A DNA stretch of 64,000 nt. Origin: a bacterium (GTDB taxonomy: Bacteria; UBP15; UBA6099). The stretch lies in contig JAKQPS010000113.1 of NCBI GenBank assembly GCA_029564595.1, positions 1-64,000 on the forward strand, read 5' to 3'. The notes beneath the pieces are model-generated. The model saw nothing but the letters and a program-made list of their open reading frames with translations. It had not been told where the DNA came from and searched no databases. The position numbers and the translations under genes are program-made. This document shows, piece by piece, positions 1 through 64,000 of the stretch; the first letter of the stretch is position 1, and each line of letters opens with the position of its first letter.

Positions 1-535
1 CTATTCCCGCGCCCATGAGGAACCTTTCAACAACCACATTGTCCTTCACTGTATACATCGCGTCCGATCCGTCGTGAAAGTATATCTCCGTTTCCGGTTT
101 CTGCGCGCCGACGACCGTTTTCTTTCTCCATACTTTTCTGCCGAATGCGTCGTAGCCGAAGGCGATGGTGAACTTGTGTTGGGTCGCATTTACTCCCTCG
201 TAGTATTTTACCACGGAAAGGCGGTTCCACGCATCCCACGTGTATTCCCATTTTTTATCCGTCGCCATGTGACCTACGCAGGCTTTTGACGTGGCGTTGC
301 CGGCGGCGTCATATGTGAAGGAGCAGATGCCCTGTTTGAGGAGCCTGTTGGCGGCGTCGTATGAGTAGGAGCCGGGATGAGCGGGGGAGACGCGGTTGCC
401 TTTGACGTCGTAGTGGAATAATTCGTCGGGTATGGGGGAGCCGGGACGTGTTTCGGAGTGGTCGGCGGATATGAGTTGTCCCATGTCGTCGTAGCCGTAC
501 ACGTGGCGGTCGCCCGGATTAATGCCACAGCGCAG
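1..535 (-). pseudogene. RHS/YD-repeat protein fragment, 5'-truncated, runs off window edge
   Basis: Read on the minus strand, this frame is open from base 535 to the window edge. It encodes at least six YD-type repeats (YGYDDMGQL, FHYDVKGNR, YSYDAANRL, FTYDAAGNA, YTWDAWNRL, FGYDAFGRK), the signature of RHS/YD-repeat surface or toxin-delivery proteins. There is no proper 5' end: the codon before base 535 is the dnaE TAG stop, the repeats begin 7 codons later, and the first ATG (484) lies inside a repeat without a ribosome binding site. No signal peptide or N-terminal domain is present. I infer a remnant whose upstream part was lost when it was joined to the 3' end of dnaE. The 3' end lies outside the window, so a toxic C-terminus cannot be assessed. 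Confidence 0.75.
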
Positions 536-3500
536 CTACTGTCTGTCGGTTTCGACCCAGACGTTGCTCTCGCCGAAAATTCTTCTGGCGATACGCAACA
601 GTTCAGGGCTGTAACGCGCGCCGCTATTGCCGGAGAGAAGGAACTTGCGGGCTTTTTTTCCTTCGTCGATATGAATCACGACATCGTTGTCGCCGCTGTT
701 CGCGTTAAGGAGGCGCTTGAGTTCGCGCACCAACTCCGCCGACTTCTCGTCGCCTGTCGAACCTGCGATTCTAAAATGGACTCTTCGTTTCACTGGCTCG
801 GATTTTTTGCCGGCTTCGGGAGTTTCAAGATAAGGCTCTATTTCATTGCACATCACTCTGTATTCAAGAGTTTCCTCGTCGTCTTCTCCGCCGCCGTTGT
901 CCCTTGATTTTGCCCAGACGCGGCCCTTCACCGCCACCACGTTGTCCTCTCGAACATGATTTGAATATTTTACCCATTCCCTCGGACCGATAGAGACGAG
1001 GATTTTGCCGGTGTAGTCCTCCAGATCGACAAACGCCATCTGGTCGCCTGACTTCAAGTTGAAAGTTTTTACCCGCGATATTGATCCAGCCACCACGACT
1101 TCTCTGCGCTCGGAAGGGTCTATCTCGACCACTTCGACGGCGGAAATATTCGCCTTCTGAGTCAACCACGCTCTGTACGGATCAAGCGGATTGTGGGATA
1201 GATAGAGTCCGATAAGCTCTTTTTCGTCCTGAAGCAGAGTCCTCATTCCGAACTCCTCGATTTGAGGCAGTTCAGGCTCGTAGCATTTGGAGGTCTCTTC
1301 ATCGCCGAAGAGACATGTCTGACCGGAATCCCTGTCGCGCTGGACTTTCTTGCCGTATTCCATCGCTTCTTCGACCGCGGCCATTTTCTGCGCGCGGTTC
1401 CCGTCGATGCCGTCCATTCCTCCGGAGCGTATAAGAGATTCGATGGCTTTGGAGTTGACCGCCCGGAGGTCTACTCTCGCGCAAAACTCGAAAAGGGATT
1501 TGTAATGCCCGTTCTCATCCCTCTCTCGGATAATCGCCTCGATTGCCCCGCCTCCCACGTTTTTCACGGCGGCGAGACCGAAAACGATTTTGTCATCCAC
1601 CGGAGCAAATATTTTCTGCCCGGCGTTTATGTCAGGAGGGGTGACCATGATTTTCATTCTGCGGCATTCGTCAATGTACTTCGCTATCTTCTCGCTGTCG
1701 TCCATTACGCTGGTCAGCAGAGCCGCCATGAACTCGACCGGATAGTTCGCCTTGAGGTAGGCGGTCTGATAAGCGATATAAGCGTAAACGGCGCTGTGGC
1801 TTTTGTTAAAACCGTATCCTGAAAAACTGTCTATCTGGTTGAAAAGAGCCTCCGCAGCGGCCCTGCTTCCAAGAAGCTGCTCGGCGCCGCTGATGAACTT
1901 CACTCCAAGCCTGTCCATATCCTCGCGCTTCTTTTTCGCCATTGCCTTTCTTAGATCATCGGCCTGAGCCAGAGTGAACCCAGCCACGAGGTGCGCGCTC
2001 TGCATCGCCTGTTCCTGATAAAGAAAAACGCCCGAAGTCTCTCTCAAAACAACTTCAAGTTTAGGGTGCTGATATTCAATCATCTTAGGGTCTTTCTTGC
2101 GATTCTCGAAAAACTTGTCCACATCGCCGCCCTGCAGCGGGCCGGGCCGGTTAAGTGCGTTCAGCGCGATAAGGTCTTCTATGCAAGTAGGCTGAAGCCT
2201 CGCGCACAACCGTTTTGCGGTATTGCTTTCAAACTGGAACACGCCGTCCGTTTCTCCGCTGCGGAAAACTTCATACGACTTGTCGTCGTCGAGCGGCAGA
2301 TGATCCAAATCAATTTTTTTGCCAGTTCTTTTTTCAACGTAGCGCGCGGCGTCCGCGAGAACGGTCAGGTTGCGCAGCCCCAGAAAGTCCATCTTGAGCA
2401 GCCCCAAGCTCTCAAGGTCTTCATGGACGAACTGTGTCATCGGGACTTCGTCTTTTGTGGACTGGTAAATCGGAATCAAATCCGTCACGGGCTGGTCGGT
2501 GATAACTACGCCCGCCGCGTGCGTCGATATGTTTCTAGGCAGCCCTTCTATCTGCTTGGATATCCTTAGAAGCTTACCGATATCGGGGTCGTTGTCGTAG
2601 AGATATTTAAGTTCGGGAGTGAAGTTTATCGCGTTTTCGATTGTCACTTTCTGGTCGGGAATCACGAACGGGACAAGCTTGGCGACTTTGTCCACCACAG
2701 GCAGAGGCATACCGAGCACGCGACCCACATCCCTGATGGCCGCCCTCGCCTTCTCGCGACCGAACGTGATTATCATCGCCACTTTGTCTTCGCCGTATTT
2801 GCGTTTGGCGTAGTCGATGACCTCTCCGCGCCGCTCATAGCAGAAGTCCATGTCGATGTCCGGCATGGTGCGCCTGTCGGGATTCAGGAAACGCTCGAAC
2901 AGCAGCCCGTATTTGAGAGGCTCGATTTGAGTGATGTCCAGAGCGTATGCGACGATGCTGCCGGCTACCGAGCCTCTTCCGGGGCCGACGGGTATGCCGT
3001 TTTCCCGCGCGTATCTCAACAAGTCCCACACGATGAGAAAATACTCCGCGAAGCCCATGTCGTTGATGACTTTCAACTCGAACTCCGCGCGTTCTCTGAT
3101 GCTCTTCGTCACCGCCGGATATTTCTTCTCTATGCCTTTGAAAGCGAGTTCGCTTAGATATTCCTTGTCCGTTTTCCCGCCTTCCACCTCGAAATGGGGA
3201 AGTATCGGACGGTTTGATTCAAACGCGAACTCGCAACGTTCCGCTATCTCCGCTGTTATCGCCAGAGCCTCGGGCCTGTCGGCGAAAACATCCATCATTT
3301 CGCGAGCCGATTTCAGATAAAACTCTTTCGACTCGAAACTGAGCCTGTTGGCGTCGTCGAGTGTTTTTCCCTCCTGAACGCACATCATCACGTCCTGCAC
3401 CAGCGCGTCTTCAGGCTGAAGGTAGTGAGAGTCATTCGTCGCCACAAGCGGGATGGACAACTCCCGCGAAAGTTCGATAAGGCCGGCGTTCGCCTTCGAC

Positions 3501-4051
3501 TGCTCCTCAAGGCCGTGATCCATGATTTCGAGATAGTAATTCCCCTCGCCGAACACGTCCCTGTGCCACTGCGCGCGCTTGCGGGCCTCGTCCGTCTGAC
3601 CTCGAAGGATAAAAGACGGAACCTCCCCGCCGAGGCACGCCGACATCGCGATCAGTCCCTCGCTGTGCTTTTCGAGCAACTCTTTGTCCACTCGCGGCTT
3701 GTAATAGAAACCTTCCGTGTGAGCCAGCGACACCATCTTGATAAGGTTCCGGTATCCGGTCTTGTTCTTTATCAGCAACAGCAGATGGAATATGTCCCTG
3801 TCCAGAGGGTGCTCTTTGTCGAATCTTCTTCTCGGAGCCACGTATATTTCGCAGCCCAGAAGAGGCTTGATCCCCTTTTTCTTAGCCGCCGCAATGAACT
3901 TCACGGCTCCGAACATGTTTCCGTGGTCCGTCATAGCGATGGATTTCATGCCTAACTCGGCGGCGCGGTCCACAATCGCCGAAACCCTGCTCGCTCCGTC
4001 CAGCATGCTGTATTCAGTATGAACGTGAAGGTGAACGAAATCTTCCCACAC
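536..4051 (-). CDS. dnaE: DNA polymerase III alpha subunit
   Basis: Replicative polymerase catalytic subunit of 1171 residues, the normal length for DnaE. It has an N-terminal PHP domain (HLHVHTEYS at about 7-15, TDHGNMFG at 41-48). The polymerase active site PDIDMDF is at 397-403, preceded by GPGRGSVAGS, with the third catalytic Asp in MDFLGLRN. A C-terminal OB-fold region lies around 960-1060. The start is a GTG at 4051, chosen because GGAGG sits 8 nt upstream and the PHP motif begins directly after. Its TAG stop is followed in the same frame by an RHS remnant. No proofreading exonuclease is fused, as expected for DnaE rather than PolC. Confidence 0.97.
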   Translation of the reverse strand: MWEDFVHLHVHTEYSMLDGASRVSAIVDRAAELGMKSIAMTDHGNMFGAVKFIAAAKKKGIKPLLGCEIYVAPRRRFDKEHPLDRDIFHLLLLIKNKTGYRNLIKMVSLAHTEGFYYKPRVDKELLEKHSEGLIAMSACLGGEVPSFILRGQTDEARKRAQWHRDVFGEGNYYLEIMDHGLEEQSKANAGLIELSRELSIPLVATNDSHYLQPEDALVQDVMMCVQEGKTLDDANRLSFESKEFYLKSAREMMDVFADRPEALAITAEIAERCEFAFESNRPILPHFEVEGGKTDKEYLSELAFKGIEKKYPAVTKSIRERAEFELKVINDMGFAEYFLIVWDLLRYARENGIPVGPGRGSVAGSIVAYALDITQIEPLKYGLLFERFLNPDRRTMPDIDMDFCYERRGEVIDYAKRKYGEDKVAMIITFGREKARAAIRDVGRVLGMPLPVVDKVAKLVPFVIPDQKVTIENAINFTPELKYLYDNDPDIGKLLRISKQIEGLPRNISTHAAGVVITDQPVTDLIPIYQSTKDEVPMTQFVHEDLESLGLLKMDFLGLRNLTVLADAARYVEKRTGKKIDLDHLPLDDDKSYEVFRSGETDGVFQFESNTAKRLCARLQPTCIEDLIALNALNRPGPLQGGDVDKFFENRKKDPKMIEYQHPKLEVVLRETSGVFLYQEQAMQSAHLVAGFTLAQADDLRKAMAKKKREDMDRLGVKFISGAEQLLGSRAAAEALFNQIDSFSGYGFNKSHSAVYAYIAYQTAYLKANYPVEFMAALLTSVMDDSEKIAKYIDECRRMKIMVTPPDINAGQKIFAPVDDKIVFGLAAVKNVGGGAIEAIIRERDENGHYKSLFEFCARVDLRAVNSKAIESLIRSGGMDGIDGNRAQKMAAVEEAMEYGKKVQRDRDSGQTCLFGDEETSKCYEPELPQIEEFGMRTLLQDEKELIGLYLSHNPLDPYRAWLTQKANISAVEVVEIDPSERREVVVAGSISRVKTFNLKSGDQMAFVDLEDYTGKILVSIGPREWVKYSNHVREDNVVAVKGRVWAKSRDNGGGEDDEETLEYRVMCNEIEPYLETPEAGKKSEPVKRRVHFRIAGSTGDEKSAELVRELKRLLNANSGDNDVVIHIDEGKKARKFLLSGNSGARYSPELLRIARRIFGESNVWVETDRQ

Positions 4052-4155
4052 TATATAAACCTCCGAAAGACGCTGTCCTCGCGGGATGCGCGGCGACGCA
4101 TGCCGCGCCGCGAGCGCGTCTGTGAATTTTCATTTCAATCTATGCCGCTGGAACT

Positions 4156-5304
4156 TCACAGGCCCATTCTTCTGCCGATGATTTCCTTCATTATCTCTGT
4201 CGTCCCGGCGAAGATAGTCTGCACCCGGATGTCCATGTAGTCTTTGCATATCGGGTATTCGAGCATGTAACCGTACCCGCCGTACAGTTGAAGAGCAGTG
4301 TCCGCCGTCCTTTTGGCCATCTCGGTTACCCACCACTTGGCCATGCAGGTTTCGGTCACGACGTCTTTGCCGGCCACATGGCTCTCGATGAGCCTGTCTA
4401 CGAAAGCGCGGCCAATCTCTATCTCCGTCGCCATCTCGGCCAGCTTGAATCTGGTGTTCTGGAATTTCGATATCGGCCTGCCGAAGGCCACGCGCTCTTT
4501 GGTGTACTTGACCGCGTCTTTGAGCATCTGCTCGGCGGCGGCCTGAGAGCCGATGGCGCATACAAGCCGCTCCTGCTGGAGCTTCTGCATCATATAAATA
4601 AAGCCCAGCCCCTCGCTGCCCAGCAGGTTCGAGCACGGAACGCGGCAGTCCTCAAAATACATCTCCGCCGTGTCCTGCGCCTTCATCCCCATTTTATCAA
4701 GCCTGCGACCGCGAACGAAACCCGGCGCGCCCTCCTCCACCACTATGAGCGATATCCCCGTGTGCGGCGGATCGGCTTTCGTGTTCGTCTTCGCGGCCAC
4801 TATGACCAGATTCGATATCAGTCCGTTGGAAATAAACGTCTTCTGTCCGTTGATGACGTAGTGGTCGCCGTCTTTTACGGCCGTCGTGGTTATAGCAGCG
4901 AGGTCAGATCCCGCTCCCGGCTCCGTCATGGCCACCGCCGTAATCGTTTCGCCGGTCACGCAGCCCGGCAGCCATCTCTTCTTCTGCTCCGCGTTCCCAA
5001 ATGCCCCGATGTAGGGAACCACGACATCCGAGTGAAGACCGAGCAGAAATCCCGACACTCTGGCGTAAGAGCACTCTTCGATGATTATCGCCGAATACAG
5101 GAAGTCCACCCCGGAACCGCCCAGTTCTTCCGAAACCCACGGGCATAGAAAACCGTTCTCGCCCGCCTTGCGCCATGCCTCAGCAGGAACCTGTCCCGCC
5201 TTTTCCCATTCTTCGTGATAAGGAACAACTTCTTTCTCCAGAAATTTCCTGAAGGCGTCCCTGAAAATCTTGTGTTCCTCGCTAAAAAGCTTCCTCGGTA
5301 TCAT
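4156..5304 (-). CDS. acyl-CoA dehydrogenase, long-chain/isovaleryl type
   Basis: FAD enzyme of 382 residues that introduces an alpha,beta double bond into acyl-CoA. The FAD/substrate motif AMTEPGAGSDLA is at 125-136 and the C-terminal FAD domain KERVAFGRP is present. At the position where short- and medium-chain enzymes carry the catalytic Glu (YEGT) this protein has FAGT (Ala366). Instead it has LQQERL with Glu245, the base position of long-chain and isovaleryl-CoA dehydrogenases, so I assign it to that type. The start at 5304 is preceded by GAGGTGGGG; an in-frame upstream extension to 5373 has no such site. A PlsC-like acyltransferase lies 177 nt upstream, suggesting a fatty-acid context. 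Confidence 0.9.
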   Translation of the reverse strand: MIPRKLFSEEHKIFRDAFRKFLEKEVVPYHEEWEKAGQVPAEAWRKAGENGFLCPWVSEELGGSGVDFLYSAIIIEECSYARVSGFLLGLHSDVVVPYIGAFGNAEQKKRWLPGCVTGETITAVAMTEPGAGSDLAAITTTAVKDGDHYVINGQKTFISNGLISNLVIVAAKTNTKADPPHTGISLIVVEEGAPGFVRGRRLDKMGMKAQDTAEMYFEDCRVPCSNLLGSEGLGFIYMMQKLQQERLVCAIGSQAAAEQMLKDAVKYTKERVAFGRPISKFQNTRFKLAEMATEIEIGRAFVDRLIESHVAGKDVVTETCMAKWWVTEMAKRTADTALQLYGGYGYMLEYPICKDYMDIRVQTIFAGTTEIMKEIIGRRMGL

Positions 5305-5481
5305 TCCCCACCTCATGAATAATAGTATAAGGAACCTGAGACGGCAGTTCCTCGCGGACGGCGATTCGGCCATTTGCCGCGTGTTCTGTAGTACGATACC
5401 AGAATTGGGGGCGGTTGTCTATGAAATAGATGCCGCCAGCCGGAAGAATCGAGACTTTTACGCGTGCAGATTTTGCCTGCG

Positions 5482-6339
5482 TTATGGGTGGCTCAATCCG
5501 AGCCTTTCGTTCAGCATTCCCTGTATGTGGCTCCTCAATCCGTCCACAAGCTCGCGCACGCGCTTAGGCTCCGCCATAGCGTCAGGATGCTCTTCATAAT
5601 AATTTATAGGCGTGTCGAAATAAATGTCGAATTTAGACGGCAGCGGCACAAGTCCCAACAACCCCAGCCACGGAAACAACGGCGTCAGGGGCAGATGCTT
5701 GAAGCCTAGAAAATTTAGATCGACTTTGCCCAGAGTCATGGCCGCCTCTTCCGAACCCGTCACGCAAGTCGGTATTATCGGCGTTCTGTATTTGAGAGCG
5801 TATTCCATGAATCCGACAGTGAATTTATCGACCTTGTATTTATCAAAAATCGTGTGAACGTCGCCCTCCGCCCCTGTGGGAAACACGACAATAAGATTCT
5901 GGTTCTCGAAAACTTTTTTGACGTTTTCATCACAGCCGACTATCTGTCCGCCGCGTATAACAAGCACCGACCCGCCGGGTATCCCCGGTATCGATTTGTT
6001 CACAATCGTTCTTATGAAACGGGGTTTTTCCAGTTCCACCAGTCCCGCCGTCCATATCATCGCGGCGTCGAAAGGAAGAATAGGCGCATGATTCGCCACT
6101 ATGAGGCCCGGCCCTTCGACCGGAATGTTTTCGATGCCGTGCGCGTCAGCCTTGAAGTAATTCTTGTAAATGAAGAGTATAACAGATCCCACTTTCGATA
6201 TCATATCCAAGCTTGTTCCGAAATCGTCATATCCGTTTTCATCGAAAGCGATGTCGGAATTCTGGATTTTGTTCTTCATGAATTCGACTGCGGTTCCGTT
6301 GAAGAAATCCTTGTTTTTCAATTCCCTGTAATCGTCCAT
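5482..6339 (-). CDS. PlsC-family 1-acyl-glycerol-phosphate acyltransferase-like protein
   Basis: Predicted membrane-associated acyltransferase of 285 residues. The family signature HX4D is seen as NHAPILPFD around residue 85-93, and a second motif, VFPTGAEGD, resembles the phosphate-binding FPEGT block. This family transfers an acyl chain from acyl-CoA or acyl-ACP to lysophosphatidate or related acceptors; the actual acceptor here is unknown. The start at 6339 is chosen because GGGAG lies 6 nt upstream; an upstream in-frame ATG at 6354 lacks a good site. It is followed on the same strand by an acyl-CoA dehydrogenase and preceded by an SDR gene 51 nt upstream, so the three may be co-transcribed. 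Confidence 0.85.
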   Translation of the reverse strand: MDDYRELKNKDFFNGTAVEFMKNKIQNSDIAFDENGYDDFGTSLDMISKVGSVILFIYKNYFKADAHGIENIPVEGPGLIVANHAPILPFDAAMIWTAGLVELEKPRFIRTIVNKSIPGIPGGSVLVIRGGQIVGCDENVKKVFENQNLIVVFPTGAEGDVHTIFDKYKVDKFTVGFMEYALKYRTPIIPTCVTGSEEAAMTLGKVDLNFLGFKHLPLTPLFPWLGLLGLVPLPSKFDIYFDTPINYYEEHPDAMAEPKRVRELVDGLRSHIQGMLNERLGLSHP

Positions 6340-6390
6340 TGCGTCTCCCGTCATAGAAATTATCGAGGCAATCGCCCGCGCGGGCGCGTT

Positions 6391-7368
6391 TTAAGAGTCG
6401 GCAACTGTTCCCGCAACATCAGACGCAGCGCTGTCATCTCTGGGCCTGTTTCTTTCCGCGCGGCTTTTTTTCAGAGCGGCAGGATCATATCCCAACTCTT
6501 CAAAAGCCCTTGCGCCGTCAACCGTGAACGGATATTTGATATAGTTGAAATCAAAGGACAGTTTCTTTGACCAAATGAATCTGCCGTTGTTGTGAACCAA
6601 GAAATCAGGGAGCGGAAGCGGTTTTTTGCCGAGCCGACGGATAACTTCGCCGAGAGGAAGATGGATGTGGCCTCTGATGTTGTAAGCGCCTCTGGCGGTC
6701 GGGCATTTCAGCGCGGCCATAAACGCGTCCAGAACTTCATCTTCATAAATTATCTGAAACATGGGATCGAACCCTAAAAGCGTCGGCACATAGTCGCCCT
6801 TCATGTACATCGTAAGAAGGCTCTCGCCCGAACTCCTCCAAATGGGAACCATTCGCAGTATCACTACGCGCAGGCCGCTTGAGCTCTGCGCCTGCGTCTG
6901 GCATATCATGTCCGCCTCGATGCGGTCTCTCACGCTCGGAATATCTCTGTTGCCGAGCAGAGGATGCCTCTCGCGCAGAAGAGCCGGGTTGTCCTGCCTT
7001 GCGCCGTAAACTATTGTTGAACTCGGATATATGAACTGCCTGACGCCGTATTTTTTTGCCAGCCCCAGCATTTGGAACGTGCCGTACACGTTGGTCATCA
7101 TCCGCTCGTCGGTGGACATCTCTTCGCTCTGCCCGAACGCAAGGTGTATGACGGCGTCGATGCTGCCCTCCGTCTTGAACACGTCTTCGATCCTCTTTTT
7201 TCGCGAATCGCCGAAAACGTGTCTCATGTCAGAACACTCTTGTTCGTCCATGTCGCACTCGCGCACATCCACTCCGACAATATCGATATCGTCGCCGTAC
7301 TCCTCGCGAAGCCGCCCTGCCAGCAATTTTCCGAAATACCCCGAACCGCCCGTCATTAAAACTTTCAT
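6391..7368 (-). CDS. NAD-dependent epimerase/dehydratase-like protein lacking YxxxK
   Basis: Extended short-chain dehydrogenase-like protein of 325 residues with an N-terminal Rossmann motif TGGSGYFG (6-13) and the typical Asp-rich second strand (GVDVRECDMD). The middle of the protein follows the epimerase pattern (IHLAFGQ, YPSSTIVYG). Where the catalytic YxxxK should be, the sequence reads SVRDRIEAD: Tyr is replaced by Ser and Lys by Arg. NAD(P) binding is therefore likely but classical redox catalysis is doubtful; it may be a binding or regulatory paralogue. It sits upstream of a PlsC-like acyltransferase and an acyl-CoA dehydrogenase. The substrate cannot be named. Confidence 0.85.
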   Translation of the reverse strand: MKVLMTGGSGYFGKLLAGRLREEYGDDIDIVGVDVRECDMDEQECSDMRHVFGDSRKKRIEDVFKTEGSIDAVIHLAFGQSEEMSTDERMMTNVYGTFQMLGLAKKYGVRQFIYPSSTIVYGARQDNPALLRERHPLLGNRDIPSVRDRIEADMICQTQAQSSSGLRVVILRMVPIWRSSGESLLTMYMKGDYVPTLLGFDPMFQIIYEDEVLDAFMAALKCPTARGAYNIRGHIHLPLGEVIRRLGKKPLPLPDFLVHNNGRFIWSKKLSFDFNYIKYPFTVDGARAFEELGYDPAALKKSRAERNRPRDDSAASDVAGTVADS

Positions 7369-7559
7369 AGCTCTCTCCGAAAAACATATTAGAACATCAA
7401 TTTAGGCATGACCATAAGATGAATTTCACTCTGATTTTAACACAATAATAGAGCGAATGCCATAAAGATGTAATCATTGAGGCGGGTTGAAAAAGACAGA
7501 AATGAAACAATGCGGAATATCACTTTGATTATTCAATCGCACAGAATTGAATCAGTTTA

Positions 7560-9044
7560 CTACACCGCTGCAGAAGTCTCTCGTATGTGTTTTTCGGCGC
7601 GATCAAGCCGAGCCAAGCAGACATCCCGTCCGAGAAGTTCCATCAATTCGAAAAGGCTGGGGCCGAAGGTTTTTCCTGTGAGGGCAAGCCTGACCGGGTG
7701 TATCGTCTGATTGGCTCCAAGCCCTTTTTCTTCTTTCAAGCGGACGTACATCTTCTCTATGCCGTCGTGATTGAAAGGCTCGACAGCGGCCAGTTCGGTC
7801 TTGACAAGCGCGATGTTGTCCGCCGCGTTCTCCTTCGAGAAATGTTTCTTGGCTCCCTTTTCGTCATAAGACTCAACATCTTTGAAAAAGAAATCAGCGT
7901 ATTCGTCTATGTCGCTTAGTATTTTTACTCTCTCGGCGGATATCTCGACGATGCGCTCGATCCATTCCCTCTTCGTTTCCGCTTCGTCGGCTGTGACATA
8001 TCCCCGCTCCACAAGATAGTCCACCCACATTTTTACCACTCTGCTTCTGTCTATCGTTTTCATCCAATAAGCGTTGAGGTAGTGCAGGCGCGCCTCGTCG
8101 AAGACGGAAGGAGCCTTGCTCATGGCCTCGATTGAGAACGCTTCAGCGAGTTCTCTTATCGTGAAGAATTCCCTGTCGTCCTTGGGGTTCCAGCCGAGGA
8201 AAGCCAGATAGTTCACCATAGATTCGGGAAGGTATCCTTTTTCTCTGAACTGGAAGACGGACACCGCGCCGTGCCTTTTCGAGAGCTTCGTCCTGTCCTG
8301 TCCGAGGATCATCGCTGTGTGAAGATATTCCGGCACGTGGAGTCCGAGCGTGCGGTTCACCAGCATCTGTTTCGGCGTGTTCGATATGTGGTCTTCCCCT
8401 CTGACAACGTGGGTTATCTTCATCAGGGCGTCGTCTATGGCGTTGGTGAGAAGAAAAGTCGGCGAGCCGTCCGAGCGAGCGATAATGAAGTCGTCGATAT
8501 CGTTCGTGTCGAACTCGATGGGGCCGCGCAACAGGTCGTTGAGGACGATCCTATCGTTCTTGGGAGTCATGAACCTGACGGAGAACGCGTCGCGTTCCGA
8601 CTCTTTTTTGATTCTTTGATCGTCTGACATCGCCCTGCAACCGCAATTAAACACGTCGGGAGAGCCTGATCTGCGCGCCTCTTCCCTCGCATGGTCAAGC
8701 TCTTCTTTTGTGCAATAGCACTTGTACGCCGCGCCTGATTCGAGAAGTTTTTTCGTGTAATCTTCGTAAATGCCGCCGCGCTCGCTCTGGTAGTACGGCC
8801 CGAACTCCCCGCCCTTTACAGGACCTTCGTCCCAGTCGATGCCAAGCCATTCAAGATCGGCGATGATTAGGCGTTCGTACTCTTTTGTCGAGCGTTCCGT
8901 GTCCGTGTCTTCCATTCGAAGGACGACTACGCCGCCGTATCTTCTGGCAATCAGCCAGTTGAACAACGCCGTGTTTGCGTTGCCGAAATGAAATCTTCCT
9001 GTGGGGGAAGGAGCGAATCTTGTTCTTACATTATTAAGGTCCAT
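7560..9044 (-). CDS. gltX: glutamyl-tRNA synthetase
   Basis: Class I aminoacyl-tRNA synthetase charging tRNA-Glu, 494 residues. The start at 9044 is preceded by GGAG at 6 nt and puts the conserved RFAPSPTG at residues 9-16; the frame is open further upstream but that extension is basic and unlike the family. The HIGH-type signature is RFHFGNANTA (17-26) and the KMSKS-type loop is TKLSKRHG (252-259). Cysteine pairs CYC (109-111) and CGC (134-136) could form the zinc site found in many GluRS. The C-terminal anticodon-binding domain is complete. It is divergent from the acyl-CoA dehydrogenase at 9251. Confidence 0.96.
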   Translation of the reverse strand: MDLNNVRTRFAPSPTGRFHFGNANTALFNWLIARRYGGVVVLRMEDTDTERSTKEYERLIIADLEWLGIDWDEGPVKGGEFGPYYQSERGGIYEDYTKKLLESGAAYKCYCTKEELDHAREEARRSGSPDVFNCGCRAMSDDQRIKKESERDAFSVRFMTPKNDRIVLNDLLRGPIEFDTNDIDDFIIARSDGSPTFLLTNAIDDALMKITHVVRGEDHISNTPKQMLVNRTLGLHVPEYLHTAMILGQDRTKLSKRHGAVSVFQFREKGYLPESMVNYLAFLGWNPKDDREFFTIRELAEAFSIEAMSKAPSVFDEARLHYLNAYWMKTIDRSRVVKMWVDYLVERGYVTADEAETKREWIERIVEISAERVKILSDIDEYADFFFKDVESYDEKGAKKHFSKENAADNIALVKTELAAVEPFNHDGIEKMYVRLKEEKGLGANQTIHPVRLALTGKTFGPSLFELMELLGRDVCLARLDRAEKHIRETSAAV

Positions 9045-9166
9045 CGTGGTCTCCAGAATCCGCGGTCTGCGTCTTTTAGGTCGTTTTTGCGTGTCGATGA
9101 CGCGACGACTGTCAATTGTAGCGCAGCGCGTCGCGTCGGGCAATCGCCGACGCTTCCGGCGCTTTT

Positions 9167-9196
9167 TTGACACGCGGCGATGCGGTGTAATATTAT
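9167..9196 (+). promoter_or_regulatory. sigma70-type promoter for the acyl-CoA dehydrogenase at 9251
   Basis: TTGACA at 9167-9172 and TATTAT at 9191-9196 with an 18-bp spacer, followed about 55 bp later by the start codon with its GGAGG. It is the best -35/-10 pair in the intergenic region between gltX and this gene. An overlapping TAATAT at 15-bp spacing is less likely. Confidence 0.55.
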
Positions 9197-9250
9197 ATTG
9201 AGAATCTTTGGCGGCTCCGCCGCCGCCCGATACGCTCTGGAGGTCTCGAA

Positions 9251-10405
9251 ATGGATTTTAAGCTTTCCGACGATAATATCAGGCTCCAAAAACTTTTCCG
9301 CGATTTCGTCAAAAACGAGATAGAGCCTGAGGCCGATAGAATAGACAAAGAGGAAGCGTTCCCGTCCGCGATAATCAAGAAAGCGGCTGAGCTTGGCTTC
9401 ATGGGGACTCCGTTTCCTGAGAAATACGGCGGGGCCGGGCTTACCGAGACTGCGTACTGTCTGCTGAATGAAGAGGTCGCCTACTCTTCCGCCACTGTCG
9501 GAACTGTGATCGGCGCCCACATAGGCATCGCGTCGAACTCGATTTTTTTCGGCGGCAATGAAGAACAAAAAATCAAATATCTCACGGAGCTTGCAAGCGG
9601 ACGCAAGCTTGGCGCGTTCGCGCTTACCGAGCCTACAGCGGGTTCCGACGCGGCGGGAATCAGAACCAAAGCCGCGCGGCGCGACGGCGGTTTCGTCATC
9701 AACGGCTCGAAAATATGGATAACGAACGGAGCGGTGGCGGACATCATAGTCGTTTACGCCGATTTAGCGAAATCCGACAAAGGCAGAGGCGGCATAACCG
9801 CGTTCATCGTGGAAAGCTCGTTCCCGGGATTCAGCGTCGGCTCGATTGAGAAACACATGGGTATTCGAGGCTCTTCCACCGCCGAGCTTGTCTTCGAGGA
9901 CATGAAAGTTCCGGAAGAAAACATGCTGGGAGTCGAAGGCGGAGGATTCAGCGTCGCGATGAAGGCGCTTGATTACGGACGTCTAGGGCTTGGGGCCGGA
10001 TGCGTCGGGATGTCGCGGCGCTGCCTCGATATGAGCGTCGATTTCGCCCGCGAGCGCGTTCAATTCGGCAAACCCATTCTTCGACAACAGGCCATACAAT
10101 TCAAGCTCGCGGAGATGGCGACGCAGATAGAGGCAGCCCGCCTCATGGTTTATCAATGCGCGTGGATGGCCGACGAGGGGATGAAAATCACCAAACAGTC
10201 CGCGATGGTCAAACTGTTCTGCTCTCAGGTCGCCAACCGCTGCGCGTACGAGGCGGTTCAGATTCACGGCGGCATGGGCTACATGACGGATTTCCCCGTC
10301 GAACGATTCTATCGCGACACCCGCGTCACCGAGATTTACGAGGGCACCAGCGAAATTCAAAAAATGGTCATCGCAATGCAGCTCGAACGGGAACGCCGCA
10401 GATGA
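9251..10405 (+). CDS. acyl-CoA dehydrogenase, short-chain/butyryl type
   Basis: FAD-dependent acyl-CoA dehydrogenase of 384 residues. It shows the FAD-binding block LTEPTAGSDAAG, the arginine-finger region ARERVQFGKPI and the C-terminal signature IYEGTSEIQ, whose Glu364 is at the catalytic position of short- and medium-chain enzymes. The overall pattern fits butyryl/short-chain substrates; chain length is inference. Electrons would normally go to an electron-transfer flavoprotein, but no etfAB is present in the window. The start is preceded by GGAGG at 8 nt. The gene stands alone with its own promoter and a strong terminator at 10445. Confidence 0.93.
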   Translation: MDFKLSDDNIRLQKLFRDFVKNEIEPEADRIDKEEAFPSAIIKKAAELGFMGTPFPEKYGGAGLTETAYCLLNEEVAYSSATVGTVIGAHIGIASNSIFFGGNEEQKIKYLTELASGRKLGAFALTEPTAGSDAAGIRTKAARRDGGFVINGSKIWITNGAVADIIVVYADLAKSDKGRGGITAFIVESSFPGFSVGSIEKHMGIRGSSTAELVFEDMKVPEENMLGVEGGGFSVAMKALDYGRLGLGAGCVGMSRRCLDMSVDFARERVQFGKPILRQQAIQFKLAEMATQIEAARLMVYQCAWMADEGMKITKQSAMVKLFCSQVANRCAYEAVQIHGGMGYMTDFPVERFYRDTRVTEIYEGTSEIQKMVIAMQLERERRR

Positions 10406-10444
10406 TGTAGATTGTCCGCGAATGTTTTTTCACCATTTAAAATT

Positions 10445-10477
10445 AAAACGCCCGGAATTATCCGGGCGTTTTTTTTG
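10445..10477. terminator. bidirectional rho-independent terminator between convergent genes
   Basis: Perfect 8-bp GC-rich stem (10449-10456 with 10461-10468), 4-nt loop, flanked by an A-rich tract on the left and a run of eight or more T on the right. It can serve the acyl-CoA dehydrogenase on the plus strand and katA on the minus strand. Confidence 0.9.
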
Positions 10478-10497
10478 TGTCAACACGTGGCGTATTG

Positions 10498-11958
10498 TCA
10501 GTCTTTCACTTCGGACAAAGGAATGCACAGAGCGTCCGCCACGCCTTTTCCGTAGTCGGAATCCGCTTTCAGGCAGTTTCCGATGTGGCGAATTTTAATT
10601 TCCTTGGGAGCGTCGCCCATCGCTCGCGCGGTGTTTCCGAAGAGAGCCTGTTTCTGCTCGTCGGACATCAGCCTGAAGAGGAGTCCGGGCTGGCTGTAGT
10701 AATCGTCGTCTTCTCTGTGGTTCCAGTGATCCGCCGCGCCTTCGAGGGAGAGAGGCGGCTCGGAAAAATCAGGCTGCTCCTGCCATTCGCCATAGCTGTT
10801 CGGCTCGTAGCCGAGCAGACTTCCGTAATTGCCGTCAACTCTCATCGAGCCGTCTCGATGAAAACTGTGATACGGACACCGGGAAGCGTTCACTGGAATC
10901 TGATGATGGTTCACTCCGAGGCGGTATCTGTGCGCGTCGCCGTATGAGAACAAGCGCCCCTGCAACATCTTGTCCGGCGAAAAGCCTATTCCCGGAACTA
11001 TGCTTGCCGGGTTGAACGCAGACTGCTCCACTTCCGCGAAATAGTTCTCCGGGTTGCGGTTCAGTTCGAGTTCGCCGACCTCGATCATAGGGTAATCCTT
11101 GTGAAACCATACTTTTGTTAGATCAAACGGGTTGTAAGGGCAGTTCGCCGCTTCCTTCTCCGGCATGACCTGAATGAACATCGTCCATTTCGGGAAATCG
11201 CCTTTTTCAATGCTCTCGTAAAGGTCGCGCTGATGGCTCTCCCTGTCCTTAGCCACAATCGCTTCGGCTTCGGCGTCGGTAATGTTCTTAATCCCCTGTT
11301 TGCTCTTGAGGTGGAACTTCACCCAGAACCTTTCATTCTTCGCATTGATCAAGCTGAAAGTGTGGCTGCCGAAACCGTGCATGTGGCGGTAGGTCGCCGG
11401 AATGCCTCTGTCGCTCATCACGATGGTTACTTGATGCAGGGCTTCTGGCAGAAGCGTCCAGAAATCCCAGTTGTTCTTGGCGCTGCGCAAGTTCGTGCGC
11501 GGGTCTCGTTTCACCGCGTGGTTGAGGTCGGGAAACTTCAGAGGGTCGCGCAGAAAAAACACCGGAGTGTTGTTTCCGACGAGGTCCCAGTTGCCCTCCT
11601 CGGTATAGAACTTGATGGCGAAACCTCTGATGTCTCTTTCGGCGTCCGCCGCGCCTCTCTCGCCGGCGACCGTTGAAAACCTTATGAAAAGGTCGGTCTT
11701 CTTTCCTATCTGCGAAAAAATCTTGGCCTTGGTGTATCCGGCGATGTCGTGGGTTGTCGTGAAGGTTCCGTAAGCGCCCGAACCTTTCGCGTGCATACGC
11801 CGCTCCGGAATAACCTCTCTGTCGAAGTGCGCCAGCTTCTCAAGGAACCACACATCCTGCAAAAGCATCGGTCCTCTTCGGCCTGCGGTCAGCACGTTCT
11901 GATTGTCCGCGACCGGCGCTCCCGTCGTTGTCGTCAACTTCTTTTTCTTATCTTCCAT
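10498..11958 (-). CDS. katA: heme catalase (monofunctional, small-subunit clade)
   Basis: Hydrogen peroxide dismutase of 486 residues, the size of small-subunit catalases. The distal His is His56 in [14 protein letters not shown], followed by [10 protein letters not shown]. The distal Asn lies in [11 protein letters not shown], and the proximal heme Tyr in [14 protein letters not shown]. Other family blocks ([16 protein letters not shown]) are intact. There is no signal peptide, so it is cytoplasmic. The gene is monocistronic, ends at the bidirectional terminator and has a 261-bp AT-rich leader in which I did not find a convincing PerR or Fur box. Its presence implies exposure to oxygen despite several anaerobic-type enzymes nearby. 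Confidence 0.97.
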
Positions 11959-12219
11959 TCATGTCCCCTTTCCCGCGCTTTGCGCGCGTTATCAATACAT
12001 TAAAACGAACAGCTTCCTTTCAAGGCATGCCGTTTCGTTCCCAACGTCGAATTATTCAATTCCGATGCGCTCTTTAGCCTGTACATGAGAGTTTAACACG
12101 GATACGAGATATATTGTTCCCGCGAAAAATATTTCTCTCGATTGTGCCGACTGAAAAAAGTCCCGCTAAACAAACAGATTATTTGGGTCGTGAGTTATCG
12201 TAATAAATATAAAGAATAC

Positions 12220-13653
12220 TTAGCGTGTCGAAGGGCCTCGCTCGCGTTTCTTCGGAAATATTATCCTGAACGCTCTCTGAAATATTATTTTCAGTTGTGT
12301 GAATGAATGAATTTCCCGCGCGATTCCCAACATTATCTTAGGTCGCAGATAGAATCTGAAATGCGAATTCCTCTGTAGTTTTATCAAATCTTTTTCCGGG
12401 ATCGAGTCGTCGCAATAACCGAGGTTGTGGATATAAAGCTCGTCGTAATCGAGGTTGTCCAGTTTTCCCGCGACTTTAAGCTCGTCGTAAATCTCGCTGC
12501 CGGGGAATGGGGTGAATGTAAAAAAGTTCACTCTGTTGATGTCGAGTTTCAGAGAAAGATTTATTGTTTCTCGCATCTCTTGAACAGTCTCGCCGGGATA
12601 GCCCAATATAAAAAGCCCAGTGCTTCTTATGCCGTGTTTTTTCAGGATGGCGATTTTTTCGGGGACTTCATTAAGGTTGATCCGTTTTTTCATCAGATTG
12701 AGAACGCGCTGCGAGCCGGACTCTATTCCAAGAGAAGTCGAGTAACAGCCCGCGCGTTTCATCGCAGATATCAGTTCGTCAGAAATGCAGTCGATTCTAA
12801 TGCCGGGAGGACAGCCCCAGACCACATCTGTATTTCTGCGGATAATCGTCTCGCAGACCTTCATGGCGAATTTTGCGTCCGCCGCGAAATTGTCGTCCAT
12901 TATTTGAATCTCGTGGATATCATGATCTTTTTTAAGGAGTGTCATCTCGTCCACAATCGAGTCTGGGTCGCGGTGGCGGAGTTTTTTTCCCATAGCGACG
13001 CCCGCGGCGCAAAATCTGCATGAATAGGGACATCCGCGCGTGGTGATGAGCGGCGCAACTTTGTTTTTTTTCGTGAATATTCCGTTCGGATACAGTGAAA
13101 ACTTTTTGGGATCGTGAAGGTCCCACGCCGGAAGATCAAGCGGGCGGATATCGTCAATAAGTTTGCGTTTCGTCAGCGCCGCGCCCTGCCCGTCTCGGTA
13201 GCAGAGGTTCGGAATCGCGGACAGAGAGGAAGCGTCGGGAGTTTCTTTCTTCTCAAGTTCCGCTAACAACAGAGGGAATGTTTCTTCGCCTTCGCCGGAG
13301 ACGACATAGTCGACATCGGGCATTTTATTGAGGATTTCTTCAGACTCGAAAATAGCGTGAGGCCCGCCCGCGACGATTCTAGCTCTCGGATATTTGCGTC
13401 TTATCTCTTGCGCGTACACTGCCGAAGAATTGAAAAACGGGGTAAATATTGTGATCCCGACCACATCGAAATTGTTCTCTGAGGCTATGTCGGCGACTTT
13501 TTCGGGCTTGATGGAATCTCTGGCGGCGTTGCAGATGAAAGGTTCGTGTCCGGCGCGCCTTAGAGCGGTCGCCAAGTATGCTAGTCCCAGATTGGGAATT
13601 ATCAGATATGTCTCTAGATTCAGCCTTTTTGGATCGACAAGTAATATCTTCAT
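12220..13653 (-). CDS. B12-binding-type radical SAM protein
   Basis: Radical SAM enzyme of 477 residues. The N-terminal 130 residues have the cobalamin-binding-domain fold pattern of class B radical SAM enzymes (ILLVDPKR, NLGLAYLATALRRAGHE, VVGITIFTPF, GGPHAIFESE, VVSGEGEETF). The cluster motif CPYSCRFC gives Cys208, Cys212 and Cys215, followed by DDNFAADAKFA and SLGIESGSQRVLNLMKK, typical of this class. Such enzymes methylate or rearrange unactivated carbons, often in lipids, antibiotics or pigments. It is the last gene of a three-gene run, 21 nt after its neighbour. The substrate is not determinable; see the operon finding. Confidence 0.88.
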   Translation of the reverse strand: MKILLVDPKRLNLETYLIIPNLGLAYLATALRRAGHEPFICNAARDSIKPEKVADIASENNFDVVGITIFTPFFNSSAVYAQEIRRKYPRARIVAGGPHAIFESEEILNKMPDVDYVVSGEGEETFPLLLAELEKKETPDASSLSAIPNLCYRDGQGAALTKRKLIDDIRPLDLPAWDLHDPKKFSLYPNGIFTKKNKVAPLITTRGCPYSCRFCAAGVAMGKKLRHRDPDSIVDEMTLLKKDHDIHEIQIMDDNFAADAKFAMKVCETIIRRNTDVVWGCPPGIRIDCISDELISAMKRAGCYSTSLGIESGSQRVLNLMKKRINLNEVPEKIAILKKHGIRSTGLFILGYPGETVQEMRETINLSLKLDINRVNFFTFTPFPGSEIYDELKVAGKLDNLDYDELYIHNLGYCDDSIPEKDLIKLQRNSHFRFYLRPKIMLGIAREIHSFTQLKIIFQRAFRIIFPKKRERGPSTR

Positions 13654-13674
13654 TAAATAACCCGATGAGCAGTC

Positions 13675-15168
13675 TCAGCCTTTGACGCCCCGCCCTGTGA
13701 AAAATTCCTTCAAATAGAATTTATACCTTTTTGCGTGCTGACGCATCATTATTTCCGCGTCAGGCGATTTCTTCATCAACAGCCTGTACGCGGTGTACGC
13801 GATTCCCGGCAGAAAAGATGTCGGCAGCAACCTGTACAGGCGTTTGTTTATTATCGTTTCAACGAGGCCGCGCGGAAGAACCTGAGTCAGCACATAAAGT
13901 ATGTAGAACTTCCTGTGCAACTTCGGCGAAGCGTTGTCTATCGTTATCGAGCCGACATGCTCTCCGGCGTCGATTTTTTTCAGGTCCGATTCGTTCAGCG
14001 CGCCATGCCTGAGCGCGATGTTAATTATCTCCGTGCCGGGAAAATAGCGCAACCAGAAAACCTTCAGCACATCCGGGCGCGTCTCGTTGTAGAACCGGGC
14101 CATCTCGACCATGTCAGATTCCGATTCCGTCGGGAAATTTGCAATATTCTCCGCTGCGACGAATATCCCTGTTTCCTGCAATAACCGTATAGAGCGACGG
14201 ATTATTTCCGTGGATTCGGTCCGATTGTAAATCTCGCGGCGTTTCTTTTCGTTTATGGTCTGAACGCCGATATCGACTTTTACGCAGCCTGATTCGCGCA
14301 GCAGAGCCGCATGCTCTTCGTCAACCATGTTCGGGTTGGCGCAAGCTATATAGGGCAAGCCTATCCTTTTCTTGTACTCCTGCGCAAACTCGCGCATCCA
14401 TTCTTTCTTCGCGCCGAAAACCTCGTCGTAAAAATTCACGTGTCTGGAGTCGTATGTTTTCACGGCCATGGAAAGCTCTTCAATCACGTTCGCCACGCTT
14501 CTGGTTCTGACGTAGCCTTTCGCGCCGTAAAGTTTTTTCATCAGGTCGTTGTTGCAGAAAGTGCATCTGTACGGACAACCTCTTGAAGCCATGATGGTGT
14601 AGATATCGGAGGCGTTGACAGGAGTGTCGGCGTAAAGTGTTTTATCGGGAAAAGGAAGGGAATCCAAATCCTGAATGAGGGGTCGAAGAGGATTGAGGCG
14701 CGGAACGCCGTCAATATTGACGCAGACATTATCGATATCCGGACGTATGCCGCCGTGTTCGATGGAATCGAGAATGTCCGCAATGACGAGGTCGCCCTCG
14801 CCCCTGACGACAGCGTCGACGCAATCGAGTTTAAGAAACTCTTCCGGGGCGGAAGTGGCGTGGATATTGCCCGCGATGACGCGAGCGCCTGTTTCGGCCT
14901 TAATCAGAGCCGCCATCTCCTTGAACCAAAGGAAATCGCTCGTGACCACCGAAAACGCCACGACGTCAGGCTTAAGCGCGGCGACCTTTTCGACCACTTT
15001 CTTCTTCATCCTGAACAGCCGCGCGAGAGGCCGGATGGTGACGAAAGAATCCTCAAACAGGCAAGGGTCGAAAACCAGCCCCGCCGAATGGCCCTTCGCG
15101 CGAGCCATCGCCGCCAGACTCTCTATTGCAAGGCTCCCGAAAGCAGGATATACGAACGCCACTTTCAT
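13675..15168 (-). CDS. B12-binding-type radical SAM protein
   Basis: Second class B radical SAM enzyme of the run, 497 residues. The N-terminal cobalamin-type domain (VAFVYPAFGSLAIESLAAMA, VVAFSVVTSDF, VIAGNIHATSAPE, AVVRGEGD) is followed by CPYRCTFC with Cys198, Cys202 and Cys205. The middle contains DIGVQTINEKKRREIYNR and the common NFPTESE turn. A C-terminal extension of about 120 residues (HRKFYILYVL, FLPGIAYTAYRLLMKK) is hydrophobic and could associate with the membrane. Its start codon overlaps the stop of the upstream radical SAM gene by 4 bp (ATGA), so the two are translationally coupled. It is paralogous to, but clearly diverged from, the gene at 12220. Confidence 0.88.
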   Translation of the reverse strand: MKVAFVYPAFGSLAIESLAAMARAKGHSAGLVFDPCLFEDSFVTIRPLARLFRMKKKVVEKVAALKPDVVAFSVVTSDFLWFKEMAALIKAETGARVIAGNIHATSAPEEFLKLDCVDAVVRGEGDLVIADILDSIEHGGIRPDIDNVCVNIDGVPRLNPLRPLIQDLDSLPFPDKTLYADTPVNASDIYTIMASRGCPYRCTFCNNDLMKKLYGAKGYVRTRSVANVIEELSMAVKTYDSRHVNFYDEVFGAKKEWMREFAQEYKKRIGLPYIACANPNMVDEEHAALLRESGCVKVDIGVQTINEKKRREIYNRTESTEIIRRSIRLLQETGIFVAAENIANFPTESESDMVEMARFYNETRPDVLKVFWLRYFPGTEIINIALRHGALNESDLKKIDAGEHVGSITIDNASPKLHRKFYILYVLTQVLPRGLVETIINKRLYRLLPTSFLPGIAYTAYRLLMKKSPDAEIMMRQHAKRYKFYLKEFFTGRGVKG

Positions 15169-16511
15169 TCAGTCTCCGCGCCGCGCGGCGTCCGCGCGTC
15201 CTTCGTGTCGCCCTTCGGCAACCACGACATCTCCCTGTATTTCGTGTTGTAAATGCAAGGAGGTATGTAGCCCTCGTCTGACATGTAAACTTTGTTGCAG
15301 CAATTCGCTTCCGTCAGGTCGATAGTGTCGCGCGCCCTGAACTCCTCTATCGTAAACAGTTTAACCTCGCCTGTCATCTGAATCGCGTCCCAATGGCGAA
15401 GCGAGCCGAAAAGCGCCGCGAGCCTCGCAAGCCCTCCCGCGTTAGCGACTGCCCCTGCCGGATCGAAATACCTGTTCACCGGAATATAATCTTTTCCCCG
15501 TTTGTGAAGAAGCAACATGTGAAAGCATGATTTCTGCTGAAAATCCCTGTTGCCAGTCAACCGAAAAACAATATTGCCGATGGCGCGCGACCGCATGAAA
15601 TCCTTCACGGCAATACGCCCCCGCGTTCCGGCTTCGACGGCTTTCATGACATCCAACGCGGTAGTTGCCCGCTCCGCGCCGAAATTGTCTCTCCCGACCG
15701 ACGACAACACTGTGCATCCAAGATGCATGATATTGTCGTTGCCCATCATGAAATCGACTATCTTGCCGATTTCCCCGTCGTTCACCCCTTTTGCGGCCAT
15801 ACATGCCAGACAGACTTTTATTCCCGCTTTTTCAAGAGAGGCTAAAGCCCTGCGTTTCGTCTCAAGAAGTTCCCTTCCCCTTGTGACTCTGTAAATATCG
15901 TCCGAAAAACCGTCGAACTGCAACAACGCCCAGCCAAGTCCGGCGTCCCGCAGGCTTCTTGCGTATGACTCGTCGGCAAGTTTGATTCCGTTGGTGGCGA
16001 CTTTCACGACGAATCCGAGCGCGGTGATTTTTCTTATAATTTCCGCAAGGTCCGGGCGCAGCGTCGGCTCTCCTCCGCAGATAAGGATAGTGGGCTTGTC
16101 CTTCAATTTTTTGAGTCTTGAGACTATCTCGTCTGCGGAAGGCTCCCTGCTCTTTCGCGAATGAGTGTTTGTGAAACATGCGGGACAATTCAAATCGCAT
16201 CTCTCAGTGACATCGATCATAATTGTCTTTATGCGCCCGAGGTGCCGCTCGCATCCCAGACACCCTTCAATGTCGCATTCGTGAAATTCACGGGGAACGC
16301 CCGATGTTCCGGACAAGCACTTCTTGAAAAAAGCCGGATCGTCGTGAATGACGAACTCGAAACCGCCGTGCGCCGGACATTGTTTGACTTGAATGACGCG
16401 CCCTTCCCGCTCGATTATGCGCGCGGGAATTATGCCTCCGCACTCAGGGCAAAGACTCTTTGTTTCTCTGATGAGTTGTCCGCCGGAGCGATCCGCCAAG
16501 TTCAGCGCCAC
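15165..16511 (-). CDS. radical SAM protein of the tetraether-lipid-synthase-like (COG1964) type
   Basis: Radical SAM enzyme of 448 residues. The N-terminus carries a rubredoxin-like pair CPEC (21-24) and CPAHGGF (45-51), then cysteines 79, 84 and 87. The SAM cluster is ERCDLNCPACF (Cys105, Cys109, Cys112), followed by GGEPTLRPDL. The C-terminus has ANCCNKVY and GYIPPCIYN. This layout (N-terminal CxxC/CxxHG, three-cysteine core, terminal CC and IPxCxYN) matches what I know of Tes, which couples lipid tails in archaeal tetraethers, and its bacterial relatives. Assignment to lipid coupling is inference. The GTG start at 16511 has no obvious ribosome site, so the N-terminus is less certain. First gene of the run. 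Confidence 0.8.
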   Translation of the reverse strand: MALNLADRSGGQLIRETKSLCPECGGIIPARIIEREGRVIQVKQCPAHGGFEFVIHDDPAFFKKCLSGTSGVPREFHECDIEGCLGCERHLGRIKTIMIDVTERCDLNCPACFTNTHSRKSREPSADEIVSRLKKLKDKPTILICGGEPTLRPDLAEIIRKITALGFVVKVATNGIKLADESYARSLRDAGLGWALLQFDGFSDDIYRVTRGRELLETKRRALASLEKAGIKVCLACMAAKGVNDGEIGKIVDFMMGNDNIMHLGCTVLSSVGRDNFGAERATTALDVMKAVEAGTRGRIAVKDFMRSRAIGNIVFRLTGNRDFQQKSCFHMLLLHKRGKDYIPVNRYFDPAGAVANAGGLARLAALFGSLRHWDAIQMTGEVKLFTIEEFRARDTIDLTEANCCNKVYMSDEGYIPPCIYNTKYREMSWLPKGDTKDARTPRGAETE

Positions 16512-16619
16512 ATTTCTAAATTTATAGTTTGATTATAGCAGTATTAAATTTGTTTTGTCGATTTACGACTGTTTCCTCATAAGCTCACGTCCGACATTAC
16601 TATGTGAACAAAAAGAGAA

Positions 16620-16650
16620 AAAGAGGCCCGCGACAATCGCGAGCCTCTTT
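16620..16650 (-). terminator. rho-independent terminator downstream of hcp
   Basis: Outer 8-bp stem (16620-16627 with 16643-16650), one mismatch, inner 5-bp stem and 3-nt loop. On the minus strand it is followed by a T-rich run, placing it about 85 nt after the hcp stop. Confidence 0.8.
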
Positions 16651-16734
16651 TAATTCAAATCAGATGACAGCTTTCTTGTCTATTCGGCATTATCAATGCC
16701 AGACTCTATTCAGCGCAGCGCGACCCTAAGCGCG

Positions 16735-18381
16735 TCACTTCGCGAGAGCGGCGGCAATGTCCTCCGCAGGCGTGGATATTGGAGCGATATTGAACTTCTC
16801 GACAAGAACGTTTAGAGCGGCGGGCGTGACGAACGCCGGCAGTGTCGGCCCAAGCTTGATGTTCCTTATGCCCAGATGCAGCAGCGTCAGAAGTATCGCG
16901 ACGGCCTTCTGTTCGTACCATGAGAGTATCATGGACAGCGGGAGGCTGTTTACGTCCGTGCCGAACGCGTCAGCGAGAGCGACGGCGATCATAATAGCAG
17001 AATAGGCGTCGTTGCACTGGCCGATGTCGAGCAGCCGCGGAATCCCGCCGATGTCGCCGAAATCCAGTTTGTTGAATCTATATTTTCCGCATGCGAGAGT
17101 AAGAATGACGCAGTCATTCGGAACGGACTCGGCCAGTTCTGTGTAGTAGCTGCGGCCTGTTTTTGCGCCGTCGCATCCGCCGATGAGGAAGAAATGCTTG
17201 AGCGCGCCCGACTTCACCGCGTCGATGACGGCTCCGGCGACTTTCAACACGGCGTCCCGTCCGAAACCGACGGTGATGAACTGTTCGGGGCCGTCTTCGG
17301 CGAAACCGGGGGCCTCAAGAGCTGCCTCTATCACCGGGGCAAAATTGCGGTCGCTGATGTGTTTGACTCCCGGCCACGCGACCAGCCCGCAGGTGAATAT
17401 TCTTCCTTTGTATTCTTCCTTTGGTTGCTGGATGCAGTTGGTGGTCATCAGCACGGCGCCGGGAAATTCGTCGAACTCCTTCTTCTGGTTCTGCCACGCG
17501 CTGCCGTAGTTGCCGACTAGGTGTTTGTATTTCTTCAGCTTGGGATACGCCAGCGTGGGAAGCATTTCGCCGTGAGTATATACGTTTATCCCCTTGCCTT
17601 CCGTTTGCTTCAGCAACTCTTCGAGGTCAAGAAGGTCATGGCCGGAGACAACGATGGCTTTCCCTTTAACCGGAGTCACTCTTACCTTCGTCGGTTTGGG
17701 ATGGCCGTACGCGTTGGTGTTGGCGGCGTCGAGCAGCTCCATCGTTTTGAGATTCGTTTCGCCAGCTTTCAGCGCGTAACCGAGGAGTTCGTCCACGGTC
17801 GGATTAGGCTTTGTGAGGAAGTTCAACGCGTCATGAATGAAAGCGTATACTGAATCATCAGCAACGCCGAGGATTTGGGCGTGATCGGCATACGCCGACA
17901 TACCCTTCAGCCCATAGGTGATAAGCTCCTGAAGACCGGTGACATCTTCGCCGAGAGAAGCCTTGCGCGTTTCGACGCCGATTTTTTCGCCTTGAGCGAC
18001 AAGACCCGCCACATCGGCGGCAGGCGACCAGTCAGCGGCCCACGCCACGGCGTCGGGCGTCTTACCGGCGGATGCGGCGGCTTTCTCATACAGTGACTTC
18101 GCGCGGCCTTTAAATTCGGCAGCTCGCTTAATCAGCCCGGCCAGCTTCTCCTCGTCGAAGTTCACGTTAGTTACTGTGGTGAAGAGAGCTTCGATTGTGA
18201 ACAGATTGATTTCATTGTCCACAGCGCCCAGTTGCCTTGCCCTGTGAGCGTATGCCCCTATGCCCTTTGTGGCATAAATGAGCAGGTCTTGAAGAGTTGC
18301 TGCCTCGTGAGTTTTGCCGCACACGCCTTTCACTGTGCAGCCGGTCCCTTTAGCGGTTTGTTCGCACTGATAGCAAAACAT
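16735..18381 (-). CDS. hcp: hybrid cluster protein (hydroxylamine/NO reductase)
   Basis: 548 residues, full length. The N-terminal cysteines are Cys3, Cys6, Cys15 and Cys21 (spacing 2-8-5), the arrangement of the class that binds a [4Fe-4S] cluster in strict anaerobes; the enterobacterial class has wider spacing. Hybrid-cluster ligands follow in blocks such as GHDLLDLEELL, TNCIQQP, GCDGAKTGRSYYT and LACGKYRFN. The family reduces hydroxylamine in vitro and acts as a nitric oxide reductase in nitrosative stress. No hcr reductase partner is adjacent. The gene is flanked by terminators on both sides and is therefore monocistronic. Start ATG at 18381 is followed directly by the FCYQC motif. Confidence 0.96.
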   Translation of the reverse strand: MFCYQCEQTAKGTGCTVKGVCGKTHEAATLQDLLIYATKGIGAYAHRARQLGAVDNEINLFTIEALFTTVTNVNFDEEKLAGLIKRAAEFKGRAKSLYEKAAASAGKTPDAVAWAADWSPAADVAGLVAQGEKIGVETRKASLGEDVTGLQELITYGLKGMSAYADHAQILGVADDSVYAFIHDALNFLTKPNPTVDELLGYALKAGETNLKTMELLDAANTNAYGHPKPTKVRVTPVKGKAIVVSGHDLLDLEELLKQTEGKGINVYTHGEMLPTLAYPKLKKYKHLVGNYGSAWQNQKKEFDEFPGAVLMTTNCIQQPKEEYKGRIFTCGLVAWPGVKHISDRNFAPVIEAALEAPGFAEDGPEQFITVGFGRDAVLKVAGAVIDAVKSGALKHFFLIGGCDGAKTGRSYYTELAESVPNDCVILTLACGKYRFNKLDFGDIGGIPRLLDIGQCNDAYSAIMIAVALADAFGTDVNSLPLSMILSWYEQKAVAILLTLLHLGIRNIKLGPTLPAFVTPAALNVLVEKFNIAPISTPAEDIAAALAK

Positions 18382-18574
18382 TGTTTCGTCCTCCGTCGTT
18401 ATATTTATTCTGGTACTAGTTTACTACTTATATCTCGCCGCGTCAATACCATCGCGAAAAAATATTTCTACTACGCCGCGCCAGATGATTTGCGTTTGTT
18501 CTAATAGTATATCATTAATAATGGATAATCAGCGCCGGAATCAATTTTCTTCTGTATAAATCATAATTCCTATG

Positions 18575-18605
18575 AATAAAAAAACCGCCGCGAGAGCGGC
18601 GGTTT
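18575..18605 (-). terminator. rho-independent terminator downstream of argG
   Basis: Perfect 10-bp stem (18582-18591 with 18596-18605) with a 4-nt GAGA loop. On the minus strand it is followed by a run of seven T. It lies 31 nt past the argG stop. Confidence 0.92.
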
Positions 18606-18635
18606 ATTAGAATTCTAAATCAGGCATCGTATCGA

Positions 18636-19931
18636 TTATTTCTTTTTCTTTGCGCTTTTCACAGCCGAAGGCATGGAACATACATTGCCTTTGTTTCTGC
18701 CGCACAAAGCTTCCACTTTCGCCGGAAGGCCCCAACATGCCATGAAACCTGTCGCCACGCTGTGATCGAAGGTATCCCCTGTGTCGTATGTCGCAAGGTT
18801 TTTCTGGTAGAGAGAATTAGGCGATTTGCGCCCGACCACCACGCAGTTGCCTTTAAACAGTTTCACTCTGACAGTTCCCGTGACGTGCTTCTGGGTGGAG
18901 ATGAAAAACGCGTCGAGATGCTCCCGCAGGTCTGAGAACCAAAGCCCGTCGTAGATAAGCTCGGAATAGCGTTTTTCCACGAGGACTTTGTAATGCAGGG
19001 TGTCCCTGTTCATGACGAGAGTTTCGAGGTCTTGGTGCGCCTTGAGGATGACCGTCGCGGCGGGAGCCTCGTAAGTCTCGCGGCTCTTTATGCCGACTAA
19101 GCGGGACTCCACCATGTCGGTGAGGCCGACGCCGTTCTTTGCGGCGACATCGTTGAGTTTGCCGATGAGGTCGAACAGCTTCATTGACTTGCCGTTGAGA
19201 GCGACTGGCACACCTTTTACGAACTCAAGTTCTACATAAGTCGGTTTGTCCGGAGTGTCTTCGATGTGTTTGACCCAGATGTGGGCGTCTTTGGGAGGCT
19301 CGACCCACGGGTCTTCTAGGACGCCGCATTCGGTGCTCTTGCCCCATATCGAAAGGTCGAGGCTGTACGGGCTGTCTTTGGTGACGGGGAGAGGTATGTC
19401 GTGTTTTTTCGCGTAATCGAATTCCTCGTCGCGGGTCATGCCCCACTCTCTTGCGACGCCGATGATTTTTAGAGAAGGATCTAGAGCGCCTATTGAGACC
19501 TCGAATCGGACTTGGTCGTTCCCCTTTGCGGTTGCGCCGTGAGCGATCCACTTGGCGTTTTCCTTCCGGGCCACATCGACGAGTATGTCCGATATCAGAT
19601 AGCGGTTCAATGACGTTGAGTGGACGTATTTGCCTTCATATTTGGCGTTGGCTCGGATGGCGGGCACGAGATAGTCGTCGCAGAACATATCCTTGGCGTC
19701 TACTACCACGCTTTTTATCGCACCGATTTTTTCGGCTTTCTTTCTGATCGGGCCGAGTTCCTTGCCTTGGCCGACATCTATGCACACGGCGATGACATCC
19801 AGATTTTTTTCATCGATAAGCCATCTGATGGCCACCGATGTGTCCACGCCGCCCGAATACGCCAGAACGACTTTCTCTCTCTTGGGAGCGGGCGCTCCGT
19901 CTTTTTTTGCCGCTGTCTGCTTCTTGCTCAT
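18636..19931 (-). CDS. argG: argininosuccinate synthase
   Basis: Joins citrulline and aspartate with ATP in arginine synthesis. 431 residues with the PP-loop AYSGGVDTSVAI near the N-terminus, plus CIDVGQGKEL, HGATAKGNDQVRFE and SIWGKSTECG. The start at 19931 has GAGGTG 7 nt upstream; the frame continues to 19973 without support. Residues before the PP-loop form a Lys/Ala-rich extension, and the C-terminus ends in a Lys-rich tail (KSAKKKK), both unusual additions. It lies 64 nt downstream of ruvA on the same strand and may be the last gene of the yebC-ruvC-ruvA-argG transcript. argF and argH are not in the window; rocD at 63364 is the only other ornithine-related gene. Confidence 0.96.
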   Translation of the reverse strand: MSKKQTAAKKDGAPAPKREKVVLAYSGGVDTSVAIRWLIDEKNLDVIAVCIDVGQGKELGPIRKKAEKIGAIKSVVVDAKDMFCDDYLVPAIRANAKYEGKYVHSTSLNRYLISDILVDVARKENAKWIAHGATAKGNDQVRFEVSIGALDPSLKIIGVAREWGMTRDEEFDYAKKHDIPLPVTKDSPYSLDLSIWGKSTECGVLEDPWVEPPKDAHIWVKHIEDTPDKPTYVELEFVKGVPVALNGKSMKLFDLIGKLNDVAAKNGVGLTDMVESRLVGIKSRETYEAPAATVILKAHQDLETLVMNRDTLHYKVLVEKRYSELIYDGLWFSDLREHLDAFFISTQKHVTGTVRVKLFKGNCVVVGRKSPNSLYQKNLATYDTGDTFDHSVATGFMACWGLPAKVEALCGRNKGNVCSMPSAVKSAKKKK

Positions 19932-19995
19932 TTTGCCGCACCTCGATTCATAAGATGAAATATTCGCTCGCAACGGGGGTGGATTTCCCGGCGCG

Positions 19996-20595
19996 CTATT
20001 CTTTTCGTTTCAAGCCCAACTGGACGATTTGTCCGGCGGAAAGTTTTTCCATTTCCTCTTTCGGGATATTTTTCAGCATCGACCTTATTTCCGAAGGCGA
20101 GTAGCCGAGGGAGGACAATGCTTGAGCGGCGGCTTCGGCCTCGCTGCCGCGCTCGAAGACGGCGATCATCGAGGCTCCGGGCGCGAACTGGAACAGAGCG
20201 CCTATTTTGTCTTTCAGTTCGAGTATCGCGCGCTTGGCCGTTTTCGGCCCTATGCCGGGTATCGTCGTAAGCGCTGCGACATCCTCTCCCGCTATTGCTT
20301 CAAGCAATCGTCCCTTGGGAATAGACATCATTTTTACAGCCGCCTTCGGGCCGATTCCGGACACGGTTATGAGAAGACTGAACACTTCGCGCTCTTCCGC
20401 CGACATAAAACCGTAAAGCTCCAGCCTGTTGTCCGAAAAAATCAGGGAGGTGTGAATTGTGACCGACTTGTCTCCGACTTTCAGCGAGCCTGTGACGGAC
20501 AATGGAGCTGTCACATGGTAGCCCACGCCGGAAACGTCAATGCAGACGGACTGTTCCTTCACGTCGACAATGTCGCCTGTCAAAAAAGAAATCAT
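19996..20595 (-). CDS. ruvA: Holliday junction DNA helicase subunit RuvA
   Basis: 199 residues. The N-terminal OB fold (MISFLTGDIVDV) is followed by helix-hairpin-helix motifs VSGIGPKAAVKM and IPGIGPKTAKRA, which bind the junction, and a C-terminal domain (ALSSLGYSPSEIRSML) that contacts RuvB. In recombination RuvA holds the four-way junction for RuvB-driven branch migration. It follows ruvC by 41 nt. ruvB, usually next, is absent: argG follows instead. Confidence 0.96.
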   Translation of the reverse strand: MISFLTGDIVDVKEQSVCIDVSGVGYHVTAPLSVTGSLKVGDKSVTIHTSLIFSDNRLELYGFMSAEEREVFSLLITVSGIGPKAAVKMMSIPKGRLLEAIAGEDVAALTTIPGIGPKTAKRAILELKDKIGALFQFAPGASMIAVFERGSEAEAAAQALSSLGYSPSEIRSMLKNIPKEEMEKLSAGQIVQLGLKRKE

Positions 20596-20636
20596 GCCTT
20601 ACCGCCTGTCGAGAAGAAATAAGATACGCGGAAACG

Positions 20637-21158
20637 CTATCTGCCCGCGCCCGGAAAGACTCTCCTCGGATCGCCGGTGAGGGAGCGGAAGCGAGCGGAG
20701 TTCGCGTGGCACACGGCCACGGCGAGAGCGTCCGCGGCGTGTTCGCTCTTAGGCGGCTCTTCGAGATTGAGAATCATTTTTATCATGTACTGCACCTGAG
20801 ATTTTTCGGCGCGGCCCGCGCCGACTATCGCTTTCTTAATCTGGATGGGAGTGTACTCGTAAACCGGCAGCCCGGCCAGAGAAGCACAAAGGATGAAGAC
20901 TCCGCGCGCATGACCTACTTGAAAAGCGCTCTTTGCGTTTTTTGCGAAGTACAGGGCCTCGATCGCGCACGCGTCCGGCTTCCATTCTTCCAGAGCGCGC
21001 ATAAAATCGTCGTATATCGACCTGAGCCTTTCAGGAAAATCGCAGTCTTTGGATGTGGCTATCTCGTCGAACTCGACGATTTTGAGATTTCCGCCGACCT
21101 CGTCAATAACTCCATATCCTGAACCCGCCAGACCGGGGTCGATTCCGATTATCCGCAC
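20637..21158 (-). CDS. ruvC: Holliday junction endonuclease RuvC
   Basis: 173 residues, the usual size. Resolves Holliday junctions. The RNase H-like fold begins with IIGIDPGLAGSGYGV (catalytic Asp7), then AIEALYFAKNAKSA (catalytic Glu) and the C-terminal acidic block SEHAADALAVAVCH. The start is GTG at 21158, placing the first Asp at residue 7 as in the family. It lies 27 nt after yebC, the classical yebC-ruvC-ruvA order. Confidence 0.95.
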   Translation of the reverse strand: MRIIGIDPGLAGSGYGVIDEVGGNLKIVEFDEIATSKDCDFPERLRSIYDDFMRALEEWKPDACAIEALYFAKNAKSAFQVGHARGVFILCASLAGLPVYEYTPIQIKKAIVGAGRAEKSQVQYMIKMILNLEEPPKSEHAADALAVAVCHANSARFRSLTGDPRRVFPGAGR

Positions 21159-21185
21159 TGTCCCGCACCGGAGCCTTTCTCTCTT

Positions 21186-21932
21186 TCAGCCTTTCAGTTT
21201 CTCCATGACGTCTTCGGAAATGTCGAAGTTCGAGTACACGTTCTGAACGTCGTCCAAATCTTCTATGAAATCAATAAGCTTGAGGACGGTTTCGGCCTTG
21301 TCGCCGACATCGACGGTCGTTGTAGGCTCCATCGAGACTTCATAAGATTCGATTTTGTATCCGCCCTCTTCCAGTTTGGTCTTTACGCGCTCTAGCTCTG
21401 ACGGTTCAGTGGAAACCATGAAGAAGCTGCCGTCATGGGAAACATCGTCAGCGCCCGCGTCGAGCGCCGCTTCCATAAGAGCTTCCTCGTCGGTTCCCTC
21501 GGCAGGAATGAGAATTATGCCCTTTTTTGTGAACATCCACTGGACACAGCCGGATTCGCCGAGATTGCCGCCGTGCTTTGTGAGGGCGTGACGCACTTCG
21601 GCGGTTGTGCGGTTGCGGTTGTCAGTGAGAGTTTCGATAATGATGGCGGTCCCGCAGGGGCCGTAACCTTCATAAACGATTTCCTCGTAGGCTTCGCCCT
21701 CGATCTCGCCGGTTCCGCGTTTGATGGCGCGTGTGATGGTGTCGGCGGGCATATTGATGCTCTTCGCCTTATCGACAGCGGTTCTCAGCGTTGAATTGGC
21801 GTCTAGGTCTCCGCCGCCCGCGCGGGCCGCCTGCATCATGACTCTAATGAGTTTCGAGAATTCGCGGCCGCGTTTCTGGTCCAACGCGCCCTTTTTTCTT
21901 TTTATCGTGCTCCATTTAGAATGTCCTGACAT
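21186..21932 (-). CDS. yebC: YebC/TACO1-family protein
   Basis: 248 residues with the family start MSGHSKWSTIKRKKGA and FSKLIRVMMQAARAGG, then NMPADTITRAIKRGTGE and YEGYGPCGTA. Proteins of this family have been described as transcriptional regulators and more recently as factors easing ribosome stalling; which role applies here is not visible. First gene of the yebC-ruvC-ruvA group. The ribosome site GGAGGTG is a few nt upstream of the ATG. Confidence 0.95.
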   Translation of the reverse strand: MSGHSKWSTIKRKKGALDQKRGREFSKLIRVMMQAARAGGGDLDANSTLRTAVDKAKSINMPADTITRAIKRGTGEIEGEAYEEIVYEGYGPCGTAIIIETLTDNRNRTTAEVRHALTKHGGNLGESGCVQWMFTKKGIILIPAEGTDEEALMEAALDAGADDVSHDGSFFMVSTEPSELERVKTKLEEGGYKIESYEVSMEPTTTVDVGDKAETVLKLIDFIEDLDDVQNVYSNFDISEDVMEKLKG

Positions 21933-22058
21933 AAAACGCGCACCTCCACGCCTTTCGGACGCCGTTCCGGCTCCGATCCCTCAAACTCAATTATTTTCTA
22001 TGATTTTCTGAATTCTTTCAATAGACGGCGCGGCAAATGCGCGGCGGCGGACAGCGTA

Positions 22059-22086
22059 AGGCCCGACGCCTAACGACGCCGGGCCT
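22059..22086 (-). terminator. possible terminator or palindrome after the PII gene
   Basis: Inverted repeat with 7-bp GC-rich arms (22059-22065 with 22080-22086) and a 14-nt interior, 33 nt past the PII stop on the minus strand. There is no T-run, so intrinsic termination would be weak. Confidence 0.4.
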
Positions 22087-22118
22087 CCGCCAAGGAGGGT
22101 ATCCGCCTGAAACGGGCT

Positions 22119-22460
22119 TCAACCTATCGCAAAACTTCCGCGTTCCTTCGTCCTGATTCTCACGCACTCGCCGAGATCGACAACAAATATCTTCCCGTCG
22201 CCTATCTGCCCGGTCGATGCGCCTCTGATTATCGCCTCGATAGTGGAATCAACAAAACCGTCGTTCACTGCTATCTCGAGCCTCACTTTTTTGTGCAGGT
22301 TTACCTCTGTAACGACGCCTCGGTATGTAGTGGAATATCCCTTCTGTTGACCGCACCCCAGCGCGTTGGTCACGGACATCTTGTAAACCTCCGCGTCGAA
22401 TAGCGATTTCTTCACATCCGTAAGTTTCTCCGGTTTTACATAAGCAATTATCAGTTTCAT
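22119..22460 (-). CDS. PII nitrogen regulatory protein, T-loop lacks Tyr51
   Basis: PII signal protein of 113 residues that binds ATP/ADP and 2-oxoglutarate and usually gates AmtB. The start at 22460 is chosen for GGAGG 8 nt upstream. The T-loop region [16 protein letters not shown] aligns without gaps to the enterobacterial GlnB sequence, but the residue at the uridylylation position (Tyr51) is Thr. The adenylylation/uridylylation switch is therefore unlikely; control by ligands alone is expected. The C-terminal signature is [20 protein letters not shown]. It lies 28 nt downstream of amtB, the usual GlnK position. Confidence 0.94.
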
Positions 22461-22488
22461 AGATGTCGCCTCCAATCGGCCATGTTAG

Positions 22489-23862
22489 TCACTGTGTCGT
22501 AAAAATCTGGAAACCGCTGTAGGACTCGATGCCGTGTTCCTCGATGTCAAGCCCTCGGAGTTCCTCTTCGGGAGAGACTCGGAGTCCGACGACGATTTTG
22601 ATGACGGCAAACAGGACTGACGCGCTGATGAACGACCACGCGAACACACTGACTACGCCTAGCGCCTGCACGCCGAGTTGCGAGAAACCGCCGCCGAAGA
22701 ACAATCCGTCCACTCCGCCGTACTTGGACTGGGCGAAGAGGCCGGCGGCAAGCGTTCCCCACGCGCCGCAAATGCCGTGTACGGATATCGCGCCGACCGG
22801 GTCGTCTATCTTCAGGATTCTGTCAACAAACTCTACCGCAAGAACAACCAGAACGCCCGCCACAGCTCCGATGATGACCGCGCTTGACGGAGACACGTTG
22901 GCGCAGGGAGCGGTGATTCCCACAAGGCCCGCAAGCGCGCCGTTAAGAGTCATGCTAGTGTCGGGTTTGCCATGCCATATCCAGACTGTGATCATTGCCA
23001 CGACGGCTCCGGTTGCGGCGGCGAGGTTGGTCGTCACGGCGATGACCCCTATGCTGAGGTTCATTCCCGATGTCGTGCTGCCTGCATTGAAACCGAACCA
23101 GCCGAACCAGAGAATGAAGACGCCGAGAGCGGCCAGCGGGATGTTGTGTCCGGGAATGGCGTTTATCTTGCCGTTCGGGCCGTATTTGCCCAGCCTCGGC
23201 CCGACCGCGATCGCTCCGGCAAGCGCGCACCATCCTCCGACAGAATGCACGACTGCGGATCCCGCGAAATCTATCATTCCCAGTTTGCTCAGCCATCCGC
23301 CTCCCCATACCCAATGCCCAACCACCGGATAGATGAGAGCGCAGATGAAAACGCAGTAGAATATGTAACTCTTGAATTTCGTTCTTTCAGCCATAGCTCC
23401 TGAAACTATCGTCGCGGCTGTGGCTGCAAATACTACCTGAAAAAGCCAGAAAGCGATTTTCCACATCCCGTCTCCCGTGGACGGGTCCCCGTCGGAAAGG
23501 AAAAAACCGCTCGTTCCGAAAAGGCCTCCGCGCGAGGTTCCGAACATAATGCCGAACCCGATCGCCCAGTACGCGAGCGAGCCTATGCTGAAATCCATCA
23601 GGTTCTTCATCAGGATGTTCGCGGCGTTTTTCGCGCGAGTGAAACCGACCTCAAGCATTGCGAATCCGGGTTGCATGAAAAACACCAAGAACGCGCATAC
23701 CAGCATCCAGACGGTGTTAATAGATGTCTGGGACGCCGCAATCTGTTCGGCGTTGCTCTGAACAGTCGGCGCGGCTTCGACATCGCCGAACGCGGTGGCG
23801 CAAACCGCCAGCAGGGGCGCCGCAAACATAATGCTTCTCATTGCGATCTTTCTGAATTTCAT
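22489..23862 (-). CDS. amtB: ammonium transporter AmtB
   Basis: Inner-membrane ammonium channel of 457 residues with an N-terminal signal peptide (to about residue 30) and then eleven membrane segments. The twin channel histidines lie in SAVVHSVGGW and GAISVHGICGAW; the entry motif MLEVGFTRAKN is intact. Trimeric AmtB is blocked by GlnK-type PII, encoded 28 nt downstream. A GGGAGG site precedes the ATG. It is the second gene after the porin-like gene at 23910 and is most likely expressed from the sigma54 promoter at 24702 under nitrogen limitation. Confidence 0.97.
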   Translation of the reverse strand: MKFRKIAMRSIMFAAPLLAVCATAFGDVEAAPTVQSNAEQIAASQTSINTVWMLVCAFLVFFMQPGFAMLEVGFTRAKNAANILMKNLMDFSIGSLAYWAIGFGIMFGTSRGGLFGTSGFFLSDGDPSTGDGMWKIAFWLFQVVFAATAATIVSGAMAERTKFKSYIFYCVFICALIYPVVGHWVWGGGWLSKLGMIDFAGSAVVHSVGGWCALAGAIAVGPRLGKYGPNGKINAIPGHNIPLAALGVFILWFGWFGFNAGSTTSGMNLSIGVIAVTTNLAAATGAVVAMITVWIWHGKPDTSMTLNGALAGLVGITAPCANVSPSSAVIIGAVAGVLVVLAVEFVDRILKIDDPVGAISVHGICGAWGTLAAGLFAQSKYGGVDGLFFGGGFSQLGVQALGVVSVFAWSFISASVLFAVIKIVVGLRVSPEEELRGLDIEEHGIESYSGFQIFTTQ

Positions 23863-23909
23863 CTTCCGCCTCCCTTTCGATAGCCCGACTTATGCGCGCG
23901 GGCGGATTT

Positions 23910-24638
23910 TTAGAAACTGAAACCTATTCCGACTCCCGCCCAGAACTCGTTCTCCGTGTTGGCTCTGTCGCCGGGAGTAATAACGTAATTCAATGACGGG
24001 ACTATCTCGAAGTCTCCCGCCTGAAAGCTCATTGAAGCGCCTATGTCGATGTTGCTCACGCCCGGCTCCAGCCCCCATTGTCCGTCGCTGTAGCCGAGTC
24101 CAGCGCTGAGCGAGAGAGCCGGGATTCCCGCTTCTCCGCCTATCGGTATGTCTCGGCTTATCCCGGCGTAAGCGTACACGCCGTCTCCGGCGTCCCAATC
24201 CGAGTACACTGTCATGGACGGAGACAGAAACGCGTCCGGCCATTCGAGCGTCACAAAGGATTCCTGCGATTCGTCCGCGATGCTTGGGAATGTGTAATAT
24301 ATATGGCCCACAGTCCATTCAGCGCCGGGCATCAACTTCGACGAAGCCGAATAGCTCAGCGTGTAATCCAGTTCATCCAGTTCGGAATCCCCGTCCAACC
24401 CGTATGACATCCACATATTGAAAGCCCATCCGCTCGACCAACTGAAATCGAGAGACGGCTGAATGGCCGGTTCGTTGTCCGCCAGCAGGTCCTGTCCGCG
24501 CCAGATGTATTTCGACACCCACGCGACGCTTCCGCTCACATCCGCTTCCGCTCTCGCCGCCCCGGCGGACATCGCCAGAACGGTCAGGGCCATTGCCGCC
24601 GCCCCTACTGCTTTCATCCACTTTCTTTTCCTGCTCAT
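23910..24638 (-). CDS. Gcw_chp/TorF-type outer membrane protein
   Basis: 242-residue protein with a Sec signal peptide (KAVGAAAMALTVLAMSAGA, cleavage near ARAEA). The mature part is built of alternating beta strands and ends in Phe (GVGIGFSF), as in outer-membrane barrels. The start of the mature protein (GSVAWVSKYIWRGQ) fits the Gcw_chp family (conserved protein often next to nitrogen transport genes). The ATG at 24638 has GGAGG 8 nt upstream; a GTG two codons earlier is too close to that site. It precedes amtB by 47 nt, so I infer a porin for ammonium or small nitrogen compounds. Confidence 0.82.
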   Translation of the reverse strand: MSRKRKWMKAVGAAAMALTVLAMSAGAARAEADVSGSVAWVSKYIWRGQDLLADNEPAIQPSLDFSWSSGWAFNMWMSYGLDGDSELDELDYTLSYSASSKLMPGAEWTVGHIYYTFPSIADESQESFVTLEWPDAFLSPSMTVYSDWDAGDGVYAYAGISRDIPIGGEAGIPALSLSAGLGYSDGQWGLEPGVSNIDIGASMSFQAGDFEIVPSLNYVITPGDRANTENEFWAGVGIGFSF

Positions 24639-24701
24639 TTCCACTGCCTCCTTGGTTTTTCGTCGCTGCTCATATTTCCGCGCGACTTTTTCTTTATGTA
24701 A

Positions 24702-24717
24702 TGCAATTGGGATACCA
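24702..24717 (-). promoter_or_regulatory. sigma54 (-24/-12) promoter of porin-amtB-PII operon
   Basis: Minus strand reads TGGTATCCCAATTGCA: the invariant GG and GC are separated by exactly 10 bp, as required for sigma54. It ends 63 bp upstream of the start codon at 24638, leaving a leader of roughly 50 nt. A divergent sigma54 activator gene and two palindromes sit at enhancer distance. Confidence 0.78.
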
Positions 24718-24830
24718 CAGAATAAAAAAGTGAGGCGATGGGTGATGCTGTCATTAAAAATGCTTTCATTAAAAGAAATAAATAAATATGTGGGAAGAAG
24801 GAATTGAAGTGTTTACGCGCCGCAATGTGG

Positions 24831-24842
24831 CACAATTTTGTG
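24831..24842. promoter_or_regulatory. palindromic activator/operator site 1
   Basis: CACAATTTTGTG, a perfect 12-bp inverted repeat preceded by G. Its centre is 30 bp from that of site 2, putting both on about the same helix face, and about 115 bp upstream of the sigma54 promoter, a typical enhancer distance. It resembles NtrC sites (GCAC...GTGC) but with one base less between half-sites. Confidence 0.7.
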
Positions 24843-24851
24843 TCGCCGGGA

Positions 24852-24879
24852 TTGTAGCGGCACAATATTGTGCTATTAT
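24852..24879 (+). promoter_or_regulatory. sigma70-type promoter of the sigma54 activator gene
   Basis: TTGTAG (24852-24857) and TATTAT (24874-24879) with a 16-bp spacer. The spacer contains palindrome site 2, so a protein bound there would block this promoter; autorepression is inferred. Confidence 0.5.
24860..24873. promoter_or_regulatory. palindromic activator/operator site 2
   Basis: GCACAATATTGTGC, a perfect 14-bp palindrome. It shares CACAAT and TTGTG with site 1. It fills the spacer of the activator gene's own promoter and lies about 145 bp upstream of the divergent sigma54 promoter. Confidence 0.75.
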
Positions 24880-24914
24880 TGCAAGGCAAACTGATTTGAA
24901 AGGCGGCAACTGAG

Positions 24915-26450
24915 TTGCGACCGGACAAGATTGAGAGTATTGAACTATCAACTATATATAGAGTCGCCGGTTTGCTCGGAACCGGGAAAGACTTGCGCGG
25001 AACTCTCGTAAGAACCCTCGAACTGCTGGCGTCGGAAATGGGAATGAGACGGGGGATGATAACGCTGCTGCCGGGCAATTCGAGCGAGGCGCATCTGGAC
25101 ATTGCTCCGGCGATGAACGGCGCGGATGTCGATAAGGTCGTCTATGGTCCCGGAGAAGGGATAACCGGGCGCGTGTTGTCCGACGGCGAGCCGATTGTCA
25201 TACCGAATCTAGGTAAAGAGCCGGGTTTTCTCGACCGCGCTGGTCTCAGAAAAAACGAAGACCTTTCAAAAATGTCTTTTATCTGCGTTCCGGTCAGATT
25301 CGGCGAGAATGTTATCGGCGCTCTGTCCGTGGACATTGAGGCCTGCGACGGCGAAGAGTTGGAAGAGATGACAAGGTTTCTGTGCGGCGTGGCAGACATG
25401 ATAGCGCCCGGCGTCGAGGCAAGGAGGAAGGAAGACGAAAGAAAGCGGCTCGAAATCGAAAACATAGGATTAAAAAAGCAGATAGAGCTTAAGTCAAAAC
25501 CTTCGAATATCATAGGAAATTCGAGAGTGATGGACAGCGTTTATTTATTGATAAATCAGGTGGCGGACAGCGGGGCGACGGCGCTTATAACAGGCGAGAC
25601 CGGCACGGGGAAAGAGCTTGCCGCGGCTGCGATACACAACGCAAGCCCCCGGCGGGCGATGCCTTTCGTTGCGGTAAGCTGCGCCGCGCTCCCGGAAACC
25701 CTGCTGGAGAGCGAGCTTTTCGGACATGAAAAAGGCGCGTTCACGGGAGCGCACGAGAGACGGGCCGGGAAGTTCGAGCAAGCCGCGGGCGGGTCCGTCT
25801 TCCTCGACGAAATCGGCGAAATGAGCCTTTCGTCCCAAGCCAAGCTTCTGCGCGTTCTACAGACGAAGGAAGTCGAGAGGCTGGGCGGCGACAAACCGAT
25901 TAGAGCAAACGTCAGGATAATCGCCGCCACGAACCGCGACCTCGAGCGCGCGGTGACAAACGGGGAATTCAGGGCGGACCTTTTTTACCGTCTCAACGTG
26001 TTTCCGATACACATGCCGCCTCTGCGCGAGCGGGGCGCCGACATCATGCTTCTGGCCGACCACTTCGTTCACAAGTATTCCGAAGAGTTCGGCAAAAAAG
26101 TGGAGCGGATATGTTCGCCTGCCATCGACGCGCTTATGGCATATCACTGGCCGGGCAACGTGAGAGAGCTTGAGAACTGCGTGGAACGCGCCGTGCTGTT
26201 GAGCCAAGACGGAGTGATACATTCATATAATCTCCCCCCGTCGCTGCGCATGAGAACGACGGAAGCGAAAACTGAAAAGGCCGGCTCTCTCGAATCGCTG
26301 CTTGAAGCGTACGAACGAGACCTGATAGAAGAAGCCGTCAAATACGCCGGAGGCAACCAGTCCGCCGCCGCCCGCGAACTCGGCACGACCAAACGCGTCA
26401 TTCAGTACAAAACCGCAAAATACGGAATTGATTGCAAGAAATACAAGTGA
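24915..26450 (+). CDS. sigma54-dependent activator with GAF domain (NifA/NtrC-like)
   Basis: Transcription activator of 511 residues. Domain order: GAF sensor (about 10-165), a linker coiled coil, AAA+ domain (about 195-430) with Walker A GETGTGKE, the sigma54-contact loop [13 protein letters not shown] and Walker [10 protein letters not shown], then a Fis-type helix-turn-helix ([18 protein letters not shown]) at the end. The GAF-AAA-Fis order is that of NifA. The start is a TTG at 24915, chosen because the GAF domain begins at once and no ATG or GTG fits. There is no receiver domain, so it is not a classical response regulator. Divergent from porin-amtB-PII and the obvious candidate to activate it. 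No nif genes are seen. Confidence 0.92.
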
Positions 26451-26688
26451 TTCCCATTGCCATCAGACAGCTTGCATTTTCACCATCCGGGATCGCATAA
26501 ACATAACAACGCGCGCTCGCGGTTGCTTTATCGCATTTGCTTATTAAATGTTTGCTTTTTTGCGCCTTGCGCCGATTATTATGCGAGCATAAACTATTGT
26601 ACAGAACAAGGTTAGCCATAGGAAGGGACTTGACACTCGAACCATTTTGATTTATAAAATTATACATATAATTAATGATTGAAAAATA

Positions 26689-26723
26689 GAAGCGGCCCGC
26701 TATCTAATAAGGCGGGCCGCTTC
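26689..26723 (+). repeat. 12-bp inverted repeat just upstream of the NYN gene
   Basis: Perfect 12-bp GC-rich arms (26689-26700 with 26712-26723) around an 11-nt AT-rich interior, ending 8 nt before the GGGAGG of the NYN gene. It could terminate read-through from the activator gene or act as a leader hairpin. The rest of the 290-bp gap (26451-26740) is AT-rich and shows no gene. Confidence 0.7.
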
Positions 26724-26740
26724 GCATTTTGGGAGGCGGC

Positions 26741-27622
26741 ATGAACAAGTTTTCCGTATTCATTGATGGCGAATTCTTGTTTTTTACTTTTAAAAGCATG
26801 GGCATTCAGGAAAAAGACATCGACTGGCACGCATTTCATGGACTTATTAGAAATAAAATCGAAAACTACACTAACGCGCGTCCGATGGTAGGCAGAATAC
26901 ATATATTTAAAGCCGAAAGCGTTGCTTTTTTTCCGGTGAAACGCAATGAATGGTTTAATAATAAACTCAAAAATGACATTAAGGAATACAAGGTTTACGA
27001 TGCCGACAACCGACTAATTACAGATTATGCGTCTTTAACCGAGGATGATATAGAAAAAATACGTTTGAGAGCGGTGACCGATCTGAAGGATTTTAAAGAG
27101 AAATATATGAGCGGAGTTTTGGGTAGATATAGGCACATAACAATTAACAACGCTTTTATTGAGTTGAGCCTGCCCGGATTCGTAAAATATGATCCGATAA
27201 TTGGAAGGCCAATAGAGGAAAAAGGCGTTGATGTCGGAATAGCGACGGATATGATTTTAAAAAGCGATAACTACGATGTGGCCATAATACTTTCGGGCGA
27301 CGCCGATCTGACCCCTGCCATAAAACAGATTAAAAACAAGATGAAATTTGTCTTCCTTTTGAGAGTTTTTAAAGAAAAGCCGCCCAGACCAGTGGGAATA
27401 TCCGATCAGTTATCTCAGCTTGTTGACGGATACATCGATTTCCCATTGTGTGAGATTCCATTTTCTTTTCGCATTAGCTGTGACACGTGCGCAAACACAA
27501 TCAATGTGGATAATTATTTCTTAAGCGATATTAACTTTCTATCAAGAGAAGACGTTCGACTCACTCATACTTGCAAGTGCGGACAAATTCTGGATTTCAA
27601 CAGGACTGTTTTCGAGAATTGA
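26741..27622 (+). CDS. NYN-domain (LabA-like) putative ribonuclease with C-terminal zinc ribbon
   Basis: 293 residues. The N-terminal NYN (PIN-like) fold has acidic residues at the family positions: VFIDGEFLF (Asp9), KGVDVGIATDMIL and ILSGDADLTPAI. The C-terminal 60 residues contain CDTC and TCKCG, a probable zinc ribbon for nucleic-acid binding. This family includes metal-dependent RNases; the target is unknown. The ATG at 26741 follows GGGAGG by 4 nt. Codon use is AT-rich compared with neighbours, suggesting recent acquisition. Its closest neighbour, 8 bp away and convergent, is a small zinc ribbon protein. Confidence 0.82.
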   Translation: MNKFSVFIDGEFLFFTFKSMGIQEKDIDWHAFHGLIRNKIENYTNARPMVGRIHIFKAESVAFFPVKRNEWFNNKLKNDIKEYKVYDADNRLITDYASLTEDDIEKIRLRAVTDLKDFKEKYMSGVLGRYRHITINNAFIELSLPGFVKYDPIIGRPIEEKGVDVGIATDMILKSDNYDVAIILSGDADLTPAIKQIKNKMKFVFLLRVFKEKPPRPVGISDQLSQLVDGYIDFPLCEIPFSFRISCDTCANTINVDNYFLSDINFLSREDVRLTHTCKCGQILDFNRTVFEN

Positions 27623-27630
27623 CTCGTTCG

Positions 27631-27900
27631 TTACAGTCTGTGTTTTAGATGGCGGTCCATGGAGTAGGGGAAAGTGAAGTTGCATTTGGGGCATTTGTAG
27701 GGGGGCATGGACGCGGCGGGGACTTTGAACTCGGCTCCGCATTCCTCGCACTTGTAGTCCACGAGCGTTTCAGGCGGGGCGATGTCGGCCTCGAACATGG
27801 TTGACCTGCATGCAGGACACCAGTTGTCCCGGACGGTTTTTTCAGGCACGGCAAACATCAGGTATCCGCAACTGTTGCATTCATAGGCTTTTTCGCTCAT
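27631..27900 (-). CDS. small double zinc ribbon protein
   Basis: 89 residues with four CxxC pairs (CNSC, CPAC, CEEC, CPKC), enough for two zinc ribbons. The first pair is followed by GYLMFAVPEKTVRDNW, reminiscent of rubredoxin-like or rubrerythrin-type ribbons. It ends in a basic tail (RHLKHRL). The ATG at 27900 is preceded by GGAG at 5 nt; an upstream in-frame ATG at 27951 lacks one. The role is unknown; it may bind nucleic acid or act as an adaptor. Its stop is 8 bp from that of the NYN gene on the other strand. Confidence 0.75.
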   Translation of the reverse strand: MSEKAYECNSCGYLMFAVPEKTVRDNWCPACRSTMFEADIAPPETLVDYKCEECGAEFKVPAASMPPYKCPKCNFTFPYSMDRHLKHRL

Positions 27901-28076
27901 GTTCGCTCCGCGCTCCGCTTTTATTGGTTCCGGCAATATATTATAGCACATCGCGCCGATTTTTCATTCGCTCTCCCATGCTTGATGTTTTATGTTTATA
28001 CTAACGTATGATTTTTTGCGGTTTGCGAGCGCTAAAAAATGGCAATGGCGCAATGTGACGCCGGGAGGTTTGAAAA

Positions 28077-29285
28077 ATGAAACGCTTCTTCGGGACGGCG
28101 ATGGCGGCGGTTGTTCTTTTTTCCGTTCTGTGCATGCAATCAAACGCCGAGGTGGTCGCGGAATACGGAAAAGGCAAGAGGGAAGACATCAATGGCGTGA
28201 CTGTGATTCACCTTGTGGGTTCGCACCGCGAGATGGGGCTTCAGCACGGCAATCTCCTGAAGCCGGAGATACATAAGCTGACGAATTATTTTTTTGAAGA
28301 AAAGGGAGCGATGTTCGGAGCGAGCATAGGCGACATCCGGGCGGCTGCCGCAGTGATAGAGCCGTTCATCCCGGCGAAATATATTGAGGAAATGAAAGCG
28401 GTAGCGGAAGGCGCTGAGATTGATTACGAGAAAGTTCTTTTCTCAAATATTTTTTTAGATGTTGTGTCCGCGCACTGGGTGGGAGTGGGGCCGCAGTGCT
28501 CCAACTTCGCTGCCCTACCCTCTATAACCCGCAACGGAGACATCGTTCACGGTCGCAATTTGGACTGGTCGGCGGACGCGACTATAGCGAGCGTGAACAC
28601 GCTGTTCGTGTACAGGCCCGACGACGGGATAGCGTTCGTCGCGCCCGGCTGGCCGTCGATTGTGGGGATTCTTACCGGCATGAACGCCGAAAAGTTGAGC
28701 ATGGGCGAGATGACCTCCATGTCCAGCGACGCGTCGTTGAAAGGAATGCCTATAATGATTCAACTCCGGCTTCTTGTGGAGACGTCCGGGTCGCTCGACG
28801 AGGCTTTCGCCGTTCTCAGGGACAACCCGCGCACGACCGGCTACAACGTGATAGTGGCGGACGCGAAGGCCGCCGACGCGATGGTAGTCGAGCAGTCCGC
28901 CGCCGACATTTTCCGCGCCGGGCCTAAAGACGGATTCGTGCATCGCGCAAACCATTACCTTCACCCTAAACTGCAACAGACCCAGAACAGATATATGGCG
29001 ATGTTTTACGATGGCAAAAAATCCGACACTTATTACAGGTATCAAAGGATAGAGCAGCTTGTGCGCGAGCGCAGCGGGCAGATAGACGCGGAAGCCGCGA
29101 TGACGATAATGAGCGACCAGTTCGATCTCTCCATCGGAGCCGTTCCCGACAACCTGAAAAACACGGTTTGCAAGTCGAACACTCTGCAGAGCGTCGTTAT
29201 GCTTCCCGGCAGCGGGGAGATTTACGTCGGGTTCAAAGACATCCCGGTGTGTCACGACTACGTCAGGGTCAAAGTGGAATTCTAG
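28077..29285 (+). CDS. secreted C45/acyl-CoA:6-APA acyltransferase-family Ntn hydrolase
   Basis: 402 residues with a Sec signal peptide (AMAAVVLFSVLCMQSNA). The Ntn-type nucleophile is probably Cys141 in GPQCSNFAAL, followed by HGRNLDW, a hallmark of the C45/choloylglycine-like group. N-terminal block GSHREMGLQHG also fits. In relatives, autocleavage before the Cys frees the nucleophile; substrates are amide-linked acyl groups (penicillin side chains, acyl-amino acids, ceramides). Here export suggests periplasmic or extracellular amidase activity. GGGAGG lies 8 nt upstream of the ATG. It is monocistronic. Confidence 0.85.
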   Translation: MKRFFGTAMAAVVLFSVLCMQSNAEVVAEYGKGKREDINGVTVIHLVGSHREMGLQHGNLLKPEIHKLTNYFFEEKGAMFGASIGDIRAAAAVIEPFIPAKYIEEMKAVAEGAEIDYEKVLFSNIFLDVVSAHWVGVGPQCSNFAALPSITRNGDIVHGRNLDWSADATIASVNTLFVYRPDDGIAFVAPGWPSIVGILTGMNAEKLSMGEMTSMSSDASLKGMPIMIQLRLLVETSGSLDEAFAVLRDNPRTTGYNVIVADAKAADAMVVEQSAADIFRAGPKDGFVHRANHYLHPKLQQTQNRYMAMFYDGKKSDTYYRYQRIEQLVRERSGQIDAEAAMTIMSDQFDLSIGAVPDNLKNTVCKSNTLQSVVMLPGSGEIYVGFKDIPVCHDYVRVKVEF

Positions 29286-29377
29286 CATGATGGAATCGAC
29301 GATATACTAATAACTCCGAGGCGTCTCTATCGGAAAAGCCGAAATGAATGTTCCGCGTCCCGGCCTTCATAGCGACA

Positions 29378-29412
29378 AAATGGATTCCCGCTTACGCGGG
29401 AATGACGGCACA
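29378..29412. repeat. REP-like palindrome, copy 1
   Basis: TTCCCGC and GCGGGAA arms around a 4-nt loop (29385-29402), followed by ATGACGGCA. The 16-nt string CGCGGGAATGACGGCA recurs at 62154-62169. Elements of this form are scattered in intergenic DNA of many genomes. It lies in the 262-bp gap between two gene ends, which shows no other feature. Confidence 0.7.
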
Positions 29413-29547
29413 AGAGACGATATACATATTTTTCCGGCTGGTACGCAAGCGACAACAGCAATGTGTATCCTGATATAAAACTGACTACGTTTATAAGCAG
29501 TCGTAGAAAACGAAAATGCGCAAATCGGCGGCGACCGCTTTTCCGCG

Positions 29548-30372
29548 TTAAACGGTCATCAGTGTCATTCCGCCGGTGACGTAGATGTGCTGGCCTGTCA
29601 TGTAAGAGCCATCATCGGAAGCGAGAAACGCGACAACGCCGGCTATGGTGTCCGGTGAAGCTATCTTGCCGAGGGGTATCTTTTTAGTTTCCTCTTCGAT
29701 GATTTTTTCGACGGGTTTGCCGAAAGCGTCGGATTTCATTTTCCAAGCCATGCGCTCCATGTCGGTGTCAACTTTTCCGGGACAGACGGCGTTGACGCGA
29801 ATTTTATGGGAAGCCAGTTCGAGGGCCATGACTTCCGTAAGAGCGATAACGCCTGATTTGGCGGCGCAGTAGGCTCCGAGGAACGGGTAAGGATATCTGC
29901 CGCGCCAAGAAGAGATGTTAATGATAGCCCCGCCGTTGCGCAGGCTGACCATCCATTGGGCGGCGGCGCGCGACACAAGGAATGTGCCGGTGAGATTTAT
30001 GTCGATCATCTTGCGCCAGTCCGCCGGGTTCATCATAAAAGAAAGGTTCATGCCGAAAGCGGCTCCAGCGTTATTGACGACGATGTCGAGCCTTCCGAAT
30101 TTTTCCTTAATCGCGGCGATTACTTCGGCGACGGCTTTCTCGTCAGTGATATCGACATGGACGGGAAGAGCGGAGCGGCCCAAGCCTTCAATCTCTTTGG
30201 CGCGGGAGTTCAAATCGCCCCACATCTCGTCAGATTCCGATTTGTCCTTGCAGAGGTCGGCGATGACGATATCCGCGCCGAGAGAAGCGAGTTTGAGGGC
30301 GATGGCGCGTCCGATGCCGCGTTCTTTTGCCGCGCCTGTCACCAGAGCAACTTTTCCTGTGAGGTCTGCCAT
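29548..30372 (-). CDS. short-chain dehydrogenase/reductase (FabG-like)
   Basis: 274-residue classical SDR. NAD(P)-binding motif TGAAKERGIGRA near residue 12-23, VNNAGAAFG, catalytic Ser in NISSWRG and YCAAKSG giving YxxxK, and the C-terminal GQHIYVTGGMTLM. An acidic residue after beta 2 (VIADLCKD) suggests NAD preference. It lies 53 nt downstream of an MFS transporter on the same strand, so the pair may take up and oxidise or reduce a small hydroxy or keto compound. The ribosome site is GGAG about 8 nt upstream of the ATG. Confidence 0.9.
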   Translation of the reverse strand: MADLTGKVALVTGAAKERGIGRAIALKLASLGADIVIADLCKDKSESDEMWGDLNSRAKEIEGLGRSALPVHVDITDEKAVAEVIAAIKEKFGRLDIVVNNAGAAFGMNLSFMMNPADWRKMIDINLTGTFLVSRAAAQWMVSLRNGGAIINISSWRGRYPYPFLGAYCAAKSGVIALTEVMALELASHKIRVNAVCPGKVDTDMERMAWKMKSDAFGKPVEKIIEEETKKIPLGKIASPDTIAGVVAFLASDDGSYMTGQHIYVTGGMTLMTV

Positions 30373-30425
30373 GATGCAAAAATCTCCTTGTATGTGTATT
30401 GGCGGCAGCGAGCCGCTGATTTCAT

Positions 30426-31664
30426 TTACAACAGTTTATCCAAATCGACGCCTTTTGTCTCAGGAAGCAAGAAAGCGATCATAAGAGCGGCGGCCAGAGG
30501 GCCTATGGCAAGGAAGCTTACGGCGGTTCCCAGACCGCCCGCGACGCCGGCTATGCTGCCGACAATGAAAGGAGCGGCCACCTGAGCCGGACGGCCCATT
30601 AGCGAGTTGCACCATGCCGCCGCGTTGCTCCTGAGTTCGGTCGGGAACAGTTCCGCATTGAACGTGCTGGTTATGGGGAGTATCGCGAAAATGAAGAACA
30701 TGCTGACGACCACCGAGGGGAGCATCATAGCGCCGGCGGCGTTGAAAGCCCAGACGAGCGAGGCCGCTCCGGCGGTGAAAAATATGACTCCGGTAAGTTT
30801 TCTTCCGATTTTGTCCATCATCACGCCGCTGACGACGTAGCCGGTCATGCCGACGACGGCGGCGACGGCCATCGCCGGGCCGACCTGATCGACGGTCCAT
30901 CCGCGCTCCGTCTTTGCGAAGGCGACCCAGAAGTAAATGACGCCCGCGTAAGCCAGATAGCCGAGGAACCAGATTGCGCCGACGGCGGGGACATATTTTC
31001 TGCTGGGAGTCTTCCAGATATGCCAGAGGGAAGGAGGCGCGGCGGCTCCGGCGGCTTTGAGCGCGGAGAAGTGCGCCGTTTCTTTTATCAAAAGGACGAG
31101 AGCCGGGGCTAAAATCAGAGGCGCGCCGCCTGCCCAATACATCCCTCGCCAGCCCCATACCGGAAGAATGTTTTTGCTGATTATCATAGCGAAAGCTCCG
31201 CCGAGTCCGCCTGCGACCTGAAGAAGCGCCACGCATGTCGCCCTAGATTTTGCCGGGCATTCCTCTATCGTCATCACTATTGCCGTGCCGAACTGGCTCA
31301 CTAGAAACATCTTAGCGATGAATTGGGCGGCCATGAAAACCCAAATGCTGGGACTCATCGCGGTTATCACGCTGAACGTGGTGAACCCGCACAGCGAAAT
31401 GAGCAGTATCGGCTTTCTTCCGAACCTGTCACCCAGCCTTATGACGAAGAAACCCAAAATGGCGCCGACGTTAATCAAAGTCAAGACTACCTTAATGACA
31501 TAATTCATTGACACGCCGAATTCGCCGGGAAGGATGTCGATGACGAGGCTGATAATGAAGAAGTCATAACCTTCGCAGAAGGTCGCGACGCACAGAAGGA
31601 GCATCATCATTATCACATAACCGCGCGGGCGCGCGTCGCTGCCAGATGCGGAGCCGATTTCCAT
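30426..31664 (-). CDS. MFS transporter (sugar/aromatic-acid symporter type)
   Basis: 412 residues with twelve predicted membrane segments. The loop 2-3 signature is GDRFGRKPILL, and its repeat in the second half is MMDKIGRKL. The family (AAHS/sugar-porter-like) moves organic acids or sugars with protons. The N-terminal FCEGYDFFIISL helix carries an acidic pair often seen in aromatic-acid transporters; the substrate remains open. Likely co-transcribed with the SDR at 29548. Divergent from nadK across a 180-bp region. Confidence 0.88.
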   Translation of the reverse strand: MEIGSASGSDARPRGYVIMMMLLLCVATFCEGYDFFIISLVIDILPGEFGVSMNYVIKVVLTLINVGAILGFFVIRLGDRFGRKPILLISLCGFTTFSVITAMSPSIWVFMAAQFIAKMFLVSQFGTAIVMTIEECPAKSRATCVALLQVAGGLGGAFAMIISKNILPVWGWRGMYWAGGAPLILAPALVLLIKETAHFSALKAAGAAAPPSLWHIWKTPSRKYVPAVGAIWFLGYLAYAGVIYFWVAFAKTERGWTVDQVGPAMAVAAVVGMTGYVVSGVMMDKIGRKLTGVIFFTAGAASLVWAFNAAGAMMLPSVVVSMFFIFAILPITSTFNAELFPTELRSNAAAWCNSLMGRPAQVAAPFIVGSIAGVAGGLGTAVSFLAIGPLAAALMIAFLLPETKGVDLDKLL

Positions 31665-31804
31665 ATTGTCTCCCCAAAGTGATTTATCGCCGTCAAGCCT
31701 AACATATCAGACATTGAGTCGTAAGGTCAACACAAAAAGCGCGGGAGCCCTCAGCGAGGAAACGAAACTTCACGCGGCAGGGGCTTTGTGTTAAACTGAT
31801 GTCG

Positions 31805-31828
31805 GGCAGGAACATCTTTGTTCCTGCC
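31805..31828 (+). repeat. 9-bp hairpin in the leader of nadK
   Basis: Perfect inverted repeat, GGCAGGAAC with GTTCCTGCC, 6-nt loop, ending 3 nt before the GGGAG of nadK. It has no T-run, so a leader hairpin or protein site is more likely than a terminator. Confidence 0.5.
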
Positions 31829-31844
31829 GCTGGGAGACATTACT

Positions 31845-32669
31845 ATGATAAGCAACATCAAGAGGGTGGGAATACGGGTAAACAAGCAGAAGGTAGAGCC
31901 TGAAAAAGTCAAGGAACTCAAGGACTGGCTGGAAGAAAAAGGCGTGGGAGCGACGGTTGTCAAGGACGCCGCCGAGCGGTTGCCTCGCGGGCTTGATCTG
32001 CTAATAGTGATGGGCGGAGACGGCACGCTGCTGGGGGGGGCGCGCATGGCGGCAAAAGAAGGCGTCCCCATCGTTGGAATCGATTTTGGCGGCCTCGGTT
32101 TCCTCACCGAAATCAAATATCTTGACGCGCGGAAAGCGTTGTCGAAAATTCTCGAAGGAGACTGTCAGATAGAAGAGCGCTCGATGCTTGAAACCGATCT
32201 GACGTGCAGAGACTCCGGGAAAAGGATAACGCTTCCGGCGGTAAACGACGTTGTCATATCAAAGAACACCGGAATAATCGTCAGGTTGAAGATATTCATC
32301 AACGACGAATACTTCACGGAGTTTCCGGGGGACGGACTGATTATATCCAGCGCGACAGGCTCGACGGCATACTCGCTTTCGGCGGGCGGGCCGATGGTGT
32401 CTCCGGGGCTGGACGTGATAGTGATAACGCCTATCTGCCCGCACACGCTGCTGGAAAGGTCGCTTGTGATAGCCGGAAACGATGTCACTAGGGTCGCCGT
32501 GCCGTCCGTAAGAACGGACATCATGGCGATAATCGACGGACAGAAGGAACAGCCGCTAGAGCCGGGCAGCGAGGTCGTCGTCCGCAGGGCGGAGCGCCCT
32601 GCCCGCTTCGTCAGGCTTAAACCTTCTCGGTTTTTTGAAACGGTAAGAGGAAAACTTCACACCAGATGA
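31845..32669 (+). CDS. nadK: NAD kinase
   Basis: ATP-NAD kinase of 274 residues, making NADP. The catalytic GGDGT is in VMGGDGTLLGGA, followed by GIDFGGLGFLTE, and the second signature is SATGSTAYSLSAGGP. Start at 31845 with GGGAG 8 nt upstream; the frame extends to 31818 but that part is the leader hairpin. First gene of the operon nadK-recN-steA-steB-GT2, with recN starting 9 nt after its stop. Confidence 0.96.
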   Translation: MISNIKRVGIRVNKQKVEPEKVKELKDWLEEKGVGATVVKDAAERLPRGLDLLIVMGGDGTLLGGARMAAKEGVPIVGIDFGGLGFLTEIKYLDARKALSKILEGDCQIEERSMLETDLTCRDSGKRITLPAVNDVVISKNTGIIVRLKIFINDEYFTEFPGDGLIISSATGSTAYSLSAGGPMVSPGLDVIVITPICPHTLLERSLVIAGNDVTRVAVPSVRTDIMAIIDGQKEQPLEPGSEVVVRRAERPARFVRLKPSRFFETVRGKLHTR

Positions 32670-32678
32670 GGCCCGGTT

Positions 32679-34427
32679 TTGATACGCGAGTTCAGCGCGC
32701 ATGACTTCGCTCTCGCCGACGACCTGAAAGTGTCGTTGGGCGGCGGACTAAACGTCATCACAGGAGAGACAGGCTCCGGGAAATCGGTTTTAGTGAACGC
32801 GATAAACCTGCTGTTGGGCGGAAAAGCGTCCGGAGCGATGGTGCGGTCGGGAGCCGAAAAGGCATCGTTGGAGTCGGTTTTCGACTGGGAGCCGCCCGCC
32901 GACGCTTTGGCCGCTCTGAACGAAGCCGGCATCGCGGTCGAGGACGGAGAGTTGATAATTCAACGCGAGATATCGGAAAACGGGAGATCGACGGCGAGGC
33001 TCAACTCGCGCGCCGCTTCCGCCGCCCTGCTCCGCTCGGTGGGAGAACGGCTGGCCGACATTCACGGGCAATATGATCATCAGGCGATATTGAGAGGAAG
33101 AGACCACACCCGGTTTCTGGACGCGCTCGGCTCGGATTCACACCGGTCGCTTGTCCGCGAAGCCGCTTCCCTTAGACGCTCTCTGAACTCCTTGACTTCG
33201 GAAAAAGAGAGCGTCGAATCGCAGAGAAGAAAACGGGAGGACGAGCGCGACTTGCTCCTCTTCAGGATAAACGAGATTGAATCAGTGGTGAAAAGCGAAG
33301 AAGAGCACGCTGAAGCCGAAAGAGAGGCGCGGCTGCTGGAACGAGCTTCTGAACTAGCCGAGGCGGCGTCCAACGCTTTCTCTATGGTGGGCAGAGATTC
33401 GAACGAGACTTCCGCTCTCAATCTTATCGCATCCGCGCTGGGAGAGTTGGACAATCTCGAAGGAGTCGAGCCGAGACTTGACGCGGCAAGGGAGAAACTG
33501 CTTGAGGCGGACGCTCTGGCGGACGCGGCGGCGAGAATCCTGCGCGACCTTTCGGACGAGATAGAGGCTGACCCGGAACGACTCAGGGGGCTTCAGGACA
33601 GGCTGCTGGAGACGCGGGACCTGATGAAAAAAAATAGATGCGACGGCGTCGGCGGGCTGTTGAGCGCAAGAGACGCGGCGCGAGCGCGGGTGGCCGAACT
33701 CGACCGCAGCGACGCCTCCGGAGCCGAGCTTGACGAAGCTATTAAAAAAACCCGCTCTCAATTGTCCGAGAAATCGGCTAAACTTACCGAATGCAGAAAA
33801 AAGACCGCTGCGACTTTTGAGAAACAGATGAAAAAAGAACTTGGCGAACTGGCGATGAAGGGCGCTTCATTCGAGGTGGAGTTCAGAAGCGCGCTCGACG
33901 AAGACGGCGTTCCTTCCGCGTCCGGCGCCGAGACTGCCGAATTCCTGTTTTCGGCAAATCCCGGAGAGCCTGCCCGCCCGCTGGGAGATGTCGCTTCTGG
34001 AGGCGAGATGTCGCGCGTGATGCTGGCCTTCAAAACGCTTCTCAACCGCTGCGACGACGCTCCCACCCTGATTTTCGACGAGATAGACTCAGGCGTTGGC
34101 GGGCTGACCGCAAACGCAATAGGAAAGAAACTCGCGGCGCTCGCGAAAGACCGTCAGGTGCTGGCGGTAACCCATCTTCCGCAGATAGCGGCGTTCGCGG
34201 ACACGCATGTGGCGGTGTCGAAAGAAGGAAGAGGCGGTCGCACCGTAATGCGCGCCTCAATAGCCCGCGGCGAAGACAGGTTGCGTGAGATATGCAGGAT
34301 GCTCGGCGATTCCGGAGTGAGAGACGCATCCGCTTCGATGGCAAGGCAGATGATAGACGACGCGGAACGGGATAAATCCGACGGCGATTCAAAAAAGACG
34401 CCCGCCCGCGAGCGCTCAAAAAAATAG
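32679..34427 (+). CDS. recN: DNA repair protein RecN
   Basis: SMC-like ATPase of double-strand break repair, 582 residues. Walker A GETGSGKS near residue 29, long central coiled coil (about 150-390) and C-terminal signature ASGGEMSRVMLA with Walker B LIFDEIDSGVGG. The start is TTG at 32679 with GAGG 7 nt upstream. The C-terminus ends in a basic tail. The nadK-recN pairing is common; steA follows 30 nt later. Confidence 0.96.
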   Translation: MIREFSAHDFALADDLKVSLGGGLNVITGETGSGKSVLVNAINLLLGGKASGAMVRSGAEKASLESVFDWEPPADALAALNEAGIAVEDGELIIQREISENGRSTARLNSRAASAALLRSVGERLADIHGQYDHQAILRGRDHTRFLDALGSDSHRSLVREAASLRRSLNSLTSEKESVESQRRKREDERDLLLFRINEIESVVKSEEEHAEAEREARLLERASELAEAASNAFSMVGRDSNETSALNLIASALGELDNLEGVEPRLDAAREKLLEADALADAAARILRDLSDEIEADPERLRGLQDRLLETRDLMKKNRCDGVGGLLSARDAARARVAELDRSDASGAELDEAIKKTRSQLSEKSAKLTECRKKTAATFEKQMKKELGELAMKGASFEVEFRSALDEDGVPSASGAETAEFLFSANPGEPARPLGDVASGGEMSRVMLAFKTLLNRCDDAPTLIFDEIDSGVGGLTANAIGKKLAALAKDRQVLAVTHLPQIAAFADTHVAVSKEGRGGRTVMRASIARGEDRLREICRMLGDSGVRDASASMARQMIDDAERDKSDGDSKKTPARERSKK

Positions 34428-34457
34428 GAATGGCGCGCGACGCGCGCGGAACCGAAA

Positions 34458-35576
34458 ATGATATTTTCAGGAATAGCGAAAATCGACCGCCGCACAAAGA
34501 ACTTGGTGAAAAGGCTTAAGCCCGGCGACATCGCGGTGATAATGCACGAGGACCTCGACATGGTTGCCGCTGAAAATCTCGTGGCATGCAAACCTCGCGC
34601 GGTGATAAACTGCCATTCCTCCATTTCGGGAAAATACGTAAACCGAGGCCCCTACCTGCTTATCGACGCGGGGATACCTCTCATAGACAACGCCGGAGAC
34701 GAGCTTGCCTCCAAGATTTCCGAGGGAGACCGCGTCGAGGTTGTCGGCGGAGAGATACGCAAGAACGGCGCGGTCCTAGCGACCGGAGCGGTGGCTGACA
34801 TACGGATGCTCAACGCGCGCAACCAACTTGCCAAAGAGCACATGGGAGAAGTCTTCGAGAACTTCGCGGCCAACACTCTGGCGTACCTCGACAAAGAGAA
34901 AAGCCTTCTATACAGCAATCTGAACATGGGGTCGCTGCGGTTGGACTTCAGGGGCAGGCAGGCGCTGATAGTCGTGCGCGGCTCGGAATTCAAAAAGGAC
35001 CTCGACACGCTGCGGCAGTACATCCACGAACAGGGGCCTGTGCTTATAGCGGTCGACGGCGGGGCGGACGCGCTGATAGAATTCGGTTTCAAACCGAACA
35101 TCATTCTGGGCGACATGGACAGCGTGACCGACGCGGCGCTTCGATGCGGGGCTATTCTGATAGTTCACGCGTACGAGGGCGGCGAGGCTCCCGGCATGGA
35201 GAGGCTGAATTCTCTCGGTCTGGAAGGCATTCCTATTCCCTCCATCGGAACGAGCGAGGACTTGGCGCTTCTGCTGGCGTTCGAGCGCGGCGCGGAGCTT
35301 ATCACAATCGTCGGAAGCCATTTCAGCGTCGAGGAATTTCTCTCTAAAGGCCGGGGCGGCATGGCCAGCACTTTTCTCACCCGGCTGAGGGTCGGCTCCG
35401 TGCTCGTGGACGCCAAGGGCATAAGCAAACTTTATCAGAACAAAGTCAGGCCGATGCTGCTGATTTATCTTGCGGCGGCGGCGGCTTTTCCGATTGCGGC
35501 GATTTTTCTGGTTTCGCCGCTCGGCCCTTTAACGCAGCAGTTCATGCGGCTGCTTAAATTGATGTTTAATATGTGA
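34458..35576 (+). CDS. steA: SteA-like cytokinetic ring/TPK-fold protein
   Basis: 372 residues. The centre (about 170-330) has the thiamin-pyrophosphokinase-like fold with IAVDGGADALIEFGF and ILGDMDSV. The N-terminal domain carries LKPGDIAVIMHEDLDM. A hydrophobic segment at about 333-353 anchors it to the membrane with a short tail. This layout is that of SteA, described with SteB in Corynebacterium as affecting cell wall and division. Despite the fold, thiamin metabolism is unlikely given the anchor and context. It is followed 13 nt later by a SteB-like gene. Confidence 0.88.
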   Translation: MIFSGIAKIDRRTKNLVKRLKPGDIAVIMHEDLDMVAAENLVACKPRAVINCHSSISGKYVNRGPYLLIDAGIPLIDNAGDELASKISEGDRVEVVGGEIRKNGAVLATGAVADIRMLNARNQLAKEHMGEVFENFAANTLAYLDKEKSLLYSNLNMGSLRLDFRGRQALIVVRGSEFKKDLDTLRQYIHEQGPVLIAVDGGADALIEFGFKPNIILGDMDSVTDAALRCGAILIVHAYEGGEAPGMERLNSLGLEGIPIPSIGTSEDLALLLAFERGAELITIVGSHFSVEEFLSKGRGGMASTFLTRLRVGSVLVDAKGISKLYQNKVRPMLLIYLAAAAAFPIAAIFLVSPLGPLTQQFMRLLKLMFNM

Positions 35577-35589
35577 CGGGAGGCTTTTC

Positions 35590-36405
35590 TTGGGACCTAT
35601 AGATATCAAATACCACGCGTTGTCGCTTGCCGCCGTTTTTCTTGCTTTAGGGGTCGGAATCATCGTCGGCAGCAGCACCAATTTCTTCGGCATCAGCGCC
35701 ATACTCGAACGTCAGGATCAAGTGATTCAGAAGCTTGAAACGAACTACAAGGAAATCCGCAAGGAAATGAGCGAGTCCAAGAGCCAGCTTGAAGGCGCGA
35801 GGGAGCGGATAGCCTCCCTCGAAGGCACGATGGTGCCGAAGCTCCTCGAAGGCAGGCTTGAGGGGCTTCGCGTGGGCGTAGTGACAATCGGCGACATATC
35901 GGCTCTTGCCCCCGAAGGAGACGACTCTGTCGCCGGACCGCTGAAAACAGCCGACGCCTCTGTTGTTTTTAAACTGAGGCTCGCGCCTGAAAGGCTAGTC
36001 GAACTCGCCGGGGAGTCTCCTTCCGATTACACCGAGCGCCTTGCGAAGGAACTTCTTCGAGGCTCCTCTTATGGCTCGAAGCTAACTGACTCTTTTCTTG
36101 CGGACGGAGCAGTCGCGGCCGGCGGTTTCAGTTCGGGCGCGGACGCAATCGTTTTCGCGCTCGGCAAGGACCTTGACCCTCAACTTCTGCGAACTGTTCT
36201 CATCCCTCTTCAGCAAGCTGCCATTGAGAATAAGGGCATAGTCGCCAATGTGGTATTCGGCGAGAGCGAGCCTTATCAGAGCGTTTTCAAACCGACGCCT
36301 TATCCTTACTTTCAAAGCGCAGAGAGCATAAACAGCCAGATTGACCTTATCATGAGCCTGCGTGAAATACAGAAACAGAGGCAGGGAAAGGCGGGCGGAT
36401 TCTGA
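35590..36405 (+). CDS. steB: SteB/MctB-like membrane-anchored coiled-coil protein
   Basis: 271 residues. One N-terminal membrane helix (YHALSLAAVFLALGVGIIVG), then a coiled coil (about 35-80, LERQDQVIQKLETNYKEIRK) and an alpha/beta domain outside the cytoplasm. This matches the MctB (DUF3186) family, first annotated as copper transport but later found as SteB, partner of SteA. The start is TTG at 35590 with GGGAGG 6 nt upstream. The stop overlaps the start of the glycosyltransferase. Its presence in a diderm with an outer membrane is noteworthy. Confidence 0.86.
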   Translation: MGPIDIKYHALSLAAVFLALGVGIIVGSSTNFFGISAILERQDQVIQKLETNYKEIRKEMSESKSQLEGARERIASLEGTMVPKLLEGRLEGLRVGVVTIGDISALAPEGDDSVAGPLKTADASVVFKLRLAPERLVELAGESPSDYTERLAKELLRGSSYGSKLTDSFLADGAVAAGGFSSGADAIVFALGKDLDPQLLRTVLIPLQQAAIENKGIVANVVFGESEPYQSVFKPTPYPYFQSAESINSQIDLIMSLREIQKQRQGKAGGF

Positions 36406-37088
36406 TGCTTAATCCCGGAACCGTGTCGATAATCATCCCGGCGTACAATGAGGCGGACAGGCTTGGCCACACGCTCGAAGCGCTCATTCACTGCGGGTTG
36501 GGAGACGAAACGATAGTGATCGACGACGGTTCGACTGACGACACGGCGCAAGTGGCCCTCGCGCACGGAGCGCGGCTTGTGAGAAGACCGAAGAACCGAG
36601 GCAAGGGAGCCGCGCTGAACGCCGGCCTTGCGGCGGCTCTCGGCGAGACCATCATGTTTCTCGACGCCGATCTCGGCGACAGCGCCTCGAACGCGCGTCC
36701 GATACTCGACGCCGTCCGCTCCGGCGGCGCGGACATGGCCATAGGCAGTTTCTCAGTTCCCGGAGGCGGGTTCGGGTTCGTTCTCAAATTCGCCAGATGG
36801 GGAGTCCGTCTCATGTGCGGATACACTGCGACATCCCCCCTCTCCGGTCAGCGAGCGTTGCGCCGCTCAACTCTCCAATGTGTATATCCTCTAAGAAATG
36901 ATTTCGGGGTGGAAACATCCATGCTCATCGATGCGGTGCGCGCCGGAAAAAAGGTGGTCGAGGTTCCCGTCGCGCTCTCCCACAGGCCGACCGGCAAAAC
37001 TCTTCGCGGCTACATGCACCGCGCCCGGCAGGGTCTGGATATTTCAAGGGCTTTGCTTTCAGCCGCCTTCAAACGCAAGGCAAAATAA
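36405..37088 (+). CDS. family 2 glycosyltransferase
   Basis: 227 residues. GT-A fold with SIIIPAYNEADRLGHT at the N-terminus, VIDDGSTDDT, RGKGAALNAG and the metal-binding FLDADLGD, then SPLSGQRALRR. It has no membrane segments, so it resembles small cytoplasmic glucosyl-phosphoglycerate or polyprenyl-phosphate type transferases. The start overlaps the SteB stop by one base (TGATG), showing coupled translation. By context it should build an envelope or division-related glycan; this is inference. Confidence 0.9.
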   Translation: MLNPGTVSIIIPAYNEADRLGHTLEALIHCGLGDETIVIDDGSTDDTAQVALAHGARLVRRPKNRGKGAALNAGLAAALGETIMFLDADLGDSASNARPILDAVRSGGADMAIGSFSVPGGGFGFVLKFARWGVRLMCGYTATSPLSGQRALRRSTLQCVYPLRNDFGVETSMLIDAVRAGKKVVEVPVALSHRPTGKTLRGYMHRARQGLDISRALLSAAFKRKAK

Positions 37089-37174
37089 ACCCGGATATTT
37101 CACGAGAAAACCTCATATTCTTCTCGCCGCTGTTCCATAAGATTGTCCGAACGAATCCAGATTGCCGTCGATTA

Positions 37175-38515
37175 TCAATATCTCTGAAGAAGGCCGAAAG
37201 AGGCCGAATTGTCTTTCATAAAACTTTCCCAGCCTAACATGTAATAGAGATTGTCATTTATAGCTCGTCCGGCGCGGAGGTTCAATTGAAGGTCGTTCGG
37301 GTCGGATATCTCGCCTACGTAATAAGTTTTGTTTTTCTGATACTCGAACCCGCCGCCAAGCTTGCCGCTTTTGACGCCGAACTTGTACCACATGTCCGGC
37401 TTGAAACCTTTGACACCGAACTGCAGGTTGGACGTGCTGTTTTCTCCGAGGTCGTCGAATCCGAAAAGATAAAACACTTCGGAGTTAGGCGGGAACACCC
37501 GGACGTTCATGTCGGCGAAATACTTATCTTTCCTGCCCTCGTATCTAAGGCCGAAATCGGGTTTGAATTCTGTGGCGTTTATGGCGCGGATCATCTTGGT
37601 GAAACTGCTTGCCGCTTTGTCGGCGTTCTCCATCGTGGCTCGCGTAGTCTTTATCGTCTCGCGTATGTCCTGATTGATCTCGGTGTCGGTAACGAGGTCC
37701 CTGATCGCTCGCGTTGATTCCTCCACATGTTCCAGCGATTTTTTCAGCGTGTAAACGGTCTGCTTGATTTCGCTTTTGAAAAGCTCGTCTCCCACAATGT
37801 CTTCCGTGTGCAGAACCACGCGGTCAACATCGGTTATGAGCGTGTCAATTTTCAAAGAAGTAGCCTTGAGATTCTCCGTGATTATTCTGGCGTTTTCGAG
37901 AGTGTCGACAACCTTGCCGCTGCCTGTGTCGCCGGTTTGCCTGAGCGCTATAGTGAATTTCAGGGCTTCCTCGGTTATCATGCGGACATTCTCGGTGGTG
38001 GCGAAGATGTCGTTCTGAAGCCTCTCGCTCTCCATCATCACGCGGGTTTTTGCGAGTATCAGGTTCATCTCGGCGAGCGCTGTGTTTGCCTTGTCGATGA
38101 TATCCGGAACTGTGGCTGGAGACTTCGTTTCGCTGACGATATCGCCGTCTTTGAAATAGACGTAAGGAGGAGTGACGTTGGGTGGAGCCTCGATGTTGAG
38201 CACTTTGTCTTCGAGGAACCCGACTTTGATAGTAAAACTGGAGGTTTTATGAATCTTATATTTCTTTTCGATGCGAAGGTTGAGCATGACGTCGCCGTTG
38301 TCCATCAGTTCCATAGATTCGACCTTGCCGATGCTGATGCCTGAAAGCCAGACGGCGTTGCCCGCGCCGAGGCCCTGAACGTTGGAGAACACGGCTTTAA
38401 GCGTGTAGCTGTTATCGTTGTCGAGGCGCATTTCCTGAACGCGGTTGTAGCCTATGATCAGGATGGCGGCGGCGGCCAGAACGCCCGCGCCGACTTTGAA
38501 GTAATGAGTGAACAT
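37175..38515 (-). CDS. mlaD: MlaD-family MCE protein with long coiled coil and beta-rich C-terminus
   Basis: 446 residues, much longer than the about 180 of enterobacterial MlaD. N-terminal membrane helix (VGAGVLAAAAILIIGYN), one MCE domain (about 38-115, with VQGLGAGNAVWLSGI and VGFLEDKVLNIEAPP), a long helical region (about 150-320) and a beta-strand-rich end (about 330-446: FGLRYEGRKDKYF, LQFGVKGF, LGGGFEYQ) finishing in LLQRY. The end resembles an outer-membrane barrel strand pattern. I infer a protein reaching from inner to outer membrane for lipid transport. It abuts mlaF (TAA directly followed by ATG). Confidence 0.88.
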   Translation of the reverse strand: MFTHYFKVGAGVLAAAAILIIGYNRVQEMRLDNDNSYTLKAVFSNVQGLGAGNAVWLSGISIGKVESMELMDNGDVMLNLRIEKKYKIHKTSSFTIKVGFLEDKVLNIEAPPNVTPPYVYFKDGDIVSETKSPATVPDIIDKANTALAEMNLILAKTRVMMESERLQNDIFATTENVRMITEEALKFTIALRQTGDTGSGKVVDTLENARIITENLKATSLKIDTLITDVDRVVLHTEDIVGDELFKSEIKQTVYTLKKSLEHVEESTRAIRDLVTDTEINQDIRETIKTTRATMENADKAASSFTKMIRAINATEFKPDFGLRYEGRKDKYFADMNVRVFPPNSEVFYLFGFDDLGENSTSNLQFGVKGFKPDMWYKFGVKSGKLGGGFEYQKNKTYYVGEISDPNDLQLNLRAGRAINDNLYYMLGWESFMKDNSASFGLLQRY

Positions 38516-39265
38516 TTAATTTCCTCCGATCGCGCCGCCGGGCCGCATGGCGTTGAGAAACGCGCCTATGTGCGGATGCCCGCAGCGCTCCAGTTCGTCG
38601 AGTTTGCCTTCGGCCAGTATGCGCCCTTCGTGTATCATCGCTATTCTGTCGCTGATGCGCGACGCGGCGTCTATGTCGTGCGTGACCACTATCGATGTCG
38701 TGCCGTACCTGTCGCGCATCCTCATAATCAAGTCTGAAACAGTGGCGGTCAGGAGCGGGTCGAGCCCGGCGGTCGGCTCGTCGTAGAGGAGCGCGCGCGG
38801 GCTGAGCGCAAGCGCTCTGGCTATCGCAACGCGACGCCTCATCCCTCCGCTCAACTGGTCGGGCCTGTTTTCTTCCACGCCCTTCAATCCTACCGCCTCA
38901 AGCCTTTCCCTCACTATTTCCCTTATCTCTTTCTCTTTCATCCGAGTGTGCCGCCTGAGCGGGAACGCCACGTTCTCCCTCACGTTCATCGAATCGAACA
39001 GCGCGCCCTCCTGAAAAACCATCCCCATCTTCTTGCGCACCTCGTTCATCGTGGTTTCCGAAAGGTCGTCCACCCTCTCCCCGTCGATGAAGATTTGCCC
39101 AGATGTCGCGTTGATAAGTTTCATCAGGGCGCGAAGCAGAGTGCTTTTGCCGCAGCCGCTTCCGCCCATGAGCGTGACTATCTCGCCGGCGGCCGCGTGG
39201 AAATTTACTCCGTCTAGCACCGTCTTCGGCCCGAATTTCACCACTAGGTCTTTTGTCTCAATCAT
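38516..39265 (-). CDS. mlaF: ABC transporter ATPase, MlaF type
   Basis: 249 residues. Walker A GGSGCGKST, signature LSGGMRRRVAIARAL, Walker B ALLYDEPTAGLDP and H-loop VVTHD are all intact. The AGLDP end of the Walker B block and MGMVFQEGALFDS are typical of Mla/Ttg2 ATPases. I place the start at the ATG of MIETKDLVVKFG (39265); a TTG four codons earlier (39277) is possible, since neither has a clear ribosome site. Energises lipid exchange with MlaE and MlaD. Confidence 0.93.
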   Translation of the reverse strand: MIETKDLVVKFGPKTVLDGVNFHAAAGEIVTLMGGSGCGKSTLLRALMKLINATSGQIFIDGERVDDLSETTMNEVRKKMGMVFQEGALFDSMNVRENVAFPLRRHTRMKEKEIREIVRERLEAVGLKGVEENRPDQLSGGMRRRVAIARALALSPRALLYDEPTAGLDPLLTATVSDLIMRMRDRYGTTSIVVTHDIDAASRISDRIAMIHEGRILAEGKLDELERCGHPHIGAFLNAMRPGGAIGGN

Positions 39266-39323
39266 AACTTTTAGCAACCCCGCCCGCGCCGCGCGCGGGC
39301 TGCCCGCATTTTGCCGATGCGGG

Positions 39324-40085
39324 TTAAAACAGAAGCACGGTCAGCGCGTAGTTCAGCGCGAAGATGCTCACGATGGAGGCGACCACTGCGTTAGTCGTCG
39401 CCTTGCCGACGCCTGAAGCGCCGCCTTCGGTGTGCATCCCCTCAACGCATCCTATCAGCGCTATCGTTATCGCGAAAAGCCCGCTTTTCAGCATTGCGGC
39501 GGACACGTCCCGCTGTTCCACCAGCCTCGGTATGTAGCTGTAGAAAACTTCCCAGTTCACTCCGTAAACCTGATGAGCGACCATGTATGCGGCCATGATT
39601 CCCGTCAAACCGGCTATCACTGTTGCCACCGGAATCATTATCATCAGCGCGAGCATCCTCGGAGCCACAAGATACTGAATCGGGTTCACCGCAAGCGACC
39701 TGAGCGCGTCTATCTGCTCGGTCACTTTCATCGAGCCGAGTTCGGACGCGATGGAGGAGCCTACTCTGCCAGCCATAACCACTGCCGTCAGGACAGGCGC
39801 AAGCTCGCGCACCATCACGAACGCTATACCGCCGCCTATGAACTGCGTGGTGCCGAACCTCACAGCCTGCTCTGTTACCTGCACGGAAAGGATCATCCCG
39901 GTGAATCCCACGACAAGAAGAGTTATCGGGATGGAATTCACTCCGAGGTTGGACATGTGAAAAATGGTCATGCGGAAATCCACGGACAGGCGCGCAAAGT
40001 ATGTCAGGGTGGTCGCCAGCATGCCGGCCAGTTTGCCGACATACTCGACCGCCGTCACAATCGGGTGAAACGCGGTTTTTCCCAT
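39324..40085 (-). CDS. mlaE: ABC transporter permease, MlaE family
   Basis: 253 residues with about five or six membrane segments and the family signatures FTGMILSVQVTEQAV, FVMVRELAPVLTAVVMAGRVGS and IASELGSMKVTEQIDAL. Permease of the Mla phospholipid transporter. A GGGGGAAGA site precedes the ATG. It lies 14 nt after mreB and 58 nt before mlaF, making an operon mreB-mlaE-mlaF-mlaD. Confidence 0.94.
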   Translation of the reverse strand: MGKTAFHPIVTAVEYVGKLAGMLATTLTYFARLSVDFRMTIFHMSNLGVNSIPITLLVVGFTGMILSVQVTEQAVRFGTTQFIGGGIAFVMVRELAPVLTAVVMAGRVGSSIASELGSMKVTEQIDALRSLAVNPIQYLVAPRMLALMIMIPVATVIAGLTGIMAAYMVAHQVYGVNWEVFYSYIPRLVEQRDVSAAMLKSGLFAITIALIGCVEGMHTEGGASGVGKATTNAVVASIVSIFALNYALTVLLF

Positions 40086-40099
40086 TCTTCCCCCGCCTG

Positions 40100-41116
40100 T
40101 CAGAAAGCCGCGCGATCGTTGAAGAACTCGCGGAACTTGCTGAAATCGTTGACTATCCTGCCCACTCCCCGGATGGCGGTAAGTTCAGGCTCTTTGGACA
40201 TATTGACCTTGACCTGAAACCGGCTCTGAAAATAATCCGCCAGTCCTTTAAGCAGGCTGCCGCCGCCGGTGAGAATAACGCCTCTGAAAAATATATCCTC
40301 GTAAAGTTCCGGCGGAGTTTCTTCGAGCGCCGCCTGAAGCCCGTCCGCCAGAGGTTTTAATCCTTTGTAAAGCATCGCGGCCAGATCGACATGCGGTATC
40401 TCTATCTCCTGCAGGCCTGAGCCGCCCTCGGTGTCCATCCGCCTGATGTAAATTTTCTCCCCTTTGCGGGGCTGAAGCCCTACTTTTATCTTCGCCTGCG
40501 CGGCTTCCTCTCGCGAAGACGCCGTGCCGAGGTTCACTTCTATAAGCCTCTGAACCATAGCCGTAAGGTCGTCGCCGCCGAATTCGAGCGTGCGGCCCAC
40601 TATGATTTCGTTCGACGCGATTACAGAGATGTCCGTCACCCCCGCTCCGATGTCCACAATCAGACTTCCGCGCGGGTCGTTCATATTGCCAGTAATCGCG
40701 ACGTATGAGGCCAGATTGCATGGTACTAAATAGATTTTTCCCGCTCCGGCTTCACGCGCGGCGTCGCAAAGCGCGCGCTCGTGTACCGAACTTATTTTTA
40801 TCGGAACCGCCGCCGCCACCATCGGCCTGAGCGCCATCGGCGATTTCATAGCCTGCGAAAACACCTTCCTGAGCATGAACCGGGTGGCCGCGTAATCGGC
40901 GATCACCCCTCGCGCCACCGGACGTATCATCTCGGAACCGGCTCCCAGTTTGCCGGCTCTCTCGGACGCGCTCCGTCCTATGTACAGCACCCGCTTGCTG
41001 CGCGTGTCCGCAACCATTGCGGTCGGCTCGCTGTACGTAATTTTATTGCCTGACACAAGCGACGTCTTGCTCGTGCCGAGGTCCAGCCCGAGCCGCGGCG
41101 CCAGAAAAGGGATCAT
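40100..41116 (-). CDS. mreB: MreB-family actin-like protein
   Basis: 338 residues. Actin-type ATPase motifs: phosphate 1 GLDLGTSKTSLV near residue 10-21, phosphate 2 IVDIGAGVTDISVI, adenosine motif GVILTGGGSLLKGL. RPVARGVIADYAAT and AAVPIKISSVHERAL match MreB. Some positions deviate from canonical MreB (TSKT instead of TANT), so it may be a specialised paralogue. No mreC or mreD follows; lipid-transport genes do. First gene of the mreB-mlaEFD group. Confidence 0.9.
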   Translation of the reverse strand: MIPFLAPRLGLDLGTSKTSLVSGNKITYSEPTAMVADTRSKRVLYIGRSASERAGKLGAGSEMIRPVARGVIADYAATRFMLRKVFSQAMKSPMALRPMVAAAVPIKISSVHERALCDAAREAGAGKIYLVPCNLASYVAITGNMNDPRGSLIVDIGAGVTDISVIASNEIIVGRTLEFGGDDLTAMVQRLIEVNLGTASSREEAAQAKIKVGLQPRKGEKIYIRRMDTEGGSGLQEIEIPHVDLAAMLYKGLKPLADGLQAALEETPPELYEDIFFRGVILTGGGSLLKGLADYFQSRFQVKVNMSKEPELTAIRGVGRIVNDFSKFREFFNDRAAF

Positions 41117-41271
41117 CCTTCAGCCCCCGCGCTGAATCCGGGACGCTCCGGCCCCGAACTATACATATTAGTAATATCCATATATGTTGATGATTATTTG
41201 CTTCGGACGTTTCAAATCGACAATATCGCCCCGCCGTCCTTTCTCATTTGACCGTATTGGTGAAATACAGG

Positions 41272-42189
41272 CTAACTATTTCTTTCTTTGAAAATTCCGT
41301 CATCGAAACCCTGTATCCGGGAATCCGATTCCGCCATGTCCAGCCTTTTGGCCGCCAGACGCGCAAAACCGGCGTCCAGTTCCACACCACAGAAGTCCCG
41401 TCCGAGCTTCTTTGCCGCCACCGCAGTCGTCCCCGACCCCAGAAACGGGTCAAAAACCATCGCCCCCGGCCTCGAACTCGCCAATATTATTTTCGCCAGC
41501 ATCTTTTCCGGCTTTTGTGTCGGGTGACATGTGTTTTCCGGCATCGACCAGAACGGGACTGTTAGATCGTTCCAAAGGTTGGAAGGATGAGTGAGCCTGA
41601 ACCTGCCTGCGGCGTCCTCCGACCAATCCTTGGGCGCTCCGTTCTCCGTGTAAGGCGCGAGCGTGCGCCTTTTCACCTTTACCGCGTTCACGTCGAAGTA
41701 ATACTCCTCGCCGACCGTGCAGAACCAGATGTCCTCATGGCAGTTTTTCCAGTTATTTTTTGCGCCGCGCCCCTTTTCCCGCTCCCATGTGATGCGGTTT
41801 CTTATAATGAAGAATTTTTCAAGCGCCCTCTGCGCCGCCGCAGACGATTTCCAGTCCGAACAGACATATATCGACGCGTTTTTCTTCAACAGGCGCGCCA
41901 GCGGAGCAAGCCATGACTCCATCCATCCGGCATAAGCGTCATCGGCCCGCTTCCTGAACGCCGACGCGTTGAACGTCTTGTTCATATTGTACGGCGGGTC
42001 CACGAAACACAAATCCACGAATTCTTCAGGGAGAAGAGGCAGAGCGTCGAAAACATCCATGTTAAACACCCGCCCGCGCGCGTCTTCAACCGTCGCCGGC
42101 GCGTCAATGCGCGCGAGCTTCGCGTCATATTTCGCCGCTTCCTCTTCCGTCAGCCTTATCGTCCTGTTGTTCTTCGCTCCGGATTTCAT
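41272..42189 (-). CDS. DNA methyltransferase (amino-group, beta-type motif order), orphan
   Basis: 305 residues. The catalytic motif IV is DPPYNMN (64-70) and the SAM-binding motif I is FDPFLGSGTTA (246-256), so motif IV precedes motif I, the order of beta-group N6-adenine or N4-cytosine methylases. EREKGRGAKNNWKNCHEDIWF between them resembles a target-recognition region. No restriction endonuclease or specificity subunit is adjacent. A lone methylase may mark DNA for regulation or replication timing or be left from a lost system. The recognition sequence cannot be read from the gene. Confidence 0.92.
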   Translation of the reverse strand: MKSGAKNNRTIRLTEEEAAKYDAKLARIDAPATVEDARGRVFNMDVFDALPLLPEEFVDLCFVDPPYNMNKTFNASAFRKRADDAYAGWMESWLAPLARLLKKNASIYVCSDWKSSAAAQRALEKFFIIRNRITWEREKGRGAKNNWKNCHEDIWFCTVGEEYYFDVNAVKVKRRTLAPYTENGAPKDWSEDAAGRFRLTHPSNLWNDLTVPFWSMPENTCHPTQKPEKMLAKIILASSRPGAMVFDPFLGSGTTAVAAKKLGRDFCGVELDAGFARLAAKRLDMAESDSRIQGFDDGIFKERNS

Positions 42190-42337
42190 TTGCTCTTTTC
42201 CATTTCATCGAAATCAAAAACTGATTATAAGCGTTCAGCCGATTGCGTGAAACAATAATGCCATAAAACACCTATTATTTCTATGATTTTTATCGGAGAC
42301 ATCTAAAGGTTTTTAATTTTCCGCCGATAAAAGTGAT

Positions 42338-42748
42338 ATGAAGATAGATACGAGCACATTTGCGGCGTTTGCGGCCAAGAGCATGGAAAAGCTCAAGGCG
42401 GACTTCGACCCTGCCGAAAAAGAGCGCGAAGGCAGCCTCAAAGCGATTCTTACGAGAATAAAGAACGCCCGCATATCCCGCGACCTCAGAGACCACTACT
42501 CTAAGCTTGTCCGCACTATGGCCGCAGACGACAGATTGGACGACAAGCTGATCAAAAGCATCCTTGAAATAATTTTTCTTCTGGAAATGACATCTTCCGA
42601 AAACGAAAAAAACGAGGAATACGCGGTCGGAAACGCTGAGAAAACCGTTAACGATGAAATGAAACAACTCCGCAGCGACCGCGCAGAGATAAAAACCCGC
42701 AAAGAAAGCCTGCAAAAACTCCGGGACAGCTTTTCCGCCATTGCCTGA
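42338..42748 (+). CDS. hypothetical small coiled-coil protein
   Basis: 136 residues, very rich in Lys, Glu, Arg and Asp, predicted helical, with probable coiled coil near the C-terminus (NDEMKQLRSDRAEIKTRKES). No cysteines except none paired, no membrane segment, no family recognised. The ribosome site is weak. Codon use looks genuine: the reverse-strand alternative is Phe/Val-rich and unlikely. It diverges from the methyltransferase across 148 bp and is followed by a 292-bp gap. Confidence 0.6.
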   Translation: MKIDTSTFAAFAAKSMEKLKADFDPAEKEREGSLKAILTRIKNARISRDLRDHYSKLVRTMAADDRLDDKLIKSILEIIFLLEMTSSENEKNEEYAVGNAEKTVNDEMKQLRSDRAEIKTRKESLQKLRDSFSAIA

Positions 42749-43040
42749 TTCCGTCAGCTACGCAAATTACATTTCCACATCGATATGCATGAGTTATATG
42801 AATTCTTGATTTATGCCTGATTGGTCAAAAGAAAATAAGGCCTTGAAAATTCCGACAAAAACATCGCAATACTCTCAAAATTGACCGTGCAAAAAGACGC
42901 GAAAAATCTAGAAAATATTTTTCTATAGGTTTTTTTCAGGTTAATATAACCCTTCTATCCATTGCGTCGCTATGAAATTTCGGGTGTTTATCTTATCATA
43001 TAGTTCGACTGTCGGTTGAGTCGGCGGGGAATGATTATTT
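42749..43040. other. AT-rich intergenic stretch without a gene
   Basis: No reading frame of note. It contains an A/T-only inverted repeat (TAGAAAA and TTTTCTA, about 42911-42927) followed by a T-run, which might weakly terminate the hypothetical gene upstream. Otherwise nothing recognised. Confidence 0.4.
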
Positions 43041-43511
43041 ATGAATATGAAGGAAATCGGAACTCCGAGGAAGGCTTTCGGAATCGTCTGGGCGGCGGAG
43101 CTTGTGGCTCCGGCTATTTATGTGGTTATCGGACACAGTTTCATCAAAGGCGGGGCAATGAGCGCGTTTGCGTCCGGAAACTCTCTGCTTATGAAGGCGA
43201 TGCTGGCGACGGGGGCCTTGGTTTTTATCGCCGGATTCGTCTTTCCGCAGATGAGGTTGAACGACGCCGCTTTTCAGAAGAAAGGCGGCGCGGACGAAGC
43301 CGCGCAATACGTCTTTACCACAGGGCTGATATCGCTAGGGATGTTTGAGACCGTCCCCCTGCTCGCTCTGGTATGGGGATTCGTCGCCGGGGATTTGACT
43401 TACCTTGTTCCTTCCGCAGTCATAGCGATGATAGCGATAATTTTTATACGCGGCCAGATAAATATGAGTTTCGACAGAGTTGAATCGTTGTTTCCGAACG
43501 GGAGAGGATAA
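43041..43511 (+). CDS. hypothetical four-helix membrane protein
   Basis: 156 residues with four predicted membrane helices (IVWAAELVAPAIYVVIG, MLATGALVFIAGFVF, MFETVPLLALVWGFVA, YLVPSAVIAMIAIIFI). I do not recognise a family, although the length and layout recall small subunits related to ATP synthase c or DUF-type inner-membrane proteins. GGGGA lies upstream of the ATG. The stop is followed after one base by the next gene, so it heads the plus-strand run through lgt. Confidence 0.7.
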   Translation: MNMKEIGTPRKAFGIVWAAELVAPAIYVVIGHSFIKGGAMSAFASGNSLLMKAMLATGALVFIAGFVFPQMRLNDAAFQKKGGADEAAQYVFTTGLISLGMFETVPLLALVWGFVAGDLTYLVPSAVIAMIAIIFIRGQINMSFDRVESLFPNGRG

Positions 43512-43512
43512 C

Positions 43513-44220
43513 ATGCCGAGCGCCGAAAAAGGGCCGGAAGCGGTCAGGAAAATCTTTCAAACAAAAAAGATGGCGCTGATAGCGAGCCTGCCGGCTAATG
43601 ACGTTGGGCTTGCGGTTGCGGCGCAAGCTGGCGGAGCGGACATGATAAAGATACATTTGAACGTCCGCCACGCGGCGAGCGGCGCGTGTTTCGGCTCATT
43701 CGCAGAGGAGCGCGCCCGGATAGAAGCCGTGCTTGGCTCAGTTGAAATCCCTGTGGGAATAATGCCGGGCGCGGCAACGGCGGCGACCGCGCTAGAACTG
43801 GAATCTCTTGCGGAAATGGGAATCGCGTTTTACGACATTTACGCTAGCGACATGCCTGCGGAATATCTCAAAGTCGAAGGAATAGAGGCAATGGTAGCGC
43901 TCGGTCCGGACTGGCGGGAATGGGAGCCGGAAAGATATTCTTCGCTGGGAGTCGGGCTGCTCGAAGCTTCCATAGTGAAACATGAGGAATACGGCAGGCC
44001 GCTGTTCGCGTCCGACCTCGCGGCGTATTCGAGGATAGCGGCGGCGTTCGCGGGAGCGGTTGTCGTTCCGACGCAGAAAGCGATCAGGCCCGACGAAACC
44101 GCGCTGCTGGCAAGATGCGGCGTCAGGGGATTGATGATAGGGAAAATCGTCGCGGGGGACAGCGCGTCCTCCTTTGAAAAGAGCGCGGCGGAATTCGCCC
44201 GGCGCATCGCCGAGCTTTAA
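43513..44220 (+). CDS. putative TIM-barrel protein of unknown function
   Basis: 235 residues with a beta/alpha pattern: MALIASLPAND, GADMIKIHLNV, VPVGIM-like VEIPVGIMPGAA, GIAFYDIYASDM and the C-terminal RGLMIGKIVAGDS, which looks like a phosphate-binding end. This recalls sugar-phosphate epimerases or PcrB-type barrels, without a clear catalytic signature, so I do not assign a reaction. The start at 43513 has GGGAGAGG upstream, inside the preceding gene. It is followed 20 nt later by lgt. Confidence 0.75.
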   Translation: MPSAEKGPEAVRKIFQTKKMALIASLPANDVGLAVAAQAGGADMIKIHLNVRHAASGACFGSFAEERARIEAVLGSVEIPVGIMPGAATAATALELESLAEMGIAFYDIYASDMPAEYLKVEGIEAMVALGPDWREWEPERYSSLGVGLLEASIVKHEEYGRPLFASDLAAYSRIAAAFAGAVVVPTQKAIRPDETALLARCGVRGLMIGKIVAGDSASSFEKSAAEFARRIAEL

Positions 44221-44240
44221 CCGCCCGGCACCGGAGTTAT

Positions 44241-45122
44241 ATGCATCCAATATTCTTTTCTTTTCCGCAGATTGAGATTCTAGGCAGGACGGTCGGGCCG
44301 TTGCATATTCACGCATACGGCGTGATGCTCGCGGTGGCTTTTCTGTTCGGCCTCGCGCTGCTCATAAGAGAAGGCCGCCGCTATAAGTTCTCTTCAGACG
44401 ACATGCTGGACATGACGATTTACATAATTATTTCCAGCATAATCGGCGCGCGCATCATGTACATCTTGTTGTCAATAGGCGACTATTCCACCGACCCGCT
44501 GGGGGCGTTGAAGATATACGAAGGCGGGCTTTCGCAGCACGGCGGAGTCATCGGAGGCTTTGCGGGGCTTGCGCTGTTCGGTTGGAGAAAGAAATATTCC
44601 ATCGCGGCGCTGTGCGACGCGGCGGCTCCGCCTCTTGTTCTAGGTTCGGCGGTCGCAAGATGGGGATGCTTCCTGAACGGATGCTGTTACGGAGCGCCGT
44701 GGAACGGGCCTTTCGCTATTGTTTTCCCCTCTTTGGGCGACGGTCTCCCCCGCCACCCGGCCATGCTTTACGACTCTTTCCTGCATTTCGCGCTGCTCGG
44801 CGCGATGTTCGCCCTCAGACGTTTCAAGCGGAAAGACGGGGACATGGTGGCGTTCTATCTTGTCGGTTTCGCTATTCTCAGATTCATCACTGAAATATTC
44901 CGCTCCGGGAACACCGGCGTGGCAGTCGTCGGAACGATCACCATAGCGCAGCTTGTGTCGATTCCGCTGATTGCCGCAGGGATATTCATCTATACGAGGC
45001 CCGCGAAGCCTGTCGCCGCGCCTTCCGCAAAAAATAACAAGAAGAACTCAAGCCCGCCGAAGAAAACCAAAGGCTCCTCCGCGTCCGCCCCTCAGAAGAA
45101 GAAAAATAAGGGGAAACGCTGA
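44241..45122 (+). CDS. lgt: prolipoprotein diacylglyceryl transferase
   Basis: Inner-membrane enzyme that attaches diacylglycerol to the lipobox Cys of prolipoproteins. 293 residues, seven membrane helices. Family motifs: HAYGVMLAVAFLFG, GGLSQHGGVIGG, ARWGCFLNGCCYG and HPAMLYDSFLH. The C-terminal 45 residues are a Lys/Ser/Pro-rich tail (KNNKKNSSPPKKTK) not found in most Lgt. CGGAG lies just upstream of the ATG. The rluD-type gene starts 4 nt after the stop. Confidence 0.95.
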   Translation: MHPIFFSFPQIEILGRTVGPLHIHAYGVMLAVAFLFGLALLIREGRRYKFSSDDMLDMTIYIIISSIIGARIMYILLSIGDYSTDPLGALKIYEGGLSQHGGVIGGFAGLALFGWRKKYSIAALCDAAAPPLVLGSAVARWGCFLNGCCYGAPWNGPFAIVFPSLGDGLPRHPAMLYDSFLHFALLGAMFALRRFKRKDGDMVAFYLVGFAILRFITEIFRSGNTGVAVVGTITIAQLVSIPLIAAGIFIYTRPAKPVAAPSAKNNKKNSSPPKKTKGSSASAPQKKKNKGKR

Positions 45123-45126
45123 ACTC

Positions 45127-46152
45127 ATGTGTTCCGAATCGCCGCATGTCAATCAACTGGACGATGAGAATCTCGAAGACCGGGAACATGAGTTTCAGGC
45201 TGAGGCCGACTGCTCCCGGCTCGACATGTTTATTAAGGAACGCCTGACGACTCTTTCTAGGGGCCACATTCAAAGGCTGATAAAGACCGACTCCGTCTCT
45301 CTGAACGGAGTGGCGGCGAAACCTTCAAAATCCGTCCGGCCCGGCGATTGGATAAGGGTCTCCCTTCCGCCGCTTCAACCTTCGGACATTGTTCCGGAAG
45401 ACATCCCGCTGGACATCATTTTCGAGGACGGCGATATAATAGTCGTCAACAAACCCAAGGGAATGACGGTTCATCCCGCGCCGAATCAATCCACCGGAAC
45501 GCTTGTAAACGCCCTTCTGAAATATTGCGGCAACAGTCTTTCCGGCATAAACGGAGTGGCCCGGCCCGGTATCGTTCACAGGATAGACAAGGACACTTCC
45601 GGTTTGCTGGTGGTGGCAAAAACCGATTTCGCGCACAACCATATCGCCGAACAGATAAAACTCAGAGAGACGACCAAGAAGTACACCGCGGTCGCGCACG
45701 GCGCGCCCTCGAAAAGTTCCGGCCGCATCGAAACGCTCATCGCCAGAAATCCGAGAGACAGAAAAAAGATGTGCGTGGCGAAAAAGGACGGAAGGGACGC
45801 GATAACGCTATACGAGACGAAAGAAAAGTTCGGGCATTTTTCCGAGATTGACGTAAGGATTTTGACCGGGCGCACGCATCAGATACGGGTGCATCTGGCG
45901 CACATAGGATGCCCTATCGCCGGCGACGGCGCGTACGGCGGCGGCTCTCTAAAAACGCAGGAGCTTCGCGGGGATAGACGAGCGGCTTTTCAGGACGCCC
46001 TCGACCGGCTTCAGGGTCAGGCGCTTCACGCGCGCGAGATTTCTTTCAGACATCCGAGGACCAACGAGACTGTAAGTTTTACCGCGCCGCCCGCGCCGGA
46101 CATAGCGGCATTCATCAATTTTCTAAAGGAGAACGATCCTCTTGAAGTTTAA
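45127..46152 (+). CDS. rluD: RluD-family 23S rRNA pseudouridine synthase
   Basis: 341 residues. An S4 RNA-binding domain (DMFIKERLTTLSRGHIQRLI) follows a 30-residue acidic N-terminus; the catalytic Asp is in HRIDKDTSGLLVVAK. VNKPKGMTVHPAP and GRTHQIRVHLAHIG are typical of RluA/RluD enzymes. I assign RluD by length and S4 domain; RluC is an alternative. The ATG at 45127 gives the family N-terminus; AGGGG is rather far upstream. Its end overlaps tgt by 11 bp. Confidence 0.9.
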   Translation: MCSESPHVNQLDDENLEDREHEFQAEADCSRLDMFIKERLTTLSRGHIQRLIKTDSVSLNGVAAKPSKSVRPGDWIRVSLPPLQPSDIVPEDIPLDIIFEDGDIIVVNKPKGMTVHPAPNQSTGTLVNALLKYCGNSLSGINGVARPGIVHRIDKDTSGLLVVAKTDFAHNHIAEQIKLRETTKKYTAVAHGAPSKSSGRIETLIARNPRDRKKMCVAKKDGRDAITLYETKEKFGHFSEIDVRILTGRTHQIRVHLAHIGCPIAGDGAYGGGSLKTQELRGDRRAAFQDALDRLQGQALHAREISFRHPRTNETVSFTAPPAPDIAAFINFLKENDPLEV

Positions 46153-47254
46153 GATTGAAGGAACGGAAGGAGCGGCCCGCGCGGGCGCGGTCGAACTGCC
46201 GAGAGGCAGTTTCCTGACTCCGGCGTTCATGCCGGTAGGCACGCAGGCCACCGTCAAAGGCCTCTCTCCCGAAGAACTGCGCGAACTTGGTTTCAGAGTG
46301 ATACTGTCGAACGCGTATCATCTGTATCTGCGCCCCGGACACGAGCTTGTGGAATCGATGGGCGGACTCCACAAGTTCATGGCGTGGGACGGACTGGCGC
46401 TCACTGACAGCGGAGGCTATCAGATTTTCAGCCTGAAAGGGATGATAAAACTCACTGACGAGGGCGTGACGTTCAAGTCGCATCTCGACGGGTCGTCGCA
46501 TTTCATCCGGCCCGAAGACAGCATGGCGATACAGAGGGCTATAGGCGCGGACATGGTCATGGCGCTGGACGAATGCCCTCCGGGCGACTCGGACAGAATA
46601 AAACTTGAGGCGGCGGTCGCTCGCACCGCCGCATGGCTGCGTCGCTGCCGCTCCGTTTCTCTCAAATCTCACCAGACGCTTATCCCGATTATTCAGGGCG
46701 GAACGGACCGCGAGATGAGGCGCAGGTCTGCGGATTTGACTCTCGAAATGGATTTCGACGCGCACGCGCTGGGCGGCCTCAGCGTCGGGGAGGAACGCGG
46801 CGCGATGCTTGACACTGTGGAGTTCGCCGCCCCGCTCCTGCCGCATGACAAACCCAGATACCTCATGGGCGTCGGAATGCCGTCGGACATCCTAGACGCT
46901 GTGGAGCGCGGGATCGACATGTTCGACTGCGTGCTGCCGACTAGGATGGGAAGAAACGCCGCCGCATTCACATCGCGGGGCAGGATTAATCTGCGAAACG
47001 CGGCGCACGCCCGCGACGACAGCCCGATCGACCCCGAATGCGACGGCGCGTGCTGCCGCAATTTTTCCCGCGCGTACGTCAGGCATCTCTTTATGTCCGG
47101 CGAGATTATGGCCGCGCGGATAACCTCTTTTCACAATCTCGCTTTTTATGCTAGAATGATGGCTCTCGCCCGAAAGGCGATACTCGAAAATAGATTCGCT
47201 TCTTTCAAGCGGGATTTCGAGGCAAAGCAAAACAACGGAGGCGTTAATGAATAA
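46142..47254 (+). CDS. tgt: queuine tRNA-ribosyltransferase
   Basis: Exchanges guanine-34 for preQ1 in GUN anticodons. 370 residues, usual length. The catalytic Asp lies in LTDSGGYQIFSL and the nucleophile Asp in GIDMFDCVLPTRMGRNA. The zinc site normally CxCxxC reads CDGACCRNFSRAY here: the second Cys is displaced (CxxxCC), while the later His (SFHNL) is kept. The start is TTG at 46142 with AAGGAG 10 nt upstream; it overlaps rluD. The yajC start overlaps its stop. Confidence 0.95.
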   Translation: MKFKIEGTEGAARAGAVELPRGSFLTPAFMPVGTQATVKGLSPEELRELGFRVILSNAYHLYLRPGHELVESMGGLHKFMAWDGLALTDSGGYQIFSLKGMIKLTDEGVTFKSHLDGSSHFIRPEDSMAIQRAIGADMVMALDECPPGDSDRIKLEAAVARTAAWLRRCRSVSLKSHQTLIPIIQGGTDREMRRRSADLTLEMDFDAHALGGLSVGEERGAMLDTVEFAAPLLPHDKPRYLMGVGMPSDILDAVERGIDMFDCVLPTRMGRNAAAFTSRGRINLRNAAHARDDSPIDPECDGACCRNFSRAYVRHLFMSGEIMAARITSFHNLAFYARMMALARKAILENRFASFKRDFEAKQNNGGVNE

Positions 47255-47531
47255 CCCCCAGATAGTGAACCTAGTGATGATTGTCGGGTTCATAGCAATT
47301 TTTTACTTCATACTGCTCCGCCCCCAGAGCGTTCAGCAGAAGAAAAGAAAAGAGCTGCTGGAATCGCTTAAGGTGGGCGACAAGGTTTTGCTCAACAGCG
47401 GAATCTACGGCGAAATAACCGAGGTCAGAAAAAGCAGTCTTCGGGTGAAGATCGCCAAAGATGTTGTAGTCAGATTGGATCGCAGCGGAGTACAGTCTAA
47501 AACAAGCAAAGAAAAAGAAGAAGCCGACTAG
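47247..47531 (+). CDS. yajC: preprotein translocase subunit YajC
   Basis: 94 residues: one N-terminal membrane helix (VNLVMIVGFIAIFYFILLRPQ) and a basic cytoplasmic tail with the family block GDKVLLNSGIYGEITEV. Accessory to SecDF. It overlaps the end of tgt, the common tgt-yajC arrangement, but secD and secF, which usually follow, are absent here; a SPOR-domain gene comes next. Confidence 0.95.
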   Translation: MNNPQIVNLVMIVGFIAIFYFILLRPQSVQQKKRKELLESLKVGDKVLLNSGIYGEITEVRKSSLRVKIAKDVVVRLDRSGVQSKTSKEKEEAD

Positions 47532-47542
47532 ACAGGGTCGAA

Positions 47543-48277
47543 ATGTCTGAAAAGATTCACCCCGGTAAAGACGGAATAAGCGCAGCGGGAATAGCGATAG
47601 CGCTGGCGGTGTTCGTAGTTGTCGCGATGGGGCTGACGCGACTGTCCGACCGCGCGGTAACAGCTCCTGCTGAAATGACGGCGGCGCATCAAACGCTTCC
47701 GCGCGAACATGTCGAGCAGGCTCAAGTCGCCGCCGCGCCTGAGACGGGAGAAATCATGCCGCCCGCTCAAGCCGAAACGGAACGGCAAATCGTTGCTGCT
47801 GCGGAACCGCGCCGGGAACCAGCGCAACCCCGCCCCGCCCCGCCCCAACCCGCAGTTCGCCCAACTCCAGCTCAATCCGAGAAAACTTCTGTGACCATAA
47901 ATAGGGTGCAACAAGCGGCGCGCCCGGTTCCGTCGGAGCTTCTTCCCAATGTGACCGTCCCCGCGCCCGGAAAACTTGTCGAGCCTCCGCCCGCTGTCGA
48001 AAAAGTCGATCCGAAATCCATCAACGACCCGGCGGCAGCCATGTGGTACTCAGTACGCGTCGGGTACACCGACAGCAAAGTGAGAGCGGACATCCTGCGA
48101 GACGTTCTGCGCGAACAGGGATTCCCGAAAGCGGACACCGTGAACGGGGGCGACGGAACGTATTTCGTTTCTCTCGGCGATTTCAACTACCGGTATCAGG
48201 CCGAACAGGTGTCGGACTCGGTGAAAGACAGGACGAGCCTTCTGCCGATGATTCACGAAAAAACGGTGGCTAAATAA
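47543..48277 (+). CDS. SPOR-domain membrane protein
   Basis: 244 residues. Cytoplasmic start, one membrane helix (GISAAGIAIALAVFVVVAMG), a Pro/Ala/Glu-rich linker (about 45-140) and a C-terminal SPOR domain (about 165-244, YSVRVGYTDSKVRADILRD, YFVSLGDF). SPOR domains bind denuded glycan at the septum, so a role in division or envelope maintenance is likely. It starts 12 nt after yajC. Confidence 0.85.
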   Translation: MSEKIHPGKDGISAAGIAIALAVFVVVAMGLTRLSDRAVTAPAEMTAAHQTLPREHVEQAQVAAAPETGEIMPPAQAETERQIVAAAEPRREPAQPRPAPPQPAVRPTPAQSEKTSVTINRVQQAARPVPSELLPNVTVPAPGKLVEPPPAVEKVDPKSINDPAAAMWYSVRVGYTDSKVRADILRDVLREQGFPKADTVNGGDGTYFVSLGDFNYRYQAEQVSDSVKDRTSLLPMIHEKTVAK

Positions 48278-48354
48278 ATATCTATCGCAACGCAACCGGC
48301 GCGATAATAGCCGCGCCGCAAACAACTCGAAAAGAATCCATGGAGGAATATACA

Positions 48355-49296
48355 ATGAAAAGAATAATCAACGCACTGGCGGTCGCGGCGCTCGCGCTTT
48401 TTGCCGCTGTTATGGCAACGCCTGTTTTCGCAGCATCGTCCGACTCCGAGAAAGAAATCGCATCGGTATTCGAATCGCTTTGCGGCAACGCTGAAAAGAA
48501 GGTTGGCATACATGTGAAACCGGCTTCGCCCGCTCCCGGCAAGGCTTACTCCTCTGCGTCAATCTCGTATCTTTCATACGAGTTTGCGTCCGGCATGTGG
48601 ATATTCAGGGAGATCGAGACGTCTGACACCGGAGCGAAAAGAGTTTCCGGCGCGTGGAAGAATGTTCCGTTGGTTTCCGTATCCGGCGAAAAAACATTCA
48701 AAGACATCTATATAGACGACGCGTCCGTGCGAGGATATTCCGGAGAGGCGCTCGACCGCGCCCGACTCGAATATCTCCTCTCTCTTGATGGAATATCTTT
48801 TGACGGCGCTTCACTGAAACAAGCGGCAGCAAGCGCGGCTTCGGCCGATTCCGATAGAGTTGCCGTTCGTCAACTTCCCGCTCAGGCTTATTCTCAGGAT
48901 TCCATCCCCGAACCTGTCATGAAGCTCATCATGGAGAAGCTTGACCCGGTGGTTTACACGGGCCTAATCATCGACGCCACGGAGACCGGAGCGAAAAGAA
49001 CCCTCTCGCCGAACATCGTCACTTCCGACGGAAAAATCCTTCACGGTTTCGACAAGGAAATGAACACTTACAAGGACATCGACGGCAAAGACGTCATAAG
49101 GTACGCGCGTTCAGTCGATGAAGCAAAGGAACAGAAGGCGAACATCGGAACGGAGCCGCTGGTGATAAAGGCTGTCGGCGCGACTGGCCATTTCAAAGGC
49201 GACATCCTTATTTCGGATGAAGACGCAAAAGCGATTCTTGAGGCTGAAAAACACGGGAAGTTTCTTTCCAACAGAAAAGTGATTATTGCGCTCTGA
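48355..49296 (+). CDS. secreted protein of unknown function
   Basis: 313 residues with a signal peptide (INALAVAALALFAAVMATPVFA). The mature part mixes helices and strands; the C-terminal 90 residues (KILHGFDKEMNTYKDIDGK, ISDEDAKAILEAEK) look like a separate domain. No recognised catalytic motif. GGAGG lies 8 nt upstream of the ATG at 48355; a GTG/ATG slightly earlier falls on that site. It is in the same run as the SPOR gene and could be a periplasmic partner; this is a guess. Confidence 0.7.
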   Translation: MKRIINALAVAALALFAAVMATPVFAASSDSEKEIASVFESLCGNAEKKVGIHVKPASPAPGKAYSSASISYLSYEFASGMWIFREIETSDTGAKRVSGAWKNVPLVSVSGEKTFKDIYIDDASVRGYSGEALDRARLEYLLSLDGISFDGASLKQAAASAASADSDRVAVRQLPAQAYSQDSIPEPVMKLIMEKLDPVVYTGLIIDATETGAKRTLSPNIVTSDGKILHGFDKEMNTYKDIDGKDVIRYARSVDEAKEQKANIGTEPLVIKAVGATGHFKGDILISDEDAKAILEAEKHGKFLSNRKVIIAL

Positions 49297-49348
49297 CGCC
49301 ACATGCCCGCGAACGCGCGGCTTCGATAGCAAGGGAAACGGTTGACAC

Positions 49349-50302
49349 ATGGCATTCAAACAGGAAACGTATGACGTTGTGATAATAGGGTCAGGGCCGG
49401 CGGGTCTGACGTGCGCGCTATACTGCGCGCGGGCCGGACTGGGCGCGGTCATTCTGGACAGAGGCATGCAGGGCGGCCAGATGGCTATGACTGAATGGAT
49501 AGACAACTATCCGGGTTTTCACGAAGGAGTGGAAGGCTCCAAGCTCGGCGAACTGATGTTCGAACACGCGCGGAGGTTCGGCGCCGAATCGACATACGCG
49601 ACGGTCGAACGCATTGTCGGAAAAGACTCCGATGGCATTTTGACTGTCGAGACGGACATGGGGCCGTTGAAAGCGAAGGCCGTTGTGGTAGCCACCGGCG
49701 CGGCTCCCGCAGAACTTGGCGCGCCCGGCGAGGCCGAACTTCGCGGCAGAGGCGTTTCGTACTGCGCTGTGTGCGACGGCAATTTTTTTAAGGGACAGGA
49801 CGTGTGCGTGATCGGCGGCGGCGACGCCGCTGTCGAGGAGGCGGCCTACTTAGCGAAGCTCTGCCGAAAGGTTTACATCGTCCACAGAAGAGACAAACTG
49901 AGAGCGGCGAAAGCGGCTCAGGACGCCGCCGCGTCAAAAGACAATATTGAGTTCGCGCTGAACAGCATTCCGACAGCGATACTCGGCGACACTGAAGTGA
50001 AGGCTCTTCGAGTCAAAGACGCCGTTGCCGGCGAAGAGAGAGATTTGCCCTGCTCCGGCGTTTTTATTTATGTCGGAATTAAACCCGCCACGGATTTCGC
50101 GCGCGGCGCGCTTGATCTGGATGAAAACGGATTCATAGTCACGGACAATGAAATGAGAACGAGCATGGATGGAGTGTACGCTGCTGGCGACGCCCGCAGG
50201 CCGAGAAACAGGCAGGTTGTAACAGCCTGCGCCGACGGAGCGACCGCCGCTCTGACTATCGAGCGGATACTCAACGAACAACCGGACAGATGGAGAAAAT
50301 AA
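49349..50302 (+). CDS. trxB: thioredoxin reductase
   Basis: 317-residue FAD/NADPH disulfide oxidoreductase. FAD motif GSGPAGLTCALYCA, redox pair CAVC in YCAVCDGNFF, NADPH motif GGGDAAVEEA and the C-terminal GVYAAGDARR. It reduces thioredoxin with NADPH. Its stop shares one base with the start of the PNP gene, so the two are coupled. Confidence 0.95.
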   Translation: MAFKQETYDVVIIGSGPAGLTCALYCARAGLGAVILDRGMQGGQMAMTEWIDNYPGFHEGVEGSKLGELMFEHARRFGAESTYATVERIVGKDSDGILTVETDMGPLKAKAVVVATGAAPAELGAPGEAELRGRGVSYCAVCDGNFFKGQDVCVIGGGDAAVEEAAYLAKLCRKVYIVHRRDKLRAAKAAQDAAASKDNIEFALNSIPTAILGDTEVKALRVKDAVAGEERDLPCSGVFIYVGIKPATDFARGALDLDENGFIVTDNEMRTSMDGVYAAGDARRPRNRQVVTACADGATAALTIERILNEQPDRWRK

Positions 50303-51123
50303 TGAGCGGACTATATGACAGGATACAGGCGGCGGTCAAGGCTGTAAGAGCGAAAACGGATTTCTCCGCGCCCACAGGGATAATACTCGGCACGGGTTTG
50401 GGCGCGATCGCAAAGGAAATCGATATTGAAACTTCCATCCCTTATGAGGAAATTCCCGGATTCGCCAAACCCACCATATTCGCGCACGAAGGCAATTTGC
50501 TGTTCGGCAAGCTGAGCGGCAGGCCGGTCATAGCGATGCAGGGAAGGTTCCACCTTTACGAGGGTTTCACGCCGGATCAGGTCGCGTTTCCGGTCAGAGT
50601 CATCCGCGCGCTGGGCGCTGACACGCTGATAGTGTCCAACGCGGCGGGCGGATTGAGAAGATTTTTCCAACCCGCCGCTCTAATGATTATCGACGATCAC
50701 ATAAATATGATGGGAATTAACCCGCTCATCGGGCCGAACGATGAAAGGCTGGGACCGAGATTCCCCGACATGTCGGAACCGTACGACCGGGCGCTTGTCG
50801 CGCTCGCGGAAAAAATAGCCCTCGAAGAAGGCATAGACGCGCACAAAGGCGTTTACGTGTCGGTGACAGGCCCCAATCTTGAGACCGCCGCCGAATACCG
50901 CATGTTCATCAATATGGGGGCGGATGCCGTGGGAATGAGCACTGTTCCGGAGGTCATCGTCGCCAAGCACGCGGGAATGCGCGTTTTCGGCGTCTCGGTG
51001 ATTACCGACATGTGCGTGCCGGATTGCCTTAAACCCGCGGACATCAAAGACATTATCAAATACGCCAATCAAGCTGAACCGAAACTGACGCGCCTCATAT
51101 CTAAACTCGTCGCTTCGATATAA
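50302..51123 (+). CDS. punA: purine nucleoside phosphorylase, trimeric type
   Basis: 273 residues. Phosphate loop GIILGTGLG, the HEG/QGRFHLYEG block, VSNAAGGL and the substrate Glu/Asn region SVTGPNLETAAEYR. Cleaves purine (2'-deoxy)nucleosides with phosphate; guanosine/inosine type by length. The ATG at 50302 has GGAG 6 nt upstream; an ATG at 50290 lies on that site. Last gene of the run beginning at 43041. Downstream 51138-51171 a weak hairpin with a T-run may end transcription. Confidence 0.93.
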   Translation: MSGLYDRIQAAVKAVRAKTDFSAPTGIILGTGLGAIAKEIDIETSIPYEEIPGFAKPTIFAHEGNLLFGKLSGRPVIAMQGRFHLYEGFTPDQVAFPVRVIRALGADTLIVSNAAGGLRRFFQPAALMIIDDHINMMGINPLIGPNDERLGPRFPDMSEPYDRALVALAEKIALEEGIDAHKGVYVSVTGPNLETAAEYRMFINMGADAVGMSTVPEVIVAKHAGMRVFGVSVITDMCVPDCLKPADIKDIIKYANQAEPKLTRLISKLVASI

Positions 51124-51363
51124 ATCATTAATAAATTGGTTTGTTGGATTTTGCGGTGAAACCATTTTTTTGCAAAAAACATGTTTCCCCGCGCCCCTTC
51201 CGAAAAAAACTCTTTGTCGCCGATTTTGTTGAACTTCGTTCTTTACAAAATCGTCTCATTTCATTGATATGCGAAAAAGATATAGTTTTATGCAAGACAC
51301 ACAAATGGGTGGGTAAAATCAATTAAGAACTGACATAAACAAAATTCTTCCGCGCGCGTTATG

Positions 51364-52371
51364 TCAGAGTATCTCTTTTTTCAGGAAACGCTGCAAATCC
51401 GCAATCAGACGAAAATTCAGCGCGAAAGTGTTAATGTGCCCGGTGGGATACACCCTCAGCCACGGCATTCCGCCCCATGCCGCGTCTGTCGCCTCGACTG
51501 TTTCCACGGGGACGAGATGATCGTAACGTCCTGAAGCCATGAACATGTTTTTCACCGGAACTCGCGGCTTCATCCGCCTCAGACTCATGAGAGCGTGCGC
51601 CCTGTCGTCCGACAGCATCGTCAACTCCCCGGCTGCCTCTCTGCGCCGCCAGTCATCGGCGTAATCCCATTTCGCGAAAAGGTCCGCCATGTCCACAGGA
51701 GGCATACACATTATGGCGAAATCGGCGTTGCTCGCGTTGCACGCGTAAGCGCCTGACAGAACGCCGCCGAAGGAGACCCCGAACAACCCGACGCTCCCTG
51801 CCCCGTTCTCGTTCAACCAGTTTATGAAAACCTGAACATCCGCGAACGACTGCCTGAACGAAAGCAGCGTCCATCTCGTCTCCGGAGTCATCAAATACTG
51901 CCCGCTGAAAGAACCTTCCGGAGTGCGCCGTTGCGAATACGGAATGGTGACCATCGCCGTTTCAAAACCCCAAGACGCGAACCTGAGCGCCCACCATTCA
52001 AAATAGAAATCGAAAGCCGCGTCCACGTGCAGTCCGTTCAGCATCACGATGACAGGCGCTCCCTTGCGTCCGTCCAGCCGGAAATGCTTAACATACACCG
52101 TGTTGTTCTCTGAAAAAACCGTCTCTATCGGGCTTGGATAGCTCCCCTCCCAAACAGACACGAACGGAAGCTGGGATGATTTTCTGAACCGTATGTCAGG
52201 GACTGCATCGGAAGGAGCGAAGAAAAGAGCCGGGTCTCCTAGCTCCTCGTCCGTCAGCAGAGCGCTCACATCGTATCCGGTCACATCCGGAATCTCCGGA
52301 GTCGAAGTCAGTTTCCCCGCTATCGAAGCAATCAAGTCAAAAACATCCGTCACGGCCTTGTCGAAATCCAT
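51364..52371 (-). CDS. alpha/beta hydrolase-fold protein
   Basis: 335 residues, no signal peptide. The nucleophile elbow is GLFGVSFGG (GxSxG), an oxyanion-like block is VIVMLNGLHVDAA, an acid residue lies in SGRYDHLV and the His in TGHINTFAL. Esterase or peptidase activity on an unknown substrate. The ATG at 52371 is preceded by GGGAG at 9 nt; the frame runs to 52407 without a site. It converges on the PNP gene. Confidence 0.85.
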   Translation of the reverse strand: MDFDKAVTDVFDLIASIAGKLTSTPEIPDVTGYDVSALLTDEELGDPALFFAPSDAVPDIRFRKSSQLPFVSVWEGSYPSPIETVFSENNTVYVKHFRLDGRKGAPVIVMLNGLHVDAAFDFYFEWWALRFASWGFETAMVTIPYSQRRTPEGSFSGQYLMTPETRWTLLSFRQSFADVQVFINWLNENGAGSVGLFGVSFGGVLSGAYACNASNADFAIMCMPPVDMADLFAKWDYADDWRRREAAGELTMLSDDRAHALMSLRRMKPRVPVKNMFMASGRYDHLVPVETVEATDAAWGGMPWLRVYPTGHINTFALNFRLIADLQRFLKKEIL

Positions 52372-52634
52372 TATGATACGCTCCCGGCGGCCCCAACTGC
52401 GAGCCAAGTGTCTTTAACGATGATTCTAGCAGAACACAGCCAAAATATGCCATCGGAGATTTGTATGACTGATAATCTATCATACTGAAGTATATGCACT
52501 GCTCACAGCGCGCAAGCAATGAGTAAGAACAATTGCGTTGAATTTGTATATTACTGTAACATGCGCTCAAAGCGTCTGATACAATATCTCAAGGCGGAAA
52601 ACCGGGATATAATTTAGATTTGCAGGAGGAACCC

Positions 52635-52856
52635 ATGAGCGAAGAATCGAAAGTGTGCGATGTTCCGGGGAAGAGCAACCATGTTCGCCATCATAACCAC
52701 GGCGGACAAGCAGTATACGGATTAGGATTTATCGGCGCGGCGGTATACTTCATCGGCAATGCAACAACCTTCGGCTCCGGCGTCGTCGGTTTCCTAAAAG
52801 CCATCGTATGGCCCGCATTCCTCGTGTATGAAGCATTCAAAACATTGTACAATTAA
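52635..52856 (+). CDS. small membrane protein
   Basis: 73 residues: a charged, His-rich N-terminus (SNHVRHHNHGGQ) then two membrane segments (AVYGLGFIGAAVYFIGNA and VVGFLKAIVWPAFLVYEAF). Similar short proteins with YGLGFIGA and WPAFLVYE are found across many bacteria, function unknown. A strong GGAGG lies 5 nt before the ATG. It is monocistronic and immediately precedes the repeat region. Confidence 0.85.
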   Translation: MSEESKVCDVPGKSNHVRHHNHGGQAVYGLGFIGAAVYFIGNATTFGSGVVGFLKAIVWPAFLVYEAFKTLYN

Positions 52857-52894
52857 GCGTTGCACATCGTCGCAAAGATTCTTTCTTACTCATC

Positions 52895-53036
52895 GTTATC
52901 CGTCCACTAATATGCACTATCGTTGCCAAGGTCGTTACTCATCATTGCCAAGACCGTTACTCATCGTTGCCCGCCCACTAATATCCACTATCGTTGCCAA
53001 GTCCGTTACACATCGTTGCCAAGGTCGTTATTCATC
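52895..53036. repeat. 71-bp tandem repeat, two copies plus partial third
   Basis: Copy 1 is 52895-52965 and copy 2 is 52966-53036, differing at roughly ten positions. Both start GTT and contain CCCACTAATAT-type and ACTATCGTTGCCAAG phrases; a third copy begins at 53037 and turns into a palindrome after 10 bp. Confidence 0.85.
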
Positions 53037-53060
53037 GTTGCCAAGGTCTCCTTGGCAACG
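53036..53060. repeat. CCAAGG palindrome A
   Basis: Perfect 11-bp inverted repeat (CGTTGCCAAGG with CCTTGGCAACG) around TCT. Same core as palindromes B and C. Confidence 0.85.
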
Positions 53061-53099
53061 CAGAACCAATGACAATGAAAGCGGAGCTTCCGGCTCATC

Positions 53100-53124
53100 C
53101 GTTACCAAGGCAACCTTGGTAACG
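53100..53124. repeat. CCAAGG palindrome B
   Basis: Perfect 11-bp inverted repeat (CGTTACCAAGG with CCTTGGTAACG) around CAA, followed by ATGAAAG. Nearly identical to palindrome C on the other side of the PIN gene. Confidence 0.85.
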
Positions 53125-53204
53125 ATGAAAGAATTACTGTATTCTAGCATCAATCACGCATCCCCTGACAATTGCCGCATGCTAATAAGCGTTACCTTGT
53201 CATC

Positions 53205-54371
53205 TTACGAAGATGATTGATTGCGTTTTATCCATCCATATCCATGATTTTTGCTGATACTATTTGCGACATCCAGTATAATGCGTAAGTCTGTTGTAGG
53301 ATAATTATTCATCAATTCTACGATTGGAACACATGTCTGCTTACTATCATCCGTGTTTAATATACTATCAGTAGAAACATCGATTGTATTCTGTTCATAA
53401 TTTCTTAAAAACCAATTCTCCATTACTAACCTCAACATTTGATTTTCAAACAGATATTTTATCCTATCATTTTTTGATATCGTATTATCCATCTTCAGCG
53501 CTTCTACGATTTTGCTTTGAGATTGGTCATCAAGTCCAACACTAGTGTGTTTTGTGATACCCCTAATAAAATATTCGTATGAGACAAAATGAATATCCTT
53601 GCCAGTTTCTGCTTTATACTCTTTACGAAGTTCAGGTCTTGGACCGATTCTTTGTCCATTGATAAGTAGCCACCAGTCTTCTTTGTCATCTTGAGTGACA
53701 AATAATGTATGCTGGTTACGCTTACCCATTTCATTTATTGTTTGTTTCCAAATTAAGAAATCTCCATATTTATTTTCTCCTTCTTTATTATTGTCACAAT
53801 AACCGGGCGGCGTTTTTTTAGAATATCTACCATCTGCTTCTTTAAACAAATCTCTCAAATCATCGTCATTGAAATGTTGTCCGATACGACCTCGCATAAT
53901 GCATATTATCCTGTCCAAATAAGGGTCTTTGTATCTTGATATAGGATATTTTTCAATGTCATCCTTAATTCTTTTTTTAGCTTCAGATAACACCTTCTCT
54001 ATGTTTTTGTTTAACTCATCCCATTGTATTACCGAATTTGATCCTTGAGATCCATCAATACTGTTGATAATGTTTTTTAATACTACATCGATATCGTTAA
54101 AATATTTGCTAACTTTCTTTGCTTCCGTTATTTGATCGTCTATTAATTTAATCCGGGCATCGAAAAACTCCTTTGCAACCTGATGTGGCACCCATATCCT
54201 TCCTAATATCTTCTCGTTTTCAATTGTTTTTATAAGACCTTCCCTTTCTTTTGTTTGAAGCCGATAAATATTTAAGTAAATATTCGTATCAAATATTATA
54301 GTTCCATTGTTCCAAATATCTTTTAACTCATCTTCTGAAAGCGGCCACAAATGCTTAAACTGGTCAGGCAT
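53205..54371 (-). CDS. PIN-like (PIN_8/DUF4935-type) domain protein
   Basis: 388 residues. The N-terminal PIN-like nuclease signature is TIIFDTNIYLNIYR, followed by WVPHQVAKEFF (conserved Glu), then YGDFLIWKQTI and TLFVTQDDKEDWWLL with acidic residues for metal binding and GPRPELRKEY, all as in the PIN_8 family. A helical insertion (about 75-140) separates the parts; the last 110 residues are not recognised. A metal-dependent RNase role is expected; such genes occur in defence contexts. Its GC content is far below the flanks, no antitoxin is adjacent and it is bracketed by CCAAGG palindromes, all suggesting acquisition. Confidence 0.85.
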   Translation of the reverse strand: MPDQFKHLWPLSEDELKDIWNNGTIIFDTNIYLNIYRLQTKEREGLIKTIENEKILGRIWVPHQVAKEFFDARIKLIDDQITEAKKVSKYFNDIDVVLKNIINSIDGSQGSNSVIQWDELNKNIEKVLSEAKKRIKDDIEKYPISRYKDPYLDRIICIMRGRIGQHFNDDDLRDLFKEADGRYSKKTPPGYCDNNKEGENKYGDFLIWKQTINEMGKRNQHTLFVTQDDKEDWWLLINGQRIGPRPELRKEYKAETGKDIHFVSYEYFIRGITKHTSVGLDDQSQSKIVEALKMDNTISKNDRIKYLFENQMLRLVMENWFLRNYEQNTIDVSTDSILNTDDSKQTCVPIVELMNNYPTTDLRIILDVANSISKNHGYGWIKRNQSSS

Positions 54372-54549
54372 AAATCACCGTATTCTTAAAATTATTGCAT
54401 ATCTCAAAACACACTCTGTGACGACTAATATAATATATTAAATCTAATTGTCAGTAAATACAACAAGCAACATGATAAGATCGAATAGCAACATAAGAAT
54501 TCGTCTCTATTCACTCGATTCGCATCTATTACAGCAGAGCCATGTTTAC

Positions 54550-54582
54550 TCATCGTTACCAAGGTGACCTTGGTAACGATGA
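54550..54582. repeat. CCAAGG palindrome C
   Basis: Perfect 16-bp arms (54550-54565 with 54567-54582) around a single G, containing TCATCGTTACCAAGG. It lies 179 bp upstream of the PIN gene start. Confidence 0.9.
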
Positions 54583-54663
54583 AAATATTGTGTCGTTCAT
54601 TGTGGCGGGTTCACGCTCCCGTGCGTGGCTTTCAAACCCGGTGCGGGCGCGCGAAATAAAAGA

Positions 54664-54712
54664 AAATGGGGACAATCAGCGCGGTTTTTCGCGATGGGTG
54701 TCCCCTTTTTTC
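54664..54712 (-). terminator. terminator/REP-like hairpin after the acyl-CoA dehydrogenase
   Basis: GGGGAC and GTCCCC arms (54668-54673 with 54700-54705) with an inner CGCG pair, flanked by A-rich and T-rich tracts on the two sides. It lies about 35 nt past the stop at 54746. The TGTCCCC followed by T-run form is also seen in dispersed REP-type elements. Confidence 0.65.
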
Positions 54713-54745
54713 GGTTCTGTTATAACTGCTCGCTGCCGATTCAGT

Positions 54746-55945
54746 TCACAGCAGGGCCATGCCTTTGATGGTCATTATCTCGTTTGTGGCGTCCATGATT
54801 TGCAGCAGTTTTGCGTCTCGCATGTATTTCTCCAAGTTGTATTCTTTGGAGATGCCGTAACCGCCGAGTATCTGGACCATTTCAACGGTGTGCTTCATTG
54901 CAAGGTTGGTGGCAAAGACGCGGGCGGCGGCGGAAAGCTTGAGGTCGCCCATGAATTTGTTGGCGAGCGTCCAAGAGGCTTTCCAGAGGAGTCCGCGCGC
55001 GGCTTCTATCGCCTGATACGCCTCGAACAGCCTGAAGCCTATTGCCTGATGCTGGAATATCGGTTTGCCGAACTGCACTCGCTCTTTGGCGTACTGCAAC
55101 GCTTCTTCATACGCGGCGCGCATCAGCCCGACAGCCAGATATCCGACGCCGATGTTGCCGACTGTCTTTATCGCGTTGTGGATGGTGGGATAGCCGTCTC
55201 CGGGCGGCATTATCATGTTGCCCTCCGGGATGCGCGCGCCGTCGAAGCACACTTCGCCCTGATTCAACGCTCTCATGCCCAGCTTGTCCATGGATTTGCC
55301 GCGTTCGACGCCCTGCCCCAGCGGAACAAGAAAAACGCCTGAACCTTTTATCCCCTTCGACGGGTCCACGCAGGCGAACACGAGGAACAGGTCGGCTATG
55401 CTGCCGTTGCTGACGAAGCTGGATTTTGCTCCGGTGATGACGTATTCGGAGCCTTCTTTTTTCGCGGATGTTTCGTGATGGACGCACGGGTCGTAGTAAT
55501 TGCTGCCGTCCGAGCCGATGTTGCCTTCGGAGCTGCCCCATGCGGATATGTGCTCGGCTTTGGTGTCATCGCAGTAAGGAACGACATGTTTTTCGATGAG
55601 TTCTTTTTTGCCGCCGGCAAGAACGCTGAGGAACGCGGGGGCGACCATTCCGGCGAGCAGAGTGGCGGGAATGCCCACGCCGCCGACAGCGAGTTCTTCC
55701 CAGACCAGCGCGGTGCTAAGCGGGTCAAGCCCAAGCCCGCCGTGCTGGACGTTTATCGTCATCTTATGGAATCCCAACTCGTAAGCCTGCCTTAAAGTGT
55801 TCCTGAATTCAGGGCTGGCGTATGCCTCGTCCGGATTCTGCATTTTATCTATGGCAAGCTCGGCGGGCCTTATCACCTCGCGGGCGAACTTCTTTGCCAT
55901 CTTCTGCAACTCAAGCTGTTCCTGCGTCGGTTTGAAATCAATCAT
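54746..55945 (-). CDS. acyl-CoA dehydrogenase-like protein with Asp at the catalytic Glu position
   Basis: 399 residues, acyl-CoA dehydrogenase fold: N-terminal helical part, ISAWGSSEGNIGSDG in place of the usual TEPxxGSD, the KERVQFGKPIFQHQA block and the C-terminal RDAKLLQIMDATNEI. Aligned to the common YEGTSEI, the catalytic Glu is Asp385, and there is no Glu at the alternative LxxER position (IKTVGNIGVGY). Activity may be altered or on an unusual acyl-CoA. It overlaps the upstream ADC-like gene by 4 bp (ATGA), so both products work together. Last gene of the GRE operon. Confidence 0.88.
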   Translation of the reverse strand: MIDFKPTQEQLELQKMAKKFAREVIRPAELAIDKMQNPDEAYASPEFRNTLRQAYELGFHKMTINVQHGGLGLDPLSTALVWEELAVGGVGIPATLLAGMVAPAFLSVLAGGKKELIEKHVVPYCDDTKAEHISAWGSSEGNIGSDGSNYYDPCVHHETSAKKEGSEYVITGAKSSFVSNGSIADLFLVFACVDPSKGIKGSGVFLVPLGQGVERGKSMDKLGMRALNQGEVCFDGARIPEGNMIMPPGDGYPTIHNAIKTVGNIGVGYLAVGLMRAAYEEALQYAKERVQFGKPIFQHQAIGFRLFEAYQAIEAARGLLWKASWTLANKFMGDLKLSAAARVFATNLAMKHTVEMVQILGGYGISKEYNLEKYMRDAKLLQIMDATNEIMTIKGMALL

Positions 55946-56712
55946 TTCTCGAACCCCCAGTCAGTTCTTGCGAACGAGTAAGGAAGGAAAGCGTCCGGGT
56001 CGGCCTCGCCGACGACTTCGCCGGGATGCATGATGGTGTCGCTTGTGAAGAAATATGCCGCCACCGGGCGCTTGCAGACGATTTCGCTCCAAGAGTCGTG
56101 CGCGGAAGGCTCGAATGTGATTTTGCCCATGCCCATCTCGAAAGAATGATAGACGATTTCCGTCCGCTGCCTGACGAGAAGAATCGGGCCGTCGAAGCCG
56201 GGTTTGAGGTCGGCGCGGGGCATGAACTTGAAGAGGAAACTGGGGCCGACTTTGAGTGGCGGCTCGGCCATTTTGACAGCCAGTTCAGCCCTGATGGTCG
56301 CGAATCTAACACCTCTGCGCTCGACGGTTCCTTCGACAACTTTGTCTTCGCGGTTCAGAGTTATCTTCGCGGTTTTCTTCGGGAATCCGTAGATTTCCCG
56401 TCCGTTGAAAATCCGGTCGTCGTCGCCGTCGAGGGGCATGGACAGGCAGTAGTTGCCGACCTCGCCTTTATATTGGCACCTGATGAAAAGAGCGCACTCC
56501 CTGTATCCCGGCCCGAGGTTCGTGTCCGGAAAGTTCGAGATATAGGAAAGCGCCCACGGCTCGGCCGCAGGCTCCAATGGAGGCGGCAGAAGTTTCGCTA
56601 TCACATCCGCTTCCGTCTCGTACATGATGCCGAGCATCTGCGCCCCGTCGAACCTTCGTGTTGCGAATCCATAATAATTTTCAATTTCCTCTTTGCTTCT
56701 GATGAACCCCAT
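55942..56712 (-). CDS. acetoacetate decarboxylase-family protein
   Basis: 256 residues. The family's Schiff-base lysine region is seen as REIYGFPKKTAKI, with Lys112 and Lys113 as the catalytic and modulating pair. RECALFIRCQY carries the conserved acidic residue. Members decarboxylate acetoacetate or act as aldolase/dehydratase on related keto acids. The ATG at 56712 has GGAGG about 7 nt upstream; the frame runs much further up, into glycyl radical enzyme antisense-frame DNA, and is not used. It lies 77 nt after the glycyl radical enzyme and overlaps the acyl-CoA dehydrogenase gene. Confidence 0.9.
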   Translation of the reverse strand: MGFIRSKEEIENYYGFATRRFDGAQMLGIMYETEADVIAKLLPPPLEPAAEPWALSYISNFPDTNLGPGYRECALFIRCQYKGEVGNYCLSMPLDGDDDRIFNGREIYGFPKKTAKITLNREDKVVEGTVERRGVRFATIRAELAVKMAEPPLKVGPSFLFKFMPRADLKPGFDGPILLVRQRTEIVYHSFEMGMGKITFEPSAHDSWSEIVCKRPVAAYFFTSDTIMHPGEVVGEADPDAFLPYSFARTDWGFEK

Positions 56713-56789
56713 TTCCCAACCTCCTCTTAGTGTTTGAGCCGTCCGCTCGAAGCTTTCTACAGCCGTTCGCGTCCGGATTTTATTTGCTT

Positions 56790-59363
56790 TTAGGCGATAT
56801 ACTGCTCTGTGCGGGCTATCACCTCGTCCTGAATCTCCCTGCCGAGTTCGGTGAAATAAGCGCTGTATCCGCCGACTTTCACTATCAGGTCGCGGTGCGC
56901 GTCCGGGTCTTGCTGGGCTTCGCGCATGGTTTCGGAAGACACGACGGTGGGCTGCAACTGAGCGCCGCCCATCTTGAAATATGCGCGTATGAGCGCGGCC
57001 CATTTCTTCCTCGCTTCTTGCGTTCCGCCGACGGCGGAGGGATGAAACTTCATGTTCACCGCCGCGCCTAGTATCTGCGTAAAATCAAGCGAGGCGACCG
57101 ACCGCATAGCCGCAGTCACGCCATTCTTTTCGACGTTGTATGGATTGCAGCTCGCGGCGTACGGGGTCGCTGCGCGGCGTCCGTCGGGCGTGGCTATGGA
57201 CAGCCTGCCGTCTATCGTGTGAGTGGTCATGCTTATCACGTACGGGACGAAGACACCGCCCCGGCTGGTCTTGTATTTGTAAGTTTCATCGAACATCGCG
57301 TTTGTCACCCGCCGCGCCAACTCGTCTGTCTCCGCGAAACCGTTCCCCCATTTTCCTTCAATTCCGGCTATCTCGCGCCGAAGGTCCTCGAGTCCGGCAT
57401 AGTTCACGTTTATCGCCTCGATTATTTCGCGGAGCGCGAACTTGCGTTTTTCGAAAACGAGTTTTTTTATCACTAGAAGAGAGTCGGAAACGTTGGCGAT
57501 GCTGTTAATGAAGGAAATGCCGCTGAGGTCGTACAGAGCGCCGCCGTTGACGACATCCCTGCCCTTTTCCGCGCATCCCTGCATGAACGCCGAGATCAGA
57601 GGAGCGGGAAGCATGTCGGCGAAGACATCGTCCTTGATATTCGACGCGTCGGCGATGAGTTTTATCTGATGCCGCGCCTGCTTGAGAAAAGCATCCTCGA
57701 AACTCTCGTAAGAGTCGAACGATTCAGGCTCGCCGGTCTTGAGTCCGACGTTTTTGATAAGGCCCATCATGGTGAGCGAGTTGCCGTTGCGCAAAGTTAG
57801 GTCGAGCAGCCGGGAAAGAAGAAGAGCCGAGGCGCTCATGCCGCCGGTCTTGCCCGGACACAGCATCTCGACGCAGCCCATCACGGCGTAGTCGCGGGCG
57901 TCAGCGTCGGAAAAACCGTGCCGCCGCATCGACTCGACATTGATATCGTCGTTGAAAAGAGAAATATTCGAGCCGCCCGTGAAAACCGCTTCCGCCGCCG
58001 CCGGAAGCAAGTCTTCAGGAGAATCCTTGTGCACGCGGAGAGAAACGTTGGTCACCGCTTTGGCTCTCGCGGCCGCTTCCAAGAACAGATAAGTCAATTC
58101 GTTTGTGCCGTCCGTCCCATCGGGTTTCACCCCGCCCACTGTGACAGGCGATGAACCGAGGAACCGGTGATAGAAATTGCTCAGCATGTTCGATTCCGGG
58201 CGTATGTTCTGGGACATTGTTTTGAGCAAAAGCTCTTCGAGCGCCGCGCGCGCTTCCTCCCGCGTTATTACTCCGGCCTCGATGTCTTTTTTGTAATAAG
58301 GATAAAATATCTGATCCATCCTGCCGAAGCTGTGGAGGTTGACCGGATGAGCAAGCTCCACCGCCGTCTTGACCGTCCACGCCGCTTGAACAGCCTGCAT
58401 GAAAGTCTCCGACGGCATCAAGGGAGCGGTTTTGCAGTTTTCCAATGCGGCGCGAAGAGCGACTCTGCATTCCGGGACAAGTTCGTCTTCGAGCGCGGCT
58501 TTAACGGCGTCTGCCAGCCTGCGCGCGAAAACAATGGCGCCGTCTAGAGCCATTTCAACAGAGCGGTGAAAAGCCCGCGTTTCATCGTCCGCCGCAGCCG
58601 CGATCCTTTGCGCGGCCTCTTCCTTCATCTTTAAAAGCCCTTTTTTTACTACCGTGTCGAAATCAATTATCACGTGCCCCTGATAAGAGGATATCGTCGA
58701 GCAGATCGACACCATCATAGTCTGCCGGGAGGTGATAGTTGGCAGCGCGAGACTGAATTCCCGCATGTCGTCGCCGAGCAGACCTGACGACATCAACCGA
58801 CGGTCTACCTCTTCGACGACCGTTTTTCCCTCCCAGAACGGAAGAAGCTCGTTTACAAGAACTTTCCTGTCTTCCGGATCAATCACATATCTATTTATCT
58901 CGCGCTCGTCCATCGTTTTTATTTCAAGGTTCATGGGCTGCTGCCCGGCGGCGCGGGACGCTTTCATGTTTCGCGCGAAATCCCGCAGACCGCGTTTGCC
59001 GACAAGATACGAAAGAGCGCCGCCTAGAGACTTGAATCTGAATCTCATTATCGATCCGCGCGCAAGCTCGGTTTTAAAAACCCCGTTGAACACTCCCCGC
59101 TCAATGTCGATTGGGATGCCCATGAAATCTTCCGTCCAGTATCCCGCGATGAGGTCTTCCGGCTCGACATGCATGTCCATGTTTTCATACACGTTCTTCA
59201 TAGCGAGAGCCACGCGCTCGCCTGCGGTCAGTCCGGAGCCTTCCGTCTTCCTCCAGCTTTCGGTGTAATATTTCGCGCGCTGGATTGAAATCTTCGGAGT
59301 CTCCAGAATATACCTGTCGCGCAACTCGGCAATCCGGTTTTTGTTTTTCTCAAGAGTCAGCAT
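56790..59363 (-). CDS. glycyl radical enzyme, pyruvate formate-lyase-like, unassigned substrate
   Basis: 857 residues, full-length. The thiyl Cys is Cys497 in MGCVEMLCPG, with Glu499 as in the dehydratase/lyase branch (GCVE). The radical Gly is Gly832 in VKVGGYSAYF; the usual Arg before it is Lys829. GRMDQIFYPYYKKDIEAG is typical of this branch, not of true pyruvate formate-lyase. The sequence does not show which substrate (diol, choline, hydroxyproline, arylacetate or other) is used. No activating enzyme is encoded in the neighbourhood. GGGAG precedes the ATG. Follows tetR by 27 nt. Confidence 0.92.
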   Translation of the reverse strand: MLTLEKNKNRIAELRDRYILETPKISIQRAKYYTESWRKTEGSGLTAGERVALAMKNVYENMDMHVEPEDLIAGYWTEDFMGIPIDIERGVFNGVFKTELARGSIMRFRFKSLGGALSYLVGKRGLRDFARNMKASRAAGQQPMNLEIKTMDEREINRYVIDPEDRKVLVNELLPFWEGKTVVEEVDRRLMSSGLLGDDMREFSLALPTITSRQTMMVSICSTISSYQGHVIIDFDTVVKKGLLKMKEEAAQRIAAAADDETRAFHRSVEMALDGAIVFARRLADAVKAALEDELVPECRVALRAALENCKTAPLMPSETFMQAVQAAWTVKTAVELAHPVNLHSFGRMDQIFYPYYKKDIEAGVITREEARAALEELLLKTMSQNIRPESNMLSNFYHRFLGSSPVTVGGVKPDGTDGTNELTYLFLEAAARAKAVTNVSLRVHKDSPEDLLPAAAEAVFTGGSNISLFNDDINVESMRRHGFSDADARDYAVMGCVEMLCPGKTGGMSASALLLSRLLDLTLRNGNSLTMMGLIKNVGLKTGEPESFDSYESFEDAFLKQARHQIKLIADASNIKDDVFADMLPAPLISAFMQGCAEKGRDVVNGGALYDLSGISFINSIANVSDSLLVIKKLVFEKRKFALREIIEAINVNYAGLEDLRREIAGIEGKWGNGFAETDELARRVTNAMFDETYKYKTSRGGVFVPYVISMTTHTIDGRLSIATPDGRRAATPYAASCNPYNVEKNGVTAAMRSVASLDFTQILGAAVNMKFHPSAVGGTQEARKKWAALIRAYFKMGGAQLQPTVVSSETMREAQQDPDAHRDLIVKVGGYSAYFTELGREIQDEVIARTEQYIA

Positions 59364-59390
59364 CGTTAGTCTCCCTCGCGCGGTCGCGCT

Positions 59391-60056
59391 TCAACCGTCC
59401 AGAACCGACGCGTCGGCAAACTTGTCCAGCATTGCGTCGACCACCATCCTGACATGCTCCCTGCGTTCGGCCAGCGCGCTTTTAGCCAGAGGATCGCCCT
59501 TCCACAGCAACTCAAGCGCGGGCGCGTATGTGTAGTAATTTATCGCCAACCCGAACAGAGTGACGAAAAAATGTCTGGGCGCGACAGCCCCGCCGCCGGG
59601 CAGCAAAGCCCCGAACGCGACCTCTCCCCACCTCTGCAACGGCTCCATGTATTGCGCTATTTTCTCCAAACTCTGCGACCTAGAACATATCTCTCTCTGA
59701 ATAAGCCGCGCGTAACCGGGATTCAACTCCACGAAATCCAGATACGCTTCCATTCCGGCGTGAACCTTCTGCCTCGCAGTCCCTCCCGCGGTCAATGCGC
59801 CTATCAATGCCTGCGCCTGCGACTTGTAGTAAACGTCCAACACGTTGTCAAACAGGTTCTTTTTGCTTTCGAAATAATAGAACACAAGAGCTTTCGCGAC
59901 TCCCGCCTTCTCCGCAATGTCGTTAACGCTCACTCCGTCGTGTCCGCGCTCTATAAACAACTCTTCCGCCGCCCTGAAAATCTTTTCTCTTGCGTCCGGC
60001 TCGGACACCTTCGCTTCATTTTCGGTGACGACGTCTTTTTTCGTTAGTGTGTTCAT
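59391..60056 (-). CDS. TetR-family transcriptional regulator
   Basis: 221 residues. N-terminal helix-turn-helix (about 23-70): REKIFRAAEELFIERGHDGVS, VNDIAEKAGVAKALVFYYFESK. The C-terminal ligand domain (about 80-215) has the form of regulators that bind acyl-CoA or other hydrophobic ligands, but the ligand is unknown. ATG at 60056; a GTG three codons earlier is possible. It sits first in the GRE operon and opposite two SDR genes, with two matching palindromes in the intergenic promoter, so it should repress both directions including itself. Confidence 0.92.
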   Translation of the reverse strand: MNTLTKKDVVTENEAKVSEPDAREKIFRAAEELFIERGHDGVSVNDIAEKAGVAKALVFYYFESKKNLFDNVLDVYYKSQAQALIGALTAGGTARQKVHAGMEAYLDFVELNPGYARLIQREICSRSQSLEKIAQYMEPLQRWGEVAFGALLPGGGAVAPRHFFVTLFGLAINYYTYAPALELLWKGDPLAKSALAERREHVRMVVDAMLDKFADASVLDG

Positions 60057-60104
60057 CTTAATCACCGCCGAAACAGTCGGAGCGCATAATTATTTGCGAA
60101 CATC

Positions 60105-60120
60105 TTGACCGAATGGTCAA
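60105..60120. promoter_or_regulatory. TetR operator 1
   Basis: TTGACC-GAAT-GGTCAA, a perfect inverted repeat with 6-bp arms. Same half-sites as operator 2, whose centre is exactly 30 bp away. Confidence 0.75.
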
Positions 60121-60133
60121 CTCCTGTCATTAT
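60105..60133 (+). promoter_or_regulatory. promoter for the SDR pair, overlapped by operator 1
   Basis: TTGACC (60105-60110), 17-bp spacer and CATTAT (60128-60133). The -35 lies inside operator 1. Confidence 0.55.
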
Positions 60134-60160
60134 GTTAACCGAGCGGTCAAAGACTGTCAA
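60132..60160 (-). promoter_or_regulatory. promoter for tetR-GRE operon, overlapped by operator 2
   Basis: Minus strand: TTGACA (60160-60155), 17-bp spacer and TAACAT (60137-60132). Operator 2 covers its spacer and part of the -10. Confidence 0.6.
60135..60150. promoter_or_regulatory. TetR operator 2
   Basis: TTAACC-GAGC-GGTCAA, inverted repeat with one mismatch. It lies in the spacer and -10 of the minus-strand promoter. Confidence 0.72.
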
Positions 60161-60241
60161 GACATATCGCCGAATTTAACCTAACCTTTCGCAAATGCTG
60201 GAAATAACAAGGTTAGATCGGCGGCAGGGAGGATGAATAAT

Positions 60242-61258
60242 ATGAAAGCGCTTGTCACTGGAGCAGACGGGCTTCTTGGAGGCAACCTAGTCCGGGAAAT
60301 GATAGAAAGAGGAATCGAAGCGCGGGCGATAGTGCATCCGAAAAGCCTGTCTCGCACTCTCGACGGTCTTCCGATAGAGCGAATAACCGGAGACATCCTT
60401 GACGCCGGAGAGTTGGCAGAAGCGGCAAAGGGATGCGACGCGGTGTTCCATGTCGCGGCGTCCACCGCTCTCTGGCCGCCCAAGTCTCCCATAATCACCG
60501 CCGTGAATGTGGAAGGCACGCGGAATATGCTGGACGCGGCGGTCAAAGCGGGCGTGAAGAGGTTCGTCCATGTCGGTTCCGCCAGTTCGTTCGGGTATGG
60601 AACCAAAGAGCGGCCCGGAGACGAGTCGACTCCTTTTAAATACGCTGATTTCGGTCTAGCCTATTTTGATTCCAAGCTGGAAGCTCAAAGAATCGCGTTG
60701 AAGCACGCCGCCGACGGCAAGCTGGACGTTGTGGTGGTGAATCCGACATTTATGATAGGCCCGTTCGATTCCGGCCCCAGTTCAGGGAAAATGATTTCTA
60801 AATTCGCCGAAATGAGGCCGCCGTTCTACCCGCCGGGAGGCCGCAACTTCATACACGCGCGAGACGCGGCAAAAGGAATGCTTGCGGCGTGCGAGCGAGG
60901 ACGGACCGGGGAATGTTACCTTCTGGGCAACAGGAATATGGATATGAAGGAATTTTTCAGCGAGGTCGCGCGCGTGGCGGGCTTCAAGCCGCCCGCGCTT
61001 GAGATTCCCAAAGAGATAATGATGATTGCCGGGGCCGCCGGATCGGCTATTAGCAACATAACCGGAAAGCAGCCTGAACTATCCTATGAAATGGCCCGCA
61101 GTTCGTGTGTCGGCGCGTATTATAGCGCCGCGAAGGCGGTCAGAGAGCTTGCCCTGCCGCAGACGCCGATAGAGACGGCGGTGGAGGAAGCGTACGAATG
61201 GCTCGCCGAAAACGGGCACATCAAGAGCGCGCGAGGTCGCGCCGGAAAGAGGCGATGA
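60242..61258 (+). CDS. extended SDR, dihydroflavonol-reductase/3-beta-HSD-like
   Basis: 338 residues. Rossmann motif TGADGLLGGNL, FHVAASTALW, VHVGSASSFGYG and the catalytic AYFDSK (YxxxK). The N-terminal half resembles dihydroflavonol-4-reductase/steroid-type dehydrogenases acting on hydroxy or keto carbons of hydrophobic substrates. The start at 60242 leaves 9 nt after GGGAGG; the ATG at 60233 directly abuts that site. It overlaps the next SDR gene and is controlled by the TetR promoter region. Confidence 0.88.
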   Translation: MKALVTGADGLLGGNLVREMIERGIEARAIVHPKSLSRTLDGLPIERITGDILDAGELAEAAKGCDAVFHVAASTALWPPKSPIITAVNVEGTRNMLDAAVKAGVKRFVHVGSASSFGYGTKERPGDESTPFKYADFGLAYFDSKLEAQRIALKHAADGKLDVVVVNPTFMIGPFDSGPSSGKMISKFAEMRPPFYPPGGRNFIHARDAAKGMLAACERGRTGECYLLGNRNMDMKEFFSEVARVAGFKPPALEIPKEIMMIAGAAGSAISNITGKQPELSYEMARSSCVGAYYSAAKAVRELALPQTPIETAVEEAYEWLAENGHIKSARGRAGKRR

Positions 61259-61260
61259 GC

Positions 61261-62076
61261 ATGGCCGCTAAACATTTCGAGAACAAGACCGCTCTCATAA
61301 CCGGGGGCAGCCGGGGGATAGGGCTTGCGGTGGCGCGCGAACTGTCGCGCAGAGGCGCCCGCTGCGCCATCGCCGCGCGCGGAGCCGAACGGCTCGAACG
61401 CGCCCGCGCCTCTCTCGCCTCAGACGGTTTCGACGTCCTCACTATTCAAGCAGACGTCGCGGACGCTGCGTCTTGCGCCGACATGGTCTCTCGCGCAGTC
61501 GCGGAGTTCGGGCGTCTGGACATCCTTGTAAACAACGCGGGCGTATCTATGCGCGCCAACCTCGAAGACCTCGACGCCGAAGCCTGCCGCTCGATGGTGG
61601 ACATCAATCTGATGGGGTGCATATATCCGACGCTCAGCGCGCTCGATCAACTGAAGAACAACAAAGGCAGTGTCGTCTTCACGTCCAGCATAGCGGGTCT
61701 GATAGGGCTGCCGACGGCGACGATATATTGCGCGACCAAGCACGCGCTTCGCGGATTCGCGGACGCGTTGAGGTGCGAGATCGGGCCGGACGGCGCGCAT
61801 GTCGGCGTCGTCTATGTCGGGTTCACTGAAAACGACCCTGAGAAGAAAGTGGTCAGCGCGGACGGAGGAGCCGTCCCGCCCGGCCCGGCGCACATGACAC
61901 AGGAGCAAGTGGCGCGCGAGTTCGCCGAGCTAATCCGCCACCGGCGCTCCCGCGCCGTGCTTTCGCCAATCGGCAAATTGGCCGAGCTTGCCGGAAGGCT
62001 GTCTCCGGACATCGTCGGCGAAGCCATCGTCTTCAGCCGCAAAACCAAACTCAACGAGCGCCTCGGCATATCCTGA
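61261..62076 (+). CDS. classical short-chain dehydrogenase/reductase
   Basis: 271 residues. NAD(P) motif GGSRGIGLAVA, ARGAERLERA (Arg suggesting NADP), NNAGVSMRA, FTSSIAG and YCATKHALRG with YxxxK. A C-terminal extension holds SPIGKLAELAGRLSP. I place the start at 61261, 8 nt after AGAGG; the ATG at 61255 overlapping the previous stop is an alternative. It is coupled to the extended SDR upstream, so both likely act on the same pathway as the GRE module. Confidence 0.9.
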   Translation: MAAKHFENKTALITGGSRGIGLAVARELSRRGARCAIAARGAERLERARASLASDGFDVLTIQADVADAASCADMVSRAVAEFGRLDILVNNAGVSMRANLEDLDAEACRSMVDINLMGCIYPTLSALDQLKNNKGSVVFTSSIAGLIGLPTATIYCATKHALRGFADALRCEIGPDGAHVGVVYVGFTENDPEKKVVSADGGAVPPGPAHMTQEQVAREFAELIRHRRSRAVLSPIGKLAELAGRLSPDIVGEAIVFSRKTKLNERLGIS

Positions 62077-62146
62077 GATTTATGTTGCGCTGAAGCAATA
62101 ATGCGCCGCTCATGGGCGCGGCTGATGTTAGCAGGTAAAACGGTTG

Positions 62147-62170
62147 CCGCTTTCGCGGGAATGACGGCAA
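62147..62170. repeat. REP-like palindrome, copy 2
   Basis: CCGC-TTTC-GCGG core followed by GAATGACGGCAA; 62154-62169 is identical to 29395-29410. Like copy 1 it lies between gene ends. Confidence 0.65.
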
Positions 62171-62178
62171 TAAATAAA

Positions 62179-62203
62179 CCCGAATCCGTCATTAGGATTC
62201 GGG
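62179..62203 (-). terminator. terminator-like hairpin
   Basis: Perfect 9-bp arms (62179-62187 with 62195-62203), 7-nt loop; on the minus strand it is followed by TTTATTTATT. It may end transcripts of the gene at 62443. Confidence 0.6.
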
Positions 62204-62325
62204 AGCGATTGTTTAGAGCGGATGAAATGCTAGGCGCAAGGCGCATTTTTGCAGTGAATAGAACTTATTGTTCATGAACAAAAAAATGTGGCGGCAACGA
62301 AGCAGTTCGCCGCTATGAAAATCGC

Positions 62326-62357
62326 CCCGGTTCGTCGGCTCTATCGACGAATCCGGG
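62326..62357. repeat. GC-rich hairpin near the end of the EEP gene
   Basis: Arms of 12 bp with one bulged T, around GCTCTAT. It lies about 86 nt past the stop at 62443 on the minus strand, without a T-run directly after it. Confidence 0.5.
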
Positions 62358-62442
62358 ATAAATGTTGCTTTTTTCTCTCTTGGCAGTATTCGGTTTAACG
62401 CGCAGTTTGAAATAATCCAGCGAAATCAATGCCGTTTCATTA

Positions 62443-63351
62443 TTAACGTTCATCGAAACGGATTATCGTTTCCATCCCGTTGTGATCGCTAATCAGTCGT
62501 CCCGAAACCAACTCGTCGAACACCCACCGCGCTGATTCTATGGTTATTTTCCAGTCCGACCCGTTCTCGTCGTAGAAAAGATGGTCCACATGGTCGAGAT
62601 GAGCGCTGGCCATTTTTAGTTTTGAATTCTGAAGGAGCCAATCGCAATCCTCTTCACCGGGATTGCAGTTGAAATCGCCGTGGATGATAACCGGCCGCCG
62701 CGTACCGCCTGAAAACCTCTCGACCGCCGCCATCATCTGCTTATAGTTCTCGATTCTCGGCTTGGGACCGAATCCCGCCTGCGCGTGCAGCGTGTAAATG
62801 TCTATCTCCAGCCCGCCGGGCAGAACCGTGGTCGCGCCGAGAAATCCTTTATGGCTGAAAGCGTCAACTCCGAACTGCTCTTTCCATCTCTCGAAAACCG
62901 ACCTCTGTATTTCGCCTTTTGAGAAAATGTACAATCCGCTTCCTGTCGGGGACGTCGGCGAGCCTGTCCCCATGGCCACGAAATGGTTTTTCAGCCTGCG
63001 CGGAAAAACCTCTCTCTCCGGAATGAACGCTTCCTGCAGCCCTATGACATCATAGTCTTTGATGAGCTTGGCGATGAGCGTGGCCCTTTTTTCCGTCGGA
63101 ACCAGCAGGTTGCGGTCAAATGTTATGAAATCCGGGAGCATACAGACGTTGTACGTCAGGAATTTCAAAGTGTGAGATTTCTTCGGCGACTGTTCCGCTG
63201 TTTCAGACGCCGACGCCGTCAACGGAACCAAAACCGCCATTGCCGTAAAAACAGCGGAAACAATCAAAGCGATGCCATGTCTTTTCAGATTGGAGTTCAA
63301 GAGTCGGCAACCATCCTTTTCAACCATGCGCTTCGGCGATGGCGATTTCAT
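62443..63351 (-). CDS. secreted endonuclease/exonuclease/phosphatase-family protein
   Basis: 302 residues with a signal-peptide-like segment (IALIVSAVFTAMAVLVPLTASA, about residues 27-48). The catalytic blocks are LTYNVCMLPD, GLQEAF (metal Glu), IHGDFNCNPGEED and ISDHNGME (final Asp-His). This group includes neutral sphingomyelinases, DNase I-like nucleases and inositol phosphatases; export and NVCMLP favour a phospholipase or sphingomyelinase-like role, not proven. The start is uncertain: neither 63351 nor the ATG at 63327 has a good ribosome site. Its upstream neighbour rocD ends 12 bp away. Confidence 0.82.
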   Translation of the reverse strand: MKSPSPKRMVEKDGCRLLNSNLKRHGIALIVSAVFTAMAVLVPLTASASETAEQSPKKSHTLKFLTYNVCMLPDFITFDRNLLVPTEKRATLIAKLIKDYDVIGLQEAFIPEREVFPRRLKNHFVAMGTGSPTSPTGSGLYIFSKGEIQRSVFERWKEQFGVDAFSHKGFLGATTVLPGGLEIDIYTLHAQAGFGPKPRIENYKQMMAAVERFSGGTRRPVIIHGDFNCNPGEEDCDWLLQNSKLKMASAHLDHVDHLFYDENGSDWKITIESARWVFDELVSGRLISDHNGMETIIRFDER

Positions 63352-63363
63352 TGTTAAGAGCGA

Positions 63364-64000
63364 TTATTTGAAAACTTTTACAATAATGCCCAAGGCCTCT
63401 TCTATCTGGTCTTTCGTAATTATAAGAGGCGGAGCGAATCTGATGATGTCGGGCCGGGCGTCTTTGGCCAGCAGCCCGGCGTCGAGCAACTCAAGCGATT
63501 TGTCATGAGCGACAGGTTTTTCAAGAACCACGCCGACAAGCAGTCCTTTGCCACGAACCAGAGAAACGCCGGGAAGCTTAAGCTCCCGAAGGCGGGACAT
63601 GAAAAATTCTCCCATAATCGCGGAGTTCTCGACCATTTTTTCATCCCGCAGCGCGTCCATCGCGGCTATCGCAACAGCGGCGGCGAGAGGGTTGCCGCCG
63701 AACGTGCTTCCATGCGTGCCATGAGTGAAAACGCTCATCACGTTCTCGTTCGCGCAGACTGCGGACACCGGAAGAACGCCTCCGCCCAGAGCTTTTCCGA
63801 GCGTGACTATGTCGGGCCGGATTCCGTAATGCTCGAAGCAGAACATTTTTCCCGTGCGCCCGAGCCCGGTCTGAATCTCGTCTAGGCACAAAAGAACGTT
63901 GCGCCTGTCGCAAATCTCCCGTACGCGGGCCAGATAGTCGTCTGGAGGGACCACCACCCCGCCCTCTCCCTGTATCGGCTCAAGCAGAACGCCCGCCGTG
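63364..64000 (-). CDS. rocD: ornithine aminotransferase, partial (5' part beyond window)
   Basis: C-terminal 211 residues of a class III PLP aminotransferase; the frame continues off the right edge (LLEPIQGEGG is read from the last bases). LCLDEIQTGLGRTG carries the PLP-ring Asp, ILGK-type TLGKALGGG the Schiff-base Lys, and HGTHGSTFGGNPLA is characteristic of ornithine delta-aminotransferase rather than acetylornithine aminotransferase. It converts ornithine and 2-oxoglutarate to glutamate semialdehyde. Stop at 63364. Transcription continues towards the EEP gene 12 bp on. Confidence 0.9.
   Translation of the reverse strand, partial: TAGVLLEPIQGEGGVVVPPDDYLARVREICDRRNVLLCLDEIQTGLGRTGKMFCFEHYGIRPDIVTLGKALGGGVLPVSAVCANENVMSVFTHGTHGSTFGGNPLAAAVAIAAMDALRDEKMVENSAIMGEFFMSRLRELKLPGVSLVRGKGLLVGVVLEKPVAHDKSLELLDAGLLAKDARPDIIRFAPPLIITKDQIEEALGIIVKVFK

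What the first reader, a model, noticed from the sequence alone, without database searches (positions are those of the whole stretch)
12220..16511. Operon of a tetraether-synthase-like radical SAM enzyme and two B12-type radical SAM enzymes
The sequence shows three consecutive radical SAM genes, the first two overlapping by 4 bp. The first has the N-terminal rubredoxin-like pair, CxxxCxxC core and C-terminal CC/IPxCxYN blocks of the Tes family; the other two have cobalamin-type N-terminal domains like the enzymes that methylate or cyclise lipid tails (for example GrsA/GrsB, HpnP/HpnR). Together they could couple and modify lipid chains, giving membrane-spanning or branched tetraether-like lipids in a bacterium. 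The coupling chemistry is inference; other products are possible.
Basis: partly seen in the sequence, partly recalled or inferred. Interest (0 to 1): 0.8.

Follow-up and report, generated by a model that had tools for sequence, protein, structure and literature searches.

The report
Tes-like operon with two B12-SAM enzymes
An uncultured bacterium carries a real three-gene operon of radical enzymes whose first member resembles, but is not, the archaeal enzyme that stitches membrane lipid tails together; the same partners recur in another phylum, so they probably modify one shared, most likely greasy, molecule that is still unknown.

Summary
Three adjacent radical SAM genes (T 15165-16511, B1 13675-15168, B2 12220-13653, minus strand) form one transcription unit under purifying selection. 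T has the whole Tes fold (best PDB match MjTes, Z 39, 410 of 448 residues; next MoaA, Z 21) and the cysteine/histidine ligand sets. B1 and B2 have a B12-binding plus radical SAM architecture. In a maximum-likelihood tree T falls outside the Tes clade, in a separate bacterial clade (99/96 support), and scores far below the curated Tes and TrsS cut-offs. The labile Met439 cluster ligand of Tes is replaced by an invariant Glu389, and the helical lipid-pocket insert is about half as long. No two-domain Ger/PlsA-like protein was found in the genome, so "tetraether" is unsupported. The trio is not a local accident: T+B1 persists in another family of the order, and in a different phylum T-clade genes sit beside relatives of B1 and B2 (one locus has all three). 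Most likely T couples or functionalises unactivated carbons of a long-chain, membrane-associated substrate that B1/B2 methylate or cyclise. The product is unknown; a non-lipid product is not excluded.

The parts
15165..16511 (-). T: Tes-fold radical SAM protein, 448 aa, GTG start
13675..15168 (-). B1: B12-binding/radical SAM protein, 497 aa; overlaps T by 4 bp; helical C-terminus
12220..13653 (-). B2: B12-binding/radical SAM protein, 477 aa; 21 bp after B1
16368..16451 (-). T rubredoxin-type motif C21-x2-C24-x20-C45-x2-H48, same spacing as MjTes
   Evidence: MjTes motif from PMC9433317
16242..16277 (-). T predicted N-terminal auxiliary [4Fe-4S] ligands C79, C84, C87, H90
   Evidence: compare
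16176..16199 (-). T radical SAM motif C105xxxC109xxC112
15525..15527 (-). T Cys329, predicted C-terminal cluster ligand
15345..15347 (-). T Glu389, invariant in the seven T-clade rows of A2, at the place of the labile Met439 ligand of MjTes
15255..15299 (-). T Cys405, Tyr409, Cys419 (C-terminal cluster and Tyr459 equivalents)
14554..14577 (-). B1 radical SAM motif C198xxxC202xxC205
13009..13032 (-). B2 radical SAM motif C208xxxC212xxC215
16532..16561 (-). sigma-70-like promoter site before T (TCGACA-18-TATAAT)
   Evidence: consensus match only
16619..16651 (-). intrinsic terminator of the upstream hydroxylamine reductase gene, isolating the operon

Best explanation
The trio is one operon whose enzymes act on a single, probably long-chain and membrane-associated substrate. 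T is a Tes-fold radical SAM enzyme: it would take a hydrogen atom from an unactivated aliphatic carbon and hold the carbon on its C-terminal [4Fe-4S] cluster until a second carbon (or a sulfur) is joined, as MjTes does. B1, its constant partner within the order, and B2 would methylate the same chain or close rings in it with B12 and SAM. Shown here: the genes and operon layout, selection, predicted fold, ligand pattern, separate clade, and recurrent linkage of T with B1- and B2-type genes. Inferred: the chemistry, the order of steps and the substrate. A tetraether product in particular is not indicated.
For: Full-length structural match to MjTes, Z 39.4, 410 residues aligned, against 20.8 for the next family. 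Rubredoxin spacing identical to MjTes, and the ligands of all three clusters present. T+B1 kept adjacent at 58/65% identity in another family of the order. B2 relatives that sit beside T-clade genes in another phylum fall in the same starred clade as window B2 (SH-aLRT 96), and T-adjacent B1 relatives in the B1 clade (SH-aLRT 95); one locus holds two T genes, a B1-type and a B2-type gene (L187). 10 of 12 T-clade loci have a B12-radical-SAM gene within 5 kb, although about one in ten would be expected from the density of such genes. B1 ends in hydrophobic helices. Glycosyltransferase-type neighbours (PMT_2, GT2) of the kind that use lipid-linked sugars lie near several T-clade loci.
Against: T is outside the Tes clade, and the wider family includes TrsS-like proteins of unknown, perhaps non-lipid function. 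The helical insert that forms the second lipid pocket of MjTes is about half as long. Some T-clade members lack the N-terminal cluster ligands, and G294 has lost two C-terminal cysteines, so function may vary within the clade. No acyl-lipid gene is part of the operon, and the window's neighbours are housekeeping genes. Two T-clade loci (G041, G389:C118) have no B12-radical-SAM neighbour. B2 is on another contig in G005.
Confidence: 0.45

Rival explanations
1. T is functionally a true bacterial Tes: it condenses the omega ends of two acyl or alkyl chains into membrane-spanning lipids, and B1/B2 add methyl branches or rings, giving brGDGT-like lipids.
For: Tes fold and cofactor set; bacterial Tes homologues have been proposed for brGDGT synthesis (PMC8941075); anaerobic bacteria make such lipids by other routes (PMC13274423).
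Against: Outside the Tes clade, which already contains a separate bacterial branch; shortened lipid pocket and Met439 replaced; no two-domain Ger/PlsA-like protein in the window genome.
Confidence: 0.2
2. The trio modifies a lipid-linked glycan or polyprenyl/glycolipid carrier rather than the bulk membrane lipid.
For: GT2 and PMT_2-type glycosyltransferases lie near T-clade loci L159, L160, L161, L188 and L189 in other genomes; the G006 B2 relative follows a sugar-transferase-like gene (by eye).
Against: No glycosyltransferase is near the trio in the window or in G003; distances in the other phylum are often 3-6 kb and such genes are common.
Confidence: 0.15
3. The trio matures a peptide (RiPP) or makes a small specialised metabolite or cofactor; the resemblance to Tes is only of fold.
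For: The nearest fold relatives after Tes are MoaA and SPASM peptide maturases; a His-Xaa-Ser RiPP system (HxsB, HxsC, HxsD relatives) lies 3-10 kb from T-B1 in G005; B1 resembles MgmA, CysS and TsrM, which act on proteins, carrier-bound acyl groups and amino acids.
Against: No precursor peptide gene was noticed in the operon; the Hxs genes are not near the trio in G000 or G003; the whole Tes C-terminal domain is kept.
Confidence: 0.2

Closest known systems
Tes / GDGT-MAS (MJ0619; NCBIfam NF045702; PDB 7TOL/7TOM)
   Same: Full-length fold, rubredoxin-type N-terminus with identical spacing, RS motif, N- and C-terminal auxiliary cluster ligands, Tyr459 equivalent.
   Different: Separate bacterial clade; 198 bits against a cut-off of 450; Met439 replaced by Glu389; helical insert about half as long; sits in an operon with two B12-radical-SAM genes, unlike 78 of 79 other Tes-type loci examined.
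TrsS, radical SAM (seleno)protein (NCBIfam NF045646)
   Same: Similar length; best-scoring curated model for T (216 bits).
   Different: Far below the 490-bit cut-off; TrsS-like rows form another clade.
B12-dependent radical SAM enzymes (MgmA, CysS, OxsB, TsrM, BchE, HpnJ) and the relative AprD4
   Same: B1 and B2 share the B12-binding Rossmann plus radical SAM architecture; B1 model Z 25-27 to MgmA, CysS, AprD4, OxsB, TsrM.
   Different: No curated equivalog cut-off is reached; window B1 and B2 belong to their own clades.
Gms, GMGT synthase (PMC11186832)
   Same: Another radical SAM C-C coupling enzyme of lipid chains.
   Different: Described as structurally close to SuiB, with the cap on the opposite side from Tes; not compared with T by sequence here.

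Membership tests
Tes (tetraether lipid synthase) | Rubredoxin-type site C-x2-C-x20-C-x2-H | tested here: met
   C21, C24, C45, H48
Tes (tetraether lipid synthase) | N-terminal [4Fe-4S] ligands (Mj C73, C77, C80, conserved His) | tested here: met
   C79, C84, C87, H90 in T (one residue longer spacing); absent in several other T-clade members
Tes (tetraether lipid synthase) | Radical SAM CX3CX2C | tested here: met
   C105, C109, C112
Tes (tetraether lipid synthase) | C-terminal cluster with labile Met439 (reported invariant in 1,000 archaeal homologues) | tested here: not met
   Cys positions C329, C405, C419 kept, Met439 column is Glu389
Tes (tetraether lipid synthase) | Falls in the Tes clade | tested here: not met
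   IQ-TREE: archaeal and most bacterial Tes form a clade (97/92), T lies in another (99/96)
Tes (tetraether lipid synthase) | Curated NCBIfam cut-off (450 bits) | tested here: not met
   198 bits
Tes (tetraether lipid synthase) | Same overall fold | tested here: met
   7TOL Z 39.4, rmsd 3.0, 410 residues (alignment fed to AlphaFold included Tes rows)
Tes (tetraether lipid synthase) | Couples two lipid tails | not testable with these tools
   needs biochemistry
TrsS | Curated NCBIfam cut-off (490 bits) | tested here: not met
   216 bits
Cobalamin-dependent radical SAM enzymes (B1, B2) | B12-binding domain plus radical SAM domain | tested here: met
   PF02310 and PF04055 above gathering scores
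Cobalamin-dependent radical SAM enzymes (B1, B2) | Actually binds cobalamin | not testable with these tools
   needs protein; AprD4, a near relative by fold, is from general knowledge thought not to need cobalamin
HpnJ, HpnR, BchE, ladderane B12-rSAM equivalogs | Curated cut-offs | tested here: not met
   best BchE 201 of 481 bits (B2); B1 BchE 102.9 of 481, HpnJ 95.6 of 577.6
GrsA/GrsB | Common clade with B1 or B2 | not tested
   no GrsA/B sequence was at hand
Mss | Common clade with T | not tested
   no Mss sequence or model was at hand

The most novel reading that the evidence does not exclude
T, B1 and B2 are the core of an unrecognised bacterial pathway, present in several uncultured phyla, in which a Tes-fold enzyme of a new clade couples aliphatic chains that B12-radical-SAM partners methylate or cyclise, giving a new class of membrane lipid or lipid-linked molecule.
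Probability: 0.25. Interest if true: 0.8.

Novelty: new variant of a known kind. Interest (0 to 1): 0.5.

Why it matters
The bacterial enzymes behind many environmental branched and cyclised membrane-spanning lipids are still only partly known, and Tes relatives in bacteria have no proven function. A distinct bacterial Tes-fold clade with recurrent B12-radical-SAM partners is a small, self-contained set of genes that can be expressed and tested. It also warns that calling any bacterial Tes homologue a membrane-spanning lipid synthase, as gene surveys do, can be wrong: this one has clear Tes similarity yet lies outside the Tes clade.

Tried and rejected
Tes membership rejected by tree, cut-off and the Met439 column. 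TrsS membership rejected. Ether formation through a Ger/PlsA-like two-domain protein: not found in G000, G003, G005, G006, G041, G320, G388, G389, while frames of 1149-1516 aa with two BcrAD_BadFG stretches occur in G186, G386 and G294. Neighbour genes as a clue: the catalase next to B2 is absent in G003 and G001, so it is not part of the system; hydroxylamine reductase and argG are housekeeping. Plasmid relatives: only three weak partial hits. No Rfam family and no tRNA in the window. Literature search found no description of Tes relatives paired with B12-radical-SAM genes, within an open-access library only. No fold family other than Tes reached Z above 21 for T in the pdb_via list.

Full report
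What is there. Three radical SAM genes follow one another on the minus strand: T (15165-16511), B1 (13675-15168) and B2 (12220-13653). T and B1 overlap by 4 bp and B1-B2 are 21 bp apart. A 15-bp-stem terminator after the upstream hydroxylamine reductase gene (16651-16619) and a promoter-like site (16561-16532, 11 of 12 matches) make the trio a unit of its own (consensus matches only). Against the near-identical MAG "bacterium ADurb.Bin236" (G003) the genes are 96-98% identical in protein, without stops, and dN/dS computed from the NG86 values is 0.09, 0.05 and 0.09.

What T is. Pfam finds a radical SAM domain and the HMPTM zinc ribbon, named after MJ0619's older annotation. The best solved relative is MJ0619 itself, the tetraether lipid synthase (7TOL, phmmer 1.4e-52; profile 1e-86). 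The AlphaFold model (pLDDT 86, pTM 0.88) matches 7TOL over 410 residues with Z 39.4 and 3.0 A rmsd, while the next family, MoaA, reaches Z 20.8. The alignment given to AlphaFold contained Tes rows, so this is a check of fold, not independent proof of kinship. The rubredoxin-type site C21-x2-C24-x20-C45-x2-H48 has exactly the MjTes spacing (C9x2C12x20C33x2H36, PMC9433317). Ligands for the N-terminal cluster (C79, C84, C87, H90), the SAM cluster (C105, C109, C112) and the C-terminal cluster (C329, C405, C419) are present.

What T is not. NCBIfam scores are 216 bits for TrsS (cut-off 490) and 198 for Tes (cut-off 450). In an IQ-TREE of 61 family members T belongs to a bacterial clade of 13 rows (99/96), whose sister is a second bacterial group (100/97); archaeal Tes and most bacterial Tes form a different clade (97/92). 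Two features separate the clades: the labile ligand Met439 of MjTes, reported invariant in 1,000 archaeal homologues, is Glu389 and invariant in the seven rows of A2; and the helical stretch between the middle and last cluster cysteines, which builds the second lipid pocket in MjTes, is about half as long. MjTes M439A stays active, so the substitution alone does not exclude the chemistry.

What B1 and B2 are. Both have B12-binding and radical SAM domains above gathering score, but neither reaches a curated equivalog cut-off. The B1 model matches cobalamin enzymes and relatives (MgmA, CysS, AprD4, OxsB, TsrM) with Z 25-27; B1 ends in helices with hydrophobic faces. The genome holds about 39 genes matching B2 at E up to 0.001, so chance adjacency of such a gene has to be considered.

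Is the grouping more than chance? In the same genus the trio is intact in G003, and G001 has B2 and B1 up to a contig end. In G005, another family of the order, T and B1 are still adjacent (58% and 65% identity), while the B2 relative (66%) is on another contig. G006 has a contig that begins with a T-clade C-terminus. In a different phylum of seven held genomes all seven have T-clade genes. Counting loci, 10 of 12 T-clade loci have at least one B12-radical-SAM gene within 5 kb (G041 and G389:C118 do not). These genomes carry 13-68 such genes in 3.3-5.3 Mb, so about one locus in ten would be expected; under a uniform, independent model 10 of 12 has a probability under one in a million (my arithmetic), which is too optimistic because these genes cluster. 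Of 79 other Tes-type loci fetched, one had such a neighbour, but most are archaeal and probably poorer in these genes. Phylogeny adds weight: window B2 groups (SH-aLRT 96) with G005, G006 and two genes that sit beside T-clade genes in the other phylum; the B1 clade (SH-aLRT 95) also holds three T-adjacent genes, although paralogues within the order are closer to B1 than these are. One locus, G388:C292 (L187), has two T genes, a B1-type and a B2-type gene (42% identical to B2) within about 7 kb.

How it probably works. MjTes takes a hydrogen atom from the end of a saturated chain, keeps the carbon on a sulfur of its C-terminal cluster and joins it to a second carbon radical (PMC9433317). T keeps the parts needed for that sequence, so the best reading is radical functionalisation or coupling of unactivated carbons, with B1 as the closest partner and B2 as frequent partner that methylate or cyclise the same molecule. 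The hydrophobic C-terminus of B1 and the Tes fold of T favour a membrane-associated long-chain substrate. I put about 0.45 on this general reading. True omega-omega coupling to membrane-spanning lipids is a narrower claim (0.2); tetraethers specifically are not indicated because no two-domain Ger/PlsA-like protein was found in this genome, though other ether routes were not tested. Rivals are a lipid-linked glycan (PMT_2 and GT2 genes near several T-clade loci) and a peptide or small-molecule product (a His-Xaa-Ser system lies near T-B1 in G005).

Novelty. The parts are known in kind; the T clade, its Glu389 signature and its partnership with B12-radical-SAM enzymes were not found described in the open-access literature searched. 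I file it as a new variant of a known kind, without assigning it to Tes.

Noticed in passing
G000 genome; G041, G186, G320, G386-G389: Very large sets of B12-binding radical SAM genes: about 39 in this 4.4 Mb genome and 45-68 in genomes of the other phylum.
   Followed up: partly
window 10498-11958: A catalase gene lies between B2 and the acyl-CoA dehydrogenase gene here but is absent at this place in G003 and G001: a recent gain or loss.
   Followed up: partly
L022 1-7301 (G005:C37): A His-Xaa-Ser RiPP-type system: HxsB above cut-off, HxsC- and HxsD-like genes and three His/Ser/Asn-rich repeat proteins, 3-10 kb from T-B1.
   Followed up: partly
bacterium ADurb.Bin236 (literature, PMC5424206): The close relative of this genome is reported to encode an unusual SepRS with a ThrRS-type editing domain and a SepCysS operon.
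   Followed up: no
L161 7389-8774 (G294): A T-clade protein that has lost two of the three predicted C-terminal cluster cysteines, suggesting a different function within the clade.
   Followed up: no
L187 8023-10609 (G388:C292): Two T-clade genes in tandem, overlapping slightly, inside a cluster of several B12-radical-SAM genes.
   Followed up: partly
L186, L160 (G388:C398, G320:C27): A conserved four-gene block in the other phylum: B1-type gene, T, a further B12-radical-SAM gene, then another radical SAM gene.
   Followed up: partly
window 37175-38515: An MlaD-domain protein, consistent with an outer membrane lipid transport system.
   Followed up: no
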